DNA from: Gammaproteobacteria bacterium
GTDB lineage: Bacteria; Pseudomonadota; Gammaproteobacteria; SURF-13
Reading direction: 5' to 3'
Length of the DNA stretch: 64,000 nucleotides
Assembly: GCA_030680605.1 (NCBI GenBank)
Contig: JAUXUQ010000010.1
Coordinates: 212,826-276,825 of the forward strand
Numbering within the stretch: the first letter of the stretch is position 1; each line of letters starts with the position of its first letter. The notes beneath the pieces are model-generated. The model did not search any database and had not been told where the DNA came from. It saw only the letters and a program-made list of their open reading frames with translations. Below are positions 1 through 64,000 of the stretch, in pieces. The position numbers and the translations under genes were made by a program.

Positions 1-616
1 CGCGCCGCCCGTCCTTGTCGAAGTCCACGGCATAGCGGCGAAAGCTGCTGGGCATGAATTGTGGCAGGCCCATGGCACCGGCATACGAGCCTTTGGGCGC
101 GGTGGCATCGATCTGCTCTTCGCGCGAGAGCAGCAGGTAGTGTTCGAGTTCGCTGCGGAAGAAGGGGCTGCGCGGCGGGTAGTCGAAGGCCAGCGTTGCC
201 AGCGCATCGAGCACCCGGTAGCTGCCGGTGTTTTTACCGTAACGCGTTTCCACGCCGATGATGGCCACAATAATTTCAGCCGGCACGCCATAGATGCTTT
301 CGGCGCGCGCGAGAACGGCGGCATGTGCGTTCCAGAATTCCACGCCACCGCTAATGCGGGATGGAGTCACGAAGATGGGGCGGTAGTCGCGCCATGGTTT
401 TCTTTCCGCAGGAGATCTGATGGCATCAAGGATGGACGACTTGGTCTCGGCCTGCGCAAGCAGCTGGGTTAGCTCAGCACGATCAAAGCCATTCTGCCTG
501 ACCATCTCGTCGATGAAGCCTTGCAGTTCAGGGCGGGTATCAACCTCCAGGGCGCTGACGACAGGTCCATAGAGTGTACAGAGTAGTGGCAGAAGCAATA
601 TTTTAAGTTTATGCAC
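1..616 (-). CDS. mltB: Lytic murein transglycosylase B (partial, 3' end outside window)
   Basis: Cleaves the MurNAc-GlcNAc bond of peptidoglycan, forming 1,6-anhydro ends, in the periplasm. About 205 N-terminal residues are visible. A signal peptide ends near residue 22 (VVSA) with no good lipobox, so this copy looks soluble rather than a lipoprotein. The catalytic glutamate is E123 in the family motif IIGVETRYG, and the AMGLPQFMPSSFRRYAVDFD block follows near the window edge. The GTG at 616 is the only reasonable start and lies 8 bases after the rodA stop, with no clear Shine-Dalgarno. It is the last visible gene of the mre-mrdA-rodA operon, the usual neighbourhood for this enzyme. The call is firm; the C-terminus cannot be seen. 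Confidence 0.93.
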   Translation of the reverse strand, partial: MHKLKILLLPLLCTLYGPVVSALEVDTRPELQGFIDEMVRQNGFDRAELTQLLAQAETKSSILDAIRSPAERKPWRDYRPIFVTPSRISGGVEFWNAHAAVLARAESIYGVPAEIIVAIIGVETRYGKNTGSYRVLDALATLAFDYPPRSPFFRSELEHYLLLSREEQIDATAPKGSYAGAMGLPQFMPSSFRRYAVDFDKDGRR

Positions 617-624
617 AATGAGTC

Positions 625-1719
625 TCAGGAGTGTTCGCGTATGCGATGGGTGTGGATGGACATGAGGATACCGAAAGATGCCATGAGTGTCACTAATGAC
701 GTGCCGCCGTAGCTGATGAGCGGCAAGGGTACGCCTACTACGGGCAGCAGCCCGGTGACCATGCCGATATTGATCAGGATATAGGTAAAGAAGCTGAGTA
801 TCAGTCCGCCTGCGACCAGACGGTTGAAGTTGTTTTGCGCGGTGTAGGCGATGATAAGGCCGCGTACGATCACGAACAGAAACAGCGCAAATAGCAATAC
901 CGCGCCGATCAGGCCGAATTCCTCACCGTAGACTGCAAAAATAAAGTCGGTGGTGCGCTCTGGGATGAAGTCGAGGTAGGACTGGGTGCCGTTGAGCCAG
1001 CCTTTGCCGAATATCCCGCCCGAGCCAACGGCGATGGTGGATTGCATGATGTGATAGCCCGTGCCGAGCGGGTCTTGCTCCGGGTCGAGAAAGGTGAGCA
1101 GGCGCTGGCGCTGATAGTCATGCATGATGTGCCACAGCAGGGGGGCGGCGGCGGCGGTCAGCACTGCTGCACCACCGATCACGCGCCAGCGCAGGCCGGA
1201 CAGCAGCAGCACGAACATGCCTGCGGCGGCGACCAGCAACGCCGTACCCATGTCTGGCTGCTTGGCAATGAGCGCCGTCGGTACGGCCACTAACGCCAGC
1301 ACCACCAGCGCGCGTGACAGACCGGGTGGCAGCGGCCGGCTGCCGAGATACCAGGCTACCATCAACGGTACTGCGAGCTTCATGAGCTCGGAGGGCTGGA
1401 AGCGCAATCCGCCGATCTGCAGCCAGCGTTGTGCCCCCTTGGCCGTATCGCCGAACAGCAGGACTGCAATGAGCAAAATCAGGCCGGCGCCAAACAGCAG
1501 GGGCGCGGTCTGCTGATAGCGATGCGGCGGTATTTGTGCCAGTGCGAACATCAGGCCGAAGGCCAGGCCAAAGCGCAGCAGCTGCCGCCACAGCAATTGC
1601 ATGTCCTGGCCGCCCGCGCTGTAGAGTACCAGCAGGCTGACGCTGGCCAACAGCAGCAGTCCTGCGAGCAGCGGGCCGTCGAGATGCAGCTTGTGCCAGG
1701 GGCTGGTCATGCTACTCAT
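625..1719 (-). CDS. rodA: Rod-shape SEDS peptidoglycan polymerase RodA
   Basis: SEDS-family glycosyltransferase that polymerises lipid II during cell elongation, working with PBP2 in the inner membrane. It has 364 residues, normal for the family, and about ten hydrophobic segments. The conserved periplasmic block PERTTDFIFAVYGEEFG lies around residues 250-265 and the C-terminal GVPLPLISYGGTSL signature is intact. The start overlaps the end of mrdA by 8 bases, implying translational coupling with its partner transpeptidase. FtsW, the septal SEDS paralogue, is encoded separately at 38482-39663. The operon context with MreBCD separates RodA from FtsW with confidence. Confidence 0.97.
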   Translation of the reverse strand: MSSMTSPWHKLHLDGPLLAGLLLLASVSLLVLYSAGGQDMQLLWRQLLRFGLAFGLMFALAQIPPHRYQQTAPLLFGAGLILLIAVLLFGDTAKGAQRWLQIGGLRFQPSELMKLAVPLMVAWYLGSRPLPPGLSRALVVLALVAVPTALIAKQPDMGTALLVAAAGMFVLLLSGLRWRVIGGAAVLTAAAAPLLWHIMHDYQRQRLLTFLDPEQDPLGTGYHIMQSTIAVGSGGIFGKGWLNGTQSYLDFIPERTTDFIFAVYGEEFGLIGAVLLFALFLFVIVRGLIIAYTAQNNFNRLVAGGLILSFFTYILINIGMVTGLLPVVGVPLPLISYGGTSLVTLMASFGILMSIHTHRIREHS

Positions 1720-3619
1720 TCAGCTCGGGATCAATGTTGCCGGTATCGACGGGCTCGGCAGGCGGCTGCCCCAGCAGGTACTGATCCATCACCTTGCGCG
1801 CAATGGGTGCCGCGACACTGCCGCCGTGACCGCCGTTTTCCACCAGCACTGCCACGGCGATGCGCGGCTGCTCGGCTGGCGCAAAGGCAATAAACAGGGC
1901 ATGGTCACGCAGGCGCAGATCGACCTCTGCCTCTACATATTTCTCGCTCTGCTTGATGCCAAATACCTGGGCGGTACCGGTCTTGCCGGCGATGGTGTAG
2001 GGAGATTTGATGCCAATAGCGCGGGCTGTGCCACGTGGACCGTGTACCACCTGGGTCATGGCCGCGATGACACTGTCCCAGTTGTGATCATTCTTGATCG
2101 GCACGGCGGTGCTGTCAGGGGTGGCTGGGGAGGTGATCTGGCCGGTGGCAGAGTCATGGATTTCGGCAACGATCCGGGGTGTGGTGTGCGTGCCACGCAT
2201 GGCGAGCGTGGCGCTGGCGGCGGCGAGTTGCAGCGGGGTGGTGAGCATATACCCCTGGCCAATCCCGGTGATGACGGTTTCACCCGGGTACCAGGGCTGT
2301 TGGCGGGCGCGTTTCTTCCACTGTGCAGAAGGCAACAGGCCCGGGAGTTCGCCACCAATATCGATACCGGTCTTCTGGCCGAGACCAAACTGGCTCAGGA
2401 AGTTGTGTAGTCGGGTGATGCCGAGTGTGTCGGCAAGGGTATAGAAGTACACATCACATGACTCTACGATGGCACGTTCCAGATCAACCGTACCATGGCC
2501 TCTGGGGTTCCAGTCACGGTAGCGGTGCTCATGGCCCTTGAGGCTGAACCAGCCGGGACAGAAGGTATTCTGCTGTTCAGTAATGACGCCCAGTTCGAGC
2601 CCGCCCAGGCCGATAAACGGCTTGATGGTAGAGCCAGGCGGATACTGGCCGCGCAAGGCGCGATTGTAGAGCGGTTTGTCGGGCGAGTGATTCAGCGCGT
2701 TGTAGTCCTTGCTGTCAATGCCGTTCACAAACGGGTTGGGGTCATAGGCGGGTTGGCTCACCAGCGCCAACACCGCACCGTTAGCGGGGTCGAGTGCGAC
2801 GACAGCGCCGCGCTGGTGGCCCAGTGCTGCGGCAGCGACCGATTGCAGCTGAATGTCGAGATTGAGGTGCAGGGTGTCTCCGGCCTGCGACGGGGTACGT
2901 TGCAGCACACGCAGCAGACGACCCTGGGCATTGGTCTCCACCTGTTCGAAGCCGACCTTGCCGTGCAGCACGTCTTCATAGGTCTTTTCCACGCCTGTTT
3001 TCCCGATATGCGTACTGCCGCCGTAATTGATCGGGTCGAGCTGTGCAAGATCATCTTCGCTGATGCGCGCGACATAGCCCAGCGCGTGCGCAGCAAGTTC
3101 GGCGTAAGGGTAGTAGCGCATCATGCCGGCAGTGATATCGACCCCCGGGAAGCGCGGGCGGTTTACGGCGAAACTCGCCAGTTCTTCTTCTGAAAGATGT
3201 TGCCGCAGTGGCACGCCCTTGCTGTAACGCTTCTGTGAGCGCAGTCGATGGAAACGTTTTATATCGGCGTCGGTAATGATTACCACATCCTGTAATGCCG
3301 CGAGTGTGGCGCTCATGTCCTGCACCTGCTCGGGAATCACCTCAAGTCCAAACGAAGGTATGTTTTGTGCGAGTAATACGCCATTACGATCGTAGATCAG
3401 TCCGCGTGCCGGTGGCAGTGAGACGATTCTGATCTGATTGTTTTTGGACAGTGTGATGTAGCGTTCGTGGTTGATGACTTGCAGATAGACAAGCCGGCTC
3501 AGCACCACGAATACGAGCAGCACAGTGCATATGAGGGCGACAATCATGCGCCGACGCAGCAAGCGTGTTTCACGCACCGGATCGCGCAGGTGGTCTCTGG
3601 CGGTGATACGACGATCCAT
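1712..3619 (-). CDS. mrdA: Penicillin-binding protein 2, elongation transpeptidase
   Basis: Class B PBP that cross-links peptidoglycan along the side wall in the elongasome. It has 635 residues. A single N-terminal membrane anchor spans about residues 24-46, followed by the PBP-dimer domain (SLPPARGLIYDRNG) and the transpeptidase domain. The active-site tetrad is PPGSTIKPF near residue 330, the SxD/SxN element is SCDVYFY, and the KTG box is AGKTGTAQVFG near residue 545. All catalytic motifs are intact. It sits between mreD and rodA and overlaps rodA by 8 bases. The second class B PBP of the window, FtsI, lies in the dcw cluster, so the two roles are separated by context. Confidence 0.97.
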   Translation of the reverse strand: MDRRITARDHLRDPVRETRLLRRRMIVALICTVLLVFVVLSRLVYLQVINHERYITLSKNNQIRIVSLPPARGLIYDRNGVLLAQNIPSFGLEVIPEQVQDMSATLAALQDVVIITDADIKRFHRLRSQKRYSKGVPLRQHLSEEELASFAVNRPRFPGVDITAGMMRYYPYAELAAHALGYVARISEDDLAQLDPINYGGSTHIGKTGVEKTYEDVLHGKVGFEQVETNAQGRLLRVLQRTPSQAGDTLHLNLDIQLQSVAAAALGHQRGAVVALDPANGAVLALVSQPAYDPNPFVNGIDSKDYNALNHSPDKPLYNRALRGQYPPGSTIKPFIGLGGLELGVITEQQNTFCPGWFSLKGHEHRYRDWNPRGHGTVDLERAIVESCDVYFYTLADTLGITRLHNFLSQFGLGQKTGIDIGGELPGLLPSAQWKKRARQQPWYPGETVITGIGQGYMLTTPLQLAAASATLAMRGTHTTPRIVAEIHDSATGQITSPATPDSTAVPIKNDHNWDSVIAAMTQVVHGPRGTARAIGIKSPYTIAGKTGTAQVFGIKQSEKYVEAEVDLRLRDHALFIAFAPAEQPRIAVAVLVENGGHGGSVAAPIARKVMDQYLLGQPPAEPVDTGNIDPELNE

Positions 3620-3654
3620 CGTTTATTTGCTGTCGCCAGCGGGTAGCGTGTGGC

Positions 3655-4137
3655 TCATGTGACCCGCAACGTACGGCGCAGATTGCGCAGCACCAGAAAT
3701 ACGGGCGGCCACAGCAGCATGCTGGTCAGTGTCGGTAGCAGGTAGTCCCAACGCCAGGGGAGTTGGTGGGTCATGCCCGTAATCCACAGCACCAGCATCT
3801 GCTCGATAAACACCAGCGCAAGAACGCTGAGCGCCTGTTGCCAGAGCGTGAACAAACGCAGCCGCATGTAGAGTTTGAGCGTGATGTAGGCTACGAGCGC
3901 AAAGGCGAGTGCGTGTTGGCCGAGCAGTGTGCCGGTGGCAGCGTCCATCAGCAGCCCCATGCCCCAGGCAGTGCCGATACCAATGCGATGTGGCAGGGCC
4001 AGGCACCAGTAAATAAGTACCAGCATGACCCATTCCGGGCGTACCAGTGTGGCCCAGGTGGGGATGGGTACCAGACTCAGCATCAGTGCTACCAGCAGGG
4101 AGAGCGCAATGGCCCAGCCGCGACGCGGGCGGCTCAT
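3655..4137 (-). CDS. mreD: Rod shape-determining protein MreD
   Basis: Small inner-membrane protein of the elongasome that links MreC to the MreB/RodA/PBP2 machinery. It has 160 residues with five hydrophobic segments and almost no soluble part, typical of the family. Sequence alone is weakly conserved, so the assignment rests on size, topology and its place between mreC and mrdA. The ATG overlaps the mreC stop by 4 bases. A 180-codon open frame that overlaps it in another phase is Pro/His/Arg-rich shadow and is not considered real. Confidence 0.92.
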   Translation of the reverse strand: MSRPRRGWAIALSLLVALMLSLVPIPTWATLVRPEWVMLVLIYWCLALPHRIGIGTAWGMGLLMDAATGTLLGQHALAFALVAYITLKLYMRLRLFTLWQQALSVLALVFIEQMLVLWITGMTHQLPWRWDYLLPTLTSMLLWPPVFLVLRNLRRTLRVT

Positions 4138-5033
4138 GGTGTTTCCGCCTCTGTCGGTGGAGCATCGGCAGGCGCGGGGACTTCCGGCTCGCTCAGTACC
4201 AACAGCACCTCGCGGTTGTGCTCCAGGCGGGCGGTGGGCGCGGCGCGAATCCTGGCAAAGGTCAGGCTGGGGTCGTGTTCTACGCTGATCACCTTTGCGA
4301 CCGGGTAGTCCGGGGGAAAGCGTCCGCCCAGACCGGAGGTGACCAGCAGGTCGCCCACCTGAATATCGGCATCGGTAGGCACGTACGGGAGATCCAGCCG
4401 GTCAGGGATGCCAGTGCCGACGACAAGCGTGCGCAAGCCATTACGTTCGACCTGCACCGGCACGGCATGGCTGGGGTCGGTAATGAGCAATGCGATGCTG
4501 GATGCGGGATTGACATGGATGAGCTGACCCATGAGGCCGTAGGCATCAATCAGTGGCAGCCCCGGCGTCACGCCGTGCGCAGATCCCATATTAATGACAA
4601 CCTCGCGGCGGAAGGGGTCAAGGTCAACGGCGAGCAGTTCTGCCACGCGGGTCTGTTTGCCTAACTTGACCGAGGACTGCAGCAGTTCGCGCAGACGTGC
4701 ATTTTCATTTTCCAGTGAATTGAGTCTGTGCAGCTGTGCGCTCTGCACCAGCGACTCGCTGCGCAATTCGGCATTTTCACGCAGCAGGAGCGTGCGTGAA
4801 GAGAAGCTGTCGGCGATCCAGGCGCCTACCCTGAAAGGCAGGTCGACACTGTATTGTACCGGGTAGATAAGCAGGGAGAGCGCTTGACGCACGCCGTCGA
4901 GGCGGTGCTGACGATGGTCGAACGTCATCAACGCAAGTGCGAGCAGCACGAACACCAGAAGCCGCAACGTGGTATAGGGGCCACGCGCGAACAGCGGCTT
5001 CATCTGCTCCGGTGTAATCGCTGCTTTTACCAT
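4134..5033 (-). CDS. mreC: Rod shape-determining protein MreC
   Basis: Periplasmic scaffold of the elongasome, anchored in the inner membrane, that activates PBP2. It has 299 residues: a short cytoplasmic N-terminus, one membrane helix at about 25-42, a coiled coil at about 75-120 (RENAELRSESLVQSAQLHRL region), then the two beta-domains with the motif INMGSAHGVTPGLPL. The C-terminus is rich in Pro, Ala and Glu and is probably disordered. It is followed by mreD with a 4-base overlap and preceded by mreB after a 91-base gap. Confidence 0.96.
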   Translation of the reverse strand: MVKAAITPEQMKPLFARGPYTTLRLLVFVLLALALMTFDHRQHRLDGVRQALSLLIYPVQYSVDLPFRVGAWIADSFSSRTLLLRENAELRSESLVQSAQLHRLNSLENENARLRELLQSSVKLGKQTRVAELLAVDLDPFRREVVINMGSAHGVTPGLPLIDAYGLMGQLIHVNPASSIALLITDPSHAVPVQVERNGLRTLVVGTGIPDRLDLPYVPTDADIQVGDLLVTSGLGGRFPPDYPVAKVISVEHDPSLTFARIRAAPTARLEHNREVLLVLSEPEVPAPADAPPTEAETP

Positions 5034-5124
5034 TCGCTGGTCATAGCACCGCTAGCAAACCTCTGATAAAGCCCTCAACGTTTGTTGGTGCGAGCGCGGC
5101 GGGCGATTTCGTGGTCCTCGGGTT

Positions 5125-6177
<1,053 letters not shown>

Positions 6178-6183
6178 TCAGTC

Positions 6184-6211
6184 CTGACAAAGGGTATAAA
6201 TAGGGTATAAA
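6184..6211 (+). promoter_or_regulatory. Candidate sigma-70 promoter for gatC, with tandem TATA-like repeats
   Basis: In the mreB/gatC divergent region a CTGACA (6184-6189) and a TATAAA (6206-6211) are separated by 16 bases. The second hexamer is part of an 11-base direct repeat, GGGTATAAA(T/C)A, with copies at 6192-6202 and 6203-6213. This would give a 5' leader of about 100 bases before gatC. That leader contains a small GC hairpin, CCCGGC-GAG-GCCGGG, at 6279-6293. It is inferred from consensus match only. No convincing promoter pair for mreB was recognised on the other strand. Confidence 0.4.
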
Positions 6212-6317
6212 CAGCTCACTCTATCAACCGCCGGCCCTTTGGGCAAGCCGCCAAATGTGATAAGTTACACGTTATGAACCCGGCGAGGCCGGGCCGATGA
6301 CGCTTTGAGATAGTCTG

Positions 6318-6605
6318 ATGTCTTTACAACCCACCGACGTAGAAAAAATCGCGCATTTGGCGCGTCTGGCCGTGAGCCAGCAGGATATCCCGGCCTATGC
6401 CCATAACCTGTCCAGTATTATTGATCTGGTGGGGCAAATGAACACGGTCGATACCAGCCACGTTACGCCCATGGCCCACCCGCTGGATATGGCCGCCCGC
6501 CTGCGCCCCGATAGCGTCAGCGAGAGCAACCAGCGTGAACGTTTCCAGGCCATCGCGCCGGAAGTGGATGCCGGCGTGTATCTGGTGCCGAAGGTTATAG
6601 AATAA
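6318..6605 (+). CDS. gatC: Asp-tRNA(Asn)/Glu-tRNA(Gln) amidotransferase subunit C
   Basis: Small subunit of the GatCAB complex that stabilises the GatA/GatB interface during conversion of Glu-tRNA(Gln) or Asp-tRNA(Asn) to the cognate amide form. It has 95 residues and carries the family motif VEKIAHLARLAV near the N-terminus and the HPLDMAARLRPD block in the middle. It starts the gatC-gatA-gatB operon, divergent from mreB, and is followed after 75 bases by gatA. That gap is filled by a heptamer-repeat hairpin. Confidence 0.96.
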   Translation: MSLQPTDVEKIAHLARLAVSQQDIPAYAHNLSSIIDLVGQMNTVDTSHVTPMAHPLDMAARLRPDSVSESNQRERFQAIAPEVDAGVYLVPKVIE

Positions 6606-6610
6606 AAACA

Positions 6611-6677
6611 GTCGCGAGTCGCGAGTCGCAAGTGGCGAGGAGCTGCCTTGCCCCGGCTACTCGCTACTAGTCACTAC
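6611..6677. repeat. Heptamer-repeat imperfect palindrome, AGTNGCG family, copy 1
   Basis: This lies in the gatC-gatA gap. The left arm (6611-6639) is four consecutive 7-base units: GTCGCGA, GTCGCGA, GTCGCAA, GTGGCGA. The right arm (6657-6677) is three inverted units: CTACTCG, CTACTAG, TCACTAC. The arms could form an imperfect RNA or DNA hairpin with a loop of about 17 bases. The element occupies almost the whole intergenic gap and ends 3 bases before the gatA start. Related copies lie at 8163-8225 and 31698-31768. Confidence 0.85.
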
Positions 6678-6680
6678 ACT

Positions 6681-8135
<1,455 letters not shown>

Positions 8136-8162
8136 ATGACAGCGGTAAATATATCTACAAAT

Positions 8163-8225
8163 AACGAGTGGCGAGTGGCCAGGAGATTTATAGCTCGCCA
8201 CTCGCCACTTGCCACTCGCTACTGG
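8163..8225. repeat. Heptamer-repeat imperfect palindrome, AGTNGCG family, copy 2
   Basis: This lies in the gatA-gatB gap. The left arm contains two 7-base units (AGTGGCG, AGTGGCC). The right arm carries four inverted units in perfect 7-base register: CGCCACT, CGCCACT, TGCCACT, CGCTACT. The arms are separated by the AT-rich loop AGGAGATTTATAG. The element ends about 8 bases before the gatB start, close to where the ribosome must bind, so folding could influence gatB translation. Confidence 0.85.
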
Positions 8226-8232
8226 GGTTAAC

Positions 8233-9666
8233 ATGGAATGGGAAACCGTCATCGGGCTTGAGATACACGCTCAGCTCGCCACGCAAACCAAGATATTCTC
8301 CGGCGCGGCCACGGCCTATGGCATGCCGCCCAACACCCAGGCCTGCGCGGTTGATCTTGGCCTGCCCGGCGTGCTGCCGGTGCTGAATGCAGAAGTGGTG
8401 CGCATGGCAGTGAAATTTGGCCTCGCCGTGGGCGCCAGCATTGCGCCGCGCTCGGTGTTTGCGCGCAAGAATTATTTCTACCCCGACCTGCCCAAGGGTT
8501 ACCAGATCAGTCAGTACGAGCTGCCGGTGGTGGCCAAGGGCACGCTGGAAATCGAACTGGAGGATGGCAGCACCAAAACCATCGGCATCACCCGCGCCCA
8601 TCTGGAAGAAGACGCCGGTAAATCCCTGCACGAAGATTTTCACGGAAAGACCGGCATTGATCTGAATCGCGCCGGCACGCCGCTGCTCGAAATCGTCTCC
8701 GAGCCCGACATGCGCTCTGCGAAAGAAGCGGTGGCGTACATGAAGAAAATCCACTCGCTGGTGCGCTATCTCGAAATCTGTGACGGCAACATGCAGGAAG
8801 GCTCGTTCCGCTGTGATGCCAACGTGTCGGTGCGCCCCAAAGGGCAGGAAAAATTCGGCACCCGTGCCGAGCTGAAAAACATCAACTCGTTCCGCTTTGT
8901 GGAAAAGGCAATCAACTTCGAGGTCGAACGCCAGATCGAACTGCTGGAAGGCGGCGGCGCAGTAGTGCAGGAGACGCGCCTGTACGATGCCGACAAAGAC
9001 GAAACCCGCTCCATGCGTTCCAAGGAAGAGGCCAACGATTACCGCTACTTCCCCGACCCCGATCTGTTGCCGCTTGAGATTGAGCACGCTTTCATCGCCG
9101 AGGTGAGAAATACCTTGCCCGAACTGCCCGACCAGAAAAAGCAGCGCTTCATAAACGACTACGGCCTCACGCCGTATGAATCGGGCGTGCTCACCGCCAG
9201 CCGTGAACTGGCCGAGTTTTATGAGGGCGTGGTGAAGACCACGCAGGGCGAGGCGAAGTTGGCGGCCAACTGGGTCACGGGCGAGCTGCTGGGCGCGCTC
9301 AACAAGGCGGGGCTGGATATTCTCGCCAGCCCGGTTACGGCGCGGGCGCTGGGCGGCATGCTGCTGCGTATCAAAGACAACACCATCTCCGGCAAGATTG
9401 CCAAGCAGGTGTTCGATGCCATGTGGCACGGCGAGGGTGATGCCGATGCGATCATCGAGGCCAGGGGCCTGCGCCAGGTTACCGACAGCGGCACGATTGA
9501 AAAAGTGGTGGATGAAGTCATCGCCAACAGCCCGCAGCAGCTCGAGCAGTACCGTGCCGGCAAGGAGGCGCTGTTCGGTTATTTCGTCGGTCAGGTGATG
9601 AAGGCGAGCCAGGGTAAGGCCAACCCGGCACAGGTCAATGCGCTGCTGAAAGAAAAACTCAAATAA
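8233..9666 (+). CDS. gatB: Asp-tRNA(Asn)/Glu-tRNA(Gln) amidotransferase subunit B
   Basis: The kinase/transamidase subunit of GatCAB, which phosphorylates the misacylated Glu- or Asp-tRNA and amidates it. It has 477 residues from the ATG at 8233, giving the canonical N-terminus [15 protein letters not shown]; the in-frame codons upstream belong to the repeat hairpin. Signatures seen are [14 protein letters not shown], the [16 protein letters not shown] block and [10 protein letters not shown]. The C-terminal YqeY-like tail domain is present ([16 protein letters not shown]). It is the last gene of the operon, convergent with the next gene. A short GC hairpin (9668-9683) follows the stop but lacks a T-run. 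Confidence 0.98.
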
Positions 9667-9681
9667 CAGGCGCGCCCGCGC

Positions 9682-9936
9682 CTAGAGGCAGACCGTGGCG
9701 TCCAGCGCCATGTGTATCACCAGGCCGATGCCAATCAGCCGCGTCACCGGTATAAAACTCATCACGACGTAAATGCCTATCGGTATATAAGTGTGCAGCG
9801 GGTGAAACCCGATGCTGCACCGCTCCGGGTCGTATATGGGGTTGGCCAGCAGGTGATCCAGATCCACCAGCATGGTAGACATCATCAGCAGATAACTGAT
9901 CTTCCATTCCGGCTTGAAGAATAGCTGTGCCACCAC
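9682..9936 (-). CDS. DUF6122-like small membrane protein; start codon unclear
   Basis: The 84-residue reading resembles the DUF6122 family of small membrane proteins: a hydrophobic N-terminus, the motif MLVDLDHLLANPIYDPERCSIGFHPLH with conserved Asp/His residues, and two more hydrophobic helices. The function is unknown. The listed start is a GTG at 9936. The frame stays open upstream to 9999 and encodes what looks like the start of the first helix (RSLIFHIALHVLLPLV), with no ATG, GTG or TTG codon. Translation may therefore begin at an unusual codon, or the start may have been lost by mutation or sequencing error. The Asp/His motif recalls metal-dependent membrane hydrolases, but that is only a resemblance. 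Confidence 0.6.
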   Translation of the reverse strand: MVAQLFFKPEWKISYLLMMSTMLVDLDHLLANPIYDPERCSIGFHPLHTYIPIGIYVVMSFIPVTRLIGIGLVIHMALDATVCL

Positions 9937-10085
9937 CAGCGGCAGCAGAACGTGGAGGGCGATATGAAAGATGAGACTTCTCCGGTGGTGGGGCGGTGTC
10001 TATTCTACAGGATACGCGGAGCTGTTTTATCCGGGAGTGCTGGCGCCTGACGGTTAAACCCAAGCCACGGCCCGTTACCCCATCA

Positions 10086-10400
10086 TCAAAAACGATTAGG
10101 CTCTTTGCCTTCTTGTGCAACCAACACGATCAAGATAATCCACCCAATGATTGGAATCAGCCAGAGCAGCAGAAACCAGCCACTTCGGTCGGTGTCATGC
10201 AGCCGTCGTGCCCCTGCGGCCAGTGATGGCAGTAGCACGCCCAAGGAAAAAAGTGCTGACAATGTTTCGCTTACCATGCCTGTTGCCAGTGATACCAGGA
10301 ATGTAAAAAGAACCCACCACCAGAATTCTGACCGCGAGGCGCGGCCATCAAACACGGCATATTTTGAGAAACAGGTGCTGATAGAGTCGCCGAAGGTCAT
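10086..10400 (-). CDS. DUF805 family membrane protein
   Basis: 104 residues matching the DUF805 family of small inner-membrane proteins of unknown role. Family hallmarks are the aromatic start of the first helix (DGRASRSEFWWW), the central ARRLHDTDRSGWF motif and a final helix followed by a polar tail (QEGKEPNRF). Three hydrophobic segments are seen. The ATG at 10400 is preceded by an AGGAG ribosome-binding site. It stands alone between the DUF6122 gene and an AT-rich accessory stretch. DUF805 genes are often scattered and horizontally mobile, and context gives no clue to function here. Confidence 0.88.
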   Translation of the reverse strand: MTFGDSISTCFSKYAVFDGRASRSEFWWWVLFTFLVSLATGMVSETLSALFSLGVLLPSLAAGARRLHDTDRSGWFLLLWLIPIIGWIILIVLVAQEGKEPNRF

Positions 10401-10605
10401 GGGGGCTCCTGATTTTATTTATGAGAGAAGCATAAATGTAGCAGTTTTAAGGTGGGGGTAGAGAGAAATTTATTGGGGATCTGATAAACGCTGCACTTAG
10501 CTGAATACGCGAAGTTGTGTCGCCTGAGCTTGGGTGTCTAGCGTTAAGGTAGGGGCGGCGAGAGTGGGTCTACCGATTTTCTTGCAATGTGGATTGTGTG
10601 AGTAA
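10401..10605. other. Intergenic stretch without recognisable genes
   Basis: No plausible reading frame, tRNA or strong hairpin was recognised on either strand. Together with the attC-like site that follows, it separates the DUF805 gene from the broken gene at 10694-11229. Confidence 0.5.
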
Positions 10606-10688
10606 GCATCTAACGGTGCGCAGTTGAGCGACACCATCGCAGCAACGCAACGCCCGTAGAGCGTCCTGGTTAATTACAGTGTTAGAAC
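10606..10688 (-). other. attC-like (integron recombination site-like) sequence
   Basis: Read on the minus strand, this segment begins with TTCTAAC (10682-10688) just after the stop of the broken gene and ends with CCGTTAGATGC (10606-10616). The terminal GTTAGAT fits the attC core GTTRRRY exactly. TTCTAAC fits RYYYAAC at six of seven positions. The length of about 80 bases and the position right after a gene stop fit a cassette. The inner arms, however, do not pair well, which a functional attC needs. I regard it as a possible degraded site, not a confirmed one. Confidence 0.25.
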
Positions 10689-10693
10689 CCTCA

Positions 10694-11229
10694 TTACTGA
10701 TCCCATTCCTCAATTGGGTGTTCATCCAGTAGGCTCAGAGTGTTTCCAAATTTTCTATTAAACTTCTTCGCGTAGTCGATCTCTACGATGCTTAACTGAA
10801 ATGACTTCGAATAACGCTTTCCATAAGAGTCAATGACTCGAACCTTGATGCTGGCTTGCCCATTCTTCACGCGAGGTCTGGAACCTCCACAACTTTCGGA
10901 TTGTTAGAAGTAGACTACCCCCTGGTTTCTTGCCCGGATTGTAGGTATGTATGGATAGTCTGCGGCAGCAAAATACTTTTCTGAAAAAGGAAGGGGCAGC
11001 ACCAATGTTTGTGATTTCTAGGTAAATTACTGTCGCTGTTCGGTGAGCCTCCTCTTGATTGAATTTCTTATCTGTCGGATATGTGCAGGGAAATGTTGGC
11101 CCCGGCAATAGGCCGGTTTTAAACTTTGGCTTGTGCATCAATGTCCTGAATATCCCACTTATCCAGCCGAGCGCCAGTGTAACCAAGAGTAAAACAAGGG
11201 TTAGAAATCCGGAATTATTGTTCCCCCAT
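10694..11229 (-). pseudogene. Frameshifted AT-rich hypothetical membrane-anchored protein gene
   Basis: Three reading frames must be joined to obtain one protein-like sequence. An N-terminal part starts at an ATG at 11229 only if a GGGGG run is shortened by one base; it then gives MGNNNSGF and a hydrophobic anchor (LVLLLVTLALGWISGIF). A middle part contains FPCTYPTDKKFNQEEAHRTA and VIYLEITNIGAAPSF. A C-terminal part in another phase contains GQASIKVRVIDSYGKRYSKS and ends with HPIEEWDQ and TAA at 10694. Two breaks lie at or near GGGGG runs. The middle and end have the feel of a beta-rich domain, but no family was recognised. Base composition is AT-richer than the neighbours. It could be a decayed cassette gene, or an intact gene with sequencing indels. 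Confidence 0.55.
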
Positions 11230-11303
11230 CAGTAATTGATTGCATGGTTCTTTATGTTCTAGCGTGGAGCTAAGAGGCTACGCATGAGAGTCAGTGTCAG
11301 GCC

Positions 11304-11492
11304 TTACATGAGTGCATCGCTCATCACCGTCTCTCCACCCATCAAAAGCATGGCGATTACTTCCTGGAGATTACGGTTAAGTTCATCAAGCGACTCGGCT
11401 TGAGTATGCGCGCCGCCGGGGAAGCCCGGTACGAAGCCCACGAAAAGATTCGTTTGCGGGCAACGTTCAATAACTGCGGAATAAACCTTCAT
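11304..11492 (-). CDS. HicB-like antitoxin-family protein, orphan and C-terminally short
   Basis: 62 residues from the ATG at 11492. The sequence KVYSAVIERCPQTNLFVGFV, then PGFPGGAHTQAESLDELNRN, matches the HicB/UPF0150 fold, the ribonuclease-H-like part of type II antitoxins. The usual C-terminal residues after LLMGGE are reduced to a short unrelated tail ending in ALM, and there is an extra Gly in the GFPG-AHTQ loop. No HicA-like toxin is present on either side, within the 1.2 kb between the DUF805 gene and purL. It may be a remnant or a standalone regulator. An in-frame extension upstream to 11579 is unlikely. Confidence 0.7.
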   Translation of the reverse strand: MKVYSAVIERCPQTNLFVGFVPGFPGGAHTQAESLDELNRNLQEVIAMLLMGGETVMSDALM

Positions 11493-11616
11493 GGTATACC
11501 CCACGGGAGCCAGTGTTGTCTGATTACCAAACTTTGCCTGGAAAAGGGCAAATGAAAAGGCCCATTGATTCCTTCGCACCGCGAGCGCTTGTGAAGTGCG
11601 CGCAAGCGGGCAGTGT

Positions 11617-14600
11617 CTATCCCAGCCAGCGGCGCGCGTTGCGAAACATGCGCAGCCACGGGCCGTCGCTGCCCCAGCCGTCCGGATGCCAGGAGTTGGA
11701 CACGGTGCGGATCACGCGTTCCGGGTGCGGCATCATGATGGTGTAGCGTCCGTCGGGGGTGGTGAGGCCGGCGATGCCGAGGGGTGAACCGTTGGGGTTG
11801 GCGGGATAGGCTTCGGTGGGGTGGCCGCCGTTGTCCGCCCAGCGCAGCGCGACGATACCGGCGTCCAGCGCTTGTTGGGCGCTGCCGCCGGGACGGAACG
11901 AGGCGCGGCCTTCACCGTGCGCCACCGCGATGGGCAGGCACGAGCCGGCCATGTCGTGCAGGAACAGCGACGGCGAGGCGGGAATCTCGACCAGAGAGAA
12001 GCGTCCCTCAAATTGCTCTGATGTGTTGCGCATAAACTGCGGCCAGCATTCGGCGCCCGGAATGAGTTCGTGCAGGTTCGACATCATCTGGCAGCCGTTG
12101 CAGATGCCGAGGCCGAAGGTATCGGTGCGCTTGAAGAACGCGCCGAATTCATCGCGTGCGCGCGCACTGAACAGAATGGACTTGGCCCAGCCCTGCCCCG
12201 CGCCCAGCACATCGCCGTAGGAAAATCCGCCGGGCGCGGCGAGACCCTGAAAGTCACTGAGTGAGATGCGGGCTTCGAGGATGTCGCTCATGTGTACGTC
12301 GATGGCGGAAAATCCGGCACGGTCAAAGGCCGCAGCGAGTTCGATGTGGCCGTTTACACCCTGCTCACGCAAGATGGCGATGCGCGGGCGCAGGCCTTTT
12401 TTTAGGTAAGGCGCGGCAATGTCGTCGTTCGGATCAAAGCTGAGTTGCGCGTTCAGGCCGGGGTCGCGCGCGTCGAGCAGGGCGTCATATTCCTGCTGTG
12501 CGTAAACTGGGTTGTCGCGCAGTGTCTGCATCCGGTACGAGGTCTCCGACCATGCGCGTTGAAGATGGATGCGTGTGTCGCTGAACAGCGTTTGTCCCAG
12601 CTGTGTCACCACAACATGATCGGTGTTGTTAAGCGTACCGATGGTGTGTGTATGTTCTTCCAGGCCGGCGGCTTGCAGTATTTTTAATACGGCTGTTTTG
12701 TCAGTGCAGCGTATCTGCACAACGGCGCCCAGTTCCTCGCTGAACAGCGCGGCATGGGGATCATTGCCCAACGCATCGAGGCTGAGCGTGACGCCACAGT
12801 GGGCGGAGAAGGCCATTTCACAGACGCTGGTAAACAGGCCGCCGTCCGAGCGGTCGTGATAGGCGAGAATGAGATTATTTTCGTTGAGTGATTGCAGCAC
12901 GGTGAACAGCGCATTGAGCAGCGCCGGGTTATCCACGTCCGGCGCCTGCGTGCCGATTTCGTTATAGACCTGTGCGAGCACGGAGCCGCCGAGGCGATTC
13001 TGGTTGCGCCCCAGATCAATCAGCAGAAGATCGGTGTCTCCCTGGTCGGAGCGCAATTGCGGCGTCAGTGTGCGGCGGCAGTCGTGTACGCGCGCAAAGG
13101 CGCTGACGATGAGCGACAGCGGCGCAGTCACCGATTTTTCCACACCGTTTTCGCGCCACACGGTTTTCATCGAGAGTGAATCCTTGCCCACCGGGATGGC
13201 GATGCCGAGCGCCGGACACAGCTCCATCCCGACTGCCTGCACCGCGTCGTACAGCGCTGCGTCTTCACCTGGATGACCGGCAGCGGCCATCCAGTTGGCA
13301 GAGAGCGTAATGTCGGAGATTTGGGTGATGCGCGCTGCAGCGATATTGGTAATGGCTTCGCCTACCGCCATACGCGCGGAGGCCGCCGGGTTGATGAGCG
13401 CGATCGGTGCGCGCTCGCCGATGGCCATGGCCTCGCCGGTGCAGGTGTCGAAGCTCGTTGCGGTGACGGCAACGTCTGCTACTGGGGTTTGCCACGGGCC
13501 GACCATCTGATCGCGCGTCACCAGCCCGCCGACGCTGCGGTCGCCGATGGTGATCAGAAAACCCTTGTTCGCCACGGCAGGGAAACGCAACACGCGCAGC
13601 GCGGCTTCGTGAATATCTATTTTGCTGTAATTAAATTCAGAAAGTTTCGGTGTTGCATGATGTACATCACGCAGCATTTTTGGTGGTTTGCCGAGCAGCA
13701 TGGGAAGCGCGAGGTCAATGGGCGTGTTGTGAAACTGCGCATCCACCAGCGTGAGCTGTTCGTCCACCGTGGCCCCGCCGACCACGGCATGGGGGCAGCG
13801 TTCGCGCGCGCAGAGCTCGGCAAATTCGTCGCGCCGCCCCGGTGTTACCGCCAGCACGTAACGCTCCTGCGCCTCGTTGCACCAGAGCTGCATGGGCGAC
13901 ATGCCGCTGTCGTCGCTCAGTATCTTGCGCAGTTCGATGCGCGCGCCGCGCGCGCTGCTGTGCACCAGTTCCGGCAGCGCATTGGACAGGCCGCCCGCAC
14001 CGACGTCGTGTATCGAGAGGATGGGATTGGCATCGCCCAGTTGCCAGCACTGGTCGATCACTTCCTGGCAGCGGCGCTGCATCTCGGGATTGCCGCGTTG
14101 CACCGAGGCGAAGTCGAGCGCCTGATCGCCGCTGCCGCTGGTGATAGACGAGGCTGCGCCGCCGCCCAGTCCGATCAGCATCGCCGGCCCACCGAGCACG
14201 ATGAGTAATGCGCGTGGGGGGATTTCGTTTTTTTCGACATGCCCCGAGCGGATGTTGCCGACACCGCCCGCGAGCATGATGGGTTTGTGGTAGCCGCGCC
14301 GGTCGATACCATGTCCGGTCTGCACCTGTGCTTCAAAGCCGCGGAAGTAACCGCAGAGGTTCGGGCGGCCAAATTCATTGTTGAACGCCGCCGCGCCGAG
14401 CGGCCCTTCAAGCATGATGTCGAGGCCCGACGCGGTGTGGCGCGGTTTGCCGAAGTCGGTCTGTTCCCACGGTTGCAGCGCGCCGGGAATGCGTAAATGT
14501 GAAACGGAAAAGCCGCACAATCCCGCCTTGGGTTTGGCGCCACGGCCGGTGGCGCCTTCGTCGCGGATTTCGCCGCCGCTGCCGGTAGCCGCGCCCGGAA

Positions 14601-15513
14601 ACGGCGAGATGGCGGTGGGATGATTGTGAGTCTCCACCTTCATCACGATATGCACGTCTTCGGCGTGATAGCGGTATTCGCGCCCCGCTGCCGGGAAGAA
14701 ACGTCCGGCGCGCGCGCCTTCCATCACGGCGGCGTTGTCCTTGTAGGCGGAGAGAATACCGTGCGGATGTCGCTGGTGCGTGTTGCGGATCATGGCAAAC
14801 AGCGACGCATCCTGGCGCACGCCATCAATGATCCAGTCGGAATTGAAAATCTTGTGGCGGCAGTGCTCCGAGTTCATCTGCGCGAACATCATGAGCTCGA
14901 CATCGGTCGGGTTGCGTCCGAGCGCCGTGAAGTTTTGCAGCAGATAATCAATTTCGTCCGCAGTGAGTGCGAGCCCAAGCGTCTGGTTGGCCTTGACCAG
15001 TGCGGCCCGGCCGCCGCTCAGTACGTCGACAAGAACCAGCGGCGCGGGTTTCGCGTGCATGAACAGCTTTCCGGCCTCACGCGCATCGTCCAGTAACTGC
15101 TCCGTCATGCGGTCGTGAATGAGGGGTGTGATGTGCTCGCGTTCGGAGCTGGTAAGCGGCGCGCCGTTTATTTTTGCAAGGTAGTAAATCACGCCGCGCT
15201 CGATGCGCCGCACCTGATGGAGTCCGCAGATGTGCGCAATGTCGGTGGCCTTGCTCGACCACGGCGAGCGGGTGCCAAGGCGCGGTACGACCAGCAGTGG
15301 TGCGCCGGGCGGAGTCTGGGTGCCAGCGGAGCCGTAGCTCAGAATCTTTTCGAGTTGCGCGTGTTCTGCGCGGGTGAGCTCACGCGCAAGATCAACAAAG
15401 TGGATGAAGTCGGCAGAGACTGTGGCCGGACCAGGTACGACAGCACGCACGCTGGCGCGCAACTTCTCCAGCCTGAAACCGGACAGCGCCTGCGGTCCGC
15501 GCAGTTGGAGCAT
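11617..15513 (-). CDS. purL: Phosphoribosylformylglycinamidine synthase (FGAM synthetase)
   Basis: Large single-chain enzyme of purine synthesis that converts FGAR, glutamine and ATP to FGAM. It has 1298 residues, the full length of the gammaproteobacterial form, with all domains fused: an N-terminal PurS-like domain, two synthetase (AIRS-like) halves with the motifs [20 protein letters not shown] and [19 protein letters not shown], and a C-terminal class I glutamine amidotransferase. The amidotransferase nucleophile is the Cys in [15 protein letters not shown], with a catalytic His/Glu pair near the end (MPHPERV). It lies 17 bases downstream of bamC on the same strand and may be read through from dapA-bamC. 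Confidence 0.98.
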
Positions 15514-15530
15514 GGTAGGTGCGCGCAGGG

Positions 15531-16676
15531 CTATTTCAGTTGTTCGTGCAGCAAGGCCAGGATACGGTTAGAGGTTTCAGAGTTTTCAGGCGCACCTTCC
15601 TTGTTCAGGATTGTAATGCGGGTGCTGTCGCCTTCACCTGCCACGCTGACCAGATATTGTGTATTTTCTGCCTGCTTGTCCTTGGTGCCGCCCCAGAATT
15701 TGAGCTTGCTCAGGAACCCGTCTTTGGTTTCTTCCTTGAGTGGGTCGGCATAGCGCACATAGTACAAGCCGCGCGAGCGGTCACGGTCTTCTACCGTAAA
15801 TCCAACGCGATCCAGGGCCAGTCCGGTGCGGCGCCAGGCGCGGGAGAAGTCTTCGTCGAGACTGAGGAAGCTGCGGCCCTGGGCATCGCGCGTGAGTTGG
15901 GCGCGTGGCACGTCCTGGCCGCGGGCGAGCAGTGATTTTGCCTTCTGCTCATCGACGCCGAAAAACACCACCATGCGATTGAGCATTTCGATTTCCAGCT
16001 CCGGATCGGAGGGGCGGTTCTGCCAGATAGTGGAACTGCCCTGACCTACCTCCTCCACACCGCGGTGGGTGAGATAAAGTTCGGTGGTGTTGGGTTCCTT
16101 ACCGCGCTCCAGACGCACGCGATATTTGTCACGGGTGGCGGCGGAGTAGAGCGAGTCAAAGACCTTGCTGATAACAGAGCGGATCGGGTCTTTGGGGATA
16201 TCGGCGCGGTTTTCGAGCCAGTCGGTTTCCAGGATACCGATGCGCGGGTCTTCTTCCTTGATCAGAAAACCATTCTGCAGGAAGAATTCACGCACCTTGG
16301 GCCAGACCTGTTCCGGCGCACTTTCCATGACCAGCCAGCGTTTGTCGCCGTCACGTTCGGCACGAATATTGTTTTGCTGGGGCAGTACATTTTCACTGCG
16401 GCCTAGCTGTGGTCCGGCGCGCTCTCCGCTGTAGGAGGAGAATGTTGCACCGGCGCTGCTGGGGCCGATGTCGGGTACGGCCAAGGCATCGTCTATGGTG
16501 GACTTGGTCAGATCCGGCGGCACCTCAAGTGCCGGCAAGGTCTGGCTTTTTTTATAGTCGGTTTTGGAGTCTGAAGCAATTTCGTCGAGCTTGGCGCTGA
16601 TAGAGCTGCAGGCCACCAGCAGAATCGGCAGGCAAATGGCAAGCAGGAGGCGTAAACGGCGATAGATAAACGGCAT
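15531..16676 (-). CDS. bamC: Outer membrane protein assembly factor BamC (lipoprotein)
   Basis: Accessory lipoprotein of the BAM complex that inserts beta-barrels into the outer membrane. It has 381 residues. The signal peptide ends in a lipobox (ILLVACSS) with Cys at about residue 23. It is followed by the flexible Pro-rich N-terminal segment that contacts BamD ([17 protein letters not shown]) and two helix-grip domains, the second beginning near residue 255 ([20 protein letters not shown]). It is 18 bases downstream of dapA, the classical dapA-bamC pair of Gammaproteobacteria. Confidence 0.95.
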
Positions 16677-16694
16677 GATGATATAAACCTGTGC

Positions 16695-17579
16695 TTATAA
16701 AAGTATGTTGGCATGTATCAGCGCCTGCCGCACGCGGGCATGGCAGGCAGCTGACAGGGGGGTGAGTGGGAGCCGTATGCCAGCCGGGATCAGACCCATC
16801 TGGTTGAGCGCCCACTTGACCGGTATCGGGTTGGCTTCGATGAATAACTCCTGGTGTAACGGCATAAGCTGCTCATTGAGGGCCTCGGCGCGGGCGCGAT
16901 CACCCTGAAGGGCGGCGGCGCACATCTCATGCATGAGCCGTGGTGCGACATTGGCAGTGACTGAGATGACGCCTTTGCCACCCATCAGCATCAGGGCCAT
17001 GGCCGTAGCATCGTCACCTCCATACATATCCATTTTATCACCACAGCGGTCAAGAATCTCCCCCGCGCGCGCCAAGTCGCCGGTGGCCTCCTTGATGCCT
17101 ATGATATTGGGGATAGGGGCGAGGCGGGCCACGGTCGCAGGCAGCAGGTCGCAGGCCGTGCGGCTTGGGACATTGTAGAGGATTTGCGGGATGGGTACGG
17201 CCTCGGCTACCGCCTTGTAATGCAGGTACAGGCCTTCCTGGGTGGGCTTGTTGTAATAGGGTGTGACCAGCAGGCAGGCGTCGGCACCCCCCTGCAGGGC
17301 GCAGCGGGTGAGCTGGATCGCCTCGCTGGTGGCGTTGGCCCCCGTACCTGCAATGACCGGTACCCGACCGTGCACCCGCTCCACGATGGCGCGGATCAGC
17401 GCACAGTGCTCGTCTGTGTCCAGGGTCGCAGATTCACCCGTGGTGCCGACAGCGACAATCGCGTCAGTACCGTTTTCAATATGAAATTCGACCAGTCTGT
17501 CCAGGCCTTCATGGTCGATGACGCCATCCGCCCCCATGGGCGTGACCAGCGCTACCATACTGCCATGAAACATCAACAT
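16695..17579 (-). CDS. dapA: 4-hydroxy-tetrahydrodipicolinate synthase
   Basis: Condenses pyruvate with aspartate semialdehyde in the first committed step of lysine and meso-diaminopimelate synthesis. It has 294 residues of TIM-barrel class I aldolase type. The Schiff-base lysine is in [11 protein letters not shown] (about residue 161), the catalytic tyrosine in ILYNVPSRT (about 133), and the substrate loop is [10 protein letters not shown] (about 44-47). It is the first gene of dapA-bamC-purL and supplies the DAP used by MurE, also encoded in this window. Confidence 0.97.
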
Positions 17580-17599
17580 TTACCCCGCTGTACTTGAAT

Positions 17600-17615
17600 C
17601 GGCATGGTACTTGCT
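17600..17615 (+). promoter_or_regulatory. Candidate sigma-54 promoter upstream of pilB
   Basis: CGGCATG-GTAC-TTGCT matches the RpoN consensus TGGCACG-N4-TTGCW with two mismatches. The essential GG (17601-17602) and GC (17613-17614) are correctly ten bases apart. It points towards pilB, 110 bases downstream. Sigma-54 control is well known for pilin genes in Pseudomonas, but for pilB it is inference from consensus alone. Confidence 0.4.
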
Positions 17616-17632
17616 TCCCTATTGTATGACAA
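17604..17632 (-). promoter_or_regulatory. dapA: Candidate sigma-70 promoter for dapA
   Basis: On the minus strand TTGTCA (17627-17632) and TACCAT (17604-17609) are separated by 17 bases, with a start expected about 20 bases before the dapA ATG. The -10 box matches the consensus at only four of six positions. It overlaps the sigma-54-like site on the other strand. Confidence 0.33.
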
Positions 17633-17723
17633 GCTACAGGCATGCGAAGATGTGACGCTAAGTGGGTTCAATCAGGGGCTTCCGGGGTGCGGGTAGTCCA
17701 TCAGCGTCCGGGGTGATAAGCGC

Positions 17724-19451
17724 ATGGCCATATCATCGTCCACCATGAAATTCAAACTGGGCGGACTCTCGCGCCGTCTGGTGCAGGGAGGCCTGCTCAC
17801 AGAAGCCCAGATGCAACACGCCTGTGAGCAGGCTGTTAAGGCGCACACCCCGCTGGCCTCCTACCTGGTGGGGCAGGATATCCTCAACAGTTACGCGGTT
17901 GCTGTCGCCGCCTCGCAGGAATCCGGCGTACCGCTGCTGGATCTCAACGCCGTCGACATGGAGCACGCCCCCACGACACTAGTGGAGGAAAAACTGGTGC
18001 GCAAGCACCATGTATTGCCCCTGTTCAAGCGTGGCAGAAAACTGTTCATCGCGGTTTCTGATCTGAGCAGCCTTCAGGCCCTGGATGAAATCAAGTTTCA
18101 TGTGGGGGCGAACACCGAGGCGGTGCTGGTAGAGGAAGACAAGCTGTCCAAGGCCATTGAGGCAGCATTGGCCAAGCACGATACATCGATGAGCGCGCTT
18201 ACGGGCGCCGACGTGGACGACCTCAATCTGGAGATTAGCGCTGGCGATGAAGATCTTGCCGCCGCTGACGGTGTTGCCGCCGATATTGACGATACCCCGG
18301 TAGTGCGCTTCGTGAACAAGGTATTGCTCGACGCCATCAACAAGGGGGCGTCGGATGTGCACTTCGAGCCATATGAAAAAATCTACCGTGTGCGTCTGCG
18401 GCAGGATGGTGTGTTGCGCGAGGTTGCGACACCGCCGGTAGTGCTTGCACCCCGTCTCGCCGCCCGTCTCAAGGTGATGTCGAAACTGGACATTTCAGAG
18501 CGCCGGGTACCGCAGGACGGACGTATGAAGATGCGGCTGTCAAAAAACCGCGCCATCGATTTTCGCGTCAGCAGTTGCCCGACCCTGTATGGTGAGAAGA
18601 TTGTGCTGCGTATCCTGGATCCTGCCAGCGCGCAGCTCGGCATCGACGCCCTCGGTTACGAGGAGGAGCAGAAAAAACTGTTCATGGATGCGATCCACCG
18701 CCCTTATGGCATGGTGCTGGTCACCGGCCCCACGGGCAGCGGCAAGACCGTTTCACTTTATACCGCACTCAATATCCTGAATACCGAAGACCGCAATATC
18801 TCGACTTGCGAAGACCCGGTGGAAATAAATCTCGCCGGCGTCAATCAGGTCAACGTCAACCCGAGGGCCGGGCTCACTTTCTCCACAGCGCTCAAGGCAT
18901 TTCTGCGCCAGGATCCGGATATCATCATGGTGGGTGAGGTGCGTGATCTGGAAACTGCGGAGATCGCGATCAAGGCGGCACAGACCGGCCATATGGTGCT
19001 CTCCACCCTGCATACCAACGATGCGCCACAGACCTTGAGCCGTCTGGCCAATATGGGTGTGGCACCATTCAATATCGCCTCGGCGGTGTCGCTCATCATC
19101 GCCCAACGCCTGGCGCGCCGCTTGTGCGCATTTTGCAAGCAGCCGGTCACCATCCCGCATGAGGCGTTGTTAAAGGAAGGCTTCAAGGAGGCCGAGATCG
19201 CAGACATCAGGCTTCATCGCGCGGTGGGGTGTGACCAGTGCTCGGATGGCTACAAGGGACGTGTGGGGCTCTATCAGGTTATGCCGGTATCGGAGGCCAT
19301 TGGACACATCATTATGGCGGGTGGCAACGCGATGCAGATCGCAGAGCAGGCGAAAAAAGAGGGTATTGCTGACCTGCGTGAATCGGGACTCAGGAAGGTC
19401 AGACAAGGCATTACCAGTCTGGAAGAGATAAACCGTGTCACCAACGAATAA
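17724..19451 (+). CDS. pilB: Type IV pilus extension ATPase PilB
   Basis: Hexameric cytoplasmic ATPase that powers pilin polymerisation. It has 575 residues: an N-terminal MshEN/T2SSE-N domain (about 1-160), then the ATPase core with Walker A GPTGSGKT near residue 337, an Asp box (CEDPVEI), Walker B (DIIMVGEVRD) and His box (LHTNDAP). A four-cysteine zinc site characteristic of GspE/PilB is present (LCAFC and CDQCSDGYKGR). It starts the pilB-pilC-pilD operon. No pilin (pilA) gene is found beside it, unlike in Pseudomonas. Confidence 0.96.
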   Translation: MAISSSTMKFKLGGLSRRLVQGGLLTEAQMQHACEQAVKAHTPLASYLVGQDILNSYAVAVAASQESGVPLLDLNAVDMEHAPTTLVEEKLVRKHHVLPLFKRGRKLFIAVSDLSSLQALDEIKFHVGANTEAVLVEEDKLSKAIEAALAKHDTSMSALTGADVDDLNLEISAGDEDLAAADGVAADIDDTPVVRFVNKVLLDAINKGASDVHFEPYEKIYRVRLRQDGVLREVATPPVVLAPRLAARLKVMSKLDISERRVPQDGRMKMRLSKNRAIDFRVSSCPTLYGEKIVLRILDPASAQLGIDALGYEEEQKKLFMDAIHRPYGMVLVTGPTGSGKTVSLYTALNILNTEDRNISTCEDPVEINLAGVNQVNVNPRAGLTFSTALKAFLRQDPDIIMVGEVRDLETAEIAIKAAQTGHMVLSTLHTNDAPQTLSRLANMGVAPFNIASAVSLIIAQRLARRLCAFCKQPVTIPHEALLKEGFKEAEIADIRLHRAVGCDQCSDGYKGRVGLYQVMPVSEAIGHIIMAGGNAMQIAEQAKKEGIADLRESGLRKVRQGITSLEEINRVTNE

Positions 19452-19465
19452 TCACGGACACGCAT

Positions 19466-20689
19466 ATGGCTGAGAAGTTAATAAAGAAGACTGATACCTT
19501 CGTCTGGGAAGGCACCAACAAAAATGGTGCGCGCATGCGCGGTGAGATGCAGGGCGCAACGCTCACGCTGGTCAAGGCCGACCTGCGTCGTCAGGGTATT
19601 AGTCCGCGTAAAGTCAGAAAGAAATCCGCGCCATTGTTTGGTGTGCGTAAAAAGGGTATCAGCGCCAAGGACATCGCTGTTTTCAGTCGCCAGCTATCGG
19701 TCATGATTGCCGCCGGAGTGCCGCTGGTGCAGTCGTTTGAGATTATAGGTCGAGGGCATGAGAATATCAGCATGCAGGAGCTGGTGCTCGCCATCAAGAA
19801 CCATGTGGAGGGTGGCAGCTCGCTGGCGGAAGCTCTGGAGAAGCACCCGCTGCAGTTTGATGAGCTGTATATCAATCTGGTGCGCGCGGGTGAGCAGGGC
19901 GGCATACTCGAAGCGCTGATGAATAAGATCGCTATCTATAAGGAAAAGACAGAGGCGATCAAGGGTAAGATCAAGAAGGCGCTGTTTTACCCAACGGCGG
20001 TGCTGGTGGTCGCGTTTATCATCACGGCGATTTTGCTCATCTTTGTGATCCCGCAGTTCGAGTCACTGTTCCAGGGCTTTGGCGCCGATTTGCCCGCGCT
20101 CACGCAGATGGTGATCAAGCTCTCTGCAATTTTTCAGGCATGGTGGTGGCTGATTTTCGGTTCCATTGGAGGTGCGGTCTATGCGTTGATACAGGCCAAG
20201 AGGCGCTCACGCGCCGTCAGTCATACCATAGATCGGCTGGCGCTCAAGATACCCATCATCGGCGCGATTCTGAACAAGGGTGCCATTGCGCGTTTTGCGC
20301 GCACACTTTCCACCATGTTTGCCGCCGGTGTGCCGCTGGTGGAGGCGATGCAGTCGGTGGCGGGCGCCACCGGTAACATCGTGTATTCCGATGCCGTGCT
20401 ACGCATGCGCGACGATGTCTCAACTGGAACACAGTTGCAGCAGGCGATGCGTAATACGCAATTATTCCCCAATATGGTGGTGCAGATGGTCGCCATCGGC
20501 GAGGAGGCGGGTTCGCTGGATACCATGCTGGCCAAGGTGGCTGATTTCTACGAAGAGGAAGTGGATAACATGGTGGATTCCCTGTCCAGTCTGCTCGAGC
20601 CGATGATCATGGCCATTCTTGGCGTGCTGGTGGGCGGACTGGTGATCGCCATGTATCTGCCGATTTTCAAGATGGGGTCGGTAGTTTAA
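19466..20689 (+). CDS. pilC: Type IV pilus inner-membrane platform protein PilC
   Basis: Polytopic inner-membrane protein that couples PilB to pilin assembly. It has 407 residues with two repeated GspF domains (about 75-195 and 275-400) and three membrane helices, at about 175-198, 225-245 and 380-400. Family motifs include FSRQLSVMIAAGVPLVQSFE in the first repeat and FARTLSTMFAAGVPLVEAM in the second. It starts 14 bases after pilB. The 80-base gap to pilD holds a purine/pyrimidine heptamer-repeat hairpin. Confidence 0.96.
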   Translation: MAEKLIKKTDTFVWEGTNKNGARMRGEMQGATLTLVKADLRRQGISPRKVRKKSAPLFGVRKKGISAKDIAVFSRQLSVMIAAGVPLVQSFEIIGRGHENISMQELVLAIKNHVEGGSSLAEALEKHPLQFDELYINLVRAGEQGGILEALMNKIAIYKEKTEAIKGKIKKALFYPTAVLVVAFIITAILLIFVIPQFESLFQGFGADLPALTQMVIKLSAIFQAWWWLIFGSIGGAVYALIQAKRRSRAVSHTIDRLALKIPIIGAILNKGAIARFARTLSTMFAAGVPLVEAMQSVAGATGNIVYSDAVLRMRDDVSTGTQLQQAMRNTQLFPNMVVQMVAIGEEAGSLDTMLAKVADFYEEEVDNMVDSLSSLLEPMIMAILGVLVGGLVIAMYLPIFKMGSVV

Positions 20690-20699
20690 AAACAGATAC

Positions 20700-20760
20700 A
20701 AGAGAAAAGACAAGCCAATAATGCTGCAACACTTTCCTCTTTACTCTTTTCTCTTCTTTC
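20700..20760. repeat. Heptamer-repeat imperfect palindrome, AAGAGAA type
   Basis: This lies in the pilC-pilD gap. The left arm is AAGAGAA-AAGACAA-G (20700-20714). The right arm is four inverted 7-base units in register: CTTTCCT, CTTTACT, CTTTTCT, CTTCTTT (20732-20759). The arms are purine-only against pyrimidine-rich, with a mixed loop of about 17 bases. The unit sequence is unrelated to the AGTNGCG family, but the architecture is the same. Confidence 0.75.
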
Positions 20761-20769
20761 AGGCCCTCC

Positions 20770-21693
20770 ATGGTTGATACCCTGCAGGCGTTTCCCTGGC
20801 TGTTTGTCGCGTCCGCTGGCATGTTGGGGTTGGTGGTCGGCAGCTTTCTGAATGTGGTGATCCATCGCCTGCCGTTGATGATGCGGCGCGACTGGCAGGT
20901 GCAGTGTCGGGAGCTGTTGGAACTGCCTGCTGAGGTGGGGCCGAATTCATTCGGCCAGGATGCGAATAAATTCGCACCTGCATGCACGTCGCCTGATGCG
21001 GCGCCGCGTTTCAATCTGGTGGTTCCGCGCTCCCGTTGCCCGCACTGCGGGCACACTATTGCCGCGCTCGAAAATATCCCGCTCCTGAGCTATCTCGCGC
21101 TCAGGGGCAGGTGCTCTGCCTGCGGGGCCCGCATTTCGTTACGTTACCCTGTCGTTGAAATACTTACGGCTGCAATGTCAGCGACGGTGGCAGTGCATTT
21201 CGGTTTTGGCTGGAGCGCGGTTGCGGCACTGGTGCTTACCTGGGGTTTGATAGCGCTGGCCTTCATCGACCTTGACCATAAACTGCTGCCGGACTCGATT
21301 ACGCTGCCGCTGTTATGGGGTGGTCTCCTGCTTAGCCTGGGTGCTGTGCTGGTAGACAGCCACACGGCGCTCATCGGCGCGGCGGCGGGCTATCTCAGCT
21401 TGTGGTCAGTGTACTGGCTGTTCAAGCTGGTCACAGGCAAGGAAGGCATGGGGCAGGGTGACTTCAAGCTGCTTGCCGTGTTTGGCGCATGGCTCGGTTG
21501 GCAGATGCTGCCGCTGATCATCCTGTTGTCATCGCTGGTGGGGGCCGTGGCAGGAATCTCCCTGGTATTGTTCCGCAGGCATCAGCGGGATGTCCAGATT
21601 CCATTCGGGCCGTACCTTGCTGCGGCGGGCTGGATAGCCATGCTCTGGGGCATGCCACTGACGCAGGGTTATCTCGAGTTGTTGGGTGGATAG
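20770..21693 (+). CDS. pilD: Prepilin peptidase / N-methyltransferase PilD
   Basis: Inner-membrane aspartyl protease that cleaves the leader of type IV prepilins and type II pseudopilins and methylates the new N-terminus. It has 307 residues and about eight hydrophobic segments. The cytoplasmic loop carries the tetracysteine zinc site (CPHCGHT and CSACG, about 95-123). Catalytic aspartates are in AFIDLDHKLLPD (about 167) and GMGQGDFKLL (about 230). All key residues are present. Its last bases precede the coaE start by 7. It also serves any type II secretion system elsewhere in the genome. Confidence 0.95.
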   Translation: MVDTLQAFPWLFVASAGMLGLVVGSFLNVVIHRLPLMMRRDWQVQCRELLELPAEVGPNSFGQDANKFAPACTSPDAAPRFNLVVPRSRCPHCGHTIAALENIPLLSYLALRGRCSACGARISLRYPVVEILTAAMSATVAVHFGFGWSAVAALVLTWGLIALAFIDLDHKLLPDSITLPLLWGGLLLSLGAVLVDSHTALIGAAAGYLSLWSVYWLFKLVTGKEGMGQGDFKLLAVFGAWLGWQMLPLIILLSSLVGAVAGISLVLFRRHQRDVQIPFGPYLAAAGWIAMLWGMPLTQGYLELLGG

Positions 21694-21700
21694 CGCCACG

Positions 21701-22303
21701 ATGTATCGCGTCGGGCTCACTGGTGGCATCGGTTGTGGCAAATCCACAGTGGCAGGTTATTTCGGCGCATTGGGTGTGCCGGTAATCGATGCTGATGACA
21801 TTGCGCGAGGATTGGTGGAGCCGGGTACGCCAGCGCTGGCAAGCATTGCCACATATTTTGGCGCTGAAGTCCTGGGGCCAGATGGCGCATTGAACAGGGC
21901 CGCATTGCGCCATAGCGTCTTTTCGGATGCGGCACGACGCGCGCAACTGGAGAGCATACTGCACCCGCTGATTCGCGCCGGAATGGAGGCGCGCATGGCA
22001 CAGCTTGACGCACCGTACTGCGTACTCAGTATTCCGTTGCTGATTGAAACCGGACAGGCTGGTGAGGTCGAGCGCGTGCTGGTGGTTGATGCGCCGCATG
22101 CGTTGCAATATCAGCGTGTGATGGCGCGGGGGCTGAGCGCCCAGGAGGTGGCGGCTATTCTTCGGGCCCAGGCCCGCTGGCGTGAACGTCTTGCTGTGGC
22201 CCATGATGTGATTGTGAACGATAAGGCCGTAGGGCATGTGGAAAGCAGGGTGCGGGCGCTACACGAGCATTATCTGGCGCTGGCGCGCGCCAGCCATTAC
22301 TGA
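21701..22303 (+). CDS. coaE: Dephospho-CoA kinase
   Basis: Catalyses the last step of coenzyme A synthesis, phosphorylating dephospho-CoA. It has 200 residues from the ATG at 21701 (MYRVGLTGGIGCGKST), a P-loop NTPase with GGIGCGKS at residues 8-15, the DADDIAR motif for substrate binding and a lid region near residue 130-150. An in-frame GTG at 21686 would overlap pilD but adds nothing conserved. The pilD-coaE-zapD-yacG order is standard for Gammaproteobacteria. Confidence 0.96.
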   Translation: MYRVGLTGGIGCGKSTVAGYFGALGVPVIDADDIARGLVEPGTPALASIATYFGAEVLGPDGALNRAALRHSVFSDAARRAQLESILHPLIRAGMEARMAQLDAPYCVLSIPLLIETGQAGEVERVLVVDAPHALQYQRVMARGLSAQEVAAILRAQARWRERLAVAHDVIVNDKAVGHVESRVRALHEHYLALARASHY

Positions 22304-22320
22304 TAAGTCAATAAGTAAGA

Positions 22321-22378
22321 CTACACGTCCTGCTGCATCCCCGCCCCCTGTTCAGGGGGCGGGACAGGGTGGATGTAG
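22321..22378. repeat. GC-rich nested inverted repeat downstream of coaE
   Basis: A perfect 11-base-pair stem CCCGCCCCCTG/CAGGGGGCGGG (22340-22350 and 22353-22363) has a 2-base centre. Outer pairs CATCC/GGATG (22336-22340 with 22371-22375) and CTACA/TGTAG (22321-22325 with 22374-22378) flank it. No T-run follows on either strand, so it is not a standard intrinsic terminator. It stands 18 bases before a second hairpin. Confidence 0.75.
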
Positions 22379-22395
22379 AGTAAGCAGGGTTTTTG

Positions 22396-22445
22396 CTCAG
22401 GAGTCACACCCTGAAGTAATGTAGCCTTACTTTGTGACTCCTGAG
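22396..22445. repeat. Cruciform-like inverted repeat upstream of zapD
   Basis: A perfect 13-base stem CTCAGGAGTCACA / TGTGACTCCTGAG (22396-22408 and 22433-22445) encloses a second 6-base stem AAGTAA/TTACTT (22414-22419 and 22427-22432) with a 7-base loop. It lies about 90 bases before the zapD GTG start. It could be an mRNA structure controlling zapD-yacG, a protein-binding dyad, or a mobile palindrome. Confidence 0.8.
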
Positions 22446-22534
22446 TAAATAGGAATTGCCAGCGTCATATCAAGTAATGGACAATAAAGCCATCTGACGT
22501 CACAGTCCTGATTTTTATAGTTGCGGTGGTGTGA

Positions 22535-23302
22535 GTGCTCAACAAAATTACCTACGAACAACCGCTCAATGAAAAGATGCGGACATTTCTACGGCTCGAA
22601 CTTCTGTTTCTCCAGGTGCAACACAATCTGGAGGGGAGTGCGGAGTGGAACAGTCGCGCCACGCTTACCAGCCTGATTGAAATTCTCAATGTATGCAGCC
22701 GTACCGATCTTAAAACCGAACTTCTGCGTGAGCTCGAACGTCATGGCGCCATGTTGGCAAGGCTGGAACAGGTGCCGGAGGTTGATCAGAGCAGGTTGAA
22801 AGAGCTGCTGAGCGAAGTGGATGTGCTCATAGACAGATTGCATGCCACCAGCGGCCAGTTCGGACAGTCGTTGCGAAACAATGAATTTATATGCAGCATA
22901 CGCCAGCGCAGCAGTATTCCTGGCGGTTTGTGTGACTTTGATTTGCCCATGTACCACTACTGGCTGCAGCGTCCTGCCAAAGAGCGCCTTGAGAATCTGC
23001 GGGAGTGGTTGTCGCCCATTGAACCAATGTGGCAGTCCATAGAGCTCATACTCCGGTTGACGCGTGAGAGTGCCGTACCTGTACCGGGAATGGCTGTTGC
23101 TGGATTTTTTCAGCGCTCGCTTGATCAGGATACCCCCTGTCAACTGGTGCGCGTGACGGTACCTGCGCGCCTGCCTTATTACCCCGAGATCAGCGGCGGC
23201 AAGCATCGATTTACCGTGCGCTTTCTGGCGCCGGTGACGGACGGTCGCACGGTGCAGTCTGCCGAAGATGTGAAATTCGAACTGACCTGCTGCATGTCGT
23301 GA
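22535..23302 (+). CDS. zapD: Cell division protein ZapD (FtsZ-bundling)
   Basis: Cytoplasmic protein that cross-links FtsZ filaments and stabilises the Z ring by binding the FtsZ C-terminal peptide. It has 255 residues, the family length, with the signature [18 protein letters not shown] near the N-terminus and the beta-domain region [18 protein letters not shown]. The start is a GTG at 22535; no ATG lies nearby. The stop overlaps the yacG start (GTGA). It is separated from coaE by 231 bases holding two strong hairpins. Its partner, FtsZ, is encoded at 30532-31677 and retains the target peptide. Confidence 0.94.
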
Positions 23303-23493
23303 ACGCTAAAGCTAGCGAAAAGACTATTGCCTGCCCGTCCTGTGGTAAAGACGCCATCTGGTCGTTGCAACAAAACCCGTGGCGGCCATTTTGCAGTGAG
23401 CGCTGCAAAATGATTGATCTCGGTGCCTGGGCCGATGAGTCTTACCGTATCCCGGACACAACGCAAAGGCGGCCCGAAGATGGCTCAGAGTAG
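23299..23493 (+). CDS. yacG: DNA gyrase inhibitor YacG (zinc finger)
   Basis: Small zinc protein that binds GyrB and inhibits gyrase. It has 64 residues with the four zinc ligands in [10 protein letters not shown] and [13 protein letters not shown], and the RPFCSERCK and [14 protein letters not shown] blocks that define the family. The start is a GTG overlapping the zapD stop by 4 bases, so translation is probably coupled. It is the last gene of the pil-coaE-zapD run and is convergent with the diguanylate cyclase gene. Confidence 0.94.
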
Positions 23494-23566
23494 TTGGTGC
23501 CAGGTAACGCCATCGCTCTATGGACTCCGGCCGGTGGTGGCCGTAGCAGGGTAAATTGAGTCAGTG

Positions 23567-24925
23567 CTACTGAGTCAGATCAGGTGGTGATGAGTCAAGG
23601 CTGCTCATCTGATCGGTATAGAACTGGAATGCCCCGGTAGCGGTGCGCTTGGCGTGATACATGGCAATGTCGGCATTTCTGAGCAGCAGCTCGGCATCCT
23701 GTGCATCATCGGGGTAGAGTGCTATGCCTATGCTGGGCGTGATAGAAAGCTGCTGTTTATGCAGGGAGAATGGCTGGGAAAAGACGTCCTTGACCTTGCA
23801 GGCCACCCGGGCGGCGGTGTCGATATCTCCGATGTTTTCGAGAATCATGGTGAACTCGTCGCCGCCCAGCCGGGCGATGGTATCCACCCCGCGCAGACCT
23901 TGCTGCAGTCGATCCGCGACCAATTTTAACAGCATGTCACCGACGCTGTGTCCAAAGGTGTCGTTGACTTCCTTGAAGCGATCCAGATCCAGTAACAGCA
24001 GGGCCAGCCTGTTGGCGTTACGGTCGGTGCGCTCCATGGCTTGTGTCAGTCGGTCACTGAACAGCGTTCGATTGGGCAGGCCAGTGAGCGAGTCATAGGA
24101 GGCGAGATAGGTGAGGTGTTCCTCGATTCTGCGGCGTTCGGTAATGTCCTGGTTCACCACGACAGCGCCGGTGATGGTGTGCTCAGTGTCGAATATTGGA
24201 ATGGCTGAATTCAGAATGGTTTTGTGTGTGCCATCAAAACACTCTATGTTAACCACCTCCTCGATCGAGGTCTCACCGCGTGTGATGGCCCGCGCTGCCG
24301 CCCATTCTTGCGCAGTAATGAGTTTGCCGGTATCTGCCCACCAGCCCTTGTATCCATCATACTGATCGATACCGACATAGCGCTTGCCGGCCCAGATACT
24401 CTGGCCGGCCTGGTTGCCGCGTGTGATGTTGCCCTGGGCATCGATTAGCCATACACCTACGGGCAGGTTTTCCAGAACGGCCTGCAGCAGGGCTTCCTTG
24501 GTCTGCAATACCCGCTCGGCCTGTTCGCGCTCAGCGATGCGTGTCTCAAGTACCGCATTGGCGCGCTCAAGTTCCAGTGAGCGCTCTGCATGACGCTTGA
24601 GCAGACCCGTCATGGTGGCGATGAGGGGTGTGGCCACGCCCCATATCAGCACTCGCAACAGGTTCTCGCGTGTGTACTGCAGGGGCTCGCCCGGAATGGA
24701 GAAGGCATACGCAAAGTAAAGCCAGGCGAGGCCGGCGCTCAGCAGGCCTGCGCGCATGCCGCCGTGGAAGGCGGCAAACACCACGGTAATGAGCAGTACG
24801 GCGGGTGGATTGGGTATCGGGTAGAACGTTCGCGAAAATATCTCTATCACTGCCGCTACCAGTACGGTGAGCAGGGGTCCGATAAGTGATGTTTTCAGCA
24901 CTACGAGCGCCGTACTCGGTATCAA
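23567..24925 (-). CDS. Membrane-bound PAS-GGDEF diguanylate cyclase
   Basis: Probable synthase of cyclic di-GMP. It has 452 residues: an N-terminal membrane domain with about four helices (10-115) resembling DUF4118, a short coiled coil (115-145), a PAS domain (about 148-270) and a GGDEF domain (about 285-440). The active site is ARLGGDEF, and an RxxD inhibitory site (RGVD) lies five residues before it, so product feedback is expected. No EAL domain follows. The start is a TTG at 24925, supported by GGGAG six bases upstream; no ATG is available in frame before a stop. Possibly tied to pilus or surface behaviour, though only proximity to pil genes suggests that. Confidence 0.9.
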   Translation of the reverse strand: MIPSTALVVLKTSLIGPLLTVLVAAVIEIFSRTFYPIPNPPAVLLITVVFAAFHGGMRAGLLSAGLAWLYFAYAFSIPGEPLQYTRENLLRVLIWGVATPLIATMTGLLKRHAERSLELERANAVLETRIAEREQAERVLQTKEALLQAVLENLPVGVWLIDAQGNITRGNQAGQSIWAGKRYVGIDQYDGYKGWWADTGKLITAQEWAAARAITRGETSIEEVVNIECFDGTHKTILNSAIPIFDTEHTITGAVVVNQDITERRRIEEHLTYLASYDSLTGLPNRTLFSDRLTQAMERTDRNANRLALLLLDLDRFKEVNDTFGHSVGDMLLKLVADRLQQGLRGVDTIARLGGDEFTMILENIGDIDTAARVACKVKDVFSQPFSLHKQQLSITPSIGIALYPDDAQDAELLLRNADIAMYHAKRTATGAFQFYTDQMSSLDSSPPDLTQ

Positions 24926-25026
24926 GTTCGTCTCCCGCCGCCCTGTGAGGTAGTCGAGTGTTACGCCCTAAAAATAAGGACACTTTGGATGATAGTGCCC
25001 CAAGTACTGTCCGAAAGCCAGAGGAA

Positions 25027-26247
25027 TCAGGTGCGGTATTCGGCGTTGATGCGTACATAGTCGTAGGAAAAGTCGCAGGTCCACACGGTGCTGCAGTGTG
25101 CCCCGCGCGCCAGGTCAACGCTGATGGTAATTTCATTTCTGTGCATGACGGACTGGCCTTGCTCCTCTTTATAATCTTGTGCCCGTTCGCCATTGCGCAC
25201 GATACATACCTCGTCCAGGTGGAGCGTGGTGCTAGCAATATCCATGCCAGCTATGCCGGCGCGACCTACGGCGGCCAGAATGCGGCCCCAGTTCGGGTCG
25301 CAGGCAAAGAATGCGGTCTTGACCAGTGGCGAGTGTGCGATGGCGTAGGCGACGGCATCACACTCTGCCTGGTTCGCGCCACCTGTGACGGACACGGTAA
25401 TGAATTTGGTCGCACCTTCGCCGTCACGCACGATCAGTTGTGCAAGCTCGATGCATACCTGGATGAGTGCGTCGCACAACATGCGGTACGCGGGCTGTGT
25501 GCTGTGGTCGATACGTGCAAGGCTGCTTTTGCCTGTGGCGATCAGCAGGCAGGCGTCGTTGGTCGAGGTGTCGCCATCGACGGTGATGCGGTTGAATGAG
25601 CGCTCGACGGCCTGGTGGAGGCACTGCTGCAGAAGCGACTGCTCGACATCTGCGTCGGTGGCGATAAAGGCGAGCATGGTCGCCATGTCGGGCCGGATCA
25701 TACCCGAGCCCTTGGCAATGCCGGTGATGGTGACGCTACAGCCTTCGATCTCAATCGTGCGCGAGACGGCCTTTGCTGCGGTGTCGGTGGTCATGATGCC
25801 GTGGGCGGCATCCTCCCAGCCGGCAGCATCAAGCCTTGCGTACGCCTCGGGCAGGCCGTGCAGAATTTTCTCCACCGGCAGCTGTTCACCGATGACGCCG
25901 GTGGAAAAGGGCAGTACCGTGTCGCTGCTGCACTGTGTGAGCTGTGCCAGTGCTGCACAACATGCCTCGGCGTCACGCAGCCCCTGTGCACCCGTGCCCG
26001 CGTTGGCATTGCCGGTGTTGATGAGCAGATAGCGCGGCGCAGCGTGCGCGAGATGCTGGCGCGCAATGAGCACGGGTGCGGCGCAGAAGGCGTTGCGGGT
26101 GAATACGGCGGCGCAGCCCGCGCCAGTATCGAGTTCGATGACCACAAGGTCGCGCCGCCCGGGCTTCTTGATGCCGGCGCACGCAGTCCCCAGGCGTACG
26201 CCCGCTACCGGATGCAGGTGTGGTAATGGCGGGATGACTACTGCCAC
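25027..26247 (-). CDS. argJ: Bifunctional ornithine acetyltransferase / N-acetylglutamate synthase
   Basis: Transfers acetyl from N-acetylornithine to glutamate and can also make N-acetylglutamate from acetyl-CoA in arginine synthesis. It has 406 residues from a GTG at 26247, which gives the family start VAVVIPPLPHLHPVAGVRLG and has AGGG seven bases upstream. A longer frame from 26319 would overlap secA and is unlikely. The self-cleavage site and nucleophilic Thr are in GIMTTDTAAK, and the substrate motifs GIAKGSGMIRPDMATML and TVDGDTSTND are intact. It follows secA by 25 bases, as in Pseudomonas. Confidence 0.95.
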   Translation of the reverse strand: MAVVIPPLPHLHPVAGVRLGTACAGIKKPGRRDLVVIELDTGAGCAAVFTRNAFCAAPVLIARQHLAHAAPRYLLINTGNANAGTGAQGLRDAEACCAALAQLTQCSSDTVLPFSTGVIGEQLPVEKILHGLPEAYARLDAAGWEDAAHGIMTTDTAAKAVSRTIEIEGCSVTITGIAKGSGMIRPDMATMLAFIATDADVEQSLLQQCLHQAVERSFNRITVDGDTSTNDACLLIATGKSSLARIDHSTQPAYRMLCDALIQVCIELAQLIVRDGEGATKFITVSVTGGANQAECDAVAYAIAHSPLVKTAFFACDPNWGRILAAVGRAGIAGMDIASTTLHLDEVCIVRNGERAQDYKEEQGQSVMHRNEITISVDLARGAHCSTVWTCDFSYDYVRINAEYRT

Positions 26248-26272
26248 GATCGTGCCCTGGCTGGGGACTTGA

Positions 26273-28984
<2,712 letters not shown>

Positions 28985-29058
28985 GGTTCGATGATAATCC
29001 CGGGTGCGGGCGCCTCGGGTGAGGCGCAATCAAGGCTGCTCGACGGGTTTTTGGTGGG

Positions 29059-29073
29059 GTAGTATAGTACTAC
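29059..29073. promoter_or_regulatory. Dyad GTAGTA-TAG-TACTAC in the secA/dciA divergent region
   Basis: A perfect 6-base inverted repeat with a 3-base centre. It contains TATAGT on the plus strand and TATACT on the minus strand, so it could be the -10 of dciA or secA or an operator covering one. No matching -35 hexamer was found for either direction. Confidence 0.35.
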
Positions 29074-29090
29074 GTTGAGAGTCTGGACGT

Positions 29091-29402
29091 ATGACATTAC
29101 CGCGCCATATAAATGATTTGTTGGAGACGGCCTCCGTCGCCCGTCTGGTGCGACACACGCAGCACGTGCGGCGTGCGACCGGGATATTGCATGGGTGTGT
29201 GGGCGAGCAGATGGCCGGACATTGTTTGGTGGCGAATGTGCGCGCCGATGTGCTTATAATTCATACGGATACGCCTGCCTGGGCGGCCAAACTCCGCTTC
29301 CAGGTGGCAGCCTTGCTTAAGCAGTTCAGACAGGAGACGGATTTCGCAGGGCTGCGCACTATCCACATCAAATCTTTTCCCGCCAGCCATCCCGGCAGCT
29401 GA
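29091..29402 (+). CDS. dciA: DUF721 protein, DciA-like replicative helicase operator
   Basis: 103 residues with the DUF721 domain (LVRHTQHVRRATGILHGCVG, then HCLVANVRADVLIIHTDTPA, WAAKLRFQVAALLKQFR). DciA proteins assist DnaB loading in bacteria that lack DnaC. The position between lpxC and secA is the classic one for dciA in Pseudomonas and relatives. It is compact, with almost only the folded domain and a short tail. It is transcribed opposite to secA and converges with lpxC. The domain call is firm; the DciA role is inferred from family and synteny. Confidence 0.85.
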   Translation: MTLPRHINDLLETASVARLVRHTQHVRRATGILHGCVGEQMAGHCLVANVRADVLIIHTDTPAWAAKLRFQVAALLKQFRQETDFAGLRTIHIKSFPASHPGS

Positions 29403-29424
29403 GCGGTGCAAGGGTATCCAGGCG

Positions 29425-30339
29425 TCAGTGGCTGGCGGTGACGGGTTGCATGAAGGAAATAGGCGCGTGGCGCTCGTCATCGAAGGTGACCAGTTCCCAC
29501 GCGTTTTCGTCGGCGATGAGGGTGCGCAACAGGTGGTTGTTCAGCGCATGGCCTGACTTGTGGCCACTGAAGGCACCGATGAGGCTGCGCCCAAGCAGGT
29601 ACAGGTCGCCGATGGCATCCAGAATCTTGTGTTTGACGAATTCATCGTCGTAGCGCAGGCCGTCTTCGTTGAGGATGCGGTAATCATCCATCACGATGGC
29701 GTTATCCAGGCTGCCACCCAGGGCCAGACCGCGTTCGCGCAGCAGCTCCACTTCGCGCATGAAGCCAAAGGTGCGTGCGCGGCTTACTTCCTTCACGAAC
29801 GAAGTGGTGGAGAAGTCGATGGACGCCTCACGGTGGCTGTCCTTGAACAGGGGGTGGTTGAAGTCGATGCTGAAGGCGACCTTGAAGCCATTGAAGGGCT
29901 CAAAACGGGCCCACTTGTCGCCATCTTCTACCTTCACGGTGTGCTTGATGCGGATGAAGTGCTTGGGTGCGTTTTGCTCTTCGATACCGGCCGACTGGAT
30001 CAGGAATACAAACGGACCGGCACTGCCGTCCATGATGGGTACTTCGGCGGCGCTGAGATCAATATAGGCGTTGTCCACGCCCAGACCCGCGAGTGCCGAC
30101 AGCAGATGTTCAACCGTGGAGATGCGCACATCGCCGCTTACCAGTGTCGTAGAGAGTTGGGTGTCCCCCACATTTTCCGGGCGGGCCTGGATCTCGACCG
30201 GCACCGGCAGGTCAACGCGACGGAACACGATGCCGGTGTTGATGGCAGCGGGTCGCAGCGTAAGGTAGATCTTCTCCCCGGTGTGCAGGCCAACCCCAGT
30301 GGCCCTGATAACATTGCGCAACGTGCGTTGTTTTATCAT
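29425..30339 (-). CDS. lpxC: UDP-3-O-acyl-N-acetylglucosamine deacetylase
   Basis: Zinc hydrolase catalysing the committed step of lipid A synthesis. It has 304 residues from the ATG at 30339 ([21 protein letters not shown]). Zinc ligands are the His in [10 protein letters not shown] (about 79) and the His and Asp in [14 protein letters not shown] (about 237 and 241). The catalytic His is in [10 protein letters not shown]. It follows ftsZ after a 192-base gap, the usual order. The C-terminus ends near [11 protein letters not shown], a short tail of the type FtsH can act on, but no regulatory claim is made. Confidence 0.97.
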
Positions 30340-30531
30340 TCTTCCCCGTTCCCTGTGCAAAGGGTGGTTATAATTCAGACAGATAGCAATGTTATCACAG
30401 GAAAATGGCCTTTGCCTAGCCTGTCCTGGCCGTCATTCCAGTATAAGTGACTGATTCCCCTTGGCTCATTAGCCGGTCTGGATGTGCGGCGGCAGGGTCA
30501 GTTTGGGCCTGTGGCCAGAACCGCTGCCATC

Positions 30532-31677
30532 TCAGTCTGCCTGCCGGCGCAGAAAGGCCGGGATGTCGAGGTAGTCGAGATTGCCGTCGGTGTTGCCAGA
30601 GAAGCGTTCGCCGCCTGCCACCTGATTGCGGATTATCGTGGGGCGCTCCAGTTGGCCGTAATCCACGACCGGACTGGTGCTCTTTTGTACCAGGCGTACA
30701 GGTCGCTCTTCGCTCCGGGCGCTCTGGCCCAGACCAGTGGCCACAACGGTGACGCGCATTTCCTCGTTCATTTCAGGATCGAGCACGGTGCCTACCACCA
30801 CGGTGGCGTTATCGGAGGCCAGTTCCTTCACGGCGTTGCCGACCTCCTCGAATTCCCCGATCGACATATTGAGGCCGGCGGTCACATTCACCAGGATGCC
30901 GCGTGCGCCTGCCAGGCTGATGTTTTCCAGCAGCGGGCTGGCAACGGCTAACTCGGCCGCCTTGCGTGAGCGGTTTTCGCCGGAGGCCACGCCGGAGCCC
31001 ATCATTGCCATGCCCATTTCCGACATGACGGTACGCACATCGGCAAAATCCACGTTGATGAGACCTGGGCGGGTAATGAGGTCGGCGATACCCTGTACCG
31101 CACCGAGCAGCACGTCGTTGGCCGACTTGAAGGCATTCAGCAGGCTGATGTCCTTGCCCAGCACGATGAGCAGTTTTTCATTGGGGATGGTGATGAGCGA
31201 GTCGACATACTGGCTCAACTCCTTGATGCCACTTTCTGCGATCAGCATGCGTTTGCTGCCTTCAAACGGAAACGGCTTGGTGACTACGGCCACGGTGAGG
31301 ATGCCCAGTTCCTTGGCGATCTGTGCTACTACCGGTGCTGCGCCGGTGCCGGTGCCGCCGCCCATGCCTGCGGTGATAAAGACCATGTCCGCGCCCTCAA
31401 GCACCTCGATGATGCGCTCGCGGTCATCCATGGCGGCCTGACGTCCGATGTCGGGGTTGGCGCCGGCGCCAAGTCCCTTGGTAATGGCGCCACCCAGCTG
31501 CAGCACGGTACGGGCCGAGGTGTTTTTGAGCGCCTGGGCATCGGTGTTGGCACAGACGAAATCGACGCCTTCTATGTTGGCCTGCACCATGTGCTCGACC
31601 GCATTGCCGCCGCCGCCGCCTACCCCGATGACCTTGATAACTGCATTTTGCGTATAGGTATCGATTAGTTCAAACAT
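30532..31677 (-). CDS. ftsZ: Cell division GTPase FtsZ
   Basis: Tubulin homologue that forms the Z ring. It has 381 residues. The GTP-binding signature [10 protein letters not shown] is near residue 105 and the T7 loop [11 protein letters not shown] near 205. A variable linker (about 315-365) precedes the conserved C-terminal peptide [15 protein letters not shown], which binds FtsA and ZapD. The start has a near-perfect AGGAGG at 8 bases, the strongest ribosome site in the cluster, fitting high FtsZ demand. A heptamer-repeat hairpin lies between ftsA and this ribosome site. Confidence 0.98.
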
Positions 31678-31697
31678 GGTATTCCTCCTTTAATTGA

Positions 31698-31768
31698 AGT
31701 AGCGAGTAGCGGGGTGTCAGTGGCGAGTAACTAATTTCTAGCTGCTCGCTACTAGCCACTCGCCACTG
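31698..31768. repeat. Heptamer-repeat imperfect palindrome, AGTNGCG family, copy 3
   Basis: This lies in the ftsA-ftsZ gap. Five 7-base units run in exact register from 31698: AGTAGCG, AGTAGCG, GGGTGTC (diverged), AGTGGCG, AGTAACT. The other arm (31742-31768) holds CTGCTCG, CTACTAG, CCACTCG, CCACTG. It starts close to the ftsZ ribosome site and ends 5 bases from the ftsA stop. Confidence 0.85.
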
Positions 31769-31773
31769 TATTT

Positions 31774-33006
31774 TTAAAAATTGCCCTGAAACCAACTTCT
31801 CATGCGCCCCCACACGCCCCGGTCAGACTTGAGCCGCCGCTCCGGCCCGGGGCCGCTGCGATGGCGCAGGCCGAACAAGAGCAGGCCGACGCCGGTGGAG
31901 TAGATCGGGTTGCGTACCACGTCCACCAGCCCGCCGATATACTGTGGCAAGCCAATCCGCACAGGCATGTGGAAGATTTCCTCGGCCAGCTCGACCGTGC
32001 CTTCCATTTTGGAGCTGCCGCCAGTGAGTACGATGCCGGCGGCGATCAGGTCTTCGAAGCCGCTGCGCCGGAGTTCGGTCTGCACCAGCGTGAACAGCTC
32101 CTCGAGCCGGGGCTCGACGACTTCCGCAAGGGTCTGACGGGCCAGCCGCCGCGCCGGGCGGTCGCCGACACTCGGCACCTCGATGGTCTCGTCGGCCTGT
32201 GCCAGCTGGGTCAGTGCGCAGGCGTACTTGATCTTGATTTCCTCCGCATGCAGTGTGGGCGTACGCAGGGCCACCGCAATATCGTTGGTGACCTGGTCGC
32301 CGGCGATGGGGATGACGGCAGTGTGGCGGATCGCGCCGCCGGTGAACACGGCGATGTCGGTGGTGCCGCCGCCGATATCTACCAGGCAGACGCCAAGCTC
32401 TTTTTCGTCATCGGTGAGTACTGCGGCACTGGAGGCGAGCTGCTCAAGAATGATGTCGTCCACTTCCAGCCCGCAACGGCGCACGCATTTGATGATGTTC
32501 TGGGCCGCGCTCACTGCCCCGGTGACCAGATGCACCTTGGCCTCCATGCGCACGCCCGACATGCCGATGGGTTCGCGAATGCCTTCCTGGTTGTCGATGA
32601 TGAATTCCTGCGGCAGGATGTGCAGGATGCGTTGATCGGCAGGAATTGCAACCGCGCGCGCAGCGTCAATCACGCGCTCGACATCACTTTGGTGTACTTC
32701 TTTTTCGCTGATGGCTACGATGCCATGCGAGTTGAGGCTGCGGATGTGCGAACCGGCGATGCCGGCATAGACCGAGTGAATCTGGCAGCCGGCCATGAGC
32801 TCGGCTTCTTCCGCCGCGCGCTGTATGGACTGCACGGTGGATTCGATGTTGACCACCACGCCTTTTTTCAGTCCGCGCGAGGGGTGTGAGCCGATGCCGA
32901 TGATTTCAATGCTGCCGTCTGTGGTAATTTCGCCCACGATCGCAACCACTTTGGAGGTGCCGATATCGAGGCCCACGATCAGGTTTTTTTCAGATTTCCT
33001 GGACAT
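31774..33006 (-). CDS. ftsA: Actin-like divisome protein FtsA
   Basis: Tethers FtsZ to the membrane and recruits later division proteins. It has 410 residues from the ATG at 33006, which overlaps the ftsQ stop in a TGATG arrangement. ATP-binding motifs are LIVGLDIGTSKVVAIVGE at the start, VDIGGGTTDIAVFTGG in the middle and VLTGGSSKMEG late. The C-terminal amphipathic membrane helix is GVWGRMRSWFQGNF. It is followed by ftsZ after 96 bases occupied by a repeat hairpin. Confidence 0.97.
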   Translation of the reverse strand: MSRKSEKNLIVGLDIGTSKVVAIVGEITTDGSIEIIGIGSHPSRGLKKGVVVNIESTVQSIQRAAEEAELMAGCQIHSVYAGIAGSHIRSLNSHGIVAISEKEVHQSDVERVIDAARAVAIPADQRILHILPQEFIIDNQEGIREPIGMSGVRMEAKVHLVTGAVSAAQNIIKCVRRCGLEVDDIILEQLASSAAVLTDDEKELGVCLVDIGGGTTDIAVFTGGAIRHTAVIPIAGDQVTNDIAVALRTPTLHAEEIKIKYACALTQLAQADETIEVPSVGDRPARRLARQTLAEVVEPRLEELFTLVQTELRRSGFEDLIAAGIVLTGGSSKMEGTVELAEEIFHMPVRIGLPQYIGGLVDVVRNPIYSTGVGLLLFGLRHRSGPGPERRLKSDRGVWGRMRSWFQGNF

Positions 33007-33950
33007 CAACTATTTCTCCCCGTTGCTGCTGTATTGTCGCCGGATTCCTGTTGCAGCCAGCGTACGGCCAAGCCATTGCTGTAACGTAAATCGATGACGG
33101 CAGGTTGTGTCCCCGCAGCTTGCAAGACTGGCCAGGCGTACACAAAACGCATGAGGCGCGCGTAGCTGTCAGAGCGGCCCAGCGCAAGTTCAATGCCATT
33201 GTCGAGAGTCAGATGAAACGCCCGTCGGGCGTCCTGGGTGAGATGCGTTATTCGCAGCCCCAGCGGCAGCAGTGTCTGGTTCATGGCCTGGTAATGTCCG
33301 AGCAGGGCGCCGTGCGTGTCATGCGGCCCACGGATGGTGGGGAGGCGATCCGGATACGAGGCGAGTTCTGGCGTAAACAGCCTGCCACTGGTGCTGAGCA
33401 GGCCAGTGGCTGCTTCAGCGCCGGTTTCGATCCAGGTGGCGGCGGCGACATGTTCGGTGATGCTCACGCGCAGGGTGTCAGGCCACACGCGCTGTACGTT
33501 GACGCTGCTGACCCAGGGCAATGCCAGCGCGGTGTGGCGGATGCCATCGACATCCACGAGGAGGAAATTGCCGCTGGTCACGGTGGCGAGCTTCTGCTGT
33601 AGTTCCACGGCAGTTACATGGGTAAATCGGCCCTCGATGCGTACCGATATAATCGGCAAGGTGGCAGGGTCGAGCAGCTTTATGCCGAGCACGGCTGCCG
33701 CTGCGGCGAACAGCACGCCCAGCATGACCAGCAGCAGCATGCGCAGACGCGGGCGTTGTTGCGCTACTGGCTGTGGTGTACGGCGCTGTGGTGCGGTGTC
33801 GGTGCGCACGGTGGTATGGAGTACGGGCTCTTTCCGTTGCATATACAACCGGGCGCGCTCAGCCGTATCGCGCGCGAGCGCGGTCGGCATGATGGGCGCA
33901 TGCTCGATCGTGTGGCGCAACGGGCGGATCGTGCCGGCGTTATGCAACAC
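33006..33950 (-). CDS. ftsQ: Cell division protein FtsQ
   Basis: Bitopic divisome hub that binds FtsB and FtsL in the periplasm. It has 314 residues: a long cytoplasmic N-terminus of about 70, a membrane helix at about 70-92, a POTRA domain (ISVRIEGRFTHVTAVELQQK) and the FtsQ beta domain. The start is a GTG at 33950, supported by GGAGG seven bases upstream, and it overlaps the end of ddl by 11 bases. Internal methionines at 33890 or 33842 would shorten only the cytoplasmic part. Confidence 0.94.
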   Translation of the reverse strand: MLHNAGTIRPLRHTIEHAPIMPTALARDTAERARLYMQRKEPVLHTTVRTDTAPQRRTPQPVAQQRPRLRMLLLVMLGVLFAAAAAVLGIKLLDPATLPIISVRIEGRFTHVTAVELQQKLATVTSGNFLLVDVDGIRHTALALPWVSSVNVQRVWPDTLRVSITEHVAAATWIETGAEAATGLLSTSGRLFTPELASYPDRLPTIRGPHDTHGALLGHYQAMNQTLLPLGLRITHLTQDARRAFHLTLDNGIELALGRSDSYARLMRFVYAWPVLQAAGTQPAVIDLRYSNGLAVRWLQQESGDNTAATGRNS

Positions 33951-34902
33951 GGCCAGCCTCCGTTCGGGATGCGGTCAGACTGGTTTCCAGGATGCGCCAC
34001 ACCAAGGTATCGAAATCCATGCCTGCGGCGCGCGCGGCCATAGGCACCAGGCTGTGACTGGTCATGCCGGGCACGGTGTTGGCCTCCAGCAGCCATGGTT
34101 GCCCCTCGGCATCGACCATGAAGTCAACCCGCCCCCAGCCGCTGCAACCGAGCGCTTCGAAGGCGCACACGGCCATTTGTTGCAATTCCCGTTCGTGTTG
34201 CTGGTCGAGTCCGCAGGGGCAGAGGTAGCGTGTGTCATGAGCGACATATTTGGCCTGGTAATCGTAGAATCCCGAAGCCGCTTCGATGCGAATGAGTGGC
34301 AGCGCCTCACTGCCCAGCAGGGAGGCGGTGTATTCGGCACCCTGGATATAGCGTTCGGCTACCACATCGGTATCGTAGGTCAGGGCTGCTTGCCATGCCG
34401 GGCGTAATGCGTCCGGCGTCGTCACCTGTGTGATACCCAGGGTGGAGCCCTCGCGGGCCGGCTTCACGATCAAAGGCAGCCCTATTTCCTGTAGTGAGCG
34501 TGACACGTCATCGGGACGGTTGAGTACCGCGAATTCCGGCGTCGGCAGTCCCAGCGCCTGCCACACCTGCTTGGTGCGTACCTTGTCCATGCCCAGCGCC
34601 GAGCCGAGCACGCCGCTGCCGGTGTAGGGCAGATCGAGCATTTCGAGCGCGCCTTGCAGCACGCCGTCTTCACCGCCACGGCCATGCAATACGATGAAAA
34701 CGCGGTCGAAGCCCCCTTGCTGCAGTGTGCGCAACAATTCAGTGCCGAAGACGTCCAGTGCGTGCGCATCCACGCCTTTGCGTCGTAGCGCTTCAAACAC
34801 GGCCTTGCCACTTTCAAGTGATACCTCACGCTCGGCCGATGTCCCGCCGTATACGACGGCGACCTTGCCGAAGTCGCGGGCGTTAGTGGTGCGCGAATTC
34901 AT
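33940..34902 (-). CDS. ddl: D-alanine--D-alanine ligase
   Basis: ATP-grasp enzyme that makes the D-Ala-D-Ala dipeptide for lipid II. It has 320 residues. It shows the N-terminal motif VAVVYGGTSAEREVSLESG, the active-site lid region, the HGRGGEDGVLQGALEML block and metal-binding residues in VDFMVDAEGQPWLLEANTVP. It corresponds to the DdlB type found in dcw clusters. It starts with an ATGA overlap of the murB stop and overlaps ftsQ. Confidence 0.96.
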   Translation of the reverse strand: MNSRTTNARDFGKVAVVYGGTSAEREVSLESGKAVFEALRRKGVDAHALDVFGTELLRTLQQGGFDRVFIVLHGRGGEDGVLQGALEMLDLPYTGSGVLGSALGMDKVRTKQVWQALGLPTPEFAVLNRPDDVSRSLQEIGLPLIVKPAREGSTLGITQVTTPDALRPAWQAALTYDTDVVAERYIQGAEYTASLLGSEALPLIRIEAASGFYDYQAKYVAHDTRYLCPCGLDQQHERELQQMAVCAFEALGCSGWGRVDFMVDAEGQPWLLEANTVPGMTSHSLVPMAARAAGMDFDTLVWRILETSLTASRTEAGRVA

Positions 34903-35840
34903 GCGTCTGCTCCCGCCGCATACTCACCCACAATGCGCACTTCCGGCACCAGTTGTACGTCACACTGTTGCTGTACGCTGTAGGCAATTTTCCGGATCAG
35001 CGCCTCAATGTCTGCCGCCGTGGCAGTGCCGGTGTTGATGATGAAGTTGGCGTGCTTGTTCGACACGCAGGCACCGCCAATGCACAGACCTTTGAGTCCG
35101 CAGAGCTCGATCAGGCGCGCGGCGTGATCCCCCGGCGGGTTGCGGAACACCGAGCCGGCATTGGGCTGATTGACTGGCTGGGTCTGGTTGCGCTTCTCAA
35201 GCAATTCCTTGATACGTGCGCTGATGGCAGCGTTATTGCCGGGCGCCAGGCGGAAGTGCGCGGCACTGAACCACTCCTCGCCGGGGTGGCGCGGGCGCAC
35301 GCTGCGATAGCCGATGTGAAAATCCTCCGGGGTGCGCAGATGGTGTTCGCCGTGGCGGTCGAGGGTTTCGACAGCACACAGCCACAGCCAGGTTTCGCTG
35401 CCATGGGCGCCGGCATTCATGGCCAGTGCGCCACCCACGGTGCCGGGGATGCCGGCCAGGAATTCGATACCGGCAAGCCCTGCGCGCGCAGCAAAGCGCG
35501 CCACCTTGGCGCAGGCCACGCCCGCCTCGGCGCGCACCGTGCGCGCGTCGATCTGGGTAAGCTCGTTGAGTGCACCGCTGACGCTAATCACGCTGCCGGT
35601 AAAGCCGCCATCGCGTACCAGCAGATTGCTGCCAAGGCCGAGCCACAGCAGGGGCTCGGCCGCAGGTAATTGACGCAGAAACTGCCCCAGGTCGTTGAGG
35701 TCGGCGGGTTGAAAAAAGTGCTGCGCAGGACCACCCACACGCCAGGACGTGTGACGCGCCATGGGCTCGTCGTGGCGTAGTGTCCCGCGCAGCTTAAACG
35801 TCGCCATTGGGGAGTTGTGATGATGGAGCTCTACGTTCAT
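34899..35840 (-). CDS. murB: UDP-N-acetylenolpyruvoylglucosamine reductase
   Basis: FAD enzyme that reduces enolpyruvyl-UDP-GlcNAc to UDP-MurNAc. It has 313 residues. The FAD-binding motif is [17 protein letters not shown], the catalytic Ser/Arg region is [19 protein letters not shown], and the substrate block [20 protein letters not shown] is intact. It lacks the extra Tyr-loop insert of the E. coli type I enzyme and looks like the shorter type II form. The first 11 residues (to Met12) may be dispensable; the ATG at 35840 overlaps the murC stop by 4 bases. Confidence 0.95.
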
Positions 35841-37309
35841 GGGCGTCCATTCCCGTGCTGCGTGCTACGATGATTCTGTTTCAACGGCGTGACCGGTTGC
35901 GATACTGCTGCAAGCTGCTGTGGCAGGGTCGCCGCAACGGTACCGATATCGCCCGCGCCCAGCGTGAGCAGTACATCGCCATCGGCGAGCAGGGCAGCGA
36001 GTGTCCCGGCTAGTTCGGCGGCGTGTTCGACGAACACCGGTTCGATCTTGCCGCGCACGCGAATGGCGCGCGCCAGTGCACGGCCGTCGGCGCCGGTAAT
36101 CGTTGTTTCGCCTGCGGCATACACCTCGGTCAGCACCAGTGCGTCGACCTCGGACAGTACGCGCGCGAAGTCGTCAAACAGGTCGCGGGTACGGCTGTAG
36201 CGATGCGGCTGGAAGGCAACCAGCAGGCGCCGCTGTGGCCAGCCGTCACGGATGGCCTGTACCGTGGCGGCGATTTCGCGCGGGTGATGGCCGTAGTCGT
36301 CGATGATCAGCACCTTGCCCTTGGGCGTGACGATCTCGCCCTGCACCTGCATGCGTCGTGCGATGCCCTGGAAGCCTTCAAGCGCGTGCTGGATGGCGGC
36401 ATCGGGGACGCCGACTTCGTGCGCTACAGCCATGGCGGCGAGCGCATTCAGTACATTGTGGCGGCCCGGCAGGTTGAGTGTGACCGGTAACCACGCCTTG
36501 CCGCCGCGCCTGACCTTGAAGTGGGTGCGCGCCTGCTCCTGATGGATATCTTGCGCGCAAACATCGGCGTCGGAGGTAAATCCATAGGTAAGCATGGGGC
36601 GCGTCACCTGCGGCAGAATTTCCTGTACCACCGGGTCGTCCACACACAGCACGGCCAGCCCGTAAAATGGCAAGTGATGCAGAAATTCGATGAAGGTCTG
36701 GCGCAGGCGCGTGAAGTCGCCGCCGTAGGTGTCCATGTGGTCGGCATCAATGTTGGTGACCACGGAGATCATGGGTTGCAGATATAAAAACGAGGCATCG
36801 CTTTCGTCTGCTTCAGCGACCAGATATTGGCCCGCACCCAGACGGGCATGCACGCCGGCGCTGTTCAGGCGGCCACCGATCACGAAGGTGGGGTCGAGCC
36901 CGCCTTCAGCGAGCAGGCTCGCGACCAGGCTGGTGGTGGTGGTCTTGCCGTGCGTGCCCGCAACCGCAATGCCGTGGCGAAAACGCATGAGTTCGGCCAG
37001 CATTTCGGCGCGCGGTACCACCGGGATGCGGCGTGCACGTGCCGCCACGACTTCAGGGTTGTCGTTCTTGACGGCGGTCGAAGTGACGGCAACATCGGCG
37101 TCCTGAACATGACGCGCCGCATGGCCGATCGCTATCTGCGCGCCGAGCTCGGCAAGGCGGCGGGTCATGGCGTTCGGGTGTAGATCGGAGCCGGAGACCT
37201 GGTAGCCCAGGTTGAGCAGGACTTCGGCAATGCCGCCCATGCCGGCCCCGCCGATGCCGATAAAATGGATGCGGCGCATACGACCCATGCCCAGGCGCGT
37301 GTCAGACAT
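35837..37309 (-). CDS. murC: UDP-N-acetylmuramate--L-alanine ligase
   Basis: Adds the first amino acid of the stem peptide. It has 490 residues from the ATG at 37309 ([20 protein letters not shown]), which has GGAGG seven bases upstream and overlaps murG by 8. A longer frame to 37441 reads through murG codons and is rejected. Motifs: [14 protein letters not shown] (Rossmann), P-loop [14 protein letters not shown] near residue 115, and [13 protein letters not shown]. It ends in an ATGA overlap with murB. Confidence 0.97.
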
Positions 37310-38369
37310 GCGCCACCTCCCGACACACGTCGGTAACACGGGTGGCGGCATCGGGCCGGGCCAGCCGGTGTGCTGCCGCAGCCATGGCGCGTACTCGTTC
37401 TGGTGTGCGCTGGAGATCGGCGAGCAGCGTTGCAAGCGCATGCGGTGTCAATTGCGATTGTGGTACCAGCAGCGCAGCATTCGCATCCGTGAGGTAACGC
37501 GCGTTGTGGGTCTGGTGATCATCTACTGCGAACGGGTACGGCACCAGAATGGAGGCAACGCCGGCGCAGGCCAGCTCGGCAATAGTCAATGCGCCGGCGC
37601 GACACAGCACCAGATCGGCCCAACTGTAGGCCGCTGCCATGTCATCAATAAAGGGCTCAAGCCGTGCAGTCACGTGGGCGGCACGGTATTCCTGCTGGGC
37701 TGTTGCAAGGTGCTCGGCTCCCGTCTGGTGCCACACCTCGGGTCGTTGCGCGGTGGCCAGTGTGGCCAAGGCGCGCGGCATCACTTCGTTCAGGGCGCGT
37801 GCGCCACGGCTGCCGCCCAGCACCAGCAGGCGCAGCGGCCCGGGGCGACCCGGGCGGGTGAGGCTGGCCAGTGTGGCAATCGCCACCCGTACCGGATTGC
37901 CGGTGTGCTGCGGATGATATTTTGTGTGCAGGCTGCCGGGGAAGGCCTCCAGCACACGGCTGGCAATGGGAGCCAGCAGACGGTTGGTGAGGCCTGCAAT
38001 GCTGTTCTGTTCGTGTATCACCAGGGGCTTGTCGAGCAACCAGGCCACCAGGCCGCCCGGTCCGGTCACGAAGCCGCCCATGCCGAGTACCAGTGTGGGC
38101 TTGAGCCGTGTGATGAGCATCAAGGCCTGCAGGAATGCCAGCCCGAGTTTATAGGGCGCCAGTACCCAGCTTAAAATGCCTTTGCCGCGCAGCCCGCTGA
38201 CCGCGATGAATGAAATCGGAAATCCGGCGCGCGGCACGATGTCCGCCTCCAGCCCCGCGCGCGTGCCGAGCCACAATACTTCACAGCCTTGTGTCTTTAA
38301 TTCTTCTGCCACTGCCAAGGCCGGAAAAATGTGGCCACCGGTGCCACCTGCCATGATGAGCACCCTCAT
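37302..38369 (-). CDS. murG: Lipid II synthase (undecaprenyl-PP-MurNAc-pentapeptide GlcNAc transferase)
   Basis: Peripheral membrane GT-B enzyme that adds GlcNAc to lipid I. It has 355 residues from the ATG at 38369 ([20 protein letters not shown]). Glycine loops [18 protein letters not shown] and the donor-site block [15 protein letters not shown] are intact. Unusually, the gene is preceded by a 43-codon frame (38366-38497) that begins with a near copy of this N-terminus and ends in an ATGA overlap with this start. A longer in-frame start at 38423 lies inside that segment and is not used. Confidence 0.96.
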
Positions 38370-38497
38370 AGCCAGGCACCCGGATATGCAACCATCCCTG
38401 GTGCAGTCGCCCGGCCATGCCATTCATGGCATGGCGCTGGTTGCGCCGCAACTCGCCCGCCGGTGCCGCCCGCCATGATGATTACACGTGCTGCCAT
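38366..38497 (-). pseudogene. Vestigial second murG 5' end (43-codon frame) between ftsW and murG
   Basis: The frame starts at an ATG (38497) inside the end of ftsW and reads [20 protein letters not shown], then PCHEWHGRATAPGMVAYPGA, ending WL. Its first 14 residues copy the MurG start ([13 protein letters not shown]), and the DNA of this stretch closely resembles 38334-38369. The remainder is unlike MurG and contains a 22-base palindrome (38414-38435). It is most simply a duplicated or replaced murG start. The TGA overlaps the murG ATG, so ribosomes finishing this frame could reinitiate on murG. Confidence 0.7.
38414..38435. repeat. 22-base near-perfect palindrome GCCATGCCAT-TC-ATGGCATGGC
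   Basis: Ten-base arms are fully complementary with a 2-base centre. It sits in the extra segment between the vestigial and real murG starts, 45 bases before the murG ATG, and could form a hairpin in the mRNA near the murG start. Confidence 0.8.
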
Positions 38498-39663
38498 GCG
38501 GGCCTCCCCATGGCATGTGTGCCTGCTGCGGGTGAGCGCTGTGGCATGCGCAACTCGTGGTGTACGCGCAGCAGCAGGGCGACAGCGACACAGCTGGCCA
38601 CCATACTGCTGCCGCCATAGCTCATGAACGGCAGCGTGAGGCCCTTGGTCGGCAACAGCCCCATATTCACGCCCAGATTGATGGTGGCGGCGAGCGCTAT
38701 CCAGAGGCCGATGCCCCAGGCCAGATAGGCCGCAAAATAGTTGCTTCTGATCAACGCCAGTTGTGCGAGGGCGAAGGCGCGCCACACGACGACAGCGAAC
38801 AGTGCAATGACCGTCAGCACGCCGACCAGTCCCAGCTCTTCGGCCAGCACGGCAAACAGGAAATCGGTGTGCGCCTCCGGCAGATAAAACAGTTTCTGCA
38901 CACTGGCGCCCAGCCCGACGCCAAGCCAGTCGCCGCGTCCGAAGGCGATCAGTGCCTGCGTCAACTGGAAGCCGCTGTCGAAGGGGTCGGCCCAGGGATT
39001 GAGAAAAGTGGTGAGCCGTTGCAGGCGGTAGGGCGCGGCAAAGGCGAGGGCGCCGAAGGCGAGCACGGCGAGGCTGAGCAGTGTGCCAAACTGCCACAGG
39101 CGTGCGCCGGCAAGAAACAGCATGCCGAGGGCGGTGGCGAGTATGACCAGGGCCGCACCGAAATCGGGTTCAGCCAGCAATAGCGCGGCCATTACGACAA
39201 ACAGCATCATCGGCCTGAAAAATCCCTGCAACGAGTTGCGCACCTCCGCGCCATGGCGCACCAGATAACCCGCGAGGTAGATCACCACCAGCAGCTTGGC
39301 GAACTCTGAAGGCTGCAGCTTTACCGGGCCGAGCGGGAGCCAGCGCATGCTGCCGTTCACCGCGTGCCCGACGCCGGGTACCAGCACCAGTATCAGCAAC
39401 AGCAGGCCGAACAGCAGCAGCGGCGCGCCGTACTTTTCCCAGTAGACCAGGCGAATGCGCCATACTGCCAGCGCGCACAGCAGACCGACGCCGAGGTACG
39501 CGGCCTGACGCAACAAAAAATAAAATGGCTGGCCAGTGGCGCGTTCGGCGCTGGTGATGGAGCTGGAGGCCACCATGACCAGGCCGAGGGCAAGCAGCGC
39601 GAGCGTAGCGCCGAGTAGCCAGGCATCGACGTTGCGCAAGGTGGCGGGCGAAGCCTGGCTCAT
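38482..39663 (-). CDS. ftsW: Septal SEDS peptidoglycan polymerase FtsW
   Basis: Partner of FtsI that polymerises septal peptidoglycan. It has 393 residues with ten hydrophobic segments. The SEDS signature block is FYLPEAHTDFLFAVLAEELG, and the C-terminal block is GLTLPFMSYGGSSMVASCVA. The position between murD and murG in the dcw cluster distinguishes it from RodA. It starts in an ATGA overlap with murD. Its last 16 bases overlap the vestigial murG frame. Confidence 0.97.
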   Translation of the reverse strand: MSQASPATLRNVDAWLLGATLALLALGLVMVASSSITSAERATGQPFYFLLRQAAYLGVGLLCALAVWRIRLVYWEKYGAPLLLFGLLLLILVLVPGVGHAVNGSMRWLPLGPVKLQPSEFAKLLVVIYLAGYLVRHGAEVRNSLQGFFRPMMLFVVMAALLLAEPDFGAALVILATALGMLFLAGARLWQFGTLLSLAVLAFGALAFAAPYRLQRLTTFLNPWADPFDSGFQLTQALIAFGRGDWLGVGLGASVQKLFYLPEAHTDFLFAVLAEELGLVGVLTVIALFAVVVWRAFALAQLALIRSNYFAAYLAWGIGLWIALAATINLGVNMGLLPTKGLTLPFMSYGGSSMVASCVAVALLLRVHHELRMPQRSPAAGTHAMGRPAWQHV

Positions 39664-41060
39664 GATGAGGACTCCCCCAGGCAGGCGTGCACAGCGGCGG
39701 TAAATACACGGCCGCGTTCTTCGTAGCCGCTGTACATGTCAAAGCTGGCGCAGGCCGGCGACAGCAGCACGGTATCACCTGTACGCGCGAGATGTTGTGC
39801 CTTGCGTACGGCGTCTTTCATGTCGTGCGCCTGCACCAGTGCTGTGGTGTTTGCGAGTGCCGTGGTGATGGCAGGTGCATCGCGGCCGAGCAACACCACT
39901 GCCCGTGCATAGCGGCTGACGGCATCGCGCAGAATGGAAAAGTCGGCGTTTTTACCGTCTCCGCCGGCGATCAGCACAATCTTGCCTGTGCCCGGCGTCC
40001 TGCCTCCCGCAACACTCAGCCCTCCCTGGCTGGCGCCGAGGCCGGACAATGCGGCCAGTGTGGCGCCCACGTTGGTGCCCTTGGAGTCGTTGTACCAGGC
40101 AATGCCATCGCACTCGGCTACCCACTGCGAGCGGTGGGGCAGGCCAGCGAACTCTTGCAAAGCATCGAGCATCGCGCGCAGGGGCAGGCCTATGGTGCTG
40201 CCCAGTGCCAGCGCGGCAAGTGCATTGGCAATGTTGTGGTCGCCCTTGATGCGTAACGCGCTTGCGGGCAGCAGGTTTTTGTCGCCGGCTGCCAGCCAGC
40301 GTTCGCCCTGCGCAGTACGCACGCCGAAATCGCCTGCCTGCGGCTCTGCCAGCGTGAAACCAACACAGTTGCGGCCTGGCTCCGCCATGGCCGCTACCCA
40401 CGCATCGTCACGATTGACGACCATGACGCCACTGCCGTGATAGATGCGCTGCTTGGCCGCTGCATAGCTTGCGAGATCGGGATAACGATCCATGTGATCA
40501 GGGGTGAGGTTGAGCACGGTGGCGGTAGCGGCACTGAGTGAGCGCGTGGTCTCCAGCTGAAAGCTGGACAACTCCAGCACATAGAGTTCAGGCGGAGTGT
40601 CGTCGAGCAGGTCGAGCGCTGGCGTGCCGAGATTGCCGCCTACGCGCACGTTGCGCCCGGCGCGCTGGGCCATGTTGCCGAGCAGTGTGGTGACAGTACT
40701 CTTGCCGTTGGAGCCGGTGATGGCCACCGTCGGTGCATGCGCATTCAGCGCAAACAGCTCGATATCGCCGATAATCTCGATGCCATGAGACTGTGCGGCA
40801 GCGAGCGCGGGTTCGCGCAGACTTACGCCGGGGCTTGCGATGATCTGGCGTGCGTGCAAACAGGCGTCTGCGTCCAGACCGTTCAGGCGCAGTGGTGCAT
40901 CGGGAAATTCCTTGCGCAAGGTGGCGAGGCCGGGTGGTTCGGCGCGGCTGTCGGTTACGGCAAACGACATGCCGCGCCGGTGCAGGAAACGTGCGACCGA
41001 AAGCCCGGTCTTGCCAAGGCCGACGATCAGGGTCTCTGGCAGTGCTGTGTTGGTTGTCAT
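39660..41060 (-). CDS. murD: UDP-N-acetylmuramoylalanine--D-glutamate ligase
   Basis: Adds D-glutamate to the stem peptide. It has 466 residues from the ATG at 41060 (MTTNTALPETLIVGLGKTGL); an ATG four codons earlier (41072) is also possible and would leave only one base after the mraY stop. Motifs: IVGLGKTGLSVARFL, P-loop ITGSNGKSTVTTLLG (about residue 115), and the C-terminal binding region LLSPACASFDMYSGYEERG. It ends in an ATGA overlap with ftsW. Confidence 0.96.
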   Translation of the reverse strand: MTTNTALPETLIVGLGKTGLSVARFLHRRGMSFAVTDSRAEPPGLATLRKEFPDAPLRLNGLDADACLHARQIIASPGVSLREPALAAAQSHGIEIIGDIELFALNAHAPTVAITGSNGKSTVTTLLGNMAQRAGRNVRVGGNLGTPALDLLDDTPPELYVLELSSFQLETTRSLSAATATVLNLTPDHMDRYPDLASYAAAKQRIYHGSGVMVVNRDDAWVAAMAEPGRNCVGFTLAEPQAGDFGVRTAQGERWLAAGDKNLLPASALRIKGDHNIANALAALALGSTIGLPLRAMLDALQEFAGLPHRSQWVAECDGIAWYNDSKGTNVGATLAALSGLGASQGGLSVAGGRTPGTGKIVLIAGGDGKNADFSILRDAVSRYARAVVLLGRDAPAITTALANTTALVQAHDMKDAVRKAQHLARTGDTVLLSPACASFDMYSGYEERGRVFTAAVHACLGESSS

Positions 41061-41073
41061 GACAGCCGCCATT

Positions 41074-42156
41074 TCAACGCAGCTTCAGTGTCGCGAGGCC
41101 GATCAGCACCAGCACCACGGTGATGATCCAGAAGCGCACGATTACGCGCGGCTCGGGCCAGCCCTTGAGTTCGAAATGGTGGTGCAGCGGCGCCATGCGG
41201 AAGATGCGTTTGCCGGTGAGCTTGAACGACGCGACCTGCAGAATCACCGACACGGTTTCGATCACGAATACGCCGCCCATGATGAACAGCACGATTTCCT
41301 GGCGCACTACCACCGCGATCACGCCCAGTGCCGCGCCGAGGCCGAGTGCGCCGATGTCACCCATGAATACCTGCGCCGGGTAAGTGTTAAACCACAGGAA
41401 GCCGAGTCCTGCGCCGGCCAGTGCGCCACAGAAAATCACCAGCTCACCTGCGCCCGGAATGTGGGGAATGCCGAGGTAGTGGGCGAAGTTCACATGACCG
41501 CTGGCATAGGCAAAGATGCCGAGCGCTGCACCGACCATTACCGTGGGCATAATGGCGAGCCCGTCCAGGCCGTCGGTGAGATTGACCGCGTTGCTCGTGC
41601 CCACGATGACGAAGTAGGCCAGTGCGATAAACAGCACGCCAAGCTCCAGCGTGGCGTGTTTGAAAAACGGGACGATGAGCTGGGTCTCGGCGGGAATCTG
41701 CGCGCTGAAAAAAAGTATCATCGCCGCACCCAAGCCCACGACGGATTGCCAGAAATATTTGCTGCGCGCAGACAGACCCTTGGAGCTGCCCTGGGTCAGC
41801 TTGGCATAGTCATCGATGCCGCCGATCACACCGAATAGCAGCGTAACCAGCAGCACCAGCCAGACGTGACGATTGCCGAGGTCGGCCCACAGCAGCGTTG
41901 CTACTGTAATGGAGACCAGTATCAGCGCACCGCCCATGGTTGGCGTACCCGCCTTGCTCAGATGACTTTGCGGTCCGTCGTCACGCACCTGCTGGCCGAT
42001 CTGGCGGAAACTCAGCAGGCGGATCATGCGCGGACCCAGCAGGAGTGAAATCAGCAGCGCGGTCAGTACGCCGAGAATGGCGCGTAGCGTGAGATACTGA
42101 AACACGCCAAAGACGCTGTAGAATTGTTCCAGATGTTTAAACAGGTACAGCAGCAT
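41074..42156 (-). CDS. mraY: Phospho-N-acetylmuramoyl-pentapeptide transferase (lipid I synthase)
   Basis: Polytopic inner-membrane enzyme that transfers phospho-MurNAc-pentapeptide to undecaprenyl phosphate. It has 360 residues and ten hydrophobic segments. Catalytic aspartates are in GGIDDYAK and [14 protein letters not shown], a third conserved Asp in [13 protein letters not shown], and the [11 protein letters not shown] loop near the C-terminus is intact. It is two bases downstream of murF. Confidence 0.97.
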
Positions 42157-42158
42157 GA

Positions 42159-43517
42159 TCAGTGCTCCGTTGCCGTGAGTGCCGCGACCACGCGCTCCAT
42201 CTCCGCGCTGTGTGAGCCCTTTACCAGCAGCGTGATGTCATCCGCATGGTTGCCTGCAATCGCCAGGCGAATCGCGTCGACCAGTTCGGCCTGGGTGGCA
42301 AAGTGGTGCGCGCCATGGCCAAAACTCTTGCTGGCTTCGCGGCTCAGTTCACCCACACAATAGAGGCGATTGATGCCCGCTGCATGTGCCGCGCGGCCGA
42401 CCGCGTGGTGCGCTTGCGCTGCATCAGGTCCCAACTCCGCCATATCACCCAGCACCAGCCACTTGGCGCCTGGCTGCGCAGCCAGCACCGTGATACCTGC
42501 ATTCAGTGAGGCCGGGTTGGCGTTGTAGCTGTCATCAATGATGCGCACGCCATTGTAGCCAGTGCGCAGCTGCAGCCGCCCCGCCACGGCCCGCATGCCT
42601 TCCAGTCCGTGCTGAATATCGGTGAGCGGGGCCTCGACGGCCAGCGCCGCCGCCGTGGCTGCAAGCGCATTCATGACGTTGTGCTTGCCGGGCAGTTTGA
42701 GGCGTAGCGCCAGTTGTCCGGCGGGCGTCACCAGCTGGATCAGGCTGCCGTCGGCATGCGCCTCCCATTGCGCACTCACATCGGCGGGTTGTGACAGCCC
42801 GAAGCTCAGACAGCGACGACTGCCTGCGAGCCCGCGCCACAGGGGTGCATACACGTCATCGGCATTGATCACGGCGATGCCATCGTCATCCAGCCCGGCA
42901 TAGATCTCGCCCTTGCCGTGCGCCACGCCGTCCAGGCTGCCAAAGCCTTCCAGATGGGCCGGGCCGGCATTGGTGATGAGTGCGACCGTAGGACGCACCA
43001 GCTGGGTGAGATAGCCTATTTCACCCAGGTGATTGGCGCCCATCTCGATCACGGCATAACGATGCTTGCCATCGAGCTGGAACAGGGTCAGCGGTACGCC
43101 GATGTCGTTGTTGAAGTTGCCCTGGGTAACGAGCATGGGGCCGCTCTGGGCCAGAATTGCGGCGATCATTTCCTTTACGGTGGTTTTGCCATTACTGCCG
43201 GTGACGCCAATCACCGGCAGTGAAAACTGCGCCCGCCAGCCAGCGGCGAGTTGGCCCAGCCCTTGGTGGGTGTGCGCTACCGCGAGCTGGGGCAGTGGGG
43301 CCTCTACCCGCTGGTTTACCAAGGCCGCCACCGCACCCTTGGCGAACGCTTCGGAAATAAAGTGGTGACCATCGAAATTTGGGCCGACAAGCGCAACGAA
43401 TAAATTGCCGTGTTGCAGGCTGCGGGTATCCGTGCTCACGCCGCGAAACGTCACATCGGCGCCGATGTGTTCGGCGGCGAGCAGGTGGGCGGCGGCGGAG
43501 AGTTGCATCTGGATCAT
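42159..43517 (-). CDS. murF: UDP-N-acetylmuramoyl-tripeptide--D-alanyl-D-alanine ligase
   Basis: Adds the D-Ala-D-Ala dipeptide made by Ddl. It has 452 residues, three-domain Mur ligase with P-loop [17 protein letters not shown] (about 110) and the substrate-binding stretch [13 protein letters not shown] (about 325). The listed ATG (43517) overlaps the murE stop by 4 bases, but GGAGG is better spaced for the ATG three codons later (43508), so the true start may be there. It overlaps nothing downstream. Confidence 0.96.
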
Positions 43518-45067
43518 TCCTCCATCTCATGCAGCAGGCGCTGCACCTGCTCACGGTCGCTGAGCGGCAGTTTTTCATTGCCGATCTGCTGGTAGTCCTC
43601 GTGGCCCTTGCCGGCTATCAGCACGGTGTCCGTGGGCAAGGCGTGGTGCAGCACGAAGGCAATGGCCTCGGCGCGCCCGCGATGGATATAAACAGCGTCC
43701 GGGTTGGCCATGCCGCCCAGGATGTCGGTGATGATGCTCACCGGGTCTTCGTGGCGCGGATTGTCATCCGTGAGTACGATGAAGTTGGCATGCGCCTCCG
43801 CTGCCTGGCCCATGAGCGGACGCTTGCCACGGTCACGGTCGCCGCCGGCACCAAAGACGCACCACAGCTTGCCGCCGGGCGGAGTATGTTCACGCAGTGT
43901 CTGCAGGGCCTGGGCCAGGGCATCCGGGGTGTGGGCGTAGTCCACCACCACCAGCGGACGCCGCCGTCCGCCGCCGAAGCGCTCCATGCGGCCGGCTATG
44001 GGCTGTACGCCCTCCAGTCGATCCAGCGCATGCTTCAACGACTTGCCTTGCAGCAGCAGTACGCTGAGTGCCGCGAGCAGGTTGGAGGCGTTGAAGCGGC
44101 CGAGCAGCGGGCTGTGCAACATGCCATCACCTGCGGGCGTATGCACCTTCATACGCAGCCCGTCAGGGCCGAGCTTGAGCTGACTGCCGCGCACGCCGCT
44201 GGCAGCTGCCGCGCCCAGCCCGTAGTGGAGGGTTTTGATGTGATCGGGCAGCGTGTTGATGATCTCGCGCCCATAGGCGTCATCGGTGTTGATCACTGCG
44301 CGCCGCAGTCCGGGCATCAGGAACAGGCGGCGTTTGGCCTGACCGTATTCTTCCATGCTGGCGTGATAATCGAGATGATCGCGAGTGAGGTTGGTGAATA
44401 CTGCGGTATCGAAACTGACACCGTTGGCGCGGCCCTGGGTAAGCCCGTGGGATGAAACCTCCATCACCACATGATGGGCCTGCGCGGCCCGGAACTGTGC
44501 CAGCAGTGCGTGCAGCTTGAGGGCATCGGGCGTGGTGTTGTGCGCGCTCTGCAATTGACCGTAGAGCCCGTAGCCCAGCGTGCCGATGACCCCGCAGGCG
44601 GTTTTGTTGTCCTCTGACAGCGCCTGCGCAAGTATATGGCTGACTGAAGTCTTGCCGTTGGTGCCGGTGATGCCGATGATGCTGAGGTGTTGGCACGGGT
44701 AATCATAAAAGCGTTCGGCAATCACCCCTGCACGCTGGCTCAACTGCTCAACGCTGATCATGGGCGTACGTTTTTTGTGTTCATTGCAGCCAGTTTGCAG
44801 TTCATGTGGCGCGTGCTCTGTGGACCATTCCCAGGCCACGGCAGCGGCGCCTGCCTGTATGGCTTGTTCGATGTGGCGGTGGCCATCGGTCTGCGTGCCG
44901 CGACAGGCGAGAAACAGGTCACCGGCGCGGGTGGTGCGGCTGTCCAGCGAGAGACCGTAGATCAAGCGCTCACAGGCGGGCGCGATTTCAGTGAAGCCCG
45001 CCAGCAGGGCTGACAGTCGGTGTGCCGCGGGTGCATGGTAACTGCTGGAACGTGAGGCAGCTGTCAT
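43514..45067 (-). CDS. murE: UDP-N-acetylmuramoyl-tripeptide synthetase (meso-DAP adding)
   Basis: Adds the third residue of the stem peptide. It has 517 residues. P-loop GITGTNGKTSVSHILAQAL lies near residue 130. The motif DNPRHEDP near residue 435 is the diagnostic DNPR signature for meso-diaminopimelate rather than lysine. This agrees with a Gram-negative wall and with dapA in the same window. It starts with ATGA overlap of ftsI and ends in overlap with murF. Confidence 0.97.
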   Translation of the reverse strand: MTAASRSSSYHAPAAHRLSALLAGFTEIAPACERLIYGLSLDSRTTRAGDLFLACRGTQTDGHRHIEQAIQAGAAAVAWEWSTEHAPHELQTGCNEHKKRTPMISVEQLSQRAGVIAERFYDYPCQHLSIIGITGTNGKTSVSHILAQALSEDNKTACGVIGTLGYGLYGQLQSAHNTTPDALKLHALLAQFRAAQAHHVVMEVSSHGLTQGRANGVSFDTAVFTNLTRDHLDYHASMEEYGQAKRRLFLMPGLRRAVINTDDAYGREIINTLPDHIKTLHYGLGAAAASGVRGSQLKLGPDGLRMKVHTPAGDGMLHSPLLGRFNASNLLAALSVLLLQGKSLKHALDRLEGVQPIAGRMERFGGGRRRPLVVVDYAHTPDALAQALQTLREHTPPGGKLWCVFGAGGDRDRGKRPLMGQAAEAHANFIVLTDDNPRHEDPVSIITDILGGMANPDAVYIHRGRAEAIAFVLHHALPTDTVLIAGKGHEDYQQIGNEKLPLSDREQVQRLLHEMEE

Positions 45068-46833
45068 TCGGCATCTCCTGTATAAGTGTCTGGGGACAGG
45101 GTGTTGATGCTTGTCTGGTGCAAATCAGTGCGGGGCAGGTTGTGTGCGAGCTGCTGTGTCTGAACGACAGGGGCATCCGGTGCGATATTGAGCAGACGCA
45201 GGGCGCCTGCCATGACACGCGAAAACACCGGGGCTGCGACATGGCCGCCATAATACTGTTCGCCCCCAGGCTCATTGATGACCACGACGGTGACCAGGCG
45301 TGGGTGATGTGCGGGAGCGAAACCGGCAAACAATGCAACATAGCGACTCTTGTCATAACCGTGCGCGCCGACCTTGTGTACCGTGCCGGTTTTTCCTCCC
45401 ACACGATAACCTGTGACACGGGCCTGGGTGCCGGTGCCGCCTTCATGGGTGACGCTCTCCAGCATGGAGCGCAGTGCCGCCGCCGTATCCGATTGCATGA
45501 CGGTATTGGCATTCGACGGCTTCTTTACGGGCAGAAACGATGCCGGATGCAGTTGCCCGCCGTTGGCAATCGTTGCATAGGCGCTGGCGAGTTGCAGCGC
45601 GGTTGTCGAAACGCCATATCCAAAGGCAAGTGTGGCACGCTCCACCTCGCGCCAGCGTGTGTAAGGCGGCAGCACGCCGTCCGCTTCACCCGGAAAACTG
45701 CTGCCAGTGGCGGCACCAAAACCCACGCCTGAAAACATGCGCCACAACTGTTCGCGAGAGATGGCGAGCGCCATCTTGGAGGCGCCGACGTTGCTTGATT
45801 TCTGGATTACGGTGGCAACATCAATGCGCCCGTAGTCATGGATATCCCGCACGCTCTTGTTGCCCACGCGCAGCAGGCCGGGCGCGGTATCGATCAGTGT
45901 GCCGGGTTGGTACAGTCCGGACTCCAGGGCGGCGGCGGCGGTGAAGGGCTTGATCGTGGAGCCGGGTTCAAACAGGTCGGTGACTGCGCGGTTGCGCTTG
46001 TCACTGCGCGCGCCATTGGAGCGGTTCGGGTTGTAGGCAGGGAAATTGACCATGGCCAGCACTTCACCTGTACCGGCCTCCATGACCACCAGTGAGCCTG
46101 AGCGGGCCTTGTGTTGCAGCAGCGCCGCCTTGAGTTCGCGGTAGGCCAGGTACTGGATACGGCGATCGAGGCTGAGACGTAACTCCCTGCCGGGGCGCGG
46201 GATGCTCAGACTCTCTACATCTTCCACGATACGGCCGAGCCTGTCCTTGATCACGCGTTTTGCCCCGGGTACGCCGCGCAGCCAGTCGTCGTAGGCGAGT
46301 TCGATGGCCTCCTGCCCGATATCGTCCACGTTGGTGATGCCGACCACATGCGCCATGATCTCGCCGTCCGGATAGTAGCGCCGATACTCACGCATGAGCG
46401 CCACCCCAGGCACATTGAGGGCCATCACGCGGGCCGCGAGGTCGGGGTCGATGCGGCGCTTGATATAGACAAACTCGCGTTCCAGCCGCGCGGCCAGATA
46501 GGCTGCGAGGCCATCACTGTCGAGATCGAGCAGGGCGGCGAGGGCTGGCCAGTCGGCTTGGGCGGTGGCGAGTTCGCGCGGGTTGGCCCACACTGACTCC
46601 ACCGGCGTGCTCACTGCCAGAGGTTCGCCATTGCGGTCGGTGATGATGCCGCGATGTGCGGGCAGCGCGACCACGCGCAGGTAGCGTGCCTCGCCCTGGT
46701 CACGCAGAAATTCCTTGTGCACCACATGCAGATCAACCGCACGCCAGACCAGCGTCAGGCCGGCCAGTGCGAGCAGCGTAAACACCACGATGCGGCGTGC
46801 GGGATGGAGGGTAAAGGGCGCGCTGGTGGTCAC
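45064..46833 (-). CDS. ftsI: Septal penicillin-binding protein 3 (FtsI)
   Basis: Class B transpeptidase that cross-links septal peptidoglycan with FtsW. It has 589 residues: a membrane anchor at about 14-34, a PBP-dimer domain (VALPAHRGIITDRNGEPLA) and a transpeptidase domain with active-site FEPGSTIKPF (about 295), KSSNVGASKMA (about 348) and GGKTGTVHKVG (about 482). The start is a GTG overlapping the ftsL stop (GTGA). It corresponds to PBP3, the usual target of cephalosporin-type division blockers. Confidence 0.97.
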   Translation of the reverse strand: MTTSAPFTLHPARRIVVFTLLALAGLTLVWRAVDLHVVHKEFLRDQGEARYLRVVALPAHRGIITDRNGEPLAVSTPVESVWANPRELATAQADWPALAALLDLDSDGLAAYLAARLEREFVYIKRRIDPDLAARVMALNVPGVALMREYRRYYPDGEIMAHVVGITNVDDIGQEAIELAYDDWLRGVPGAKRVIKDRLGRIVEDVESLSIPRPGRELRLSLDRRIQYLAYRELKAALLQHKARSGSLVVMEAGTGEVLAMVNFPAYNPNRSNGARSDKRNRAVTDLFEPGSTIKPFTAAAALESGLYQPGTLIDTAPGLLRVGNKSVRDIHDYGRIDVATVIQKSSNVGASKMALAISREQLWRMFSGVGFGAATGSSFPGEADGVLPPYTRWREVERATLAFGYGVSTTALQLASAYATIANGGQLHPASFLPVKKPSNANTVMQSDTAAALRSMLESVTHEGGTGTQARVTGYRVGGKTGTVHKVGAHGYDKSRYVALFAGFAPAHHPRLVTVVVINEPGGEQYYGGHVAAPVFSRVMAGALRLLNIAPDAPVVQTQQLAHNLPRTDLHQTSINTLSPDTYTGDAE

Positions 46834-47108
46834 GGTTGCTTGATGATCCGGGTGGCGTCAGGCCCGGGCACCGACATTTCCAGTTGCTCGCGTGCAATCG
46901 GGTCAATGCGGCTGTGCGTGGCCCAGGTGCTTTGCTCGAGCTGCAGTTGTCCCCATTCCACATCCATGTCATCGCGCACCTGTTGCAGGGCCTGCAACTC
47001 GATGAACAGCTTGCGGCCTTCGTGGCGGGCGTAGACCACGGCGAGCGCGCTGGCCAGCGCTGCCAGCGCCAGCAGGGCGGCGAATAGCATGTCGCCATGC
47101 AGTCTCAT
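46830..47108 (-). CDS. ftsL: Cell division protein FtsL
   Basis: Small bitopic protein of the FtsQLB complex that signals to FtsWI. It has 92 residues: a very short cytoplasmic part, a membrane helix at about 6-26, then a periplasmic coiled coil (EGRKLFIELQALQQVRDDMD) and a short tail. The family diverges strongly, so the call rests on size, topology and its place between rsmH and ftsI, with ATGA and GTGA overlaps on either side. Confidence 0.93.
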   Translation of the reverse strand: MRLHGDMLFAALLALAALASALAVVYARHEGRKLFIELQALQQVRDDMDVEWGQLQLEQSTWATHSRIDPIAREQLEMSVPGPDATRIIKQP

Positions 47109-48034
47109 GGTTGCCGCTCCGCAACCCGCAGCACGGCACTGCGCGCGCGCGGGTTGGCGGCGATCTCGGCTGCGCCCGGGCGGATGGCCTTACCGACGGC
47201 ACGCCAGCGCGGATGCAGATCGGCATGGATGACGGGAAGTTCGGGCGGTAGTTCGACGCCACGCGCCTCGCGCCGGATGAAGCGTTTTACCAAGCGGTCT
47301 TCCAGGGAGTGAAAGCTGATGACGGCAAGCCGCCCACCGGGCGCTACCACATCGGCACACTGGTTTAGACAAGCAGCCAGATCGTCGAGTTCATGATTGA
47401 TGAAAATACGGATGGCCTGAAAGCTGCGCGTGGCGGGATTTTTGTCGCGCTCCCAGCGCGGGTTGGCGGCGGCCACGGTCTCGGCCAGCTGGCGCGTGGT
47501 GGTGATGGGGGTATGGACGCGTTGGGTCACGATGGCGCGGGCAATGCGGCGCGCATAGCGTTCTTCGCCGTACTCAAACAGGACGCGGACGATCTCGTCT
47601 TCACTGGCCCGCGCCAGCCAGTCGGCGGCGCTGATGCCGCTGTCCGGATCCATGCGCATATCGAGCGGGCCGTCGGAGGAAAAACTGAAGCCGCGCGCAG
47701 GGTCGTCAAGTTGGGGCGAAGACATCCCGAGGTCGAGCAGTACACCATCGACCTTGCCCAGCCACCCCCGGCTTTCAATATGCTGCTTGAGCACCGAAAA
47801 CGACCCCCGTTCAATCATGAAGCGCTTATCCGCCGCCAGCCCCTCCAACCCCGCCTGCACCGCCTGCGGGTCCTTGTCGAGCGCCAGCAGGCGCCCCTCC
47901 TTGCCCAACTTTTCCAGCACCGCTGCCGCATGGCCGCCACGACCGAAGGTACCGTCCACATACCGGCCTTCCGGTTTGATCGCGAGGCCCGTGAGCGCCT
48001 CTTCCAGCAACACCGCACGGTGCTGATTACTCAT
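47105..48034 (-). CDS. rsmH: 16S rRNA (cytosine-1402 N4)-methyltransferase
   Basis: Methylates C1402 in the ribosomal decoding centre (formerly MraW). It has 309 residues. The SAM-binding motif is VDGTFGRGGHAAAVLE near residue 35, and further family blocks are DLGMSSPQLDDPARGFSF and ISFHSLEDRLVKRFIR. It is the second gene of the dcw cluster, separated from mraZ by 71 bases that contain a heptamer-repeat hairpin, and its stop overlaps the ftsL start. Confidence 0.97.
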   Translation of the reverse strand: MSNQHRAVLLEEALTGLAIKPEGRYVDGTFGRGGHAAAVLEKLGKEGRLLALDKDPQAVQAGLEGLAADKRFMIERGSFSVLKQHIESRGWLGKVDGVLLDLGMSSPQLDDPARGFSFSSDGPLDMRMDPDSGISAADWLARASEDEIVRVLFEYGEERYARRIARAIVTQRVHTPITTTRQLAETVAAANPRWERDKNPATRSFQAIRIFINHELDDLAACLNQCADVVAPGGRLAVISFHSLEDRLVKRFIRREARGVELPPELPVIHADLHPRWRAVGKAIRPGAAEIAANPRARSAVLRVAERQP

Positions 48035-48053
48035 CGTTATCTAAACCAGGATT

Positions 48054-48105
48054 TAGGGGCCAGGGGCTACGGAAAATCCCTCGTCTCTAGACCCTAGCCC
48101 CTTAG
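48054..48105. repeat. Heptamer-repeat imperfect palindrome, TAGGGGC type
   Basis: This lies in the mraZ-rsmH gap. The left arm is TAGGGGC-CAGGGGC-TA (48054-48069). The right arm is CTAGACC-CTAGCCC-CTTAG (48087-48105), roughly the inverse, again in 7-base register. It ends exactly at the mraZ stop codon. The unit sequence is unrelated to the other two families. Confidence 0.75.
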
Positions 48106-48564
48106 TTAGAGCGACAGCTTTTTCATGTCGTCGGACAACTCCTTGTAGTCTCCGATATCCTCTTCCAGCCACGCGGCACGCTGCTCGCTCCACGCCGCCT
48201 CGGCCCAGATTTCAAACTTTTTGCCCTGACCGATCAGCACCACCTGCTTGTCGATCTGGGCGAACTCGCGCAGCGGGGCGGGCAGCAGCAGGCGCCCCTG
48301 GCCGTCGAGATCACACTCGGTGGCGTGGCCGATGAGCAGGCGCTGGATGCGGCGTGAGCCCTTGTCGAGGCTGGGCAGGCGGTCGATAACGCGCTCAATC
48401 TCTTCCCACACCGACAGCGGATACAGCCACAGGCAGCGGTCTTCCGGGTCAATGGTGGCCACCAGATTGCCGTTGCACTGGGCCGTCAGGCGCTCACGGT
48501 AGCGCGCGGGCATCGCCATGCGCCCCTTGGCATCCAGACTGAGTGCGTTTACCCCTCGAAACAC
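48106..48564 (-). CDS. mraZ: Division/cell wall cluster transcriptional repressor MraZ
   Basis: AbrB-like DNA-binding protein that represses the dcw cluster. It has 152 residues from a GTG at 48564 (VFRGVNALSLDAKGRMAMP), supported by GGAGG five bases upstream; an ATG at 48618 lies inside the promoter and is rejected. Two MraZ repeats carry the DxxGR signature (DAKGRMAMPARYR and DGQGRLLLP). It is the first gene of the 18-kb cluster, and its own binding site lies directly upstream. Confidence 0.95.
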   Translation of the reverse strand: MFRGVNALSLDAKGRMAMPARYRERLTAQCNGNLVATIDPEDRCLWLYPLSVWEEIERVIDRLPSLDKGSRRIQRLLIGHATECDLDGQGRLLLPAPLREFAQIDKQVVLIGQGKKFEIWAEAAWSEQRAAWLEEDIGDYKELSDDMKKLSL

Positions 48565-48593
48565 GCCTGCCTCCCCACGCCAGCTGCGGCTAA

Positions 48594-48618
48594 CCCACTT
48601 TACCCCACATTTTCCCAC
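48594..48618 (-). promoter_or_regulatory. MraZ operator: three GTGGG boxes at 10-base spacing
   Basis: On the minus strand GTGGG occurs at 48614-48618, 48604-48608 and 48594-48598, each separated by five bases, matching the known MraZ target TGGGN5 repeated. A further GTGGG in the same 10-base phase lies at 48574-48578, one step skipped. The first box overlaps the -10 element, so MraZ binding should block transcription. Confidence 0.9.
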
Positions 48619-48646
48619 TATAGAAAGATAAGTGCTGAATTGTCAA
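48617..48646 (-). promoter_or_regulatory. Main promoter of the dcw cluster (Pmra)
   Basis: TTGACA (48641-48646), an exact -35 consensus, and TATAGT (48617-48622), five of six for -10, are 18 bases apart on the minus strand. Transcription should begin near 48610, about 45 bases before the mraZ start. The -10 overlaps the first MraZ box. Confidence 0.85.
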
Positions 48647-48767
48647 GTGAAATCATTGGAATAGAACAGCATGCTGAGAGCCGGGGCGGGCACGGCAAAA
48701 GGCCCGGGCAGGGGTAGGAGAAGGGGGTAGAAAGAGCTCGATTTACTGGTCAGGGGTAACTGTTAAA

Positions 48768-49132
48768 AGCGGGAGTCAGCCGATAAGCCGGGTTCTGTCG
48801 TGGACAGCCATTCCTCTGGGATACGCGTCACCGCGTACCTCAAGCAACCTACCCGGAAACGGTGCGGGCCGCACCATGGTTTCCCTATTTGGTCTTGCTC
48901 CGGACGGGGTTTTCCCTGCCACCAGTGTTGCCACTGGCGCGGTGCGCTCTTACCGCACCATTTCACCCTTACCGGCCTGCACGGATGCAGACGTAGGCGG
49001 TATGTTTTCTGTGGCACTTTCCATAGGCTCGCGCCTCCCAGGTGTTACCTGGCGTCCTGCCCTGTGGAGCCCGGACTTTCCTCCCCGCGTCTGGATTCCA
49101 GCCACGGAGCGGCTGTCTGGCCGACTCCCGCT
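48768..49132 (-). ncRNA. rnpB: RNase P RNA (type A)
   Basis: Catalytic RNA that matures tRNA 5' ends. The 5' end reads GCGGGAGTCGGCCAGACAGC and pairs with the 3' end GGCTGACTCCCGC as helix P1. The conserved core blocks GGGGAGGAAAGTCCGGGCTC and CAGGGCAG follow, and the 3' part contains the universal AACCCGGCTTATCGG that binds the tRNA CCA end. The length of about 365 is normal for the bacterial type A. It lies upstream of mraZ, as in Pseudomonas. Boundaries are judged from helix P1 and may be off by a few bases. Confidence 0.95.
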
Positions 49133-49249
49133 GCTAGTCTAACATGGCGCAACGCCGCAGCCGTGAATAAGAAATAGTTGACAGTTGAGTAAACCGGTGG
49201 CATTTAGCGGGAGCAGGGGTGGGGTAATAACAGTCAGTCGGGGAAATGT

Positions 49250-49699
49250 ATGAGCACATGCATGACCGAGCACTACCGGAAACTGATCACCCGGTCGGCC
49301 TTGTTTGAAAAGGTCAGCCTGGATGGGATGGCGCGTCTGCTGGAAGCGTGTCCGCTCAAGGATTTGATGCGGAGTGAGGCGCTGCTCAGGCCGGGTCAGC
49401 GCAATGACAAGCTTTATCTGATACTCTCCGGTGCGCTCAACATACACCTGAGCGACACACACGCGGCACCCTTTCTTACGCTGGGTGCAGGCGAGTGCGT
49501 GGGCGAGATTTCCATCCTGACCGAAACCACGACCACTGCTTCCGTTATTGCCGAAGAGGACAGTGTGCTGCTGGTCATCAAACAGTCGACCTTGTGGTCC
49601 ATGACTCGCATCTCGCATGGCCTGGCGCGCAACCTGCTCAAGATCCTGGCGCAGCGTTTGAGGTATAACAACAGGGTCATTGCAGAGGCGGCAGGCTGA
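49250..49699 (+). CDS. Stand-alone cyclic-nucleotide-binding-fold protein (no DNA-binding domain)
   Basis: 149 residues forming a single CRP-type beta-roll (about 15-130) with a C-terminal helix and no helix-turn-helix or other output domain. The phosphate-binding cassette is GAGECVGEISILTETTTTAS. Gly-Glu is kept, but the Arg that contacts cyclic phosphate in CRP is replaced by Thr, so canonical cAMP binding is doubtful. It is a lone gene between rnpB and a convergent DUF3426 gene. A TTGACA at 49178-49183 may belong to its promoter, though the -10 is poor. It may regulate a partner by protein contact; no target is visible. Confidence 0.85.
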   Translation: MSTCMTEHYRKLITRSALFEKVSLDGMARLLEACPLKDLMRSEALLRPGQRNDKLYLILSGALNIHLSDTHAAPFLTLGAGECVGEISILTETTTTASVIAEEDSVLLVIKQSTLWSMTRISHGLARNLLKILAQRLRYNNRVIAEAAG

Positions 49700-49722
49700 C
49701 AGGCGTGCAGGGGCAGGCCTGA

Positions 49723-50547
49723 CTAAAACAGTGCGAAGCTCCATGAGATCAGATCAGGATTGGCCGACGCTGACGGTGTGACCATATCCAGCCTTACAGT
49801 CGTGACAGTCTGGGGTGCCATGCCGCGCCCGATATCAACGTCCGGCAACAGATAGTCGGCGGGCTGGAAGCGGCGGTGCCCCACTAATGCGCCATTGAAA
49901 TCCGCCAGCGTAAGTTCGAGCGCGGGATAAGGCTGCGCGAACGGTGCCTTGTTCAGCAGCGTCACACTGACCAGCAGGGTATTCTGAAAGTGCGGGTGCG
50001 GGCGCACATACTGCCCTTGCAGCTCAATTTGCGTCAGGTTACGCCGCAGGGGCATCGCGCAGTGCGCAAACATCTCCACTAGCGTGCATAACTGTTCCAC
50101 CAGCGGACGCAGCGCCGGCGAGCGCGCGAGGTTGTCGCGCGTGGCGTAGGCATATTGTGCCAGCAGCAAGGCCAGCAAAAAGACAATACCCATGCTCCAC
50201 AGCGCCGTGCCCAACGCCCGGTAGGGCCTTCTGCGCGGACAGGCGAATTCCTCCATCATGATGCGGGGTGGTGTGTCGATCAAGTCAGAAATCATGGGTC
50301 CTGTGGGAGCCATGGATGCGCTAATGACGGCTGCGGGTGACGCGCCCGTCTCATCACCCGCCATGCTGTCGGCTGCAAGCAGGGAGGCCGATGGCGCTGC
50401 AGCGGTTTCCAGCGGTGTGTCACTGAGGCGGCTTAATGCATTGAACGCGCTATCGCAGTGCGCGCAACGCACCTTGCCCAGCGCCGCCTTCAGTTCAGCA
50501 GCGATGATGAGGTATTGCGTGTTGCACAGCGGACATTGCGTGTACAT
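49723..50547 (-). CDS. DUF3426 zinc-ribbon membrane protein
   Basis: 274 residues. The N-terminus is an MJ0042-type zinc ribbon (CPLCNTQYLI at 5-14 and CAHCDSAFNAL at 28-38), followed by a variable low-complexity linker, one membrane helix (about 118-138), and a C-terminal DUF3426 domain (about 165-270) predicted outside the cytoplasm. The function is unknown. It follows prmA on the same strand, as in Pseudomonas (prmA then a DUF3426 gene), so co-transcription is likely. Confidence 0.88.
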   Translation of the reverse strand: MYTQCPLCNTQYLIIAAELKAALGKVRCAHCDSAFNALSRLSDTPLETAAAPSASLLAADSMAGDETGASPAAVISASMAPTGPMISDLIDTPPRIMMEEFACPRRRPYRALGTALWSMGIVFLLALLLAQYAYATRDNLARSPALRPLVEQLCTLVEMFAHCAMPLRRNLTQIELQGQYVRPHPHFQNTLLVSVTLLNKAPFAQPYPALELTLADFNGALVGHRRFQPADYLLPDVDIGRGMAPQTVTTVRLDMVTPSASANPDLISWSFALF

Positions 50548-50552
50548 ATGGG

Positions 50553-51437
50553 CTATACCTTAGCGGATGTGCGCACCGCTTCCAAGAGCATCCAGTCTTC
50601 ACGCAGAACTTTCTGCACCATTGAAAACCAGGGGAGATAGGCGGCTATCACGTCGTCTGCCTGTTGCTCAAGTATGCCCGACAACACCAGCTGGCCCCCG
50701 GTGCGCAGGTGTTGCGCAAACAGAGGCGCAAGTGTCATCAGCGGTTGCGCAACAATATTGGCCAGCAGCACGTCGGCCTCCAGCGCCGGGAGCTGCTCCG
50801 GCGCCAGCGTGTGCAGCTGCACTGCATTTTTTTCCGCGTTGGCGCGAGTGGCGGTGAGCGCCTGCGGGTCGTAGTCGGTGGCATACACCGTGCGCGCGCC
50901 GAGCTTCGCCGCCGCCAGTGCGAGGATGCCAGAGCCGCAGCCATAATCGATTACCGTCAGGTCGGCGGGAGGGTGCTGCGCCAGCCACTCCAGACACAGC
51001 GCGGTAGTGGGATGGGTGCCGGTGCCGAAGGCGAGGCCGGGGTCGAGCAGCAGTGTGACGCGTGTGGCATCCGGCGGTGTCAGCCAACTGGGGCAAATGC
51101 ACAGCGTGTCATCGAAGCACAGTGGCTTGAACTGGTCGAGACACACCCGCTCCCACGCCTGTTCCGCCAGTGGTTCCAGCGTGTAATCACGCACCGATTC
51201 GTCACCGCTTTGGGCATGCAATTGCTCGACAATGGCGGGGATGTCGGCGTCGGCGGCAAACAGGCCTTCAACGCTGGTGTGCGTCCACAGCGGCGTGTCA
51301 CCGGGAGCAGGTTCATATAATGGCTCGTCCTGGCTGTCGCGCAGGGTCACTGCGAGCGCGCCCGCGTCTGTAAGGCGGTCGGCGAGCGCTTCGGCCAGCG
51401 CGGAGGGTGCGTTAAATTTGAGTTGCAGCCAAGCCAT
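50553..51437 (-). CDS. prmA: Ribosomal protein L11 methyltransferase
   Basis: Trimethylates lysines and the N-terminus of L11. It has 294 residues: an N-terminal substrate-recognition domain (1-100), then a class I SAM methyltransferase with DYGCGSGILALAAAKLGA (about 165-182) and the NIVAQPLMTLAP catalytic-side motif. It starts 30 bases from a perfect 19-base palindrome. In many relatives prmA follows accC directly; here the order is broken by an AT-rich gene on the other strand. Confidence 0.96.
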   Translation of the reverse strand: MAWLQLKFNAPSALAEALADRLTDAGALAVTLRDSQDEPLYEPAPGDTPLWTHTSVEGLFAADADIPAIVEQLHAQSGDESVRDYTLEPLAEQAWERVCLDQFKPLCFDDTLCICPSWLTPPDATRVTLLLDPGLAFGTGTHPTTALCLEWLAQHPPADLTVIDYGCGSGILALAAAKLGARTVYATDYDPQALTATRANAEKNAVQLHTLAPEQLPALEADVLLANIVAQPLMTLAPLFAQHLRTGGQLVLSGILEQQADDVIAAYLPWFSMVQKVLREDWMLLEAVRTSAKV

Positions 51438-51466
51438 GGGTATTTAGCTTTAAATGCTATCAGGCG

Positions 51467-51485
51467 ATGATAGGCAGCCTATCAT
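51467..51485. promoter_or_regulatory. Perfect palindrome ATGATAGGC-A-GCCTATCAT upstream of prmA
   Basis: Nine-base arms around one central base, 30 bases before the prmA start. This has the form of a repressor operator, or of a hairpin at the 5' end of the prmA mRNA. No known regulator consensus was matched. Confidence 0.6.
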
Positions 51486-51651
51486 ACATGCACGGTAACG
51501 TTGGATCAGGATGGTAGGTGCAAGGAATGAAAAAGTAGCGGAATTAAAGAGCTAGAGAATGATATTTAATTTACTATCACTTCGGCAGCATACTTGGATA
51601 GGTTTAAAGTAGGCGTCTAAATCTCGTCAGGATTCATAATAAGAATAGCTC

Positions 51652-52236
51652 ATGGATATCTACGAAAAATTAGGATTTGTCTTATTGGGAGCCATTATTT
51701 CGGGCGCACTGTATCTAATTAAGAGGATGGTTGAGAAGAAGCCGCAATCAGACAAACTTGATAGGCAAAGGAAAGTCCTTGAAATAAATAAGCAGTTATC
51801 TGAGCAATGCCTATCGATTGAGGATCTTTGTGAATTAGAAAATGCTCTGACCGGAAAGTCGGAGTTAATAGGCAAGGCATCTAGGTTAATAGAAAATGAA
51901 ACCCAGTCGCTGGTCGAAAAAACTGATGGGGAATTTCTTTCGCAGGCCGCACTTAACATAAGGGCGGATGCTAATCTGAAGATTTCTAAAGCCAGATTAG
52001 AGCAAACCTTAAACGAGCTTTCTTTTAAAATTGATGAGATAGAAAGAGAGGCTTTATATGAATCACAGAAGGCGTGGGAAGAATACAGCGAAAAACAGGC
52101 AGAGTCTGCATCAATAGGTTATCGAGGAGGTAGTATATATCCTCTAATTTATCTATCTGAGCTTGAATCCCTAACTGTTGAAAGGGCGGCTAGATTGCAG
52201 GTAGAGTTAGATGAATTAAAGAGGTTAGGAAATTAA
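51652..52236 (+). CDS. AT-rich LprI/DUF1311-like membrane-anchored protein, probably cytoplasmic
   Basis: 194 residues. One membrane helix (about 7-25) is followed by positive residues (KRMVEKK), so the rest should face the cytoplasm. A coiled coil spans about 35-80. The C-terminal part (about 95-190) matches the DUF1311/LprI pattern: SQKAWEEYSEKQ, the GGSIYPLIYLSELESLTVER block and a final charged helix. In that family the domain is normally secreted and held by cysteines; here the expected positions are Ala, Ser and Leu, and no cysteine is left in the domain. Base and codon use are strikingly AT-rich compared with its GC-rich neighbours, pointing to recent transfer. The function is unknown. 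Confidence 0.72.
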   Translation: MDIYEKLGFVLLGAIISGALYLIKRMVEKKPQSDKLDRQRKVLEINKQLSEQCLSIEDLCELENALTGKSELIGKASRLIENETQSLVEKTDGEFLSQAALNIRADANLKISKARLEQTLNELSFKIDEIEREALYESQKAWEEYSEKQAESASIGYRGGSIYPLIYLSELESLTVERAARLQVELDELKRLGN

Positions 52237-52312
52237 AGTACTGACAAGCTTGTTAAGCACGGTAGGGAGCACTAACTGCAGCACATCCCGCCGAATGTAA
52301 CCGCTAACACTT

Positions 52313-52347
52313 CGGTGCATTACGGCTTGCACCTGATGCGCCCTACG
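52313..52347. repeat. REP-like imperfect palindrome downstream of accC
   Basis: The stretch CGGTGCATTACGGCTTGCAC, then CTGATGCGCCCTACG, forms an imperfect inverted repeat (GGTGCAT against ATGCGCC). It resembles the type of short intergenic palindromes repeated in many proteobacterial genomes. It lies between two convergent genes and could act in transcript termination. Only one copy was seen here. Confidence 0.4.
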
Positions 52348-52348
52348 C

Positions 52349-53689
52349 CTACAACCCCAGTTTCTTTTCCAGATAGTGTATCGAGGTGCCACCCTGCTGA
52401 AAGGCTGCGTCAGCAATGATGTCACGCTGTAGCGGGATGTTGGTCTTGATGCCGTCCACCACAATTTCGGCCAGCGCGGTGTGCATGCGCGCCAGTGCCG
52501 AGGCGCGCGTGTCGCCGTGCACGATGAGCTTGCCGATCAATGAGTCGTAGTTCGGCGGCACGGTGTAACCGTTGTAGATGTGCGAGTCCATGCGCACGCC
52601 CGGCCCGCCGGGGGCGTGGAACTGGGTGATGGTGCCGGGCGAGGGCGTGAATTTTTTCGGGTCTTCGGCGTTGATGCGGCATTCGATGGCGTGGCCGCGC
52701 CAGATAACGTCCTTCTGGCGTACAGACAGGCGCTCGCCCGAGGCGATGAGCAACTGCTCCCGGACAAGATCGATGCCGGTGATCATTTCGGTGACAGGGT
52801 GCTCGACCTGGATGCGGGTGTTCATCTCGATGAAATAAAAACGGCCGTTTTCGTATAAAAATTCAAACGTGCCGGCGCCACGGTATCTGATGTCGCGGCA
52901 GGCCTCGGCGCAGCGCTCGCCCATGCTGTTGCGCAGTTTCTCCGGTATGCCCGGCGCGGGCGCTTCTTCCAGCACTTTCTGGTGCCGGCGCTGCATGGAG
53001 CAGTCGCGCTCGCCGAGGTGGATGGCATTGCCGTGGGTGTCGGCCAGCACCTGAAACTCGATGTGGCGCGGGCGCTCAAGGAATTTTTCCATGTACACGG
53101 TATCGTTGCTGAACGCGGCCAGCGCCTCGGACTTGGTGAGGGTGATGGCGCTGAGCAGGGTGGCGTCGGTATGCACCACGCGCATGCCGCGCCCGCCGCC
53201 GCCGCCTGAGGCCTTGATGATGACCGGATAACCGATCTTGTGCGCCAGGGCGAGATTTTCCTTGGCGTTGTCGCCGAGCGGGCCGTCAGAGCCCGGCACG
53301 CAGGGTACCCCTGCCTTCTTCATGGTGTTGATGGCGGCGATCTTGTCGCCCATCAGGCGGATGGTCTCGGCGCGCGGCCCGACGAAGATGAAGCCGCTCT
53401 GCTCCACGCGCTCGGCGAAGTCGGCATTTTCCGACAGAAAGCCGTAGCCGGGATGGATGGCGACCGCGTCGGTGACCTCGGCGGCGCTGATGACCGCCGG
53501 AACATTGAGATAGCTCTGGGCCGATGGTGCAGGGCCGATGCAGACCGATTCGTCCGCCAGCAATACGTGCTTGAGGTTGCGGTCAACGGTGGAGTGCACC
53601 GCCACGGTCTTGATGCCGAGCTCGCGGCAGGCGCGCAGGATACGCAACGCGATTTCACCGCGGTTGGCGATGACGACTTTTTCAAGCAT
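52349..53689 (-). CDS. accC: Biotin carboxylase subunit of acetyl-CoA carboxylase
   Basis: Carboxylates the biotin of AccB using ATP and bicarbonate, the first step of fatty acid synthesis. It has 446 residues of ATP-grasp type. Motifs: the N-terminal [20 protein letters not shown], glycine loop [11 protein letters not shown] (about 163), metal-binding [17 protein letters not shown] (about 287) and the catalytic Arg in that block. It is preceded by accB by 42 bases on the same strand. Confidence 0.97.
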
Positions 53690-53731
53690 GGGGGGTGGTC
53701 GTCAGCAGGTAAGGCAGCGCGGGTGCCGGGC

Positions 53732-54187
53732 TCATTCGATGACAAACAACGGCTGGCCGAACTCGACCGGCTGGCCATTCTCGACCAGCATCGCCTGCAC
53801 CACGCCGGACTTGTCGCTTTCGATCTGGTTCATGATTTTCATGGCCTCGATCACGCACAGGATGTCGCCCACGTTCACGCTCTGGCCGATCTCGACGAAG
53901 GACGGGGCACCCGGCGTGGGCGCCTGGTAGAAGGTGCCGACCATGGGGGCGTTCACGGTGTGTCCGGCAGGGACGGTGGGTGCCGCCGGTACGGCCGGTT
54001 CGGTGGGCGCTGCTGCCGGGGTGTGGCCGTTTTGCAGTGCTGCCGGCGCGGCTTGCATGGCCACTTGGGTGCCGCTCTGGCCGTGGCGGCTGATGCGCAC
54101 CGACTCTTCGCCCTCGCGGATTTCGATTTCGGCAATGCCGGATTCCTCCAGCAGCTCGATCAGTTTTTTTACCTTGCGGATGTCCAT
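53732..54187 (-). CDS. accB: Biotin carboxyl carrier protein of acetyl-CoA carboxylase
   Basis: Carries the biotin that shuttles carboxyl groups between AccC and AccAD. It has 151 residues: an N-terminal segment for AccC/dimer contact ([16 protein letters not shown]), an Ala/Pro-rich flexible linker (about 45-75), and a C-terminal biotinyl domain with the biotin-accepting Lys in [13 protein letters not shown] (about 117). It is 12 bases downstream of aroQ and 42 before accC: the classical aroQ-accB-accC operon. Confidence 0.97.
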
Positions 54188-54199
54188 GGTAGGTGGGCC

Positions 54200-54649
54200 T
54201 TAGGCGGTAGCGGGTGAGAGGCGCTGGAGTGCGGCTTGCAGCGCCAGTTCGTAGCCCTGTGCGCCGAGCCCGCTGATGACGCCGACGGCAATGTCGGAGA
54301 AATAGGAGGCCTGGCGGAATTCTTCCCGCGCATGCACGTTGGACAGGTGCACCTCGATGAACGGGATGTCTACGGCGGCGAGGGCGTCGCGCAGGGCGAC
54401 ACTGGTATGGGTGAAGGCCGCCGGATTGATGAGGATGAAGGCGACACCTTCGGTCTGGGCGGCGTGGATGCGCTCTACCAGGCTATGCTCGGCATTGCTC
54501 TGGAAGTGCTGCAGGCTGTGGCCGGCGGTTCGGGCCAGGGTTTCCAGCCGCGCGTTGATGGCGTCCAGCCCGGTGTGGCCGTAGTAATCGGGCTCACGGC
54601 TGCCCAGGAGGTTGAGATTGGGGCCGTGCAGTACCAGCAGTTTCGCCAT
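54200..54649 (-). CDS. aroQ: Type II 3-dehydroquinate dehydratase
   Basis: Dehydrates 3-dehydroquinate in the shikimate pathway; the dodecameric type II enzyme. It has 149 residues with the N-terminal signature [20 protein letters not shown] containing the catalytic Tyr, the [16 protein letters not shown] block and the [14 protein letters not shown] block with a conserved His. It is first in the aroQ-accB-accC operon. Confidence 0.97.
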
Positions 54650-54762
54650 GCAAGACTTTCCCTGCGACCAAAGACCGCCCCATTGTGCCTAGAAAAGGCG
54701 GGGCTGTCCAGCAGGAATGAGTCTAATTTGAAGACGTTCGCCGCATTTGACGGCAAGATTGC

Positions 54763-56679
54763 CTAAATAGCGGGTAGTTCGAAGGCGCTGCGTACATGGG
54801 TGAGGAATTTCTTGGCGCCTAAGGCACCAATTAGACGATATTCGGTGCGCTCTTGTCCATCCGGGCCGTAAAAGATCATGGTCGGGGGGCCAAATACGCC
54901 CAGTGTCTTTTGCAGGTCACGGTCAGTGGCGTCATCGGCGGTAACGTCGGCCTGTAGCAGTACCGCCACCGACAAGGCCTGTTGTACGGCGGGGTCGGAG
55001 AAGGTGTATTTCTCCATCTCCTTGCAGGAGACGCACCAGTCGGCATAAAAGTCGAGCATCACCGGTTTGCCGGCGGCACGGGCCTGCATGATTTCGTCCT
55101 GCAGTTGGGCGAGGTCCTTGATCTGCTTGAACGGCAGGGCCGGCAGGGCCGCAGCGGAGATCGCCCGATCGGCGCCAGCTACAGCGAAATTTTGCAGCGG
55201 CTGGAGGGCATCCCTGCCGCCACTGGCGGCGCCTATGGCGAGCAGGCTGCCATAGATCAGCATCACCACACCCACGCCCTTCCAGAGTTTGCGCCAGCCG
55301 GTGGCCTCGGGTTGCAGGCGCTCCAGCGCACCCATGTAGATGGCGCAGATAATCAGCAGCAGTGCCCACAGGGCCAGGGTGACGGAGGCAGGCAGGATGC
55401 GCTCCAGCAGCCATACCGCCAGGGCCAGCAACAGCACGCCGAACACGGCGTTCACGGTGCTCATCCAGCCGCCCGCGCGGGGCAGCCATTTGCCGAGTGA
55501 GGTGCCGACCAGCAGCAGGGGTACCCCCATGCCCATGCTGAGGGTAAACAGCGCGGCCCCGCCCAGCACGGCGTCACCGCTCTGACCGATCACGATCAGC
55601 GCTGCGGCCAGCGGCGCCGCCACGCAGGGGCCAACGATCAGCGCCGAAAACAGCCCCATAAGGGCTACCCCTGACAGGGTGCCGGCCTGCTGGCTATTGC
55701 TGAGGCGCGTCAGGCGGGTCTGCAATGCGGCCGGTAATTGCAGCTTGTAGAGACCAAACATGGACAGCGCCAGCAGCACGAAGACGATGCTGAAGCTGCT
55801 GAGTACCCACGGGCTCTGAAAGGCGGCCTGCAGGTTACTGCCGAACAGCCCTGCGGCCACGCCCGCAATGGTGTAGGTGGCTGCCATGGCGAGCACGTAA
55901 ACCAGCGACAGCATGAAGGCGCGACGCGAGTTCTGCATGCCGCCCTGACCCACAATAATGCTGGAGAGTATTGGCACCATGGGAAATACGCACGGCGTAA
56001 AGGCGAGCAGCAGGCCCAGGCCGAAGAAGGTCAGCAGCGCGAAGGCCGTGCTGCCGCCGGTGAGCAGGCGTGCCAGTTGATCCTGTTCGGTTAATGCGGG
56101 CGCGCCAGTGTTGGCGCTAGCGCCGACGAGTGGATTGGCTGCGCTCGCTACCGGCAGTTGCAGGCTGACGGTTTTGGTCATCGGTGGGTAGCAAAAGCCC
56201 GCCTCGGCACAGCCCTGGTAACCGACGCGCAGGGTGATGGCAGTCGGTGCAGCGCTGGTGCGTAGCAGCGGCAGCACGATCTCTACATCCTGATGGTAGA
56301 CCTGTACCGCGCCGAAATTGGGGTCCTGTTTGGTTTCGCTGGGGGGGAATTGGGCCGCGCCCAGGCTTACGTCATTGCTCTCGACCAGCTCAAAACGGAA
56401 CTTGTCGCGGTACATATAATAGCCGTCGGCCACCTGCCAGCGCGCCGCAATGGCGTGGCCGCCGTTTATGGCTGTGGCGGAAAAGGCATAGGCCGCGTCG
56501 GGTTCGAGAAAGGTTTGCCCATCACTGCCCGGCAGGCCGAGCTTGGTGCCGAGGTTATTGAAGAAATCAGCAACAGTGCTTTTGCCGCTGTCGGTGGGTG
56601 CGGACGCCAGTGCGCCAAGGCTGACGCCGGCACTGGCGCTTGCCAGCGTGAGCAGCAATATCCATTTATACAGCTTCAT
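54763..56679 (-). CDS. dsbD: Thiol:disulfide interchange protein DsbD
   Basis: Carries electrons from cytoplasmic thioredoxin to periplasmic partners (DsbC, cytochrome c maturation). It has 638 residues from the ATG at 56679; one at 56688 is also possible. A signal peptide is followed by the periplasmic N-domain with its cysteine pair in GCAEAGFCYPPM, eight membrane helices with the redox cysteines in AFTPCVFPMVPIL and IVGPCVAAPLAA, and a C-terminal thioredoxin-like domain with DFYADWCVSCKEMEKY. All six cysteines are present. The start overlaps the cutA stop region by a few bases. Confidence 0.95.
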   Translation of the reverse strand: MKLYKWILLLTLASASAGVSLGALASAPTDSGKSTVADFFNNLGTKLGLPGSDGQTFLEPDAAYAFSATAINGGHAIAARWQVADGYYMYRDKFRFELVESNDVSLGAAQFPPSETKQDPNFGAVQVYHQDVEIVLPLLRTSAAPTAITLRVGYQGCAEAGFCYPPMTKTVSLQLPVASAANPLVGASANTGAPALTEQDQLARLLTGGSTAFALLTFFGLGLLLAFTPCVFPMVPILSSIIVGQGGMQNSRRAFMLSLVYVLAMAATYTIAGVAAGLFGSNLQAAFQSPWVLSSFSIVFVLLALSMFGLYKLQLPAALQTRLTRLSNSQQAGTLSGVALMGLFSALIVGPCVAAPLAAALIVIGQSGDAVLGGAALFTLSMGMGVPLLLVGTSLGKWLPRAGGWMSTVNAVFGVLLLALAVWLLERILPASVTLALWALLLIICAIYMGALERLQPEATGWRKLWKGVGVVMLIYGSLLAIGAASGGRDALQPLQNFAVAGADRAISAAALPALPFKQIKDLAQLQDEIMQARAAGKPVMLDFYADWCVSCKEMEKYTFSDPAVQQALSVAVLLQADVTADDATDRDLQKTLGVFGPPTMIFYGPDGQERTEYRLIGALGAKKFLTHVRSAFELPAI

Positions 56680-56680
56680 G

Positions 56681-57004
56681 TCATTCATCCTCGCCGCGCT
56701 GTCCGAGCCAGGCAAGATAGGCGGGCAGGCCCGCACTGACAGGAACGGCGATGATCTCCGGCAGTTCATAGGGATGCAAGGCCCGCAACGCTTTTTCTAC
56801 GGCGCTGTAGTCTTGCGTACGTGACTTGATGATGAGCAGTACTTCCTCGGCCCGTTCCCGCTGGCCCTTCCAGCGGTACACCGAGCGCAGCCCCGGCACC
56901 AGGTTCACGCAGGCGGCCAACTTCTGGTCCACCAGTGTATCGGCGATGCGCTCCGCGACTTCAGTGTCCGGGCAGGTGCTGAGTATGAGCTGGCAATCGA
57001 TCAT
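56681..57004 (-). CDS. cutA: Divalent-cation tolerance protein CutA
   Basis: Small trimeric PII-like protein associated with copper and divalent-ion tolerance; its exact role is unsettled. It has 107 residues with the family motifs NLVPGLRSVYRWKGQRE and EVLLIIKSRTQDYSAVEKAL, and the LHPYELPEIIAVPVSAG block. It lies directly before dsbD on the same strand, a common pairing in Proteobacteria. Confidence 0.95.
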   Translation of the reverse strand: MIDCQLILSTCPDTEVAERIADTLVDQKLAACVNLVPGLRSVYRWKGQRERAEEVLLIIKSRTQDYSAVEKALRALHPYELPEIIAVPVSAGLPAYLAWLGQRGEDE

Positions 57005-57006
57005 GA

Positions 57007-57825
57007 TCAGTTGCCACCCGTCGCGGCATACTGGTCGAACCAGCCAGAGAGGCGTTCGACCAGCGCGTCGTCCAGCCGGGTGAAAAAATGATCCGCGTAG
57101 TCGAGTTTGACTTGCAGGTAATGTTTGTTGCCCGCCGCCGCCTTGGCCCGTTTAGGCGCGGCGTCGACGATGGTGGGGCGGTCAAGGCCGCCGTAGAGAT
57201 CGAGCACCGGGATACGTATCTTGGCGAGCATGGTGGGGGCGTGCAGGCGTGGATCCAGCTTGTAGATTGTACTCTGTGTCTCCGGGGCGTCCAGCGCGAG
57301 ACCGGCGAAGGCGGTGATGCCGGGGTCTTTGGCCTGCGCCAGATAGGCGCTGGCCATGGTCGCCCCCATGCCGTGGCCGATCAGTATGATGCGTTTGATG
57401 CCCTTGTTGCGCAGAAATTTGATACCGGCGCGAATGCGCGGCGGCGCTTCATCCAGGGCGCGGCCGTAGCCGGTGAGTGGTGCGCCGCGTGGCAGGATCG
57501 GCATTTGCAGCGAGAGAGTTGCATAGCCGTGCGCCGGCAGGCCACGGCGCAAGGGTGAGATCACATCCGGCCAGTCCGGGTGCTGCCCCTCGTCGTGCAT
57601 CACAATCACTCCGCCCTTGGTCTGGCCTTCGGCTGCGGTGTAGATGCTTAAAAATTTTCCAGTGGGGTCGGGCAGCCATTCCGCCTTGCCGATGGTGAGA
57701 TATTGCAGTATCTGCTGCGCCCAGCGTTCCTCACGCTGCTTGAAGGTTGCATGCGCCAGTGAAGTGCACAGCAGCGTGACGACCAGCAGCGTGACTTGGT
57801 AGCGGAGTGGATGGTGTGCGGGCAT
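57007..57825 (-). CDS. DUF3530 alpha/beta-hydrolase-fold exported protein
   Basis: 272 residues from the ATG at 57825 (a longer frame reads through the malic enzyme gene). A signal peptide ends near residue 22 (TSLAHA). The body has the alpha/beta hydrolase layout: GGVIVMHDEGQHPDWPDVIS, then the elbow LIGHGMGATMASAYLA, an Asp in PVLDLYGGLDRPT and a His in KLDYADHFF. The elbow has Gly where active hydrolases have the nucleophilic Ser (GHGMG instead of GHSMG), so catalysis is doubtful. The family function is unknown. It is the first gene after maeB and precedes cutA-dsbD. Confidence 0.82.
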   Translation of the reverse strand: MPAHHPLRYQVTLLVVTLLCTSLAHATFKQREERWAQQILQYLTIGKAEWLPDPTGKFLSIYTAAEGQTKGGVIVMHDEGQHPDWPDVISPLRRGLPAHGYATLSLQMPILPRGAPLTGYGRALDEAPPRIRAGIKFLRNKGIKRIILIGHGMGATMASAYLAQAKDPGITAFAGLALDAPETQSTIYKLDPRLHAPTMLAKIRIPVLDLYGGLDRPTIVDAAPKRAKAAAGNKHYLQVKLDYADHFFTRLDDALVERLSGWFDQYAATGGN

Positions 57826-57832
57826 GGTGGGT

Positions 57833-59041
57833 CTAGGCGCTGTTGGTTGCGGCGCGCGCCACGGCGGGCGCGACGCAGGTGATGAGGCGCGGGTCGAAGG
57901 GTTTGGGCAGGATGTAGTCGGGGCCGAACTCAAGCTGTTTGAGATCGTAGGCGTGCAGCACCTCGGCAGGTACGGGTTCGTGCGCCAGCGCGGCCAGTGC
58001 CCGCACGGCGGCCATCTGCATCTCCGGTGTGATGCGGCGTGCGCGGGCGTCCAGTGCGCCACGAAAGACATACGGAAAACCGAGCGCGTTATTGACCTGG
58101 TTGGGATAGTCGGAGCGACCGGTGGCCATGATGACGTCGCTGCGTGCCGCATAGGCCGCTGCCGGGCTGATTTCCGGGTCAGGGTTGGAGAGCGCAAACA
58201 CGATGGGTTTTGCGGTCATCGACCGCAGCATGTCGGCACTTACCAGATTGGGACCGGAGACGCCAATGAATACATCCGCACCAGTGAGCGCGTCATGCAG
58301 TGCGCGCGCCGGGGTCGCGCGTGCGAACTCCTGTTTGTAAATGTTGAGGTCGGTGCGTTCACTGTGGATGACGCCGTTGCGATCCACCAGTGTGAGGTTG
58401 TCGCGCCGGGCGCCGAGCGCCAGCAACAGCCGCATGGAGGCGATGCCGGCGGCCCCTGCGCCCAGACACACGATGACGGCGTCACTCAACTGCTTGCCTT
58501 GCAGTTCCAGCGCATTGAGCAGCCCTGCGGCGATGATCAGCGCGGTGCCGTGCTGGTCATCGTGAAATACCGGGATGTTGAGCCGCTCGCTCAGCGCGCG
58601 CTCGATTTCAAAACAATGGGGCGCGGCGATGTCTTCCAGATTGATGCCGCCAAAGGTAGGGGCGATGCGTGCCACGGTATCGATAAAGGCCTGCGGCGAT
58701 TCGGCATCGACCTCGATGTCGAAGGCGTCGATGTTGGCGAGCTTCTTGAACAGGATCGCCTTGCCTTCCATCACCGGCTTGGCCGCCAGCGCTCCCAGAT
58801 TGCCGAGTCCGAGAATGGCGCTGCCGTCGGTAATCACCGCCACCAGATTGCCCTTGGCGGTGTACCGGTAGGCGGTCTCGGGGTCGCGTGCGATTTCACG
58901 CACGGGTGCGGCGACGCCCGGGGTGTAGGCCAGCGAAAGATCGTGCTGGGTGGCGCAGGGCTTGGTGATGGCGAGTCCGATTTTGCCCGCTGTCGGATGG
59001 GCGTGATAATCAAGCGCGGCCTGTTTCAGGTCTGTGGGCAT
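57833..59041 (-). CDS. maeB: NADP-dependent malic enzyme, short form without PTA domain
   Basis: Oxidative decarboxylation of malate to pyruvate, yielding NAD(P)H. It has 402 residues from the ATG at 59041 (MPTDLKQAALDYHAHPTAGK). Domains: malic N-terminal (DLSLAYTPGVAAPVREIA) with catalytic Tyr and Lys, then the NAD-binding domain (VCLGAGAAGIASMRLLLALG). The metal site is in NIPVFHDDQHGTAL. Most gammaproteobacterial MaeB proteins carry a fused phosphotransacetylase-like tail of about 330 residues; this one ends after the malic enzyme part. NADP versus NAD preference cannot be read from sequence here. Confidence 0.9.
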   Translation of the reverse strand: MPTDLKQAALDYHAHPTAGKIGLAITKPCATQHDLSLAYTPGVAAPVREIARDPETAYRYTAKGNLVAVITDGSAILGLGNLGALAAKPVMEGKAILFKKLANIDAFDIEVDAESPQAFIDTVARIAPTFGGINLEDIAAPHCFEIERALSERLNIPVFHDDQHGTALIIAAGLLNALELQGKQLSDAVIVCLGAGAAGIASMRLLLALGARRDNLTLVDRNGVIHSERTDLNIYKQEFARATPARALHDALTGADVFIGVSGPNLVSADMLRSMTAKPIVFALSNPDPEISPAAAYAARSDVIMATGRSDYPNQVNNALGFPYVFRGALDARARRITPEMQMAAVRALAALAHEPVPAEVLHAYDLKQLEFGPDYILPKPFDPRLITCVAPAVARAATNSA

Positions 59042-59163
59042 AGGTGGTTGGATGCGTGGCAAGAGGGAAGATTCAATTTTACGGTTACGTTTATGCGTCA
59101 GGCCAGCCCGCAATGCGGGGCAGGAGCGGACAAGATAGCACGTCTCCCCTATGCGGCGGCCAG

Positions 59164-60633
59164 TTAGCGGACGATCTTGAGCAGGGCGCCGGGTGCGGGC
59201 TCGCCCGCCGGATAATACTGGTTGAGCAGGCGTAGCTGCTCCTCGGCATGGTGCGGGATGCGGGATTCACGCGCCAGCGTGGCAAAGCGCGTGGCCGGGT
59301 CGGCGCGCAGGAGGTCGAGGCGCAGCGCCGTGGCCAGCGGGCGCTCCTCCGGGGTCAGGGCATGGAAGCTCCTGGCAGTGGCGATGAAATCCGCGTCATA
59401 GCGGTGGGCGTCGCGCTCGTCCTTGCTGGCCCCGGCAAAGATGAAGGCGCGTGTGCCGAAATAGATTACGGTAAAGCGCGCCAGGCGCTGGCCGTAGGGT
59501 GTGCGGGTGCCGGCCAGCGCCGTGTAGCCCGGCATGCCGTGATGGGTGAAGGCCTCGCCATTTTGCAGCCTGGTGAGCTTGAGTCGGGTACGCAGAAATT
59601 CCTCCGGCGTGACCCGCTTGTTGATGTCGTCGCTGCTGACATGCAGCAGGCCGCCGCCTTGCGGCGCGGTGGCGATCAGGCGGTCAGGGCGATTCTCCAC
59701 CCGCCAGCCGACGGGGAAGCTGAGCGCGAAGCCGAGGCCCTTGTGATAAAACTGGTTGCCACGCCGCACGCCCTCACGCTCGCTGTCGCCAAAGGTGAGG
59801 CCTTTCAGGGCATGCAGAAATTCGTGCTGATTGATGCGTGTGGCGCCCGGCCGTTGTAATATCTGGGCACTGGCCACCACCTGTTGCAGGCGTGTGTCGT
59901 GATCCGGGTGGGTGGCAAACAGGCCATGATAGCTGCGTGGTTCGCGCTGCTCTTCGGCGGCCAGTTGTTTGTCGAACGTATCCTGATCTTTGAGTACGCC
60001 AATCACCGCAATGATCTCGTGCGGATTGTAGCCGCTGCGCGCCATATATTCTGCGCCCAGACGATCGGCCTCCAGTTCGTGTTCACGTCCATAGCCGGCA
60101 AGCAGGGCAGTGCCGAGCGTTCCGAACAGTTGTTGCGCGCCCGGATTGCCGAGCCCGGGCAACAGGATCGCACCGAGCGTGAAGCCAATGTCGGCGGCCT
60201 GGGCGGCGCTTTGCTGTTGCACGCTGTGGCGTGCGGTGACGTGACCGATCTCGTGGCCGAGCACGGCGGCGAGTTGTGCCTCGGAGTTGAGGTAGGCGAG
60301 CAGGCCGCGCGTGATGTAGATATAGCCGCCGGGCAGCGCGAAGGCATTGACGTCAGGGCTGTCCAGCACTGTAAAGCGGTAGACCAGGTGGGTGCGATGG
60401 CTGTGGGCCGCCAGTTCTTCGCCGACGCGCTGTACGTAGGCCTGCAGCGTTGCATCGTCGTAGTAACCGAATTCGCGCAGTACTTCAGGCGCTGTCTTGC
60501 GCCCCACTTCTAGCTCGGCCTCCTCCGACAGCAGCACAAAATCCTGCTTGCCGGACACCGGATTGACTGCGCAGCTGCCGAGCAGCAGTGCGCAGGTGAG
60601 CCCGAACAGAAGGGTTGCTGTAGGTCTTGGCAT
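59164..60633 (-). CDS. M48-family metalloprotease lipoprotein
   Basis: 489 residues. The signal peptide ends in a lipobox (LLGSCAVNP), so the protein is a periplasm-facing lipoprotein. The zinc protease motif is VLGHEIGHVTARHS (about residue 145), with the third ligand in GREHELEADRLGAEYM. The architecture after the catalytic domain is a C-terminal region of about 200 residues without obvious TPR repeats, which differs from the chaperone-protease BepA. It likely acts in envelope protein quality control. It is four bases from the next gene upstream, the thermonuclease-like lipoprotein. Confidence 0.9.
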   Translation of the reverse strand: MPRPTATLLFGLTCALLLGSCAVNPVSGKQDFVLLSEEAELEVGRKTAPEVLREFGYYDDATLQAYVQRVGEELAAHSHRTHLVYRFTVLDSPDVNAFALPGGYIYITRGLLAYLNSEAQLAAVLGHEIGHVTARHSVQQQSAAQAADIGFTLGAILLPGLGNPGAQQLFGTLGTALLAGYGREHELEADRLGAEYMARSGYNPHEIIAVIGVLKDQDTFDKQLAAEEQREPRSYHGLFATHPDHDTRLQQVVASAQILQRPGATRINQHEFLHALKGLTFGDSEREGVRRGNQFYHKGLGFALSFPVGWRVENRPDRLIATAPQGGGLLHVSSDDINKRVTPEEFLRTRLKLTRLQNGEAFTHHGMPGYTALAGTRTPYGQRLARFTVIYFGTRAFIFAGASKDERDAHRYDADFIATARSFHALTPEERPLATALRLDLLRADPATRFATLARESRIPHHAEEQLRLLNQYYPAGEPAPGALLKIVR

Positions 60634-60638
60634 CAGTG

Positions 60639-61415
60639 TTAGTCTGCAATCTCAAGTGCGGCGGGATGACGCACGCGTATGACCAGTCTGCCTGTAGTGT
60701 CTGCGTGCGGCCAGCCGCGTACCGTGAGGGTACGCCCGCGCCATTGCTCAGGCGGCGTCGAGAAATAGTGTAAATCGTCACGGGCAATGCGCAAAGCAAC
60801 ATTGCCCTCAAGCGCCAGCCACACCGATCCGCGGCTTTCGCTGACCCGCGTTACCCGCCCGCGGATGCGATGAAAGCCCTCGGCCCCGGGGGCGAGCGCG
60901 GTGGATGCGACTGGTTGATAGGATGGCAGCGACCAGATGCCGCGCCGTGCAGCACGTGCGCGTTGTTCTGCGGCCTGGTAGCAGGTGTGGTTCCACAGGT
61001 CGGGGGGCACGGTCAGTGCCGTGGCCAGACCCTGCTCGATGAGCAGGGCCGTGACGCTGCGCCCATCCTCAAGATAGACATGGGCAAGTGTGCGCTGGTA
61101 ACGATCTTGCCGCACTGCGTCGTAACGCAGGCGTATGAATGGATGCTCTGCCAGCAGATCGTTCAAGCTTGAGCGGGCTTGCTCGGCATAGGGTTGAGCA
61201 GCTGCACCACCATGATCCATTTCGGGGGTGTCGAGCCCGATCAGGCGTAGTTTGCGGCCATCGGCGAGCCTGACGGTGTCGCCGTCGTAGACCATTGCGA
61301 CGCGGGCACGCTCATCGGTGCGGTCAGCGACACACTCCTGTTCCGTGGCGCTGCTGACACACGCCACCAGCGCCAGAAGGGCTGCAGGCAGTGTGTAAAG
61401 CGGGCGGCGGGGCAC
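60639..61415 (-). CDS. Thermonuclease-like (SNase) exported lipoprotein
   Basis: 258 residues. The N-terminus is a signal peptide with a lipobox-like LVACVSS. The SNase domain (about 35-165) keeps the catalytic set: VYDGDTVRLADGRKLRLIGL with two Asp, the following DTPEMD, and Arg in DRYQRTLAHVYLEDG. A C-terminal domain of about 80 residues (GFHRIRGRVTRVSESRGSVW) looks like an OB-type nucleic-acid-binding fold. The likely role is extracytoplasmic DNA/RNA degradation or phosphate scavenging. The start is a GTG with a weak ribosome site. It lies between rpmE and the M48 gene. Confidence 0.85.
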   Translation of the reverse strand: MPRRPLYTLPAALLALVACVSSATEQECVADRTDERARVAMVYDGDTVRLADGRKLRLIGLDTPEMDHGGAAAQPYAEQARSSLNDLLAEHPFIRLRYDAVRQDRYQRTLAHVYLEDGRSVTALLIEQGLATALTVPPDLWNHTCYQAAEQRARAARRGIWSLPSYQPVASTALAPGAEGFHRIRGRVTRVSESRGSVWLALEGNVALRIARDDLHYFSTPPEQWRGRTLTVRGWPHADTTGRLVIRVRHPAALEIAD

Positions 61416-61436
61416 AGGCTCGTGCCGGAAGGCGGG

Positions 61437-61649
61437 TTATGGCTTGGTGCTGCGCCCGTACTTCTGGCGGAATTTGTCTACCCGGCCGCCGGTGTCGCTA
61501 ATCTTCTGCTTGCCGGTAAAGAAGGGGTGGCAGCTGGAGCACACATCCAGATGCTGATCCTTGTCTGCTGTGGAACGGGTCTGGAAGCTGTTGCCGCAGC
61601 TGCAGGTAACTTTGATGTCCTGATAGGCGGGGTGAATATCCGGTTTCAT
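61437..61649 (-). CDS. rpmE: 50S ribosomal protein L31, zinc-binding form
   Basis: Ribosomal protein of the large subunit at the central protuberance. It has 70 residues from the ATG at 61649 ([20 protein letters not shown]). The Cys pairs CSC and [10 protein letters not shown] show the zinc-dependent form, and the tail [13 protein letters not shown] is typical. The frame's extra five residues upstream are not conserved. A perfect 12-base palindrome (CGTAATATTACG, 61707-61718) lies 58 bases upstream, at the end of the next gene. Confidence 0.96.
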
Positions 61650-61713
61650 GGTGTAAAGCCTCATTCCTCTGCCGTGCCTTGACGGGTAGCGGCCAAATTT
61701 CGAACTCGTAATA

Positions 61714-62148
61714 TTACGGGAGTTCTTCCTCTACAGCAAGCCGGGGCCTGCTGTTCACGCCATTTTTGTCCGGAAAGGGCAGTACGGTTGCGAGACCCGT
61801 CGGTTTGGCGGCAGATGCCCTTTGCGGGAGGGTATACGGGCGAAAGGTATGCGCGGGAGCAGCCTCGCGCAAGGCCTCCAGCTGGTCAACCAGGCCGCCC
61901 TGTCCCATCACGGCGTCCCACATCATGGCGGAAATGCGGATGCAGGCGGCAAGTGCGGTGCCCGACCGTTCCCGCACCTTGTCGACGCGCCATTGCAGGC
62001 ACCGCAGGCGGTGCTGATGCTCCACAACGGTGCGGGAAATAGCTTGGTTGACGAGCACTTCACGCTGCCGTTCAAACGCTGCGGGATCGGAGCGGGCGAG
62101 TTCAGACCACCTATCGAAGTCAATATCCCAATCAAACGCTGTTTGCAT
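61714..62148 (-). CDS. DUF3135 domain protein
   Basis: 144 residues. The N-terminal half ([20 protein letters not shown] and [20 protein letters not shown]) matches the DUF3135 family of small helical proteins found in Gammaproteobacteria; function unknown. The C-terminal half is low in structure and rich in Pro and Ala. It is transcribed opposite to glgP, from which it is separated by 162 bases, and precedes rpmE on the same strand. Confidence 0.8.
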
Positions 62149-62178
62149 CTGGGCAGCCCATCGACTAACTTAGATTCA

Positions 62179-62207
62179 AGTATAGCCCGTGAGCTGTCGC
62201 TAATTAA
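62179..62207 (-). promoter_or_regulatory. Candidate promoter for the DUF3135 gene
   Basis: On the minus strand TTAATT (62202-62207) and TATACT (62179-62184) are 17 bases apart, about 30 bases before the gene. The -10 is good and the -35 poor. Confidence 0.33.
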
Positions 62208-62310
62208 AGTACTGGTCATGTGTCGGACGGTAGCTGTCGGCTGCTGGCTTGTTTGCATGGCCTGATTTGTGCTTGCACGCAACGTACCCCTTTGAATGTT
62301 GGTAGGCACT

Positions 62311-64000
62311 ATGCTGACTAAAAACAAGACCCAGTCACTGAAGTATGAATGTCTGGGCATGGATGTCGAATCCATCCGCCAGTCGCTGGCCAACCGGCTC
62401 GAGTATTCGGCGGGCAAGGATTTGCATACCGCCACCCCGCGCGACTGGACCGCTGTGGTCACCTATACCGTGCGTGACCGGTTGATTGAGCGCTGGATGG
62501 AGACCATGCGCACCTATTACCGCGAAGATTCCAAGCGCGTGTATTACCTGTCGCTCGAATTTCTCACCGGTCGGGCGCTGATCAACAGCCTGCTTAATCT
62601 GGGCGTACTTAAGGAGTACCGCGAGGCGCTGGATGAGCTGGGTCTTGATCTTGAGGAAATCGCCGAACTTGAGCCCGAGGCGGCGCTAGGCAACGGTGGC
62701 CTGGGTCGACTGGCGGCCTGTTTTCTCGATGCCATGGCTACACTCGGCTTGCCCGGTTACGGCTACGGCATCCGCTACGAATACGGCATGTTCAACCAGC
62801 GCATCGAGAACGGACAGCAGGTGGAGCACCCTGATAACTGGCTGCGCTATGGCAACCCCTGGGAGTTTCCCCGCGCCGAATTACTGTATCCGGTGCATAT
62901 GTATGGTCGCGTGGTGGATTACGTGGATGAGCACGGCAAGTCCCATTTCCAGTGGGTGGAGGGGGAAGAGGTGCTGGCCATGGCCTATGACACGCCGATT
63001 CCGGGTTACGGTACCAACACCGTTAACAATATGCGTTTGTGGGCCAGCAAGTCCTCACGCGATTTCGATCTCAAGTACTTCAATGACGGTGACTACATCC
63101 GTGCCGTGCAGGACAAAAGCGCCTCGGAGAGTATCTCCAAGGTGTTATATCCGGACGACAGCACCAGCTCGGGGCGCGGGCTGCGCCTCAAGCAGGAATA
63201 TTTCTTTGTCTCCGCTTCGCTGCAGGATATTCTCGCGCGCTTTCACAAGACCCACGAAGACATCGGCAAGCTGCCTGACAAGGTGGCGATCCAGCTCAAT
63301 GATACGCACCCGGCGATTGCCATACCGGAGTTGATGCGGTTGCTGGTGGATAAATACCATGTCGCCTGGGAACAGGCCTGGGATATTACCCAGCGCACAT
63401 TTTCCTATACCAATCACACCCTGTTGCCGGAGGCGCTGGAGACGTGGCCGGTCGACCTGTTTGAGGTCATGTTGCCGCGTCACTTGCAGATCATCTACGA
63501 GATCAACCATCATTTTCTCAAGCAGGTGATACACAAATATCCCGGTGATCTGGAGCTGTTGCGGCGCGTCTCGCTGGTACAGGAGGGCGGTAAACGCTGC
63601 GTACGTATGGCGCATCTGGCTATCGTCGGCAGCCACAAGGTCAATGGGGTGGCGGCGCTGCACACCCACCTGCTCCAGACTACGCTGTTCGCCGATTTCG
63701 ACCGCATCTTTCCCGGTCGCATCATCAACAAGACCAACGGCATCACGCCGCGGTTGTGGCTCAATCAGGCCAACCCGCCGCTGGCGCAACTCATCGGCTC
63801 ACATATCGGCGACCGCTGGATTACCAGGCTCGATGAGTTGAAAAAGCTGGAGCCGCTGGCGAATGACAGCAGCTTTCGCGCCGCCTTTCGTGCCGCAAAG
63901 AATGAGAACAAGCAGCGTCTGGCGCGGTTGATCAAGCAACGCCTGGGAATAGAGATTCGTACTGATTCGATGTTTGACGTGCAAGTCAAACGCATTCACG
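62311..64000 (+). CDS. glgP: Glycogen/maltodextrin phosphorylase (partial, 3' end outside window)
   Basis: Phosphorolysis of alpha-1,4-glucans to glucose-1-phosphate. The first 563 residues of an expected 820 or so are present. The N-terminal signature VYYLSLEFLTGRALINSLLN, the GNGGLGRLAACFLDAMAT block and the substrate-side motifs KVAIQLNDTHPAIAIPEL and RIINKTNGITPRLWL match the family. The C-terminal part with the pyridoxal phosphate lysine is beyond the window. The ATG at 62311 is preceded by GGTAGG. It is a lone gene, divergent from DUF3135. GlgP versus MalP cannot be told apart from this portion. Confidence 0.95.
   Translation, partial: MLTKNKTQSLKYECLGMDVESIRQSLANRLEYSAGKDLHTATPRDWTAVVTYTVRDRLIERWMETMRTYYREDSKRVYYLSLEFLTGRALINSLLNLGVLKEYREALDELGLDLEEIAELEPEAALGNGGLGRLAACFLDAMATLGLPGYGYGIRYEYGMFNQRIENGQQVEHPDNWLRYGNPWEFPRAELLYPVHMYGRVVDYVDEHGKSHFQWVEGEEVLAMAYDTPIPGYGTNTVNNMRLWASKSSRDFDLKYFNDGDYIRAVQDKSASESISKVLYPDDSTSSGRGLRLKQEYFFVSASLQDILARFHKTHEDIGKLPDKVAIQLNDTHPAIAIPELMRLLVDKYHVAWEQAWDITQRTFSYTNHTLLPEALETWPVDLFEVMLPRHLQIIYEINHHFLKQVIHKYPGDLELLRRVSLVQEGGKRCVRMAHLAIVGSHKVNGVAALHTHLLQTTLFADFDRIFPGRIINKTNGITPRLWLNQANPPLAQLIGSHIGDRWITRLDELKKLEPLANDSSFRAAFRAAKNENKQRLARLIKQRLGIEIRTDSMFDVQVKRIH

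Follow-up and report, generated by a model that had tools for sequence, protein, structure and literature searches.

A putative stray integron cassette between accC and prmA encodes a membrane-anchored protein with a cysteine-free LprI-like domain predicted to face the cytoplasm

The window, i.e., the whole 64,000-nucleotide stretch of gammaproteobacterial DNA analyzed here, carries a gene for an LprI-like protein of 194 amino acids in the interval between prmA and accC, on the strand opposite to both of these genes. The features of the locus are as follows.
51438 to 52348: foreign islet between prmA (minus strand, start at 51437) and accC (minus strand, stop at 52349).
51611 to 51632, plus strand: candidate junction on the left of the cassette; GGCGTCTAA recurs on the left of another insert, that of the congeneric genome G003.
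51652 to 52236, plus strand: LprI-like gene of 194 amino acids, read as a cassette gene (ATG start, ORF translation, PF07007 match, family alignment and pN/pS).
51673 to 51741, plus strand: hydrophobic anchor (approximately residues 8-23) and the K/R-rich flank that follows it (residues 24-30), predicted N-terminus out, C-terminus in.
51742 to 51939, plus strand: helical linker, residues 31-96, containing C53 and C60 (low-confidence helical model).
51940 to 52197, plus strand: cysteine-free LprI (PF07007) domain, residues 97-182, in which the canonical cysteine columns read R104, A150 and E170.
52237 to 52259, plus strand: possible attC relic, in which an R''-like box, spaced from the stop codon about as in the related loci L006-L008, is directly followed by GTTAAGC.
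52312 to 52347, plus strand: short dispersed repeat adjoining the accC stop, with a second copy of 89% identity at G000:C13:20457-20492.

The neighbors on the prmA and accC sides read as core genes, and in two relatives from the same family of organisms, G001 and G004, accC and prmA lie only 31 and 69 bp apart, respectively; the 911-bp interval in the window is therefore an insertion, which agrees with the claim of an earlier note on this DNA that the gene splits the usual accC-prmA order. The same note had called the islet AT-rich and foreign, and this was also borne out, since the GC content is 39.3% in the gene and likewise 39.3% in the upstream segment (51438-51651), against 60.5% in the window; the GC3 of the gene is 36.9%. 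The low value of approximately 0.39 extends up to 52236, past which it rises to 0.54. The 52312-52347 motif was considered as a high-copy repeat and rejected, there being two copies and one exact match to the motif tested.

In this genus the accC-prmA interval behaves as a hot spot for insertions, as the congeneric G003 genome holds approximately 6.5 kb at this position (L017 2389-3090; L039, i.e., G003:C93:5400-13000), and in G002 an IS30-like gene, so named by reading, precedes prmA. The G003 insert contains a BrnT-type toxin gene (Pfam E 3.5e-23) and a duplicated accC end and prmA start; the match to the antitoxin BrnA was weak (E 0.0036, below the cut-off). Also found in this insert were a small RHH-like ORF and an operon reading as histidine kinase/diguanylate cyclase. 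The interval also exemplifies how foreign DNA can be inserted repeatedly away from the main array.

The C-terminal part of the window protein was recognized by the Pfam LprI profile, PF07007, over residues 97-182, with an E value of 1.3e-11 and 45.2 bits against a curated cut-off of 22, so that the proposed membership in DUF1311/LprI withstood profile comparison. In a scan of the whole 1.87-Mb genome (E 6.8e-12) it was the lone match, and no further relative of the protein was found there; the NCBIfam profiles gave no match to the window protein. Five full-length relatives with 44-65% identity were retrieved, four from genomes and one from a plasmid record, and PF07007 scored above its cut-off in all five. 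The plasmid search yielded the Pseudoalteromonas relative (L003; 47.6% over the full length), whereas the scan of the genome collection yielded those of Thiohalobacter (L006), a gammaproteobacterial MAG, Stutzerimonas nitrititolerans (L008) and a Methylophilus MAG. The genome scan was built on the alignment of the window and Pseudoalteromonas proteins and on two short peptide patterns, and its counts, including the at least four family loci in the collection, are lower bounds. In the family alignment the identities to the window protein are 65, 53, 48, 47 and 44%, the value of 47% being that of Pseudoalteromonas, which carries the automatic name 'lysozyme inhibitor LprI family protein'. All six members share a hydrophobic N-terminus, K/R residues after it, a helical linker and a cysteine-free LprI domain. 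Their distribution is patchy: in the order of the window organism, one of six genomes (itself) has the gene, and in the order of Stutzerimonas, one of 390. A phage or prophage origin was rejected, as no match was obtained in 50,697 phage records (E 0.01) and none was confirmed in viral contigs.

Across all 15 pairs of the six members pN/pS lay between 0.19 and 0.50; synonymous sites are saturated in most of these pairs, and nonsynonymous change is limited throughout, which documents a maintained gene family rather than a chance ORF. In Thiohalobacter the frame of the gene is broken close to the 3' end (L006 8500-8531), by mutation or sequencing error, and this row of the alignment was accordingly cut at residue 172.

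Alignment with canonical LprI members placed the clearly aligned cysteine columns at R104, A150 and E170 of the window protein, and these three columns are invariant in all rows of the family alignment. The earlier description of the protein as cysteine-free holds for the LprI domain, as residues 97-182 contain no cysteine, but not for the protein as a whole, which has two, C53 and C60, in the linker; neither is conserved. To place this in context, LprI domains were sampled from 369 genomes of the class, which gave 103 listed matches; 70 of these, all above 30 bits, were examined (the window domain itself, 29 present in loci and 40 fetched), and the 33 left out were mainly weaker. Ten of the 70 domains, that of the window included, have no cysteine in the matched stretch. 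Among the other nine (of 69), at least six read by inspection as carriers of a Sec signal peptide, namely L060, L066, L072, L073, L074 and L083, while L071, L096 and L097 are less clear. The cysteines of LprI are thus usual, yet not strictly family-defining, and since cysteine-free domains with signal peptides exist, cysteine loss alone does not prove a cytoplasmic domain; to that extent the earlier proposal of a relocated domain draws no support from the missing cysteines taken by themselves. In a separate cysteine-free subgroup (L066, L071, L072, L074 and L083), an FGSS-like motif replaces GGS; most members have clear signal peptides, and several a DNPD- or DNPDA-like stretch after the signal.

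The cytoplasmic reading rests instead on the anchor pattern. In all six members a hydrophobic N-terminus of approximately 16 residues is followed by K/R residues, and inspection of the window protein revealed no signal peptide or lipoprotein export signal, nor a cleavage-site pattern in any of the six. From the positive-inside rule, which predicts the same orientation for every member, the LprI-like domain probably faces the cytoplasm, in keeping with its earlier placement; it may be added that homologues with both a signal peptide and the cysteines had been named as grounds for refuting the proposal, and that the closest homologues have neither. The alternative view puts the domain in the periplasm: the N-terminus would act as an inverted signal, or as one that is not cleaved, and the family would represent a variant within the cysteine-free periplasmic group. 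It draws on the signal peptides of at least six of the nine other cysteine-free members of the sample. We consider it improbable, however, because in all six family members K/R residues sit behind the hydrophobic stretch, with little charge ahead of it, and no cleavage-site pattern is seen, and because a related domain is found in two soluble, apparently cytoplasmic proteins. These are proteins of Ensifer (L044 2296-3372) and Paracoccus (P0001) with a C-terminal LprI domain (E 1.1e-07 and 1.2e-09, respectively) and no evident signal peptide; the Ensifer domain has cysteines, none of them at the canonical columns. The two proteins lend independent support to the idea of a cytoplasmic LprI domain. 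Both bear an R-X4-H motif, which is reminiscent of HEPN nucleases, but neither gave a Pfam match to a HEPN domain. The Paracoccus gene (L005 5428-6372) is located approximately 5 kb from an RnlA/RnlB pair, and two more records of this soluble, C-terminal-LprI type were seen in Neorhizobium and Sulfuricurvum. The AlphaFold2 model of the window protein, computed from five alignment rows, is all helical (mean pLDDT 63.4, pTM 0.31) and too weak for a fold search; a solved structural relative was rejected, the best E value of 0.082 being to unrelated proteins.

The loci of the relatives were then examined for integron features. The attC scan used for this purpose was trained on 10 of 15 collected sites and replaced a strict search with hand-set stems that had missed known sites; true-looking sites outside the training set scored 21.8 (L006 7910-7970) and 33.3 and 23.1 (contig C22 of the window genome), accepted sites scored 22-41, and the background peaked at 18.0 in the 64-kb window and at 16.1 in a control stretch of the same genome. 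The R' and R'' boxes were read by the R-box consensus of attC. The clearest case is that of Stutzerimonas nitrititolerans, where the family gene shares its contig with an intI gene for a complete integrase (L008 5571-6620, minus strand). Cassettes come after intI at 6689, 7524 and 7959, the third of these ORFs being that of the family; they are parted by 85-nt attC repeats, of which six full-length copies occur in 8.5 kb. Also in this integron region is an LprI gene of the canonical type, encoding both a signal peptide and cysteines (L008 16015-16434; Pfam E 1.6e-16), with an attC-like site after it. In L007, the stop codon of the family gene ends at 8579 and an attC starts at 8582, with a hairpin z of -2.76 and one of 200 shuffles as good. 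In Thiohalobacter, 24 nt separate the gene from the end of a preceding attC (z -2.99, 0 of 200 shuffles), and further attC sites follow in the locus; in Pseudoalteromonas the corresponding distance is 19 nt (z -1.42), and the latter locus also has an unexplained scan score of 27.2 at 7042-7172. No clear attC was detected beside the family gene in L009, where the scan peaked at 19.0. An integron integrase above the curated cut-off was present in all five homologue records; as intI occurs in 138 of the 369 sampled genomes of the class (37%), this is supporting but not decisive, and it is the direct attC flanks that decide. In addition, the GC content of the gene is lower than that of its own locus in L006, L007 and L008, and that of the window copy is lower than that of the window. 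The family belongs to the cassette pool of gammaproteobacterial integrons, with a cassette context in four of the five relatives. Short palindromic or collapsed attC-like sequences occur 3' of the stop codon in L003 (15601-15626), L006 (8572-8602) and L009 (8616-8652), those of L003 and L006 with a fold (z -4.17 and -2.22). Such collapsed sites in three members suggest repeated loss of the attC stem, and those in L003 and L006 can be read as belonging to cassettes locked in this manner.

In the window copy itself, no intact attC beside the gene rose above the window background in 51430-52360 (scan maximum 18.0). The 52237-52259 relic has a degenerate R''-like box, and its folding is no stronger than expected by chance (z -0.54); it would fit a cassette that became immobile when the attC stem was lost, which we offer as a suggestion. 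On the left side, local alignment of the window with G003 (L017 2452 onward) returned GGCGTCTAA and a little more, upstream of different inserts, with 13 of 500 shuffles scoring as high; the sequence at 51611-51632 is no more than a suggestive candidate for the left cassette junction, and a degenerate R'-like GTCAGGA is found shortly 5' of the ATG. The genome also encodes an IntI of its own (504 bits, open frame, G000:C22:58362-59303), on a different contig than the window gene. The integron around it (G000:C22:54800-59303, L025) is complete and comprises the IntI gene and at least three attC-like sites, and its cassette at 54961-56301 (minus strand) matches Pfam GmrSD_N and HNH as well as the defence model NsnA (E 7.6e-96).

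It is proposed that the window gene may be a stray, probably immobilized integron cassette inserted between accC and prmA, and that this copy would have entered by integrase-mediated capture, a route that we regard as probable. Arrival by illegitimate insertion, or with another mobile element, at what is evidently an insertion hot spot (witness the approximately 6.5 kb in G003 and the IS30-like gene in G002) would also be consistent with the lack of an intact attC in the window, and is possible without being our favored explanation. The relatives of the window gene, however, are integron cassettes, and the left junctions of the window and G003 inserts share a short motif at the frequency given above; the G003 insert, moreover, ends in an attC-like sequence, although its score of 15.7, the top of that locus, is within background and it shows no fold beyond chance. 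This G003 site presumably resembles the attC of resistance cassettes. Taking capture by integrase together with the predicted topology, our overall reading, to which we assign a probability of roughly two in three, is that of a stray cassette encoding an inner-membrane protein with its N-terminus outside and with the linker and the cysteine-free LprI-like domain in the cytoplasm.

A more skeptical view would hold the window copy to be a decaying cassette, an inert passenger with neither expression nor function: no promoter pattern above chance was found 5' of the gene, its attC is not intact, and the Thiohalobacter copy has lost its frame near the 3' end. Nevertheless, the ORF in the window is intact, and nonsynonymous constraint in the family extends to the pairs that include it (pN/pS 0.28-0.47), so that we regard the passenger view as doubtful. 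As judged from sequence comparison, the gene is foreign and maintained, and its product is a variant of LprI that is cassette-borne, cysteine-free in the domain and predicted to face the cytoplasm. To our knowledge, most integron cassettes have no known function.

As regards the role of such a protein, the description of the domain as of lysozyme-inhibitor type turned out to reflect the family name only, since the study on ScwA states that experimental evidence for lysozyme inhibition by the LprI domain is lacking (PMC7933661); such a function of the window protein is unsupported. Under the predicted topology, the anchored domain would meet its partner in the cytoplasm, next to the inner membrane, for example a protein of phage lysis or replication or an enzyme of the host cell wall. 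A role in phage defence, as raised previously, gained circumstantial support from the cassette lifestyle and from strong defence genes beside three of the five relatives. No homologue emerged from the phage records or viral contigs. In L007 (12-7600), a type I methylase gene and a specificity gene precede the four genes of a CBASS operon (phospholipase effector, cyclase, E1-E2 and JAB), which lies just upstream of the family gene, with a run of N between the latter and the JAB gene; in L006, the adjacent cassette matches PDC-S06 (E 1.1e-261); and in L009, an OLD-like ATPase-TOPRIM gene adjoins the family member on the other strand. No strong PADLOC match was found among the neighbors tested in L003 (three) or L008 (eight). 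The window protein was rejected as a known PADLOC defence protein, its only match being LeoBC with an E value of 0.051 over residues 32-152. Because of the defence genes beside three relatives, and because a review describes integrons as stores of antiphage systems (PMC12409362), the most likely function is an accessory, one-gene trait selected by phages, which we put forward tentatively. The more specific idea of an integron-borne, single-gene anti-phage system, in which an LprI fold moved to the cytoplasmic face, with its cysteines replaced, would trap a lysis enzyme, or some other cytoplasmic protein, of the phage and thereby forestall its action, is a long shot.

Alternatively, the protein may be a cytoplasmic counterpart of ScwA that binds host peptidoglycan-related enzymes at the inner membrane face and alters their stability, with no part in phage defence. 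ScwA is a horizontally acquired LprI-domain protein that controls the levels of murein enzymes (PMC7933661), and anchoring in the membrane would fit a role near cell-wall synthesis. On the other hand, ScwA is periplasmic and, by the same paper, needs its two disulfides for its stability and for its effect on MltD, whereas the window family is devoid of cysteines in the LprI domain; this explanation seems unlikely. Whatever the function, the family would be a small unit in which a domain usually taken to be periplasmic and held by disulfides seems to operate under the reducing conditions of the cytoplasm, and if the topology holds, automatic names of the type 'lysozyme inhibitor LprI family protein' mislead for the cassette-borne group. 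No treatment of a cassette-borne, cysteine-free LprI family appeared among the titles and abstract openings of the open-license papers retrieved on LprI and DUF1311, which falls short of proving its absence.

Comparison with known systems places the window protein as follows. It resembles LprI/DUF1311 (PF07007) in its significant profile match, in the W..Y and GGS motifs and in R178, which is common to both, but differs in having no cysteines in the domain and no signal peptide, in its membrane anchor with predicted cytoplasmic orientation, in its long helical linker and in being cassette-borne. With ScwA of Salmonella it shares a C-terminal LprI domain, a helical nature and the low GC of an acquired gene, whereas ScwA resides in the periplasm and has four conserved cysteines, which form two disulfides that matter for its function (PMC7933661). 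The cysteine-free LprI proteins L066, L072, L074 and L083 likewise have no cysteine in the domain, but carry a Sec signal peptide (by inspection) and an FGSS-like motif rather than GGS, and have no anchor. The Ensifer and Paracoccus proteins are similar in their apparently cytoplasmic LprI domain without the canonical cysteine pattern, yet they have no membrane anchor, and their N-terminus is HEPN-like by motif only. Lastly, insertion of cassettes at non-classical attG sites has been described (Loot et al. 2024, as cited in PMC12901181), and the gene resembles integron cassettes, CALIN and such attG-inserted cassettes, which are single-gene units with attC, low GC and patchy spread, although the window copy differs from these in having no intact attC.
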